In this document: positions 1-33,104 of the stretch, piece after piece
Layout: the number at the start of each line of letters is the position of its first letter
Position numbering within the stretch: the stretch's first letter is position 1
Assembly (NCBI GenBank): GCA_023259135.1
Contig: JAHFQX010000030.1
Location: forward strand, 1-33,104
From: Betaproteobacteria bacterium
GTDB taxonomy: Bacteria; Pseudomonadota; Gammaproteobacteria; Burkholderiales; JAHFQX01
Reading direction: 5' to 3'
Length of the DNA stretch: 33,104 nt
Translations under genes and position numbers: made by a program
Notes under the pieces: generated by a model
The model's database searches: none
Told to the model about the DNA's origin: nothing
The model's input: only the letters and a program-made list of their open reading frames with translations

Positions 1-240
1 TCCCCCTACGAATGCCGCTTCGAGGCTTTCGAAGACGCCAGGATGAAGTTCGACGTGCGCTACTATCTGGTGGCCATCCTGTTCATCCTGTTCGATATGG
101 AAATCGCCTTTCTTTTCCCGTGGGCCGTGGTGTTCGAGCAAATCGGCATGTTCGGTTTCGTCGCCATGGCCATCTTTCTGGGTATCTTGGTAGTGGGCTT
201 CGTCTACGAATGGGCGAAGGGGGCGCTGGAATGGGAATAG
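1..240 (+). CDS. nuoA: NADH-quinone oxidoreductase subunit A (3' part)
   Basis: The reading frame is open from the first base and ends at TAG 238-240, so only the last 79 codons are present and the true start lies upstream. The visible protein begins with the family signature [14 protein letters not shown] followed by the [16 protein letters not shown] segment, then two hydrophobic helices. NuoA is a small three-helix membrane subunit near the junction of the peripheral and membrane arms of complex I. Its stop overlaps the nuoB start by 10 bases, so the two are probably translationally coupled. The operon promoter is outside the window. Confidence 0.97.
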
Positions 241-707
241 AAGGGGTTTTGGAGCAGGGCTTCGTCACGACCACCGCGGATAAGCTGATCAATTGGACCC
301 GCACGGGTTCGTTGTGGCCCATGACTTTCGGGTTGGCCTGCTGCGCGGTGGAGATGATGCACGCGGGGGCTGCGCGTTACGATCTGGACCGTTTTGGTAT
401 CGTGTTTCGTCCCAGTCCGAGGCAATCGGATGTAATGATCGTGGCCGGAACGCTCTGCAATAAAATGGCCCCCGCCTTGCGCAAGGTTTACGATCAGATG
501 GCCGAGCCCCGCTGGGTGATTTCCATGGGTTCCTGCGCCAACGGCGGCGGCTATTACCACTACTCCTATTCGGTGGTGCGGGGCTGCGATCGCATCGTGC
601 CGGTAGATATTTATGTGCCGGGCTGCCCGCCGACGGCGGAAGCCCTGTTGTTTGGCATTATCCAACTCCAAAACAAAATCAAGCGGACCAATACCATCGC
701 CCGCTGA
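231..707 (+). CDS. nuoB: NADH-quinone oxidoreductase subunit B (cluster N2)
   Basis: 158 residues, a normal length for NuoB. It carries the terminal [4Fe-4S] cluster N2 that passes electrons to quinone. The ligands are visible: adjacent Cys37-Cys38 in [10 protein letters not shown], Cys102 in MGSCANGGG and Cys132 in VPGCPPT. I chose the ATG at 231 because it gives the conserved N-terminus [14 protein letters not shown]; the frame stays open further upstream, but that part only overlaps nuoA. A purine-rich GGGGGCG stretch precedes the start. nuoC follows after 22 bases. Confidence 0.98.
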
Positions 708-729
708 ATTATTGTCCGTTACCGCTTCC

Positions 730-1317
730 ATGGATGCTCTTGCCGATATCTTTGCCGCCGCTCTCGGGGATCGGATTCAATACGCCGAGGCACTGGGCGA
801 GGTCGGGATTACCGTTGAGCCGGAGGCGCTGTTGGAGGTGTCGCGGACTCTGCGGGATCATCCGGATCTGCATTTCGAAATGCTGATAGACCTTTGCGGC
901 GTGGATTATCAAGCATACCGGGACGGGGCCTGGTCCGGCCGGCGCTTCGCCGTCGTCTACCACCTGCTTTCGGTCAAGCATAACCGCCGAGTCCGGATGA
1001 AGGCGTTTCCCCGCGACGAGGAATTCCCGGTGCTGGAGTCGGCGGTTGGAATTTGGCCGGTTGCCGACTGGTTCGAGCGAGAAGCCTTCGATTTGTTCGG
1101 CATCATGTTCTCCGGCCACCCCGATCTGCGCCGTATCCTGACCGATTACGGTTTCGTCGGCCATCCATTCCGGAAAGATTTTCCTCTCTCGGGCAATGTC
1201 GAGGTGCGTTACGATCCCGCCCAGCAGCGGGTGATTTATCAGCCGGTGACCGTGGAGCCCAGGGAAGTGACGCCTCGCATTGTCCGGGTTGAGCATTATG
1301 GGGAAGTTGATGGCTGA
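730..1317 (+). CDS. nuoC: NADH-quinone oxidoreductase subunit C
   Basis: 195 residues. This is the 30-kDa subunit of the peripheral arm that helps hold the quinone-binding module together. It shows the family core ending in the motif [35 protein letters not shown]. The start at ATG 730 ([13 protein letters not shown]) matches the usual N-terminus. It is not fused to nuoD, unlike in E. coli. It overlaps nuoD by 8 bases. Confidence 0.97.
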
Positions 1318-2563
1318 AATCCGTAATTTCACCATGAACTTTGGCCCGCAGCATCCCGCTGCCCACGGGGTGTTGCGGCTGGTGTTGGAGATGGACGGCG
1401 AAGTGATTCAGCGCGCCGATCCCCACATCGGCTTGCTGCACCGAGCCACCGAAAAATTGGCCGAGCACAAGACGTTCCTCCAGGCGGTGCCTTATATGGA
1501 TCGGCTGGACTACGTATCCATGATGTGCAACGAGCACGCCTATGTCATGGCCATCGAGAGGCTGCTGGATATTGAAGTTCCCCTGCGAGCCCAATACATC
1601 CGGGTGATGTTCGACGAGATCACCCGCATCCTCAACCACCTGCTCTGGCTGGGGGCCCATGCCCTGGATATCGGAGCGATGACGGTATTTCTGTATTGCT
1701 TCCGGGAGCGCGAGGACTTGATGGATTGCTACGAGGCGGTTTCAGGCGCCCGGCTGCATGCGGCTTATTACCGGCCCGGAGGGGTTTACCGGGATCTGCC
1801 CGACAGCATTTCCCAATACCAGCCGTCGAAGATTCACGGCGCCGAAGCAGTGCGGCGAATGAACGACAACCGTGGCGGATCGCTGCTGGATTTCATCGAC
1901 GATTTTACCAATCGGTTTCCCGGCTATGTCGATGAATACGAAACTTTGCTCACCGACAACCGTATATGGAAGCAGCGAACCGTCGGCATCGGCGTCGTTG
2001 CGCCGGAGCGGGCCATGGCCCTCGGATTCACCGGCCCCATGCTGCGCGGTTCGGGAGTCGAGTGGGATCTGCGCAAGAGACAGTCTTATGAAGTTTATGA
2101 TCGGGTGGATTTTGACATTCCGGTCGGAGTGAATGGCGATTGCTACGATCGTTATCTGGTGCGGATAGAGGAGATGCGCCAATCCAACCGCATCATCCGG
2201 CAATGCGTCGAATGGCTTAGGAACCACTCCGGCCCGGTGATGGTGGACAACCATAAAGTGGCGCCGCCGCAGCGGGTCGACATGAAGGGCAGCATGGAGG
2301 AGTTGATCCACCACTTCAAGTTATTTACCGAAGGCATGCACGTCCCCGAAGGGGAGACCTATGCCGCGGTGGAAGCTCCCAAGGGGGAGTTCGGTATTTA
2401 TCTCGTTTCCGACGGCGCCAACAAGCCTTACCGATTGAAGATCCGCGCTCCGGGTTTTCCCCATCTGGCCGCTCTCGATGAGATGGCTAGAGGCCACATG
2501 CTGGCCGACGTGGTGGCTCTTATCGGCACCCAGGATATCGTTTTCGGAGAAATCGACCGATGA
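1310..2563 (+). CDS. nuoD: NADH-quinone oxidoreductase subunit D
   Basis: 417 residues, exactly the common stand-alone NuoD length. This 49-kDa subunit, related to [NiFe] hydrogenase large subunits, lines the quinone cavity with NuoB. Its N-terminus [20 protein letters not shown] is a hallmark. The frame opens earlier (1280 and an ATG at 1298), but ATG 1310 fits the family and has GGGGAAG just upstream. The C-terminus [18 protein letters not shown] is canonical. It overlaps nuoE through ATGA. Confidence 0.98.
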
Positions 2564-3051
2564 ACGCGCCTTTGGTTTTGTCCCCGGAATCCCTGGCGAA
2601 AATCGACAAGGAAATTGCCAAGTATCCCGCCGAGCGGCGCCAATCGGCCATCATGGCGGCGCTGGCCGTCGCTCAGGACGAACGGGGTTGGCTGTCCACC
2701 GAGGTGATGGATTTCGTGGCCCGCTATCTTGGCATGCCGGCCATGGCGGCATACGAGGTGGCTTCGTTCTACGGCATGTACAACTTGAAGCCCACCGGCA
2801 AGTACAAGCTGGTCGTCTGCACCAATTTGCCCTGCGCGCTGAGCGGGGCCGACACCGCGGCGGAATATCTCAAGGCGAAACTCGGCATCGGCTTTGGAGA
2901 GACCACCGCCGACGGCATGTTCACCCTCCGGGAGGGAGAATGCATGGGCGCCTGCGGCGATGCCCCGGTGCTGCTGCTAAACAACAAGCGGATGTGCAGC
3001 TTCATGAAACCCGAGGAAATCGACAAACTGCTGGCGGAGCTTAGGTCATGA
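2560..3051 (+). CDS. nuoE: NADH-quinone oxidoreductase subunit E (cluster N1a)
   Basis: 163 residues, thioredoxin-like fold. It is part of the NADH dehydrogenase module and binds the [2Fe-2S] cluster N1a. The four ligands are Cys87 and Cys92 (CTNLPC) and Cys128 and Cys132 ([11 protein letters not shown]). It starts inside the nuoD stop (ATGA overlap) and itself ends in an ATGA overlap with nuoF, so E and F are coupled, as expected for proteins made in equal amounts. Confidence 0.98.
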
Positions 3052-4322
3052 CTGGAATTGTCCTGGCCGGCTTGGATGGGGATCGCGCCTGGCGCCTTGC
3101 GGACTATCGCCGGCGAGAGGGCTACAAGGCGTTGACCCAGATCCTCTCCGAGAAAATCACTCCGGATCAGGTGATCGCCGAGCTGAAGCTGTCGGGGCTG
3201 CGAGGCCGGGGCGGGGCGGGTTTTCCCACCGGCCTCAAGTGGAGCTTCATGCCCAAGGATTACTCCGGAGACAAGTATCTGGTGTGCAACTCCGACGAAG
3301 GGGAGCCGGGCACTTTCAAGGACCGGGATATCCTTCGCTACAATCCCCACGCCGTCATCGAGGGCATGATCATCGCCGCCTATGCCATGGGTGCGCGGGT
3401 CGGCTACAACTATATCCACGGCGAGATCTGGAGTGCCTACGAACGTTTTGAAGAGGCTCTGGAGGAAGCTCGGGCGGCCGGCTTGCTAGGGGATGATATT
3501 CTGGGCTCGGGCTTCGGCTTTCAGTTGCACGCCCACCACGGCTACGGGGCCTATATCTGCGGTGAGGAGACGGCCCTGCTGGAGTCCATCGAGGGCAAGA
3601 AAGGCCAGCCGCGCTTCAAGCCGCCTTTTCCCGCGAGTTACGGGCTATTCGGCAAACCGACCACCATCAACAACACCGAGACTTTCGCCAGCGTTCCCTA
3701 CATCATTCGCCACGGCGGCCAGCATTTTTTGGAACTGGGCAAGCCGAATAATGGCGGGACTAAGGTCTTCTCGGTTTCCGGCCATGTGAGCCGGCCCGGG
3801 AATTACGAAATTCCCCTGGGTACGCCCTTCAAGAAGCTGCTAGAAATGGCCGGTGGCATGCGGGACGGGCGCAAGCTCAAGGCCTGTATCCCGGGAGGCT
3901 CCTCCATGCCGGTGCTGCCCGGCGAAGTGATGATGGAAACCGACATGGATTACGATTCCCTGGCCAAGGCAGGTTCCGCCTTGGGCTCGGGGGCGGTGAT
4001 CATCATGAACGATACGGTATGCATGGTCCGGGCCCTGCGGCGGCTGTCTTATTTTTACTATGAGGAATCCTGCGGCCAGTGCACCCCCTGCCGGGAAGGG
4101 ACCGGCTGGCTATACCGCGTGGTGCATCGCATCGAGAGCGGACAAGGCCGGCCCGAGGACCTGGATCTGCTGCTGTCGGTGAGCGACAACATCCAGGGCC
4201 GTACCATCTGTGCCCTGGGCGATGCTGCGGCGCTGCCGGTGAAAAGTTTCATCAAGCATTTCCGGGACGAATTTCAGTATCACATCGACCACCGCAAGTG
4301 CTTGGTGGGGGGCGGGGCTTGA
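3048..4322 (+). CDS. nuoF: NADH-quinone oxidoreductase subunit F (NADH/FMN site, cluster N3)
   Basis: 424 residues. This subunit oxidises NADH and passes electrons through FMN to the [4Fe-4S] cluster N3. The glycine-rich nucleotide motif [13 protein letters not shown] is at about residues 53-65 and the FMN region [14 protein letters not shown] at about 80-93. The N3 ligands are Cys342, Cys345 and Cys348 (CGQCTPC) plus Cys388 (TICALGD). An 84-base gap with a small hairpin separates it from nuoG, the widest gap in the operon. Confidence 0.98.
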
Positions 4323-4327
4323 GATTA

Positions 4328-4343
4328 CCCCGGACATGCGGGG
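4328..4343 (+). other. Small GC hairpin in the nuoF-nuoG gap
   Basis: CCCCG at 4328-4332 pairs with CGGGG at 4339-4343 around a 6-base loop. There is no T-run after it, so it is not an intrinsic terminator. It could mark an mRNA processing or stability boundary between the dehydrogenase genes and the rest of the operon; that role is inference. Confidence 0.3.
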
Positions 4344-4406
4344 GCGGACCCCGATAACGGATTGATCGCTTCGGAATTCCCGGAGTTTGACGGACAAAGC
4401 ATACAT

Positions 4407-6788
4407 ATGTTGGAAATCGAGATCGACGGACGGCAGGTTCAGGTTCCCCAGGGCAGCACCATCATGGATGCTACCCGGAAATTGGGGATCTACGTCCCGC
4501 ACTTCTGTTATCACGAGAAACTGTCGATCGCGGCCAATTGCCGCATGTGCCTGGTGCATGTGGAAAAGGCTCCCAAGCCGGTGCCGGCTTGCGCGACTCC
4601 GGCGACCCATGGAATGAAGGTCTACACCCATTCCGAGACGGCGACGGAGGCTCAGAAAGGGGTGATGGAATTCCTGCTGATCAACCATCCCTTGGATTGC
4701 CCGATTTGCGACCAGGGCGGGGAGTGCCAGTTGCAGGATTTGGCGGTCGGCTACGGCAAGAGCGCTTCCCGTTACGAGGAGCCGAAGCGTGTCGTGGTGA
4801 ACAAGAACCTCGGGCCGCTGATTTCCACCGATATGACCCGTTGTATCCACTGCACCCGTTGCGTGCGCTTCGGCGAGGAGATCGCCGGGATCATGGAATT
4901 AGGCATGGCCGGGCGCGGCGAGCATGCCGAAATCATGGCGTTCGTCGGCCGGACCGTGGATTCCGAATTGTCCGGCAACGTCATCGATCTTTGCCCGGTG
5001 GGGGCCTTGACCAGCAAGCCGTTCCGCTATACCGCCCGTACTTGGGAATTGGCCCGCCGCCCTTCGATCAGTCCCCATTGCGGGCTGGGCTCCAACCTGA
5101 CGATTCAGACCAAGCAAAATCGCGTGATGCGGGTATTGCCTCGGGAAAACGAAGAGATCAACGAGTGCTGGTTGTCCGACAAGGATCGTTTTGCTTACGA
5201 GGGGCTCAATGCCCCGGAGCGGCTGCTGCGGCCCATGCTCAAGCAGGACGGCCAATGGCGCGAAGTGGAGTGGTCGGTTGCCCTGGACCATGTGGCGCAG
5301 CAGCTACGATCCATCGTGAATGCCGACGGGGCGCATGCCGTCGGCGCTTTGGCGACTCCCCACTCCACTTTCGAAGAACTTTACCTCTTGCAGAAGCTGG
5401 TTCGTGGCCTGGGAACCGGCAATGTCGATTTCCGGCTGCGCCAGTCGGATTTCCGTGCCGACGTTTTGTTGCGAGGCGCTCCCTGGCTGGGCATGCCCAT
5501 CGCGGAGTTTGCCCAGTTGGATCGGGCCTTGGTGATCGGCAGTTTCTTGCGCAAGGATCATCCCTTGCTGGCGCATCGGTTGCGCCAGGCGGCCAAGAGG
5601 GGCGCCCAGATTAGTTTCCTGAACCCGGTGGACGATGATCATTTGATCCCCGGCGCCCGGTGCATCGTGGCGGCTCCCGACGCCATGGCGGCGCAACTGA
5701 CCGGCTTGATTCGCTTGGTGGCGGCCGCCAAGGGCGAGGCGGTTCCCGCTGCCGTGGCCGGGATCCCGGCGGTGAGCTCCGATGCCTTGTCCGATCTGGC
5801 GGCCCGCTTGCAATCCGGCGCCCGGGTGGGCCTTTTCCTGGGCAATATGGCTCAGCACCATCCGGCCGCCGCCGAGCTGCACGGCTTGACCCAGATTCTC
5901 GCCGATCTTCTGGGGGCCCGGTTTGGTTTCCTCGGCGAAGCGGCCAACAGTGTGGGAGGCTACCTCGCCGGCGCCGTTCCTTTTGGTCCGGGGGGGCAGG
6001 GGCTTGATGCCCGGCAAATGCTGGCCCAGCCCCGTAAGGCTTATCTATTATTCAATGTAGAACCTGAGCTCGATGCCTACAATCCGGCCCAGGCTCTGCA
6101 AGCCATGGCGGCGGCCGATCTGGTGGTGGCTTTTTCCGCCTATCGGCACCGGGCCGCGGACTACGCCGATGTGCTGCTGCCCATCGCGCCTTTTTCCGAG
6201 ACCCACGGCAGCTTTGTCAGCACCGAGGGGCGGGTGCAAAGCTTCCAACCTGCGGTCCAGCCGGCCGGTGAAGCGCGGCCGGGCTGGAAAGTGTTGCGGG
6301 TGCTGGCCAACCGTTTGGGTTTGGCCGGGTTCGAGTTCGATGCCCCCGAGCAGATTACGGCGGAAATCGGCGGGGTCGGAGGTGCTTGGGCCGAAGGGCT
6401 GGATAACAGCCTGCCTGACCTGGCGGCGGTTGCGGCCCAGACCGGGACGGCCGCCTCCCAAGGGGTGCAGCGCATCGCCGATGTGCCGATTTATCAGGCC
6501 GATGCCATCGTGCGCCGAGCGGCTTCCTTGCAGAAGTCCCGGGACGCCGCGGCGCCGCGGGCTTGGATGAATGCCGAGTTGTTCCGCAAACTCGGGCTGT
6601 CCGAGGGCGGCAGCGTAGGGTTGCGGCAATCCCACGGGGAAGCCGTGCTGCCGGCGGCCATTGACGACCGGTTGCCGGACCGCTGCATCCGGGTGCCGGC
6701 CGGTCATCCCCTGACCGCATCCCTGGGGGGGATGTTCGATGGCATAGAAATATGGCGGGAATCCGCCGCCCAATCCAATGCGGACTGA
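4407..6788 (+). CDS. nuoG: NADH-quinone oxidoreductase subunit G
   Basis: 793 residues. This is the largest peripheral-arm subunit and carries the wire between NuoF and NuoI. The N-terminal [2Fe-2S] ferredoxin domain has Cys34, Cys45, Cys48 and Cys62 (N1b). His94 with Cys98, Cys101 and Cys107 bind N5, and Cys146, Cys149, Cys152 and Cys196 bind N4. A molybdopterin-oxidoreductase-like domain follows from about residue 215. The four-cysteine N7 set seen in E. coli is not intact: only Cys225 and Cys254 remain. The start ATG 4407 gives the family N-terminus MLEIEIDG; its Shine-Dalgarno is weak. nuoH starts 3 bases after the stop. Confidence 0.97.
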   Translation: MLEIEIDGRQVQVPQGSTIMDATRKLGIYVPHFCYHEKLSIAANCRMCLVHVEKAPKPVPACATPATHGMKVYTHSETATEAQKGVMEFLLINHPLDCPICDQGGECQLQDLAVGYGKSASRYEEPKRVVVNKNLGPLISTDMTRCIHCTRCVRFGEEIAGIMELGMAGRGEHAEIMAFVGRTVDSELSGNVIDLCPVGALTSKPFRYTARTWELARRPSISPHCGLGSNLTIQTKQNRVMRVLPRENEEINECWLSDKDRFAYEGLNAPERLLRPMLKQDGQWREVEWSVALDHVAQQLRSIVNADGAHAVGALATPHSTFEELYLLQKLVRGLGTGNVDFRLRQSDFRADVLLRGAPWLGMPIAEFAQLDRALVIGSFLRKDHPLLAHRLRQAAKRGAQISFLNPVDDDHLIPGARCIVAAPDAMAAQLTGLIRLVAAAKGEAVPAAVAGIPAVSSDALSDLAARLQSGARVGLFLGNMAQHHPAAAELHGLTQILADLLGARFGFLGEAANSVGGYLAGAVPFGPGGQGLDARQMLAQPRKAYLLFNVEPELDAYNPAQALQAMAAADLVVAFSAYRHRAADYADVLLPIAPFSETHGSFVSTEGRVQSFQPAVQPAGEARPGWKVLRVLANRLGLAGFEFDAPEQITAEIGGVGGAWAEGLDNSLPDLAAVAAQTGTAASQGVQRIADVPIYQADAIVRRAASLQKSRDAAAPRAWMNAELFRKLGLSEGGSVGLRQSHGEAVLPAAIDDRLPDRCIRVPAGHPLTASLGGMFDGIEIWRESAAQSNAD

Positions 6789-6791
6789 ACC

Positions 6792-7817
6792 ATGACGGCA
6801 TTGGAAAATCTTTTCGGCCCGGCGTGGCCCGCGGTTTGGACCCTGGCGAAAATCGTTGCCATTGTTGCCCCGCTGTTTTTGGGCGTGGCCTATCTGACCT
6901 TGGCGGAACGCAAGGTCATCGGCTATATGCAGGTGCGGATCGGCCCGAATCGAGTGGGTCCCAAGGGGTGGCTGCAACCCATCGCCGACGGCTTGAAGCT
7001 GCTGTTCAAGGAAATCATCGTTCCCTCCGGGGCCAACAAATTCCTGTTCATATTAGCGCCGATGCTGGCCATCGCCCCGGCCATGGCGGCGTGGGCGGTC
7101 GTTCCCTTCAGCCCCGAAGTGGTGTTGGCCGATGTCGATGCCGGCTTGCTGTATGTCATGGCCATCACTTCCATGGGGGTATACGGGGTCATCGTCGCCG
7201 GTTGGGCCTCCAACTCCAAATATGCTTTTCTCGGCAGCTTGCGTTCCGCGGCCCAGATCGTTTCCTACGAGATTGCCATGGGGTTTGCCCTGGTGGGGGT
7301 GCTGCTGGCGGCCCAATCCATGAATCTCACTCAGATCGTCAATGGCCAGCAAGGCGGCGGATTCTGGAACTGGTATTTCGTCCCCTTGTTTCCCATGTTC
7401 CTGGTGTACTTGATCGCCGGGGTGGCGGAGACCAACCGAGCTCCCTTCGATGTGGCCGAGGGGGAATCGGAATTGGTGGCCGGATTCCATGTGGAATATT
7501 CCGGGATGGCCTTCGCGGTGTTTTTCTTGGCCGAATACGCCAACATGATCCTGGTGGCCACCATGACCGCCATCATGTTCCTGGGAGGCTGGCTGCCGCC
7601 TTTCAACGTAGTGCCTTTTACCTGGGTGCCGAGCTTTATCTGGCTGGCGGCCAAGGTGGCTTTCGTGCTGTTTCTGTTCCTGTGGTTCCGCGCCACTTTC
7701 CCCCGTTACCGCTACGACCAGATCATGCGCCTGGGCTGGAAAGTGTTCATTCCGGTGACCCTGGTTTGGCTCATGGTGGTGGCCGGCTGGATGCTGACGC
7801 CCGCCTGGGTTTGGTAA
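6792..7817 (+). CDS. nuoH: NADH-quinone oxidoreductase subunit H
   Basis: 341 residues with about eight membrane helices. NuoH is the membrane subunit that anchors the peripheral arm and forms the mouth of the quinone tunnel. Family motifs are plain: [21 protein letters not shown] at about residues 39-59 and [20 protein letters not shown] at 213-232, which contains the conserved acidic loop. Confidence 0.98.
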
Positions 7818-7836
7818 CGGATAGGGAGAAATCTTC

Positions 7837-8331
7837 ATGGTGCTGCGAAAAATCCAGGATTTTTTCCGGACCTTCCTGCTGTTCGAGCTGGTGAAGGGGA
7901 TGGCGCTTACCGGCCGTCACTTGTTCGCCCGCAAGATCACCGTGCAATTTCCCGAGGAAAAGACCCCTCAGAGCCCCCGGTTCCGCGGACTGCACGCCTT
8001 GCGCCGCTACCCCAACGGCGAGGAGCGCTGCATCGCCTGCAAACTATGCGAGGCGGTGTGCCCGGCGCTGGCCATCACCATCGAATCCGCGCAGCGGGAA
8101 GACGGTACCCGGCGCACGACCCGCTATGACATCGATATGACCAAATGCATCTTTTGCGGCTTTTGCGAGGAAGCCTGTCCGGTGGATGCCATCGTTGAAA
8201 CCCGGGTTCTCGAATACCACGGAGAGAAAAGAGGGGATCTGCTTTACGACAAAGAGCGGCTCCTGGAAGTCGGAGCCAAGCATGAAGCGCAGATTGCCGA
8301 AGACCGGGCAGCGGATGCGGCTTACCGCTAG
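7837..8331 (+). CDS. nuoI: NADH-quinone oxidoreductase subunit I (clusters N6a, N6b)
   Basis: 164 residues with two ferredoxin-type [4Fe-4S] motifs. The first is Cys65, Cys68, Cys71 and Cys75 ([12 protein letters not shown]); the second is Cys104, Cys107, Cys110 and Cys114 ([12 protein letters not shown]). These clusters pass electrons from NuoG to NuoB. ATG 7837 is preceded by AGGGAGA. A 68-base gap with a small hairpin follows. Confidence 0.98.
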
Positions 8332-8349
8332 CCCTGGCCCGGAGTGGCG

Positions 8350-8366
8350 GCACGGTGGGTCCGTGC
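8350..8366 (+). other. Small hairpin in the nuoI-nuoJ gap
   Basis: GCACGG (8350-8355) and CCGTGC (8361-8366) form a perfect 6-bp stem with a 5-base loop. There is no U-run. It lies between the peripheral-arm genes and the membrane-arm genes J to N and may affect mRNA processing; this is inference. Confidence 0.3.
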
Positions 8367-8399
8367 ATTCAGGGCAAAACTCGCCGGAAAGATCCAGCC

Positions 8400-9002
8400 A
8401 TGAGCTTTAAGGTTTTCATTTTTTATTTTTTCTCCGTCGTGTTGCTGCTGGCCGCGGTGCGGGTGATTACCGCCCGCAATCCGGTGCATTCGGCATTGTT
8501 TCTGGTGCTGGCGTTTTTTACCGCCGCCGGGCTGTGGATGCTGCTGGAGGCCGAATTCCTCGCCATTTCCCTGGTGTTGGTTTATGTAGGCGCGGTGATG
8601 GTGTTGTTCCTGTTCGTGGTGATGATGCTGGATATCAACCTGGAAGAGCTCCGGCAGGGATTTTGGGACTATTTGCCCCACGGCCTTATCGTGGGAGGGC
8701 TGATGGTGGTGGAAATGGCCATGGTGCTGGGGGCGCGTTATACGGAAGCCGGCTGGGCGGACCTGGGGGAGCAGGTCAGCAATACCAAGGCGCTGGGGCA
8801 GGTGCTGTATACCCAGTACGTCTATCCCTTCGAATTGGCCGCGGTATTGTTGCTGATCGCCATCGTCGCGGCCATCGCCTTGACGTTGCGGCGCCGCAAA
8901 GATACCAAGTACCAGAATCCGGCCAAGCAGGTACAGGTCAAGCGCGGTGACCGGGTCCGGTTGGTATCCATGCCCGCGGAAAAAGCGAAAAAAGGGGAGT
9001 AG
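8400..9002 (+). CDS. nuoJ: NADH-quinone oxidoreductase subunit J
   Basis: 200 residues with five hydrophobic segments. It is the ND6-like membrane subunit; the conserved pi-bulge helix corresponds to LVLVYVGAVMVLFLFVVMML at about residues 58-77. I chose ATG 8400 (MSFKVFIFYFF), preceded by GGAAAG, rather than the upstream in-frame GTG/ATG region. A basic, non-conserved tail of about 35 residues ends the protein. nuoK begins 3 bases after the stop. Confidence 0.96.
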   Translation: MSFKVFIFYFFSVVLLLAAVRVITARNPVHSALFLVLAFFTAAGLWMLLEAEFLAISLVLVYVGAVMVLFLFVVMMLDINLEELRQGFWDYLPHGLIVGGLMVVEMAMVLGARYTEAGWADLGEQVSNTKALGQVLYTQYVYPFELAAVLLLIAIVAAIALTLRRRKDTKYQNPAKQVQVKRGDRVRLVSMPAEKAKKGE

Positions 9003-9005
9003 CCG

Positions 9006-9311
9006 ATGATTCCGCTGTCCCACTACCTTATTTTGGGATCGATACTGTTCTCCATCAGCGTGGTGGGAATTTTCCTCAACCGCAAGAACGTCATTATCTT
9101 GCTGATGGCCATCGAACTGATGCTGCTGGCGGTCAACACCAACTTCATCGCTTTTTCCCGTTATCTGGGGGATATAGCCGGACAGGTGTTCGTGTTCTTC
9201 ATCTTGACGGTGGCGGCGGCCGAAGCCGCCATTGGGCTGGCGATCTTGGTGGTGCTGTTCCGCAATCTCCGGACCATCAACGTGGATGATTTGGATGAAC
9301 TGAAGGGATAA
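9006..9311 (+). CDS. nuoK: NADH-quinone oxidoreductase subunit K
   Basis: 101 residues and three membrane helices, the standard NuoK size. The two proton-channel glutamates of the family are present: Glu37 in AIELMLL and Glu73 in [11 protein letters not shown] good Shine-Dalgarno (GGGGAG) precedes ATG 9006. Confidence 0.98.
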
Positions 9312-9350
9312 CGGCGGTCCGTGCCGCCCAAATTAATAAGAACGATCACC

Positions 9351-11306
9351 ATGACGATGGAACAGATTTATTTATTGGTGGCTCTGGCCCCCCTGGCCGG
9401 CGCCTTGGGGGCGGGCTTGCTGGGGCGCGCCATCGGCCCTCGCGGAGCCCATTGGGTGACCATACTCGGGGTCGCGATCGCCTTTTTCGGCGCGGTGGCG
9501 GTCTATCGGGATGTGGCCGCCGGCCATGCGTTCAATGGGACCGTCTACACCTGGCTGACCGGTCCGGGGGCCCGGTTCGAGATCGGCTTCCTCATCGACC
9601 CCCTGTCCGCCATCATGATGCTGGTGGTGACCTTCGTGTCGCTGATGGTGCACATCTATACCATCGGCTACATGCACGGCGATCCGGGCTACCAACGCTT
9701 CTTCAGCTACATTTCCTTGTTTACCTTCGCCATGCTGATGCTGGTGATGGCCAATAACTTCGTCCAGTTGTTCTTCGGTTGGGAAGCGGTGGGCTTGATG
9801 TCCTATCTGTTAATCGGCTTCTGGTACACTCGGCCCACGGCGATTTTCGCCAACCTTAAAGCCTTCCTGGTGAACCGGGTGGGGGATTTCGGATTCATTC
9901 TTGGCATCGCCTTGGTGTTCGCCTACTTCGGCACCCTGGATTATGCCGAGGTATTTCGTCGCGCCGGGGAGATCGCTCCCCAGGCCCTGGAACTCTTCGC
10001 CGGCGCGCCTTGGCCAGTGATGACCGTGATTTGCCTGTTGCTGTTCGTCGGGGCCATGGGCAAATCGGCCCAGGTGCCGCTCCATGTATGGCTGCCGGAT
10101 TCCATGGAGGGCCCGACCCCGATCTCCGCCCTGATCCACGCCGCTACCATGGTGACCGCCGGCATCTTCATGGTGGCCCGCATGTCGCCGCTCTATGAAC
10201 TATCCGAAACGGCGTTGTCGGTGGTTCTGGTGATCGGCGCCATTACGGCGCTGTCCATGGCTTTCCTGGGCTTGGTGCAAAACGACATCAAGCGGGTGGT
10301 GGCCTATTCCACCCTGTCCCAGTTGGGCTATATGACAGTGGCGCTAGGGGCCTCTGCTTATGCGGCGGCGATTTTCCATCTGATGACCCATGCGTTCTTC
10401 AAGGCTTTGCTGTTCCTGAGCGCGGGCTCGGTGATCATCGCCATGCACCACGAGCAAGACATGAGGAACATGGGGGGCTTGCGGAAATACATGCCGGTGA
10501 CCTATTGGACGGCACTGGTGGGCTCCCTGGCGCTGGCCGGGATTCCCCCGTTTTCCGGATTCTTTTCCAAGGACGCCATCATCGAAGCCGTCCATTTGTC
10601 CCGGTTGCCGGGCGCCGGATTCGCCTATTTTTCCGTGCTGGGCGGAGTTTTCCTGACAGCCTGCTATTCCTTCCGGCTGCTGTTTCTCACCTTCCACGGC
10701 TCGCCCCGGATGGACGAGCGTACTCGAGAACATCTGCACGAATCCCCATGGACGGTGACCCTGCCCCTGGTGCTGCTGGCGATCCCGGCGGTTTACGCCG
10801 GCTGGACCTATGTGGAGCCTATGCTGTTCGGGGATTACTTCGGTTCCTCCATTGTGGTGGATCCGGCGCGGGACGTATTGGAGGAACTAGGCAGGGAATA
10901 CCATGGGGTGGGAATCCTGATACTTCACGGCCTTAGCGCACCGCCTTTCTGGCTGGCGCTGGCGGGGATAGTCTCGGCTTGGTATTTGTACTTGCGGCGG
11001 CCCGATCTGCCCGCGGCTATCCGCCGTGTCGCGGGAGGGCTTTACACGCTGCTGGAGAATAAATACTACTTTGACCGCTTCTATCAGTGGTTCTTCGCCG
11101 GTGGGGCGAGGGGCTTGGGAGGAGCGCTCTGGAAGGTCGGAGACGTAATGATAATCGATGGCTTGGTGGTCAACGGCTCGGCCAAGGTGGTGGCGAGGAT
11201 GGCCAATGCCTTGCGGAGCTTGCAATCCGGCTATGTCTATCACTATGCCTTTACCATGATCGTCGGGGTATTCGTGCTGCTGACCCTGTGGTTTCACTCG
11301 GCGTAG
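9351..11306 (+). CDS. nuoL: NADH-quinone oxidoreductase subunit L (antiporter-like)
   Basis: 651 residues, an Mrp-antiporter-like proton channel at the far end of the membrane arm. Glu145 in GWEAVGLMSYLLIGFW is the key helix-5 residue, and GKSAQVPLHVWLPDSMEGPTP carries the channel lysine and the helix-8 signature. The C-terminal part (from about residue 510) forms the lateral helix and last membrane segment. Two in-frame ATGs lie at 9351 and 9357; I use the first. A GTG at 9321 is possible but has no support. Confidence 0.97.
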   Translation: MTMEQIYLLVALAPLAGALGAGLLGRAIGPRGAHWVTILGVAIAFFGAVAVYRDVAAGHAFNGTVYTWLTGPGARFEIGFLIDPLSAIMMLVVTFVSLMVHIYTIGYMHGDPGYQRFFSYISLFTFAMLMLVMANNFVQLFFGWEAVGLMSYLLIGFWYTRPTAIFANLKAFLVNRVGDFGFILGIALVFAYFGTLDYAEVFRRAGEIAPQALELFAGAPWPVMTVICLLLFVGAMGKSAQVPLHVWLPDSMEGPTPISALIHAATMVTAGIFMVARMSPLYELSETALSVVLVIGAITALSMAFLGLVQNDIKRVVAYSTLSQLGYMTVALGASAYAAAIFHLMTHAFFKALLFLSAGSVIIAMHHEQDMRNMGGLRKYMPVTYWTALVGSLALAGIPPFSGFFSKDAIIEAVHLSRLPGAGFAYFSVLGGVFLTACYSFRLLFLTFHGSPRMDERTREHLHESPWTVTLPLVLLAIPAVYAGWTYVEPMLFGDYFGSSIVVDPARDVLEELGREYHGVGILILHGLSAPPFWLALAGIVSAWYLYLRRPDLPAAIRRVAGGLYTLLENKYYFDRFYQWFFAGGARGLGGALWKVGDVMIIDGLVVNGSAKVVARMANALRSLQSGYVYHYAFTMIVGVFVLLTLWFHSA

Positions 11307-11339
11307 CCCCGTGACGCATAACAACGAATAGGTCGCTGA

Positions 11340-12824
11340 ATGGATGGGAGTGTTCCGTTGCTGAGTCTGGTAGTGTGGTTGCCGATCGCCGCGGGTATCG
11401 CGGTGCTGCTGACCGGCGGTGATCGCAATGCCGGCTTGGCCCGTTGGCTGGCCCTGGCGGGGGCGGTGGCGGGCCTGCTGGTGGCGTTGCCGCTGTATAC
11501 CGGCTTTGACCCCCAGGCTTCCGGGATGCAGTTCGTGGAGATGGCTCCTTGGGTGCCGCGCTTCAACGTGAATTACCACCTGGGGATCGACGGGATTTCC
11601 CTGTCCTTGATTCTGCTCAATTGCTTCACCACGGTGCTGGTGGTGATCGCCGCCTGGGGCAGCATCGAGACCCGGGTGGCCCAGTATTTGGCGGCATTGC
11701 TGTTTCTTTCCGGGCTGATGAACGGGGCGTTCTGTGCGCTGGACGCCATCCTGTTCTATATCTTCTTCGAGGCGACGCTGATTCCGATGTTCATCATCAT
11801 CGGGGTCTGGGGCGGGCCGAATCGGGTGTACGCGGCCATCAAGTTTTTTCTGTATACCTTGCTGGGGTCGCTGCTGTCCCTGGTCGCTATTCTTTATCTG
11901 TTCTACCTGTCCGGCTCCAGCTTCGAAATCCTGGATTACCACAAGCTGCCGATTCCTTTTGGAGCGCAGATACTCATCTTCATCGCGTTTTTCATGGCCT
12001 TTGCGGTGAAAGTGCCCATGTGGCCAGTGCATACCTGGCTGCCGGACGCCCACGTGGAAGCTCCCACCGGCGGATCGGTGGTGCTGGCCGCGGTCATGCT
12101 GAAGCTGGGGGGCTATGGATTCCTGCGGCTGAGCCTGCCTATCGTTCCCGATGCCAGCCATTACCTTTCCGGGGTGGTGATCGCGTTGTCCTTGATCGCT
12201 GTGGTCTATATCGGACTGGTTGCCCTGGTCCAGGCGGACATGAAGAAGCTCATCGCCTACTCTTCGATTTCCCACATGGGATTCGTTATTCTAGGGACTT
12301 TCATTTTCGAGCCCTATGCGATGGAGGGGGCGATTCTGCAAATGGTGTCCCATGGCTTCGTTTCGGCGGCGATGTTCTTGTGCGTCGGGGTGTTGTACGA
12401 CCGCATGCATTCGAGAATGATCGGCGATTATGGCGGGGTGGTGAACCGGATGCCGGTATTCGCCGCTTTCTTTATGCTATTTGCTATGGCCAACGCCGGG
12501 CTGCCGGGGACCAGCGGCTTCGTCGGGGAGTTTATGGTGATCGTCGGAACCATGAAAGTGAATTTCTGGTACACGGCCGCCGCCGCCCTGACGCTGATTT
12601 TCGGGGCGGCTTATACCCTGTGGATGTATAAGCGGGTCGTGTTCGGAGAAGTGGCTAACCCGGCCGTGGAAAAATTGCGGGACTTGCGGCCCCAGGAGTG
12701 GATGGCCTTGGGGTTGGCCGCTGCGGTGGTGCTGGGAATGGGAATCTATCCGTTGCCGTTCGGCGAGTTGCTGCATACCTCGGTCGGCGAGCTGCTGGCC
12801 CATGTGGCCCAGAGTAAGCTGTAG
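11340..12824 (+). CDS. nuoM: NADH-quinone oxidoreductase subunit M (antiporter-like)
   Basis: 494 residues and about 14 membrane helices. Glu144 in YIFFEATLIPMFIIIG is the conserved proton-channel glutamate. The motif KVPMWPVHTWLPDAHVEAPTGGSV follows at about residue 225. It lies 33 bases after nuoL and 35 before nuoN. Confidence 0.98.
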   Translation: MDGSVPLLSLVVWLPIAAGIAVLLTGGDRNAGLARWLALAGAVAGLLVALPLYTGFDPQASGMQFVEMAPWVPRFNVNYHLGIDGISLSLILLNCFTTVLVVIAAWGSIETRVAQYLAALLFLSGLMNGAFCALDAILFYIFFEATLIPMFIIIGVWGGPNRVYAAIKFFLYTLLGSLLSLVAILYLFYLSGSSFEILDYHKLPIPFGAQILIFIAFFMAFAVKVPMWPVHTWLPDAHVEAPTGGSVVLAAVMLKLGGYGFLRLSLPIVPDASHYLSGVVIALSLIAVVYIGLVALVQADMKKLIAYSSISHMGFVILGTFIFEPYAMEGAILQMVSHGFVSAAMFLCVGVLYDRMHSRMIGDYGGVVNRMPVFAAFFMLFAMANAGLPGTSGFVGEFMVIVGTMKVNFWYTAAAALTLIFGAAYTLWMYKRVVFGEVANPAVEKLRDLRPQEWMALGLAAAVVLGMGIYPLPFGELLHTSVGELLAHVAQSKL

Positions 12825-12859
12825 CCTCGCCAGGACCCTACTTTTAAGGCTGGCCCATT

Positions 12860-14305
12860 ATGGATTTCCCGGTTGTGGAATTGAGCCCCCTCTATCCCGA
12901 GATTCTGTTGTTGATCCTGGCGTCGGGGATATTGCTCCTCGACGTGCTGCTGGGAGACGAGCGCCGTTTTATTACCTATGTGCTGGCGTTGCTGACCTTG
13001 CTGGCCTGTGGGGCGCTAACGGTATTCACGGGCGAGTTCCGAACGACTTACGCTTTCGGGGGCATGTTTGTTGATGACGTGCTGGCCGACGCCCTCAAGT
13101 TCGTGGCTTATATCTCGGTGTTCGTCGTCTTGGTCTATTCCAGGGCCTATCTGATCGGCCGCAACTTGTTCCAGGGGGAGTTCTTCGTCCTGGTGCTGTT
13201 TGCCTTGCTGGGCATGATGGTGATGATCTCCGCCCATCATTTTTTGGTGCTTTATCTGGGGTTGGAGATCCTTTCCCTGAGCCTTTACGCCCTGGTGGCG
13301 CTACATAGGGACTCGGCCGTGGCCACGGAAGCCGCGATGAAATACTTCGTGCTGGGGGCCTTGGCTTCCGGGATGCTCTTATACGGCATCTCCATGCTCT
13401 ATGGAGCTACCGGCGCCCTGGATATCGAGACCATGGCCAGGACGTTGCGAGAAGGCGTAGAGGCGCCCATGGTCGTGGTGCTGGGGCTGGTTTTCGTGGT
13501 GGCGGGGTTGGCCTTCAAGCTCGGCGCCGCGCCTTTTCACATGTGGGTTCCTGACGTGTATCAGGGTGCGCCGACGCCAGTGACCTTATTTATCGGGACG
13601 GCGCCCAAGCTGGCATCCTTCGCCTTCGCCATGCGTCTGCTGGCGGAAGCGCTGCAACCGTTGCTGGCGGATTGGCGGGACATGCTGATGATTCTGGCGA
13701 TATTGTCCATGCTGGTGGGCAACGTGGCAGCCATTGCCCAGACCAATATCAAGCGCATGTTGGCTTATTCCGCCATTGCCCATATGGGTTTCATGCTGCT
13801 CGGCATCCTGAGCGGGACCATCAACGGTTACAGTTCCGCCATGTTTTACGTGTTGACCTATGTGGCCATGGGGTTGGGGAGTTTCGGCATTATTCTGCTG
13901 CTGGCCCGGGAGGGGTTCGAGGCGGAGAACCTGGAGGATTTCAAGGGGCTGAACGCACGTAATCCGTGGTATGCGTTTTTGATGCTGCTGTTCATGTTTT
14001 CCTTGGCGGGAATTCCCCCCACCGTTGGATTCTACGCAAAACTCTCGGTGTTGGAGGCGGTAGTGAAGATCGGCCATACTTGGCTGGCGGTGGTGGCGGT
14101 GCTGCTTTCCCTGGTGGGAGCATTTTATTATTTGCGGATAGTGAAGCTGATGTATTTCGATGCTCCTGTCGATCAGGCTCCCGTTGCTCCCCAGGCCGAC
14201 GTCGGGCTACTGCTTTCCGCCAATGGCGCGGCGATTCTGCTGCTGGGGATTTTCCCCCAGCCTTTGATGGCTCTTTGCGCCCACGCCGTGCTCGTTTCGC
14301 TGTGA
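12860..14305 (+). CDS. nuoN: NADH-quinone oxidoreductase subunit N (antiporter-like)
   Basis: 481 residues, the third antiporter-like subunit. The helix-5 glutamate is Glu136 in [15 protein letters not shown], and the [22 protein letters not shown] motif is clear. It ends the core nuo operon. Its TGA overlaps a GTG start (GTGA at 14302-14305) of a probable small ORF. Confidence 0.98.
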
Positions 14306-14403
14306 TCCCGTCTCGGGCCGCGCTGGTCATCGCTGCCGTTGCAGCCAATCTCCCATATTTGTGGCAGGCCGGGGAAAAGAAAAAATCCGGGGGAGTCAGT
14401 TGA
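14302..14403 (+). CDS. Probable 33-residue small membrane protein after nuoN
   Basis: This ORF runs from GTG 14302 to TGA 14403. It overlaps the nuoN stop by GTGA, and its own TGA overlaps the TTG start of the NUDIX gene (TTGA), so it fills the nuoN-NUDIX gap exactly with coupled junctions. The peptide has a short hydrophobic stretch ([16 protein letters not shown], residues 6-21) and a charged tail with GEKKKSGG. In betaproteobacteria this position between nuoN and a NUDIX gene usually holds DUF2818, a roughly 95-residue membrane protein with, from memory, a similar AANLP(F/Y) motif; this could be a cut-down relative. No strong Shine-Dalgarno precedes the GTG. It may also be only a coupling leader. 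Confidence 0.45.
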
Positions 14404-14984
14404 AGCGCGGAGCGGGCGGCCATGGACAAGGCCCTGACGATTTGACCGAGCATATCCTGCATTCCCGTACCGTATACCGGGGCAAGCTACTGGAGGTGAA
14501 CGAAGACCGGGTACGGCTTCCCGACGGAACTGAGGCGACCCGGGAATACGCCTTGCATCCCGGAGCGGTGGTCATCATTCCTTGGCTGGAAGGGGATCGG
14601 GTATTGCTGGAACGCCAGTTTCGCTACCCCTTGGGGCGAGATTTCATCGAATTGCCCGCAGGCAAGCTGGAGCCGGGTGAATCCCCGCTAAAAACGGCAC
14701 AGCGGGAATTGCTGGAAGAAACGGGCTATGAAGCGGTCCTGTGGCGCCCCTTGGCGACCTTGCATCCTTGCATCGGCTATTCCAACGAGCGGATCGAGCT
14801 GTTTCTGGCCAAGGAATTGCGCCATGTCGGTCATTCCGGGGAGGCCGGAGAATTTCTGGAAGTGTTTGCCTGGACACTTCGGGAGGCGTTGGAAGCGGTG
14901 GAAACCGGTCGGATCACCGATGTCAAAACCATGCTGGGAATTTTCTGGCTGGATCGGTTGGCTCAGGGGAAAACCGGGGTTTAA
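14400..14984 (+). CDS. NUDIX hydrolase, ADP-ribose pyrophosphatase type
   Basis: 194 residues. The full NUDIX box is at about residues 88-110: G-x5-E-x7-RELLEETGYE, the Mg-binding helix that cleaves nucleoside diphosphates linked to other groups. The flanking sequence (LERQFRYPLGRDFIELPAGKLEPGE) is typical of ADP-ribose/ADP-sugar pyrophosphatases. I prefer TTG 14400, which has GGGGGAG four bases upstream and overlaps the previous small ORF. GTG 14361 would add 13 basic residues. It is likely the last gene of the nuo transcript and converges with rimO, 18 bases away. Confidence 0.9.
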   Translation: MKRGAGGHGQGPDDLTEHILHSRTVYRGKLLEVNEDRVRLPDGTEATREYALHPGAVVIIPWLEGDRVLLERQFRYPLGRDFIELPAGKLEPGESPLKTAQRELLEETGYEAVLWRPLATLHPCIGYSNERIELFLAKELRHVGHSGEAGEFLEVFAWTLREALEAVETGRITDVKTMLGIFWLDRLAQGKTGV

Positions 14985-15002
14985 AAACCGGGCTCGGGAT
15001 AA

Positions 15003-16364
15003 TCAAGCCAGCCCAGTTGCGGCTGATACGGGGGCAGAGGCGGGTTGGGACAGCGGCTCGCCCCACAGATCGTGGGTGTCGTTGCCGACGATCCGCACGG
15101 CGGCCCACTGACCGGCAACCAGCCCCGCATCGGCCGGCAGATGCACCACTCCGTCCACCTCCGGAGCGTCCCCGGCGGTTCGCGCCACTACGCCCTGGTC
15201 CGATGCGCTATCGACGAGAACGGTCAAGGTCTTGCCGATTTTGTGGGCTAGGCGCCTCTCGCTGATGCGTTCTTGAGTAGTCATCAACCTTGCGCGTCTT
15301 TCCTCTTTGACGGCTTCCGGGATCGGATCCGGGAGGGAGTTGGCGGCGGCGCCATCCACCGGAGAGTAGGCGAAGCAACCCACCCGATCCAACTCAGCCT
15401 CCTCCAAAAAATTCAACAACTCTTGAAATTCTGCTTCGGTTTCCCCGGGAAAACCGACGATAAACGTGCTGCGCAGCGTCAGCTCGGGACAAATTCCGCG
15501 CCAGTGACGAATGCGCCGTAGCACGTCTTCGCCGTCGGCGGGGCGTTTCATGAACTTGAGAATACGGCGGCTGGCGTGCTGGAACGGGATATCCAGGTAG
15601 GGAAGCAGGCGGTCCGCGGTCATCAGCGGAATCAGTTCATCCACATGGGGGTAAGGGTAGACATAATGCAGCCGCACCCAAACTCCCAGACTCCCGAGAG
15701 CTTCGGCCAACCCGCCGATTCGGCTCTTGAGGGGGCGGCCGTTCCAGAAACCGGTGCGATAGCGGATATCCACCCCGTAAGCGCTGGTGTCCTGGGAGAT
15801 GACCAGCAATTCCTTGACGCCGGCAGCCACCAGGGCTTCGGCTTCGGTCATCACCTCGCCTACCGGACGGCTCACCAAATCCCCCCGCAGGGAGGGAATG
15901 ATGCAGAAGGTGCAGCGGTGATTGCACCCCTCCGAAATCTTCAGATAGGCGTAATGTTTCGGGGTGAGTCGGACTCCGCCTGGAGGGATCAGGCTGGTAA
16001 AAGGATCGTGGGGTGCGGGCAGATGATCGTGGATGGCGGACATCACCGCCGCCTCGGCATGGGGTCCGGTGATGGCCAGGAGTTGCGGGAAAGCTTCCCT
16101 GAGTTTTTCTTGGCGTGCCCCCAGGCAGCCGGTGACAACCACTTGCCCGTTTTCCGCCAAGGCCTCGCCGATGGCGTCCAGGGATTCCTCTATAGCCGAC
16201 TCGATGAACCCGCAGGTATTTATCACCACTAAGTCGGCGTCTTGATAGCTGGGGGAAAGGTGGTAGCCCTCCGCCCGCAACTGGGTCAGAATCCGTTCGG
16301 AATCAACCTGGGCTTTGGGGCAGCCCAAGGATACGAAGCCGACCCGGGGAGCTCGCCGAGACAT
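15003..16364 (-). CDS. rimO: Ribosomal protein uS12 methylthiotransferase RimO
   Basis: 453 residues. It is a radical-SAM enzyme that adds a methylthio group to an aspartate of ribosomal protein S12. The N-terminal UPF0004 domain has Cys15, Cys51 and Cys80 for its second iron-sulfur cluster. The radical-SAM motif CNHRCTFC gives Cys147, Cys151 and Cys154. A TRAM domain follows from about residue 380. The N-terminus [19 protein letters not shown] is diagnostic for RimO over MiaB. The start ATG is at 16364. Its upstream minus-strand sequence is C/T-rich (CCCTCCTT) and has no Shine-Dalgarno. It lies 29 bases after phaR, probably in one operon. Confidence 0.96.
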
Positions 16365-16393
16365 GGCATGAAGGAGGGAAAGCTAAATCCGGC

Positions 16394-17020
16394 TTAGGCG
16401 GCGGACTTGCGGCCCCGCCCGGCTTTGCCGGGGGATGGGTTTTTTGGGGTTGGGGCCGTGCTGTCTTCCATAGCTGCATCGCGGGCCGCGGAGTTTGGAG
16501 GAGACTGGAATCCGGTGAAAAGATTTTTGGTTTGATCCTGAAGGCGCTGCTGCATTTCCAAGAACATGGCGGCGCTTTGCTCCAAATAGCTCCCCATGAG
16601 ACGCTGCACGGTGGGGCCTTGCAAGGAGATGAATTGACGCCAAGCGTCGGCGTTCAGGATATCGGTGCCGTACAGGCGCTTCGATTGATCTTGAAAGCGT
16701 TGCTGCATTTCGATAAAAGTCTGAATATTTTTTTCCAGATAAGCGCCCATCATGCCCTGCAAAGCATGCCCGTAATAACGGATGATTTGGGCCAGCACGT
16801 CGCGGGAGAACATGGGGGATCCGCAGCTTTCCTCCTCCAGGATGATCTGCAGCAGGATACTGCGGGTCAAATCCTCGTTGGTTTTGACATCCACTACGCG
16901 GAACTGCACTTCTTCCATGACCAAGCTCTTGATATCGGTCAAGGTGACGTACTTGCTCGTCGCGGTGTCGTATAAGCGGCGGTTCGGATATTTCTTGATG
17001 AGGCGCTGGGTTTCGCTCAT
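16394..17020 (-). CDS. phaR: Polyhydroxyalkanoate synthesis regulator PhaR
   Basis: 208 residues. The N-terminal DNA-binding domain starts with the signature LIKKYPNRRLYDTATSKYVTLTDI (about residues 7-30). Two tandem copies of the PHB-accumulation regulatory repeat follow: one contains MMGAYLEKNIQTFIEMQQRF, the other LMGSYLEQSAAMFLEMQQRL. The tail is basic and low in complexity. PhaR proteins bind both PHA granules and DNA and repress phasin genes and often their own gene. No phaC, phaP or phaB is in the window. The start at 17020 has AAGGG upstream on the minus strand. Confidence 0.95.
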   Translation of the reverse strand: MSETQRLIKKYPNRRLYDTATSKYVTLTDIKSLVMEEVQFRVVDVKTNEDLTRSILLQIILEEESCGSPMFSRDVLAQIIRYYGHALQGMMGAYLEKNIQTFIEMQQRFQDQSKRLYGTDILNADAWRQFISLQGPTVQRLMGSYLEQSAAMFLEMQQRLQDQTKNLFTGFQSPPNSAARDAAMEDSTAPTPKNPSPGKAGRGRKSAA

Positions 17021-17101
17021 AAGACCCTTGGGAGTCCCTCAGGGAGGGCATAAACGGAAGGCCATGATACCCCAACCCCTGGGTTAGGCGCTATATTCGC
17101 T

Positions 17102-17142
17102 TCCCTTCGTTGCCTCTCGGAAGGCGGGCTTTCCGGAAGGGA
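17102..17142. other. Two-part hairpin upstream of phaR
   Basis: TCCCTTC (17102-17108) pairs with GAAGGGA (17136-17142), and inside it CGGAA (17118-17122) pairs with TTCCG (17131-17135). This gives 12 bp in two steps with a 9-base bulge. It lies 82-122 bases upstream of the phaR start, in its probable 5' leader, and has no T-run on either side. It may be an mRNA element or a protein site. Confidence 0.4.
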
Positions 17143-17156
17143 TCGGGGCTGTTACG

Positions 17157-17230
17157 GCAACGCACAATATTTTATTTAAAAAAAGCTTGACACCCTTTCC
17201 ATGTATCAGTATTATTCGATTGTGCGCTGC
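17157..17230. promoter_or_regulatory. 12-bp inverted repeat bracketing a strong promoter (candidate PhaR operators)
   Basis: The left site GCAACGCACAAT (17157-17168) and the right site ATTGTGCGCTGC (17219-17230) are inverted copies matching at 11 of 12 positions. Their centres are 62 bases apart and they enclose the A/T-rich element, -35, -10 and expected start point of the candidate RNA below. Each contains two GCA triplets spaced by two bases. Published PhaR operators are rich in TGC/GCA triplets, and phaR lies next door, so PhaR is the favoured binder; that is inference. Confidence 0.5.
17163..17215 (+). promoter_or_regulatory. Strong sigma70 promoter with A/T-rich upstream element
   Basis: TTGACA (17187-17192), a 17-base spacer and TATTAT (17210-17215) form a near-consensus promoter with a perfect -35. 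Immediately upstream, 17163-17184 is almost pure A/T with A- and T-tracts, like an UP element. Transcription would start near G17222. This is the best promoter match I found in the window. Confidence 0.85.
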
Positions 17231-17412
17231 GTCATTATATGATTCGATGGCGGGGCGGAAAGGTTGCAAGGGATTCGCTGCCTTAAGTCAAGGGGCGGAT
17301 TTCAAGGGGGCGGGAAACCTCGCCCGGTAAAGGCTCCTCCTCCTTTATTATAGGGTTCCTCACCTTATATAAAGGTTCTCCCCACCCGGTCTCCGGGTGG
17401 GGATTTTTTTTT
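17222..17412 (+). ncRNA. Candidate small RNA (about 190 nt) with C/U-rich anti-SD-like modules
   Basis: The unit is defined by the promoter at 17187-17215 and the terminator at 17380-17412. No convincing protein gene lies between; the longest ATG frame (17247-17330, 27 residues) lacks a Shine-Dalgarno. Near the middle, GGGCG (17308-17312) and CGCCC (17321-17325) form a hairpin with a GGAAACCU loop. Then come three related modules: AAAGGCTCCTCCTCC (17329), ATAGGGTTCCTCACC (17350) and AAAGGTTCTCCCCACC (17371). TAAAGG (17328-17333) can pair with CCTTTA (17342-17347), exposing CUCCUCCU in the loop. Alternatively, CCTTTAT (17342-17348) pairs with ATAAAGG (17369-17375), continuing into a stem with loop UUCCUCA. 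Such loops complement Shine-Dalgarno sites. It could instead be an attenuated leader of the channel gene 137 bases downstream. I recognise no known RNA family. Confidence 0.65.
17380..17412 (+). terminator. Strong intrinsic terminator
   Basis: CCCCACCCGG (17380-17389), a TCT loop and CCGGGTGGGG (17393-17402) form a perfect 10-bp stem, followed by A and nine T residues (17404-17412). The run lies only on the plus-strand 3' side. Since phaR points the other way, it can only end a transcript that starts in the same gap. Confidence 0.93.
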
Positions 17413-17548
17413 GCCTATCCGCCTTGTTCGCCTTGGAATCTCGGGATTGGCCGCGTCTCTCGTTTGCGTTCCGGTCAAGCGGGAGCCCCCGAGATATTCG
17501 CCCATTTCGTGCTAGAGTTCCAATGGAGATTCGGGTCAGGGAGGGGCC

Positions 17549-19099
17549 GTGGCCGGTGAAATAAGCTTTTTCTACCATTTGGCTGACGCCCTCGGCGGGC
17601 GGGAAATCCTGTATTCGTTGGCAGGTTCGTTGCTGGCTTGGGGTCTGACGTATCGCTTTCGCCCCGAAGATCGCGGCACTTTGTATCACACCTTGGGAGT
17701 TCTCGTTCTGGGTGTGATCGGGCTGGTCGTGGCCGCCACGACGGCTTGGCTGGGCTCGGCAGGGTTGGCCGGAGGGCTGCGGGAAGCCGCCGTCCTGGTA
17801 TTTGGCATCGGCGTCATCCGCCTGTTCGGCTTGTTGGCGTTTCGTCTGGTATTGCCGAGGCTGAGGATCGCACCGCCCCAGATTCTGGAAGATATCCTGG
17901 TCATCGTTGCCTACGCCGCTTGGGGGATGGTCCGGTTGCGCCACGCGGGCATGGATCTGAGCGGGATTGTCACGACTTCTGCCCTCATCACCGCGGTGGT
18001 GGCGTTTGCCATGCAGGACACCCTCGGCAATATCCTGGGGGGGCTGGCTCTCGAACTGGACAACTCCGTCGAGATCGGGGACTGGGTCAAAGTCGATGAT
18101 GTCAGCGGTAGGGTGATGGACATCCGCTGGCGTTCTACTTCGGTGCAAACCCGCAACGGCGAGACCGTGGTGATTCCCAACAGCTTGCTGATGAAGAGCA
18201 AGTTCAGCGTGTTGGGTCGGCAGGTTGGTTCCACCCTGCAATGGCGTCGTGCGGTCGGCTTCAACGTGGACTTGGCCACGGCTCCGGCCAGGGTGGTCGG
18301 CATCGTCGAGCAAGCCCTGCATGGCGCCCGCATTCCCCACGTCGCGGAAGACCCGGCGCCGAACTGCGTGTTGATGGATTTCGAAGCAGGCTATGGCCAT
18401 TACGTTCTACGCTACTGGCTGACCGATCCGGCGCTGGACGATCCCACCGACAGCGCGGTGCGGATCCACGCCCTGACCGCATTGCAGCGGGCCGGCATTC
18501 GCCTGGCCGTGGCGGAGTACCGCGTTCACTCGGTCAAGGAAGGGGAGAAGCACCGGGAGGAAGTCCGGCAGCGGGAATTGGCGCGGCGCCTGGAAGCCTT
18601 GGAACGGGTCGATTTGTTTTCCGGCTTGACCGGAGCGGAGCTACAGACCCTGGCCGGGCAGCTTTCCTTCGCTCCCTTCGCCCAGGGGGACATCATTACC
18701 CGGCAAGGAGCGGTGGCCCATTGGCTCTATTTGCTGGTGTCCGGGACGGCGGAGGTTTGGTTCGAGGAGCCTGGAGGGCAAAAGCGCTTGGTCAATACCC
18801 TGCAAGAGGGGAGCGTGTTCGGCGAAATGGGCCTCATGACCGGGGCTCCCCGCTCCGCCACGGTTATTGCCGGTACCGACGCGGCCTGTTACCGCCTCGA
18901 CAAGGCCGGGCTCCAGGAGATTTTGGAATCCCGTCCCGCCATCGCCGAAAACATCGCCGCGATTTTGGCGTCCCGCAGTACCGCCTTGGAGACCGCCCGC
19001 CACGCTGCCGAGGCCGCAAGCGGCATCGGTAGGCAGCGCTCCGATTTGCTGGAAAGGATTCGCGGATTCTTCCATCTTGGGAGTGTAGACGCGACATGA
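17549..19099 (+). CDS. MscS-type channel with C-terminal cyclic-nucleotide-binding domain
   Basis: 516 residues. Four or so N-terminal hydrophobic helices (about 15-150) lead into the MscS pore helix and beta domain (QDTLGNILGGLALELDNSVEIGDWVKV at 156-182, then TSVQTRNGETVVIPNS). A CRP-like cyclic-nucleotide-binding domain occupies about 352-460. Its phosphate cassette FGEMGLMTGAPRSATV (424-439) keeps Glu426 and Arg435, so nucleotide binding is plausible. It acts in the inner membrane, perhaps as a nucleotide-gated osmotic channel. The start is GTG 17549 after GGGAGG. It overlaps the next gene by ATGA. The 137 bases between the terminator and this start hold no other feature I can support. 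Confidence 0.93.
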   Translation: MAGEISFFYHLADALGGREILYSLAGSLLAWGLTYRFRPEDRGTLYHTLGVLVLGVIGLVVAATTAWLGSAGLAGGLREAAVLVFGIGVIRLFGLLAFRLVLPRLRIAPPQILEDILVIVAYAAWGMVRLRHAGMDLSGIVTTSALITAVVAFAMQDTLGNILGGLALELDNSVEIGDWVKVDDVSGRVMDIRWRSTSVQTRNGETVVIPNSLLMKSKFSVLGRQVGSTLQWRRAVGFNVDLATAPARVVGIVEQALHGARIPHVAEDPAPNCVLMDFEAGYGHYVLRYWLTDPALDDPTDSAVRIHALTALQRAGIRLAVAEYRVHSVKEGEKHREEVRQRELARRLEALERVDLFSGLTGAELQTLAGQLSFAPFAQGDIITRQGAVAHWLYLLVSGTAEVWFEEPGGQKRLVNTLQEGSVFGEMGLMTGAPRSATVIAGTDAACYRLDKAGLQEILESRPAIAENIAAILASRSTALETARHAAEAASGIGRQRSDLLERIRGFFHLGSVDAT

Positions 19100-20766
19100 T
19101 CCGGATTCGGGAGCTATCGGTGGCGGTGGCCCTGGCCGGACTGCTGACGTCTTCCGCAGCGCTCGGCCAGCGGCTCTACAACTCGGCGGTGGCGAGTTCC
19201 CATCCACTGGCCAGCGCCGCGGGCTACCGCATTCTAGGACAGGGCGGCAATGCTTTCGATGCGGCGGTGGCCGTGGCGGCGGCCCTGGCCGTGGTCGAAC
19301 CCTATGCTTCAGGGTTGGGGGGTGGTGGATTTTGGTTGCTGCACCGAGCCTCCGACGGGTTCGAGGTCCTGGTGGATGGCCGGGAAACGGCTCCAGGGGG
19401 GGCCACTGTCGATATGTACCAGGGCGAGGCCGGACCTCCCGCGCCCCAGGCGTCGTTACAGGGTCCCCGGGCCGCCGGAATCCCCGGGACTCCGGCGGCG
19501 CTGGCGTGGGTTGCCCGCCGTTACGGCAAGCTGCCCCTGGCCCGCACCCTGGCCCCGGCCATCGGTTACGCGGAGCAGGGATTTTCGGTGGACAGCCGCT
19601 ACCTTGCGGCTGCCCGCGCCAGAGCAAGCCTGTTGGCCCAATACTCGGCCAGCGCCGGGATATTTCTGCGGCACGGCGCGGTCCCCGCGGCGGGATTTGT
19701 CCTCAGGCAGCCTGAGCTGGCCGACACCTTGCGGCGCTTGGCCCGCCACGGGCGGGACGGTTTTTACCGGGGGCCAGTGGCCGATAAATTGGTGAGGGCG
19801 GCGCAAAACAACGGCGGGATTTGGCAACGCCGCGATCTGGAGCGATACCGGGTCATGGAACGAACCCCGGTGGTGTTTACGCACCGGGGCGCGAGGATTG
19901 TCTCCGCGCCCCTGCCGTCTTCCGGCGGGCTGGTGTTGGCCCAGGCCCTGAATATCCTGGAGGCGTTGCCCAGCCAGGGGGGCGAGGAGGCGGAGCGTGC
20001 CCACTACCGGGTGGAGGCGCTGCGCCGGGCCTACCAGGACCGGGCCCGCTATCTCGGAGACCCGGATTTCGTGAACGTTCCGGTGGCTCGGCTGCTCTCC
20101 AAGAGCTATGCCCGGGAACGGGCGGCCGACATTATTCCGGGCCGAGCCACGCCGAGCGATACCCTGGAAGGCCCGGTGAGACCGGAGGGCGGGAACACCA
20201 CCCACTTTTCCATCGTGGATCGGGACGGGAACCGGGTGGCGGTGACCCTCAGCATCAATACCCCATTCGGTTCCGGATTCGTGGCCGAAGGCACCGGGGT
20301 GCTGCTCAACAATGAGATGGACGATTTTGCCGTGGCTCCCGGAGTCCCCAATGCCTATGGCTTGGTCGGGGCCGCCGCCAATGCCATCGCTCCCGGCAAA
20401 CGGCCGCTATCCAGTATGTCGCCTACCTTTGTCGAGGATCATCGCGGTATCCTGGTGCTGGGAACTCCGGGGGGCTCCCGGATCATCAGCATGGTGTATC
20501 TCGGAATCCTGGAATACCTGAGCCAGGCCGTTCCCGATCCCCTGGGCGTCGTGACGGCCTCGCGCTTTCACCATCAATTCCTGCCGGACCGGGTGGAGGT
20601 GGAGCCGGGGGCCTTTTCCTCGGAATGGGTGGCGGCTCTCGCCGCCAAGGGCCATCGGGTGGAGACCGGCCCCCGCCGCTGGGGTAATATGCAGGCGGTA
20701 TGGGTGGACAAAGCTTCCCGCACCGCGCTGTCGGCCGGCGATCCCCGGGGGGCGGTCGGCTACTGA
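19096..20766 (+). CDS. ggt: Gamma-glutamyltransferase, periplasmic
   Basis: 556 residues. An N-terminal signal peptide (hydrophobic 8-22, likely cut after AALG) suggests export. The proenzyme cleaves itself before Thr368 in [11 protein letters not shown], giving a small subunit of 189 residues that contains LNNEMDDF and RPLSSMSPT, the oxyanion region. It transfers or hydrolyses the gamma-glutamyl group of glutathione. It is coupled to the channel gene by ATGA, an unusual partner. Confidence 0.95.
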
Positions 20767-20815
20767 GGCACGGACCAATCGGGTATCATGGGCGCTTTTC
20801 AAACCCCACTGCCCC

Positions 20816-21784
20816 ATGAAGACCACTTTCCTGGATTTCGAGCAACCTCTGGCCGAGCTGGAAGCCAAGATCGAGGAGTTGCGCTACGTTCAGGACGACT
20901 CGGCGGTGGATATTTCCGAGGAAATCGATCGCCTGCGGAAGAAAAGCCAGTCGCTGGCCAAGGAGATCTACGGCAAGCTCAACCCTTGGCAGATCTCCCA
21001 AGTGGCCCGTCATCCGCAACGGCCCTATACCCTGGATTATATTCAGGCGCTATGCACCGATTTCGAGGAACTGCATGGCGACCGGGCCTTTGCCGACGAT
21101 CCGGCCATCGTCGGGGGCTGGGCTCGCTTCAACGGCCAGACCGTGATGGTGATCGGCCAGCAGAAGGGGCGCGATACCAAGGAAAAGATTTACCGCAATT
21201 TCGGCATGCCTCGTCCGGAGGGCTATCGCAAGGCGATGCGCCTGATGCGGCTGGCGGAGAAGTTTGGCGCGCCGTTGTTGACCTTTGTCGATACTCCCGG
21301 CGCCTATCCCGGAGTGGGGGCGGAAGAGCGGGGGCAATCGGAAGCCATCGGCCGCAATCTCTATGTCATGGCGGAATTGAAAACTCCCATCATCGCCACG
21401 GTGATCGGCGAGGGCGGCTCCGGAGGAGCCCTGGCCATTGCCGTTTCCGATCTGACTTTCATGCTCCAGTACGCGACCTACTCGGTCATTTCCCCCGAAG
21501 GCTGCGCTTCTATTCTATGGAAAAGCGCCGAGCACGCTCCGCTGGCGGCCGAGACCCTGGGGATTACCGCCACCCGGCTCAAAACCCTGGGCCTTATCGA
21601 CCGCATCGTCAGCGAGCCTTTGGGAGGCGCCCATCGAGATCACGCGGCGATGTTCCAAACCCTGCGGCGGGTGCTGACCGACGGCTTGCGCCAGCTTCAG
21701 GAAAAGTCTTCCTCCGATCTGCTCAAGGACCGTTTTCACCGGCTCATGGGCTATGGCAAGTTCAAGCAAGCGGCCTCCCGTTGA
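20816..21784 (+). CDS. accA: Acetyl-CoA carboxylase carboxyltransferase subunit alpha
   Basis: 322 residues, close to the usual 315-320. It forms the carboxyltransferase with AccD for malonyl-CoA synthesis, the first step of fatty acid synthesis. Visible family motifs are [18 protein letters not shown] at the N-terminus, GHRAF-type [13 protein letters not shown], and [23 protein letters not shown] -10-like TATCAT at 20783-20788 lies just upstream. The 3' end overlaps tilS by 32 bases. Confidence 0.97.
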
Positions 21785-23111
21785 GCTGCTCGACAGCGTA
21801 GCGAAACAACTGCGCCACCGGGTGGTTCCGGGCCAGCGGCTGTTGCTGGGGTTGAGCGGGGGTCTGGATTCGGCGGTACTGCTGGACTTGCTGTGGCGTC
21901 TTGCCCCGCATTTCCCATTCTCGCTCTCCGCTCTTCACGTCCATCACGGCCTCAGCTCCAGCGCCGATGCATGGCGGAGTTTTTGCGAAGGGCTGTGCCT
22001 GCGCTCCGGCATTCCTCTGCGTGTGGTGACGGTGCATGTCCCGCGCCGCGATGGACAAGGGTTGGAGGCGGCGGCCCGGGAAGCCCGTTACCGGGCATTC
22101 GGCGAGCAAGATACCGATTGGGTGCTGCTGGGGCATCACCGGGATGACCAGGCTGAGACGGTGTTGTTGCAACTGTTCCGGGGAGCGGGGGCGGACGGCT
22201 TGGCGGCCATGCCGGCGGCGCGGGAGCTTGGCCTTGGGCTTCGGTTGCTGCGCCCCCTGCTGGAGGCGACGCGCGGCCAACTGGAGGATTATGCCCGGCA
22301 GCGGGGCCTCGATTGGGTGGAAGACGAAAGCAATCTGGATACCGGGCTGCGCCGGAATTTTCTGCGCCATCGGGTATTGCCCTTGCTGGAGGAGGGCTTT
22401 CCCGGCTGCCGTAAAAGCTTGGCCCGCTCCGCTGGGTATTGGGCGGAGGCTTCCGGATTGCTGGAGGAGTTGGCGGCCCTGGATGCTCGGGATGCGGTGG
22501 CGGATGGCTGTCTAAAACTGGCCATCCCGGAGCGCTTGTCTTTGCCCCGCGCCAAAAATCTATTGCGGTATTTCCTGCGAGGGCATGGGGTCAGGGCTCG
22601 AGCCGCGGTTTTGGAAGAAGCTTTGCGCCAGGCCTTGCGGGCGGACGCCGATGCCCAGGTGTGCATCCCGCTGGGAAACATGGAACTGCGCCGTTATTCC
22701 GGAGCCTTGTGGCTGGTGCCCCGCCGCCGGGAACCGGATCGTTTGCCGGCACGCTGGCCTTGGAGCGGGGAGGTCCGCTTGGCGCTGGGGCCGGGGCTGG
22801 GAGTGTTGGAGATGCGGGCTGGCGAAGGGCAGGGAATCAGCCTGGCGCGACTCACGGAAGCATCGGTGACGGTGCGCCGGCGGGCCGGAGGAGAATGCAT
22901 TCGCCCGGATGCCCAACGTCCTCGCCGCACCTTGAAAAACTTGCTGCGGGAGTCCGGCATGCCTCCCTGGCGGCGGCAGCGGCTGCCCTTGCTGTATAGC
23001 GGGGAGACGCTGGTGTGGGTTCCGGGGGTGGGGACGGAATGGGACTACCGCGCCTTGCCTGGAGAGCCATCGGTAGCCCCGGCTTGGCTGGAGCCCGCCA
23101 ATTCGTCATAA
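21753..23111 (+). CDS. tilS: tRNA(Ile)-lysidine synthase
   Basis: 452 residues. It attaches lysine to cytidine 34 of the AUA-reading tRNA(Ile) using ATP. The PP-loop motif SGGLDS is at residues 35-40, followed by HVHHGL and [21 protein letters not shown] central substrate-binding domain and C-terminal TilS domain follow. The ATG at 21753 lies 32 bases inside accA; it places the P-loop at the usual distance from the N-terminus. The accA-tilS order is common in gammaproteobacteria. Confidence 0.95.
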
Positions 23112-23164
23112 TTCTGCTGCGTCATAATTCCACTGTTGCCCCTATTCTAGAATAGTTGCATACT
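23104..23164 (+). promoter_or_regulatory. Candidate promoter with palindromic operator and direct repeats
   Basis: The 11-mer CGTCATAATTC occurs twice, at 23104-23114 and 23120-23130. Next comes TTGCCC (23136-23141), a 17-base spacer and CATACT (23159-23164), a moderate sigma70 match. The perfect palindrome CTATTCTAGAATAG (23142-23155) fills most of the spacer, directly after the -35. This suggests a regulator binding inside the promoter of the two-gene envelope operon. Confidence 0.45.
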
Positions 23165-23200
23165 TTGGCCGTCTGCTTGCCCGTGATTTTCGGAGGTATC

Positions 23201-24538
23201 ATGGTTGCCGCTCGTATTTTGTGGCTCACCTGCTTTTTGTGGCTTTCCCTGGCCCCGTCCTGGGCCCTCGCACAAGCCGTCGTCGATGAAATCCGAACCC
23301 TGGTGCGGGATGGGCGTTCGGCGGAGGCTTATGCTCTGGGCAAGCAAAATCCGGATGAATTGGGCAACCCCCAGTTCGATCTGGCATTTGGCATCGCCGC
23401 CATCAACAGCGGCCACGCCGCGGAAGGGGTGCTGGCCCTGGAGCGCTATGTGTTGCAGGCGGCCGACGACCTCAATGCCCGGCTGGAATTGGCCCGGGGC
23501 TATTTCGTCTTGGGAGACGATTTACGGGCCAAGGAAGAATTCGGCCATGTGTTGGCCTCCCAGCCCAGCGCCGAGGTGCGAACCAATATCGAACGCTTTT
23601 TGGATGCCATCCGTTCCCGGGAATCTCAGTACCGGCCGACCGCGGCTTTGTACGTGGAGGCCGGTTACGGCTACGACGACAACATCAACGGCGGCGTAGG
23701 CAGCAACAATCTGGTGCTGCCCAACGGCGCGGCGGTGGTCGTGGGCAATGCTTTCGTCAAGACCCGCGATCGTTTCCTGCATTTGGCGACCGGCGCCAAC
23801 GGCACTCTGCCGCTGGCCCCCGGCGTGGCCCTGTTCGGAGCCGCCAGCCTGAGCGCCAAGCAGCACGACACCAAAAGCCCGCTCGACCAGGAAAGCTTGG
23901 GCTTCACCGGTGGCGCTTCGTTTCTCCGGGAAAAAGATCTGTTCCGGGTGGGGCTTGGGCTGGATTCTCTTAGCGTGGAGAACAGCCGCTACCGGGATGT
24001 TTGGAGTCTTTCCGGGGAATGGCACCGCCAACTGGATGAATTGCAAGGCGTGAGCGGTTTTGTTCAACTTTCGGATATCCAATATACGGCGGCCAACCAG
24101 GTGCGGGATGCTTCCTTCAATACCTTGGGAGCCGGCTACCGGCGTGCTTTCATTCATCCCTGGCGCCCGCTCTTGAGCGCCAGCGCTTACGGGGGGCGGG
24201 AGGACGTGCGTTCCGCGGCGCGCGGCGATTTGTCCCGGGATGTGCTGGGTACTCGGCTGGCCGTGAGTTTCACGCCGGTCCCGCGCTGGTCCTTGGGGGT
24301 GGGATTGAGTTATCAGGAAAGCCGTTATGCCGGAGGAGATCCCTTGCCGGTCGGCTTCACGCCTTTACCGCCGCGGCGGGATTCTTACGAGGCGGCGGAT
24401 GCGGTGCTGGGCTATGCCATCAGCCGGGAGCTCAGCATTCGGGGAGAAATCGTTACTTCTCGCAATCGATCCAACAATGCCTTGTATCAATACGACCGGA
24501 ATGTGGCGGCCATCAAGCTGCGCTACGACTTCAAATAG
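23201..24538 (+). CDS. TPR plus outer-membrane beta-barrel protein (Slam/DUF560-like architecture)
   Basis: 445 residues. A signal peptide (residues 1-24, cut after WALA) is followed by a helical TPR-like region (about 55-135, e.g. DLNARLELARGYFVLGDDLRAKEEF). From about 145 to the end the sequence alternates in short amphipathic strands, starting ALYVEAGYGYDDNIN and ending AAIKLRYDFK, as in an outer-membrane barrel. This order (periplasmic TPR then barrel) matches the Slam/DUF560 group of surface-protein translocators, but I cannot confirm the family by eye. ATG 23201 follows a perfect GGAGG. The FecR-domain gene begins 10 bases after its stop. Confidence 0.7.
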   Translation: MVAARILWLTCFLWLSLAPSWALAQAVVDEIRTLVRDGRSAEAYALGKQNPDELGNPQFDLAFGIAAINSGHAAEGVLALERYVLQAADDLNARLELARGYFVLGDDLRAKEEFGHVLASQPSAEVRTNIERFLDAIRSRESQYRPTAALYVEAGYGYDDNINGGVGSNNLVLPNGAAVVVGNAFVKTRDRFLHLATGANGTLPLAPGVALFGAASLSAKQHDTKSPLDQESLGFTGGASFLREKDLFRVGLGLDSLSVENSRYRDVWSLSGEWHRQLDELQGVSGFVQLSDIQYTAANQVRDASFNTLGAGYRRAFIHPWRPLLSASAYGGREDVRSAARGDLSRDVLGTRLAVSFTPVPRWSLGVGLSYQESRYAGGDPLPVGFTPLPPRRDSYEAADAVLGYAISRELSIRGEIVTSRNRSNNALYQYDRNVAAIKLRYDFK

Positions 24539-24548
24539 GGAGTATGGG

Positions 24549-25844
24549 ATGGAACAACGCGCCAAATTTTCCTGCCTTGCTGGTCTGGGCCTGATGGCCG
24601 CGATTGCGGCCCCCTCTCTTCATGCCGCGCCGGCGGGACGGGTGCTCGCCGCCGCCGGCGCGCCGACGGCGGTGCGCGACGGCGCGGAAATCAAATTATC
24701 TCCGGGAGTGGTCATCGAAGACCGCGATGTGCTATCCACGGGACCGGGGGCCACTTTGCAAGTGCGCTTTACCGACGATAGCATCGTTGCGTTGCGGGAG
24801 CGCAGCCAGTTGCGCATCGACGAATATCGCTTCGAGGATAAAGGAAGCGGCGCGCAACGGGCGTTTTTCAGCTTGGTCAAGGGCGGATTCCGTACCCTGA
24901 CGGGACTCATCGGCCGGACCCGCCATGACGATTACAAGGTGTCCACGCCGACCGCCACCATCGGCATCCGTGGCACCCATTTCGCCCTGGCCGAGTGCCA
25001 GCAGAATTGCCGGGCCGGGGATGGCAGCTTGGCGCCAGACGGTCTCTATGGGAGCGTTCTGGGGCCCGCTTCCGGGACCAACAGGATTGCCGTCGCCAAC
25101 GCCGCGGGGGAAACCTTAATCGGACAGAACCAGCACTTTTACGTCGCCGATAGCCAGACCGGTCCTAAGTTCCTATTGGAACCCCCGGGGTTCTTGCTGG
25201 ATCGGCTTGGGGGGGTCAAACCCAGTTCCTCCGCCAAGCTGGCCGAGGCGGGAAGCGCCAGCAGGGGCGATATCACGGCGGAAAGCCGTGTCCAGACTCC
25301 GCCTCCACCCCTGGCCCAGGTCAGCCAAGCCACTATTCAGACCCCGTTCATCGCCACCCAAGGGGTGCAGGCTTCGGGGATGTCCGCCGCCCTGTCCGTC
25401 AGCGAGCAGGCGGTCCAGTTCCAGCCGGTGGGCAGCTCGGGGCTGATTCGCGGGCAATTGGTGTGGTTGACTTCCAACGACTTGGATCTGCATTTGCGGT
25501 TGCCGGGTGGGGGACATGTCTATTACGGGAATACCACGGTCACTCAGGGTGGGGGGACTTTCAAGCTGGATCGCGACAACCTGGGGGGAACCATCAATGT
25601 GCCCCCCAACAAAAGAATCGAGAACATCGCCAGCAGCGGGACTCCTCCGGCGGGAACTTATGCTTTTTACGTGCATAATTTCAACGGACCCTCGGTCTCC
25701 CCGGTGTTGACGGTGACGGGGGATGGCGGTGTCACGGCGCGCACCCATAACGTTCCGGTGTTGGCCCCTCGAGCGGTTTCTTCGAACTACAATGTGATTT
25801 ACAGCCCGGGAGTTGCTCCGGTCTATACGACTACGTCGCCCTAA
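24549..25844 (+). CDS. Exported FecR-domain protein with C-terminal beta-sandwich-like domain
   Basis: 431 residues. A signal peptide (1-26, cut after SLHA) is followed by a FecR domain at about 45-145 (GDVLSTGPGATLQVRFTDDSIVALRERSQLRI ... KVSTPTATIGIRGTHF, in part). A Pro/Ser/Thr-rich linker (about 225-285) leads to a C-terminal domain with LVWLTSNDLDLHLRLPGGGHVYYGN and THNFNG-like pieces, resembling the YfaP/DUF2135 beta-sandwich. No membrane helix or lipobox is seen, so it is not a classical anti-sigma FecR. It may be periplasmic or moved to the surface by the partner barrel. The start ATG 24549 has GGGAG upstream. Confidence 0.75.
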   Translation: MEQRAKFSCLAGLGLMAAIAAPSLHAAPAGRVLAAAGAPTAVRDGAEIKLSPGVVIEDRDVLSTGPGATLQVRFTDDSIVALRERSQLRIDEYRFEDKGSGAQRAFFSLVKGGFRTLTGLIGRTRHDDYKVSTPTATIGIRGTHFALAECQQNCRAGDGSLAPDGLYGSVLGPASGTNRIAVANAAGETLIGQNQHFYVADSQTGPKFLLEPPGFLLDRLGGVKPSSSAKLAEAGSASRGDITAESRVQTPPPPLAQVSQATIQTPFIATQGVQASGMSAALSVSEQAVQFQPVGSSGLIRGQLVWLTSNDLDLHLRLPGGGHVYYGNTTVTQGGGTFKLDRDNLGGTINVPPNKRIENIASSGTPPAGTYAFYVHNFNGPSVSPVLTVTGDGGVTARTHNVPVLAPRAVSSNYNVIYSPGVAPVYTTTSP

Positions 25845-25878
25845 TGATGATCCCCGCGGCAATTTAAGGTTTGGCTTC

Positions 25879-25909
25879 CCACCCGCCGGGGTGGGCGGGT
25901 GGTGCTTTT
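25879..25909 (+). terminator. Intrinsic terminator of the barrel/FecR operon
   Basis: CCACCCGCC (25879-25887) and GGCGGGTGG (25894-25902) form a perfect 9-bp GC-rich stem with a 6-base loop, followed by TGCTTTT. The T-run is short, so termination may be partial. It lies 35 bases after the FecR-domain stop codon. Confidence 0.75.
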
Positions 25910-26004
25910 CTGGGCCTTTCATTACAATTTCCGATCCGTAGCCCCGTGGCGGCCCGCTTGTGTCGAGGATTTCGAGCGGACTGGTCGAGCACCAGGAGAA
26001 GGTC

Positions 26005-26106
26005 ATGTCCTTGCGGAAGCTGCCGCAGGTTTTGCGGCATTGTCGGTCCGGCATGCCGGTTCGGGCGTCGATCCGCGCTCAATTTGAGGGAAGGGGAAAG
26101 GTTTGA
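26005..26106 (+). CDS. Micro-ORF 1 before the acyl-CoA operon
   Basis: A 33-residue frame starting MSLRKLPQVLRHCRSG and ending FEGRGKV, strongly basic. ATG 26005 has AGGAG at 25994-25998, 6 bases upstream. Its TGA overlaps the TTG of a second micro-ORF (TTGA at 26103-26106). It is unlike any protein I know. It sits in a 348-base gap between the FecR-domain gene and the acyl-CoA dehydrogenase and could be a leader peptide or chance. Confidence 0.3.
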   Translation: MSLRKLPQVLRHCRSGMPVRASIRAQFEGRGKV

Positions 26107-26165
26107 CCCAATCCAGCTATGCCGTCGCCGCCCAGGTTGATAAAGAGCGGGCAAGCAAAAAATAA
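26103..26165 (+). CDS. Micro-ORF 2 before the acyl-CoA operon
   Basis: A 20-residue frame from TTG 26103 to TAA 26165, reading MTQSSYAVAAQ and ending KERASKK. A purine stretch AGGGGAAAGG sits just before the TTG. It overlaps micro-ORF 1 by four bases and ends 27 bases before the acyl-CoA dehydrogenase start. Unknown function; may be chance. Confidence 0.25.
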   Translation: MTQSSYAVAAQVDKERASKK

Positions 26166-26192
26166 ATCCACGTTTCATTGAAGGAGAGCATC

Positions 26193-27356
26193 TTGTCGGT
26201 ACCCGACCTGCATCAATACGGCGAAATCCGGGCTGCGGTCCGCGAGCTGTGCAACCGCTTTGGCGACGCCTACTGGCGCAAGACCGACGAGGCGCGGGAA
26301 TATCCGGAGGAATTCGTCAAGGCCTTGACCGGGGCGGGCTGGTTGGGTGCGCTGATTCCGGAGGAATATGGAGGTTCCGGGCTGAGCTTATCCGCGGCTT
26401 CCGTGATTTTGGAGGAAGTGAACCGCTCGGGAGGCAATTCGGGGGCTTGCCACGCCCAGATGTATATCATGGGCACCGTATTGCGCCATGGTTCCGAAGC
26501 GCAAAAGCGCAAGTACTTGCCCAAGATCGCTACCGGCGAACTGCGCTTGCAGGCTTTCGGTGTGACCGAGCCGACCAGCGGCACCGATACCACCAAGCTC
26601 AAGACCACCGCGATCCGCAAGGGCGATCGGTATGTGGTGAATGGCCAGAAGGTGTGGACTTCCCGCTTGCAGCATTCCGATCTCATGTTGCTGCTAGCCC
26701 GCACGACTCCCCTGGAGCAAGTGAAAAACAAGGCCGACGGATTGTCGGTATTTCTGATCGACGTTCGCGAAGCCATTGGCAAGGGAATGACGGTGCGGCC
26801 GCTGCGGGCCATGGTGAACCATGAAACCAACGAGGTGTTCTACGATAACCTGGAAATTCCCGCCGACAGCCTGATTGGCGAGGAAGGGAAAGGCTTCCGC
26901 TACATCCTGGACGGGATGAACGCGGAGCGCATCCTGATTGCCGCCGAATGCGTCGGAGACGGCTACTGGTTCGTGGAGCGCGCTAGCCAGTATGCCAAGG
27001 AGCGCATCGTATTCGGCCGCCCCATCGGCCAGAACCAGGGGATCCAATTTCCCCTGGCTCAGGCCTATATCCACATCGAAGCCGCCAATCTGATGCGATT
27101 TCACGCCGCCCATTTGTTCGATACCCAACAGCCTTGCGGCGCCCAGGCCAACATGGCCAAGCTGCTGGCGGCCGAAGCCTCCTGGGAGGCGGCCAACGCC
27201 ACGCTGCAAACCCACGGCGGTTTCGGTTTCGCGGCCGAATACGACGTGGAGCGCAAATTTCGCGAGACCCGCCTCTACCAGGTCGCGCCGATTTCCACCA
27301 ATTTGATCCTGTCCTTCGTGGCCGAGCACGTGCTGGGTCTGCCGAGATCCTTCTGA
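26193..27356 (+). CDS. Acyl-CoA dehydrogenase family protein
   Basis: 387 residues with FAD-dependent acyl-CoA dehydrogenase domains in order: helical N-domain (about 10-115), beta-domain with the signature QAFGVTEPTSGTD (120-132), and C-terminal helical domain (from about 230). The usual catalytic Glu in a YEGT motif near the C-terminus is replaced by APIS (residues 365-368). Glu245 in NAERILIAAE sits where isovaleryl-CoA and long-chain enzymes keep their catalytic Glu. The start is TTG 26193, set by AAGGAGA at 26181-26187. It overlaps the next gene by one base (TGATG). Confidence 0.92.
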   Translation: MSVPDLHQYGEIRAAVRELCNRFGDAYWRKTDEAREYPEEFVKALTGAGWLGALIPEEYGGSGLSLSAASVILEEVNRSGGNSGACHAQMYIMGTVLRHGSEAQKRKYLPKIATGELRLQAFGVTEPTSGTDTTKLKTTAIRKGDRYVVNGQKVWTSRLQHSDLMLLLARTTPLEQVKNKADGLSVFLIDVREAIGKGMTVRPLRAMVNHETNEVFYDNLEIPADSLIGEEGKGFRYILDGMNAERILIAAECVGDGYWFVERASQYAKERIVFGRPIGQNQGIQFPLAQAYIHIEAANLMRFHAAHLFDTQQPCGAQANMAKLLAAEASWEAANATLQTHGGFGFAAEYDVERKFRETRLYQVAPISTNLILSFVAEHVLGLPRSF

Positions 27357-28534
27357 TGGGCCCCTTGTCCGGTATTACCGTCGTTTCCCTGGAACAGGCA
27401 GTCGCGGCGCCTTATTGTACTCGCCACCTTGCCGATCAGGGGGCTCGGGTGATCAAGATCGAACGGCCCGGCGGCGGCGATTTCGCCCGCAGTTACGACC
27501 ATCTGGTGCAAGGCATGTCGGCTTATTTCGTGGCCCTGAACCGTTCCAAGGAAAGCTTGACCTTGGACCTCAAGCACCCGGTTGCCGGAGAAGTGATGCA
27601 TAAGCTGCTGGCCGGGGCTGACGTGCTGGTGCAGAACCTGGCTCCCGGCGCGGCCGAGCGCCTGGGATTCGGTTGGGAAGCGTTGCGGGAGCGTTATCCA
27701 AGGCTGGTGGTATGCGATATTTCCGGTTACGGCGACGACGGGCCCTATCGGGACAAGAAAGCCTACGATTTGATGATTCAGGCCGAAGCCGGCGTCATGT
27801 GGGTCACCGGCACGCCCGACACGCCTTGCAAGGTGGGCATTTCCATCGCCGACATCTGCGCCGCCATGTACGCCTATTCCGGAATCCTTTCCGCTTTATA
27901 TCAGCGAGAGCGCGCCGGGCGCGGCAGCCGGGTGGCGATTTCGATGCTGGAAGCCTTGGCCGAGTGGATGTATCACCCGATCAACTACGCGCGCTACGCC
28001 GGAGGCGAGCTCCAGCGCACCGGGGCCATGCATGCGGCGATTTTTCCTTATGGTTCGTTCCGGGCCGGGGATGGCAAGAGCCTCATGCTGGCGATTCAGA
28101 ATCAGCGGGAATGGGCGGCCTTCTGCGACAAGGTATTGGGCCAGCCGGAGCTGACTGGCGACCCGCGCTTCGATACCAATCCCAAGCGCTCCGACAATCG
28201 CGATGTCCTGACCGAGATTATCCACGCGACTTTTGCCGGGCTGTCCGCGGCCCAAGTAGTGGAACGGCTTGATGCCGCGGATATCGCCAACGCCCGGATC
28301 AACGCGATGGCCGAGCTGCTCGATCACCCGCAACTCAAGGCGCGGGACCGTTGGGCCTCGGCCCGAGGGCCGGAAGGAGATATCCCGATGCTGCGGCCTC
28401 CGGCGGTATTGTCGGAGTGCGAGGCCACCATGGGTCCGGTGCCGACGGTGGGGGAACATACTGATCGGCTATTGGCGGAGTTAGGTTACGGTGCCGTGGA
28501 GATTCAGCAGTTGCGCAACGCGGCCGCCGTTTAG
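27356..28534 (+). CDS. CaiB/BaiF-type (class III) CoA-transferase
   Basis: 392 residues. The N-terminus (ITVVSLEQAVAAPYCTRHLADQGARVIKIERP) is typical of formyl-CoA transferase-like enzymes. The catalytic aspartate is likely Asp138 in KKAYDLMIQAEAG. The fold swaps CoA between a carboxylic acid and an acyl-CoA. Close neighbours of this type include itaconate, mesaconate and citramalate CoA-transferases, which fits the flanking dehydrogenase and hydratase, but the substrate cannot be read from the sequence. ATG 27356 overlaps the preceding stop. Confidence 0.92.
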   Translation: MGPLSGITVVSLEQAVAAPYCTRHLADQGARVIKIERPGGGDFARSYDHLVQGMSAYFVALNRSKESLTLDLKHPVAGEVMHKLLAGADVLVQNLAPGAAERLGFGWEALRERYPRLVVCDISGYGDDGPYRDKKAYDLMIQAEAGVMWVTGTPDTPCKVGISIADICAAMYAYSGILSALYQRERAGRGSRVAISMLEALAEWMYHPINYARYAGGELQRTGAMHAAIFPYGSFRAGDGKSLMLAIQNQREWAAFCDKVLGQPELTGDPRFDTNPKRSDNRDVLTEIIHATFAGLSAAQVVERLDAADIANARINAMAELLDHPQLKARDRWASARGPEGDIPMLRPPAVLSECEATMGPVPTVGEHTDRLLAELGYGAVEIQQLRNAAAV

Positions 28535-28567
28535 CAGACAACGTCGTTCTAGGAAGGATTGAGTCCA

Positions 28568-29074
28568 ATGACAATCAAGGAAGGCTGGCGGGGACGATTT
28601 TTCGAGGATTTCGCGGTGGGAGATGTCTATCCCCACCCTTTGGGGCGGACTCTCACCTCCAGCGACAATATCTGGTTCACGCTGCTGACCCAGAATACCG
28701 CGGCGCTGCATTTCGACCATCACTACGCCGCCCAGACCGAATTCGGCAAGCCCTTGGTGAACTCCACCCTGACTCTATCCTTGGTGACCGGCCAGAGCGT
28801 GACCGATATCTCCCAGAATGTCATGGCCAATCTGTCCTGGGACGAAGTGCGCTTGCCTCATCCGGTGTTCGAGGGAGATACCCTCTACTCCCAGTCGGAA
28901 GTGCTGGAAAAACGCGAATCCCAGTCCCGGCCCAATGTCGGGATCGTCAAGGTGCGCACCACCGGCTTCAACCAAGATGGCAAGGTGGTGATTACCTTTA
29001 TCCGCACCGTGCTGGTTTATCGCCGCGGCCGCGCTCCGAAGATCCAACGTCTTATGCCGGGAACGGCTACCTGA
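28568..29074 (+). CDS. MaoC-like hydratase/dehydratase
   Basis: 168 residues, hot-dog fold. The hydratase motif normally has an Asp and a His; here it reads TQNTAALHFD, keeping His48 but with Asn43 at the Asp position. From memory, that change is shared by MaoC-like proteins found beside CitE-type lyases. VNSTLTLSLVTGQSV and WDEVRLPHPVFEGDTLYSQSEV are also characteristic of that group. ATG 28568 is preceded by AGGAAGGA. It probably hydrates an unsaturated dicarboxylyl-CoA made by the upstream enzymes; that is inference. No CitE-type lyase follows. Confidence 0.88.
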   Translation: MTIKEGWRGRFFEDFAVGDVYPHPLGRTLTSSDNIWFTLLTQNTAALHFDHHYAAQTEFGKPLVNSTLTLSLVTGQSVTDISQNVMANLSWDEVRLPHPVFEGDTLYSQSEVLEKRESQSRPNVGIVKVRTTGFNQDGKVVITFIRTVLVYRRGRAPKIQRLMPGTAT

Positions 29075-29124
29075 ACCGGCGATTGCTGGTCGCGGCCCAA
29101 TCTGCCGTACGCTTGCTGGGGCCA

Positions 29125-30141
29125 TCATCCCGGCGCCCGGCGCCAGAATCTCCATAGGTCGTTGCGGTTCGCTGTGATTCGAATGCTGCGTTCCGCTCCG
29201 ATGGCGTGGAGTGCCCAATGAATATCGCCTCGTTTTTTCGCCACCGCCAGTAGCGGTCGGAACCAGTCCCGCTCCAATTTGAGGATTGCGTCCTGCCAGC
29301 CTTGGAGGTCTCGCTCGGGAAAGGTTTCCAACAATAGGTCCAAGACCAGCAGATGAGCGCTTTTCTTGGGTTCGGGGAAGGAGTTCGCCGTTTGCGGCAG
29401 AGGACGGCATTCTGTCCGGCTCCAGCAGGCCAAGCCACGACTCAGCGGCTCGTCGCTGATTACCGAGGCGAAGGGAGCGGGGGCGGCGGGAGGCAGCACT
29501 CCGCCTCCCCAGATCCACAAGCTGTTGACGGGGAGCTGGCCTTGCTCTTCCCGAACTTGATTGACGGGATGCCGGTGCAGCAGCATCTGGGCTTCGGTGA
29601 GCCGCCGGTGCCAGAGCGTGGCGTGCTCGCCCCCAAAAGGACGCAACGACACCTCCCGGCCGACGACGGCCTGCGGGGCATCGGTCAGCACCGGCTCGGG
29701 CCGGGCGGTTTTGAGATACCAGCGGCCGGGGTAGGGCGCCAGGAAACTCAAGCCTTCCTGGGAGAAATGCCGGTTGAGGGCCTCGGTCAAATCCAGCGCT
29801 TCTGCATGAGACAAGTGCGGCGGTCGGCCTGTCAGCGTCAGCCGATCCCGGGTCACCCGCAGATGCACCGGATCGGCTCGCAGCCAATAGTCGCTTCCCG
29901 GAGCGCCGCCATCCGCCAGCAGGGTCAAGGGAGCCACCGGAGCCGAGACCGGGTCGAGGATGCCGAAGGCGCGGCATAAGGCGGCTTCGAAGGAGGCATC
30001 CGGTTGCGATTGCCGCTTTCCCCGGTCTAAAAGAGTGAGCAAGGCAAACAGGCGCAGCTCTTTGAACAGCGGGCGCCAAGGAATTCCGGCCGGAAACAGG
30101 TTGGGGATCAGGATTTCGCAATGCACGGCCCAGTCTAGCAT
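29125..30141 (-). CDS. RpfE-type conserved protein of unknown function
   Basis: 338 residues. The conserved blocks are VAPLTLLADGGAPGSDYWLRADPVHLR, then FLAPYPGRWYLK, and EAQMLLHRHPVNQVREEQGQLPVNSLWIWGGG. These match a widespread gammaproteobacterial family labelled RpfE regulatory protein or, loosely, phosphoglycerate mutase; I see no mutase active-site motif, so that name should not be trusted. The start is set at ATG 30141 (MLDWAVHCEILIP). It converges with the MaoC gene (50-base gap, no clear terminator) and diverges from the Lol genes. Confidence 0.85.
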   Translation of the reverse strand: MLDWAVHCEILIPNLFPAGIPWRPLFKELRLFALLTLLDRGKRQSQPDASFEAALCRAFGILDPVSAPVAPLTLLADGGAPGSDYWLRADPVHLRVTRDRLTLTGRPPHLSHAEALDLTEALNRHFSQEGLSFLAPYPGRWYLKTARPEPVLTDAPQAVVGREVSLRPFGGEHATLWHRRLTEAQMLLHRHPVNQVREEQGQLPVNSLWIWGGGVLPPAAPAPFASVISDEPLSRGLACWSRTECRPLPQTANSFPEPKKSAHLLVLDLLLETFPERDLQGWQDAILKLERDWFRPLLAVAKKRGDIHWALHAIGAERSIRITANRNDLWRFWRRAPG

Positions 30142-30150
30142 GGGAACCTG

Positions 30151-30193
30151 AGTGCGCCTGGTCGCCGAATGTGGCACACTCCGGCCTCCGGAG
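30151..30193. promoter_or_regulatory. Divergent regulatory gap with inverted repeats
   Basis: Only 57 bases separate the RpfE-type start from the permease start. AGTGCGCC (30151-30158) and GGCACACT (30173-30180) form an inverted repeat with one mismatch. CTCCGG (30179-30184) and CCGGAG (30188-30193) form a perfect hairpin whose 3' arm contains the GGAG ribosome-binding site of the permease. I see no strong sigma70 promoter here. Confidence 0.35.
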
Positions 30194-30198
30194 CCGCC

Positions 30199-31446
30199 AT
30201 GCCGCAAATTTTCGAGCTTTTCATCGGCCTGCGCTATGTCCGCGCCAAGCGCCGTAATCACTTCATTTCCTTTATCTCGCTGATTTCGGTCGCGGGCGTG
30301 GCCCTGGGCGGGGCCGCCTTGATCACCGTGCTGTCGGTGATGAATGGTTTCCAGCAGGAACTGCGAACGCGCATTCTCGGCGTGGTCTCCCATGTGCAAA
30401 TCGTCGGCGCCGAAGAAGGGCTTGCCGACTGGCAAAATGTAGCCCAAATCGCTCGCCGGCACCCTGAAGTGCAGGCCGCCGCGCCCTTCGTGGCCGGGGA
30501 AGGGATGCTGGTCTTGGATCAGGCGGTGAAAGGGGCGGCGATCCGCGGCATTCTGCCGGCGGACGAATCCGCGGTCGGGGAAGTGGCGGCTCGGATGAAG
30601 AGGGGAACTCTGGAGGCTTTGCGCTCCGGCGAGTTCGGCATCGTGCTGGGGGCGGAATTGGCCAGGGGGATTGGGGCTTCGCTCGGGGATAAGGTGACGC
30701 TTATCGTTCCCCAGGGTTTGGTGACTCCCGCCGGCGTGATGCCGCGCCTCAAGCAGTTCCGGGTGGTGGGGATCTTTGAGGTGGGGATGTTCGAATACGA
30801 CAGCGGGCTGGCGCTGATTCATCTTGAAGACGCCCAAAGATTGTATCGTTTGGCGAATGAGGTGAGCGGGGTGCGCTTGAAGCTGGATGATATGGAGCGG
30901 GCGTCAGCGGTGGCGGCGGAGCTGAGCCGGATCTTGGGTCCGGGCGTGTGGGTGAGCGATTGGACCCGCAGCCACGCCAATTTTTTCCGGGCCGTGGAGA
31001 TCGAGAAGAAAGTGATGTTCATCATCCTGCTGCTGATCGTGGCCGTGGCCGCTTTCAATATCGTGTCCACCTTGGTGATGGCGGTGACCGACAAGCAGGC
31101 CGATATCGCGATTCTGCGTACCCTGGGAGCTTCGCCGGGCGAGATCATGAAAATTTTCCTGGTGCAGGGGGCCTGGATCGGCTTGCTGGGCACCTTGCTG
31201 GGGGTGGCCGGAGGCGTGCTCCTGGCACTGAACATCGACGTGGTGGTGCCAGCCATCGAGCGATTGCTGGGGGTGCGGTTCTTGGCCAAGGACGTGTACT
31301 ACATCAGCGAGCTGCCTTCGGAATTGCGGCGTGGGGACGTGGTGGCGGTGGCGGCGGTGTCCTTGCTGTTGAGTCTGCTGGCCACCCTTTATCCCAGTTA
31401 TCGGGCCTCCCAGGTCAACCCTGCCGAAGCCTTGCGTTATGAGTGA
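30199..31446 (+). CDS. Lipoprotein-releasing ABC permease, LolC/LolE family
   Basis: 415 residues. One N-terminal membrane helix (about 20-45) is followed by a periplasmic MacB-like domain and three C-terminal helices (from about 273), then the ending [18 protein letters not shown], a hallmark of LolC/LolE. With LolD it extracts lipoproteins from the inner membrane for delivery to LolA. Only one permease is here, so it could be LolC, LolE or the single LolF of a homodimeric system; a second gene elsewhere would decide. ATG 30199 follows GGAGCC. It overlaps lolD by 8 bases. Confidence 0.93.
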
Positions 31447-32158
31447 CGCCGGAAGGCCGCCCGTGCTGATGTGCCAGGGTCTTGGCAAGACCTTCCGGCA
31501 GGGCGACGATGCGGTGACGGTGCTGCTGGGAGTGGATTTGCAGGTGGCTGCCGGGGAGCGGGTGGCGATCGTCGGGGTTTCCGGGTCGGGCAAAAGTACC
31601 TTGTTGCATCTGCTGGGGGGGTTGGACGTTGCGACCCGCGGAACCGTACAGGTACTGGGGCGGGATTGGGCTGGATTGACCGAGCGGGAGCGCAGTGAGT
31701 TACGTAACCAGAAACTAGGCTTTGTCTATCAATTTCACCATTTGTTGCCGGAATTCAGCGCTCTGGAGAACGTCGCCATGCCGTTGCTGATCCGCCGCCT
31801 GTCTCGGGCTGAAGCGCGGAGCAAGGCCGCCGCCATGCTGGAGCGGGTGGGTCTTGGACACCGCCTGACCCATGCTCCCGGGGAGTTGTCCGGCGGCGAG
31901 CGGCAGCGGGCCGCCCTGGCGCGGGCGCTGGTGACGGAACCGGCTTGCGTGTTGGCCGACGAGCCCACCGGCAATTTGGACTGGCGCACGGCGGGGGCGG
32001 TGCTGGAATTGATGTGGTCGCTGAACCGGGCGTTGGGCATCAGTTTTGTGGTGGCCACCCATGATCCGACCATCGCCGCTGACCGGATACTGGAGCTGCG
32101 GGACGGGGTGCTGCAGCCGGTGAAACAGCCGGAAAGACATCGGGACATGCATGGCTAA
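31439..32158 (+). CDS. lolD: Lipoprotein-releasing system ATP-binding protein
   Basis: 239 residues, a MacB/LolD-type ABC ATPase. Walker A GVSGSGKS is at 46-53, the Q-loop Gln at 98, signature LSGGE at 150-154 followed by [10 protein letters not shown], and Walker [12 protein letters not shown] at 171-181. It supplies ATP hydrolysis to the permease encoded just upstream. It overlaps cmk by 8 bases. Confidence 0.96.
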
Positions 32159-32843
32159 GAGCGGCGATCCGGCACCGGTCATCGCCATCGATGGACCGTC
32201 GGCGTCCGGGAAAGGCACGGTAGCCCAGGAAGTGGCCCGCAGTCTTGGTTTTCACTATCTGGATAGCGGCGCTTTATATCGGTTGGTGGCGGTGGCAGCC
32301 GTGCGTCAAAACGTCGCTCTGGCGGACGAAAAGCGCTTGGCGGCCCTGGCCGGCGGGCTGGCCTGCGAATTTTGCGGGGACCAGATCCGGCTTGACGGGC
32401 AATCGGTCACCGATGCTGTCCGCTCCGAGCAAGCCGCTTCCGGAGCCTCCGAAGTAGCGGCGCTGCCGCAGGTGCGCCGGGCCTTGCTGGAGCGGCAGCG
32501 GGCATTTCGCCGGGTTCCCGGGCTGGTGGCCGACGGGCGTGACATGGGTTCGGTGGTGTTTCCCGACGCCGTCCTCAAGATATTTCTCACCGCGAGCCCC
32601 GAAGAACGGGCGAATAGACGCTATAAGCAGTTGATGGAAAAAGGTTTGCGTGTTAATCTTATAAATATATTGCGAGACATTGAGCAACGGGACGCCCGGG
32701 ATATCGGGCGTCCCGTTGCTCCCTTGCAAGTGGGCGCGGATGCCATGGTGGTGGATACCACGAATCTGACGGTCGCCGAAGCGGTGGCCCGGATTCTGGA
32801 ATCGTACGCCGCCAGGCAATCGCGCCAAGCCCCATCGCGGTAA
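32151..32843 (+). CDS. cmk: Cytidylate kinase
   Basis: 230 residues. It phosphorylates CMP and dCMP. The P-loop GPSASGKGT is at 15-23, [11 protein letters not shown] at about 34-44, [15 protein letters not shown] in the middle and the lid-like region [18 protein letters not shown] near 180-197. Cmk directly before rpsA is the usual proteobacterial order. Codons around 32652-32673 are A/T-rich with two rare AUA codons, and the next 40 bases form a perfect inverted repeat. Confidence 0.96.
32631..32659 (+). promoter_or_regulatory. Possible internal promoter for rpsA within cmk
   Basis: TTGATG (32631-32636), 17 bases and TAATCT (32654-32659) with a TG one base before the -10 (32651-32652) form a weak extended -10 promoter. 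In E. coli, rpsA is also transcribed from promoters inside cmk. The match is modest. Confidence 0.25.
32682..32721. repeat. Perfect 17-bp inverted repeat inside cmk
   Basis: GAGCAACGGGACGCCCG (32682-32698) and its exact reverse complement (32705-32721) flank a 6-base GGATAT spacer. The mRNA would form a very stable hairpin in the cmk 3' region. No T-run follows on either strand, so simple intrinsic termination is unlikely. The encoded residues look normal for Cmk. Confidence 0.95.
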
Positions 32844-32998
32844 TTCCGGGATTCGGTGAATGGCTTGCCGGGCATGGATCACGCCATGCTCGCTTGTTTC
32901 GCCGACGCTTCAGCCGGTTTTTCGGAACCCCGGTGGTCCCAATCAACCTGTCGCCAATCCGAACTGGGGTTGGCATTTTTTGAGTTACAGTAAATTTT
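32844..32998 (+). promoter_or_regulatory. Structured leader of rpsA, no Shine-Dalgarno
   Basis: The 155 bases between cmk and rpsA hold three successive hairpins: GCATGG/CCATGC (32872-32889), CCGGTT with bulged AACCCCGG (32914-32933), and an 8-bp stem at 32953-32974 with T6 two bases later (32976-32981). The last 25 bases before the start are A/U-rich without a GGAG-type site. E. coli rpsA also has three leader hairpins, A/U-rich linkers and a degenerate Shine-Dalgarno, and is repressed by its own product S1; the same control is likely here. Confidence 0.6.
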
Positions 32999-33104
32999 AT
33001 GATGAATTCCGTATCCGCCTCCTCCGAGAAAACCGAGTCTTTCGCCGCCTTGTTCGAGGAGAGCCTCTCGCGACAAGAGATGCGTACCGGGGAGGTGATC
33101 ACCG
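32999..33104 (+). CDS. rpsA: 30S ribosomal protein S1 (5' end only)
   Basis: The frame starts ATGATG at 32999 and runs off the window after 35 codons. Residues 12-24 (KTESFAALFEESL) match the conserved S1 N-terminus, with a short extension before it. The second ATG at 33002 is an equally possible start. S1 binds A/U-rich mRNA leaders on the ribosome. There is no visible Shine-Dalgarno. Confidence 0.9.
   Translation, partial: MMNSVSASSEKTESFAALFEESLSRQEMRTGEVIT

Follow-up and report, generated by a model that had tools for sequence, protein, structure and literature searches.

A conserved stand-alone small RNA gene beside phaR that is probably repressed by PhaR and seems to derive from a phasin mRNA

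Between phaR and an MscS/cNMP channel gene (start, 17549), the 33,104-nucleotide stretch of betaproteobacterial DNA analyzed here (the window) contains a short transcription unit that an earlier reading of the sequence had proposed as an orphan gene for a new small RNA (sRNA). We asked whether this unit is a real sRNA gene, what might control it, and where it came from. Its predicted architecture held up. The plus strand carries a sigma-70 promoter at 17187 to 17215 (TTGACA, a 17-base spacer, and TATTAT; 11 of 12 consensus matches) and an intrinsic terminator at 17379 to 17412, consisting of an 11-pair stem (17379 to 17403) and nine T's (17404 to 17412), and phaR (16394 to 17020, minus strand) runs the opposite way, as claimed. 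Promoter spacing and terminator together predict a primary plus-strand RNA of about 190 nt (17222 to 17411). The claim that this interval holds no convincing open reading frame (ORF) was also confirmed: an ATG frame of 27 codons from 17247 lacks a visible Shine-Dalgarno sequence and stops just 5' of the conserved core, and a TTG frame of 47 codons starts 5' of the predicted transcription start. The 191-nt window RNA had a folding energy of -83.5 kcal/mol (z score, -3.67), and 0 of 200 shuffles were equally low. At a looser cutoff of 9 of 12 matches, a promoter scan found 2 in 2.6 kb versus 1.0 expected, and 4 terminator-like sites were found versus 3.3 expected. Because these counts are near expectation, promoter and terminator by themselves are weak evidence.

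Comparison with related genomes, proposed as a check in the original prediction, yielded a conserved, covarying 80-nt RNA. A DNA search of 100 relatives matched 12 genomes, including the window's own; nine of the other eleven matches were confined to the final portion of the query, and two (L010 and L012) that matched other parts were treated as chance. Ten pieces, from the window and nine relatives, could be aligned as UCCUCC-Y-CCUUUAU, a variable inner stem, AUAAAGG, and a terminator whose sequence varies while its pairing is kept. The core (17332 to 17411, plus strand) thus forms the final 80 nt of the RNA and consists of a CUCCUCCYCC (anti-Shine-Dalgarno) stretch, a covarying hairpin, and the terminator. 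No conserved counterpart of the 5' part (17222 to 17331) was found in these relatives; the genomes compared lie outside the window's own family, which bears on the conservation of both leader and regulatory sites. A covariance model of the core, R1, whose E values are rough, found a single strong copy in the window's genome (82.9 bits; E, 2.8e-20; next best, 0.46).

Across the order, R1 matched 50 of 399 genomes in 9 families at an E value of ≤1.1e-8, the window's included. At ≤0.01 the number was 147 of 399, with several weaker matches at places of the known family RF02278, and in a class-wide sample of 274 genomes it matched one at ≤1e-6, the window's own. Scanning named genomes for a sequence pattern yielded 39 loci, a set biased towards that pattern, of which 33 were confirmed by R1 and 6 were dropped for having no R1 match at an E value of ≤1e-4; their titles name Betaproteobacteria, Burkholderiales, Ferrovum or Ferrovaceae, unresolved Proteobacteria or Pseudomonadota, and one Lysobacter. 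In an alignment of 63 loci (50 distinct rows) that was fitted to the model, 92.4% of cells pair and 13 of 20 base pairs vary on both sides, with a covariation score of 0.357 versus 0.111 for shuffled and at most 0.071 for slid alignments. Both hairpins contribute: 8 of 13 pairs vary on both sides in hairpin 1 (17342 to 17375, plus strand; CCUUUAU...AUAAAGG around the variable inner stem), as do 5 of 7 modelled pairs in hairpin 2, the terminator. UCCUCC was invariant in all 28 distinct rows that had not been picked by the pattern scan; in the window it lies within CUCCUCCUCC (17334 to 17343, plus strand), the likely seed.

The loci also share their surroundings. A divergent phaR lies just 5' of the element in 59 of the 63 fetched loci. 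The phasin count omits the other four: two (L058 and L075) are truncated upstream, in L069 phaR lies 1.75 kb downstream, and L040 breaks the synteny, having a phasin but no phaR within its 3 kb. At 36 of the 59 loci the element would terminate the mRNA of a phasin, a granule protein, and at 23, the window among them, no phasin lies between; counted as 52 distinct stretches, 32 are phasin linked and 20 are not. The label orphan did not survive, since the unit is part of the phaR/phasin locus and has PhaR-type sites. Five more loci with weaker R1 matches (L117 to L121) have the phaR-phasin arrangement, and L116 and L122 follow a phasin in stretches where phaR was not found. With conservation, covariation, and synteny added to the lack of an Rfam match described below, the best reading of the window unit, a stand-alone sRNA gene as originally suggested, is supported at the level of sequence comparison.

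On a quick PhaR tree, in which several rows, the window's among them, have long branches, the phasin-linked or stand-alone state changes 7 times, and at least 5 changes are forced by well-supported branches. Within one family, a 128-nt stretch is 94% identical between L036, a stand-alone locus, and L033, a phasin-linked one. This stretch covers the element and approximately the final 34 nt of the phasin ORF of L033 with its stop codon, and it marks the L036 unit as a remnant left after loss of most of the phasin ORF. No leftover phasin trace was found in the window unit. The phasin of the window's genome, which has two PhaC proteins, lies elsewhere, behind phaA, and no second element was found there (R1, 11.9 bits). 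The sRNA unit seems to have arisen from a PhaR-controlled phasin mRNA through loss of its coding part. In the genus g81 (family f42, including Ferrovaceae-titled loci), no phasin and no PhaC were found in 5 of 5 genomes at an E value of ≤0.001. Four g81 loci (L042 and L046 to L048) keep phaR, both PhaR-type sites, and the element behind a leader of 59 to 71 nt; the fifth genome has an R1 match of 59.7 bits at a locus outside the fetched set. The one PhaR examined in g81, that of L042, has both Pfam domains, its PHB domain scoring 47.9 bits versus 115.7 in the window.

The presumed regulator, PhaR (PHB_acc_N, 102.2 bits; PHB_acc, 115.7 bits), is a sensor of the storage polymer polyhydroxybutyrate. 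At Ralstonia eutropha phaP1, PhaR is reported to bind directly 5' of the -35 box and around the start site, at the palindrome YTKNTGCRNYGCANMAR (PMC12849132), and the reported Herbaspirillum seropedicae PhbF site is TGNTGCN3GCAA (PMC3206438). The putative sites at the window promoter are placed much as at phaP1, which drives a phasin gene, whereas the window unit has no phasin. Putative site BS1 (TTACGGCAACGCACAAT, 17152 to 17168) lies 5' of the -35 box and BS2 (ATTGTGCGCTGCGTCAT, 17219 to 17235) lies over the start site, each with 3 mismatches to the published palindrome. In a survey where the promoter was chosen to maximize promoter plus site scores, a start-site palindrome with ≤2 mismatches was present at 57 of 59 loci (background as best of 17 offsets, 25 of 3,000). 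A second such palindrome lay 5' of the -35 box at 47 of 59, mostly 22 to 24 nt upstream, the search covering 30 offsets while the background is the best of 17. The survey included L028, whose promoter matches at only 8 of 12 positions. Window BS2 is positioned as in the relatives, and BS1 starts 35 nt before the -35 box, about one turn further up. Places with ≤3 mismatches number 42 in the 33-kb window; the chance of two at the BS1 and BS2 places, set from the relatives, is estimated at approximately 2 in 10,000. The phasin promoter of the same genome has sites with 2 and 1 mismatches at the usual places. The window is among the weaker operator cases, and its own degenerate pair is the weakest link of the proposed PhaR control; the sRNA call is independent of these operators. 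As a separate observation, the stand-alone copy L028 (also L007) lacks a good sigma-70 promoter and has a sigma-54-like TGGCAC-TTGC motif upstream.

Is the RNA a member of a known family? An Rfam scan of the window found no family at gathering score, and a permissive scan of 17100 to 17560 gave six weak matches, including PyrR at 26.8 bits. None was 6S, tmRNA, signal recognition particle RNA, or RNase P RNA, in keeping with the original prediction. RF02837 (anti-hemB) likewise has a CU-rich start and a terminator and had the best E value of the region (0.0009), and we rejected membership at 25.1 bits against a cutoff of 49.5. The nearest relatives in design are the 'toxic' double-hairpin sRNAs of betaproteobacteria, RF02278, which comprises NcS27 and others of Burkholderia cenocepacia, with S17 of Bordetella pertussis related. 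Both RF02278 and the window element are betaproteobacterial and have a CUCCUCC stretch, a hairpin, a terminator hairpin, and PhaR-type sites upstream (putative in the window, and at 35 of 50 RF02278 genes tested), and the window element has the RF02278-type layout of a double hairpin with a CU-rich stretch outside the stems. Membership was nevertheless rejected (22.1 bits against a cutoff of 50), and the best scores of its relatives were 28.0 bits among L002 to L011 and 30.7 for G308. We also rejected the idea of a copy of RF02278 on the basis of the low score, a different hairpin sequence, different neighbors (no phaR or phasin beside RF02278 in 12 stretches checked), and the presence of both types in single genomes, e.g., G038, G047, G080, and G091. 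R1 and RF02278 share many weak matches, and L122, in a phasin 3' untranslated region (3'UTR), is intermediate (37.4 bits with R1 and 39.4 with RF02278).

A search for RF02278 matched 136 of 300 genomes in the order at an E value of ≤1e-6, 113 of them above the cutoff and the window's genome not among them. RF02278 genes are also carried by the laboratory strain H. seropedicae SmR1. PhaR-type palindromes with ≤2 mismatches occurred within 160 bp upstream at 23 of 30 fetched RF02278 loci versus 4 of 180 controls (200 permuted palindromes: mean, 0.77; maximum, 8); three of the 30 (L163, L164, and L169) were already in an earlier set of 13 RF02278 places, where 6 of 13 had such sites. At 20 further loci, from 20 other genomes and 18 families, 12 had a site versus 5 of 160 controls (permuted: mean, 0.26; maximum, 3), which gives 35 of 50 combined versus 9 of 340 control windows. 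Where a site overlaps a TTGCA-like -35 box, as some do, the box can contribute matches. Of the 50 genomes tested, 42 have PhaR, and the sites follow it: with kinship ignored, a site with ≤3 mismatches was present in 40 of these 42 and in 1 of the 8 lacking PhaR (Fisher, 2.8e-6), one with ≤2 in 34 of 42 and 1 of 8 (4.3e-4), and one with ≤1 in 15 of 42 and 0 of 8 (0.044). Several PhaR-less genomes (L171, L178, and L188) keep the TTGCA-like box and miss the other half-site. From these comparisons, we consider it moderately probable that PhaR directly controls a superfamily of anti-Shine-Dalgarno double-hairpin sRNAs, made up of the phaR-linked family and most of RF02278, that phasin 3'UTRs are a birthplace of such genes, and that Ferrovum-like bacteria kept PhaR and the sRNA after loss of polyhydroxybutyrate (PHB). 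Such retention would mean that the circuit has a role beyond granules.

For the window itself, our preferred reading, to which we give a probability of roughly 0.7, is a trans-acting, stand-alone sRNA gene derived from a phasin mRNA, repressed by PhaR until PHB titrates it, and acting on Shine-Dalgarno regions. PhaR would repress the gene until titrated by PHB or another ligand, as for phasin genes, and the 190-nt RNA would then be made. It would probably be trimmed, with a cut near 17331, to a mature form of approximately 80 nt, by analogy with S17, whose 190-nt transcript RNase E cuts to 67 nt; S17 is reported to be an Hfq-binding RNA, enhanced by BvgA~P, that represses one target directly and is not toxic in the way of RF02278 RNAs (PMC11722255). 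With Hfq, the CU-rich stretch at 17334 to 17343 would pair with Shine-Dalgarno regions of metabolic mRNAs and block their translation while carbon is stored. In B. cenocepacia, CU-rich unpaired stretches of the double-hairpin RNAs are predicted to cover ribosome-binding sites, cells overexpressing NcS27 grow more slowly, and levels of ncS03, ncS05, and ncS27 are higher in biofilm and in glucose medium (PMC5688073).

Folding bears on this mechanism. The mean predicted probability that the CU stretch is unpaired in full-length RNA was 0.57 for the window and ranged from 0.07 to 0.96 over 19 stand-alone RNAs, versus 0.32 to 1.00 in 80-nt forms; for the first seven bases of the window stretch, it rose from 0.57 in the full RNA to 0.93 in the short form. 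In such models, the stretch is often partly paired at full length, which counts against our best explanation. When the seed was paired with 21 start regions from this genome, whose gene names we partly guessed, the duplexes ranked mscS first, nuoK second, and phaA third. Starts of phaB paired better than shuffled sequences (mean, -14.4 versus -9.8; n = 47), those of phaP slightly better (-9.8 versus -8.3; n = 16), and those of phaR no better (-8.3 versus -8.1; n = 37). Strong Shine-Dalgarno sequences explain such duplexes too, so the predicted targets are leads only. The strongest of the 21 duplexes (-23.5 kcal/mol) was with the ribosome-binding region of the MscS/cNMP channel gene beside the unit (17514 to 17556).

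Other readings account for parts of these data. The sRNA could be real and independent of PhaR, with the palindromes serving phaR's own promoter or arising by chance in the window. The close, divergent phaR fits this, as does a mismatch level that the window reaches at 42 places; yet in relatives the sites flank the promoter of the sRNA unit, and RF02278 sites track PhaR presence even though no phaR appears in the 12 stretches checked, and we regard PhaR independence as unlikely. Similarly improbable, in our judgment, is that the element is a strong terminator or 3'-end stabilizer left from a phasin mRNA, its transcript having no function. It does include a terminator and ends phasin mRNAs at most loci (36 of 59), but promoter and element are kept without a phasin at the other 23, UCCUCC does not vary among 28 distinct rows although it lies outside any stem, and four g81 loci keep the element in genomes where neither phasin nor PhaC was found. 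That the unit encodes a small protein of 27 codons from ATG 17247 is very hard to credit. The frame stops just before the conserved core, but it shows no Shine-Dalgarno sequence, some stand-alone leaders span only 33 to 74 nt, and stand-alone loci share no ORF, for which we rejected it as the main reading.

The preferred reading, a PhaR-repressed sRNA gene born from a phasin mRNA, combines known kinds of parts. The only case of PhaR control of an sRNA that we found described is MmgR of the alphaproteobacterium Sinorhizobium meliloti, which is reported to be under PhaR (AniA) repression and linked with PHB (PMC12542648). MmgR resembles the proposed RNA in this respect but is an alphaproteobacterial, 77-nt member of the alpha-r8 family (PMC9049629), and no Rfam match in the window corresponds to it. 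In titles and abstract openings among the matches listed by a literature search, none joined PhaR with RF02278-type sRNAs and no phasin-derived sRNA was described; the main text of PMC5688073, PMC11722255, and PMC10987360 mentions neither PhaR nor phasin, and PMC4603805 and PMC7011215 mention neither phasin nor phaP. The window RNA family, its origin, and the link between RF02278 and PhaR therefore look new. If correct, they would link carbon storage with posttranscriptional regulation of metabolism across a large group of bacteria, point to a regulator of RF02278 sRNAs, provide an example of an sRNA gene born when an mRNA loses its coding part, and bear on PHB production strains.

Three further observations concern individual loci. 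In seven RF02278 loci (L153, L171, L173, L178, L179, L185, and L188), the genes share another promoter-like motif, approximately ATATTAGANAATNCTAATA; their genomes mostly lack PhaR, which suggests a different regulator there. One genome (G022) has a second copy of the R1 element after another phasin-like gene (L116; G022:C3:2637-2713; 69.3 bits), with no phaR found in that stretch. Finally, L112 (G177) holds two tandem RF02278-like copies (45.5 and 44.7 bits) approximately 870 bases apart near a contig end.
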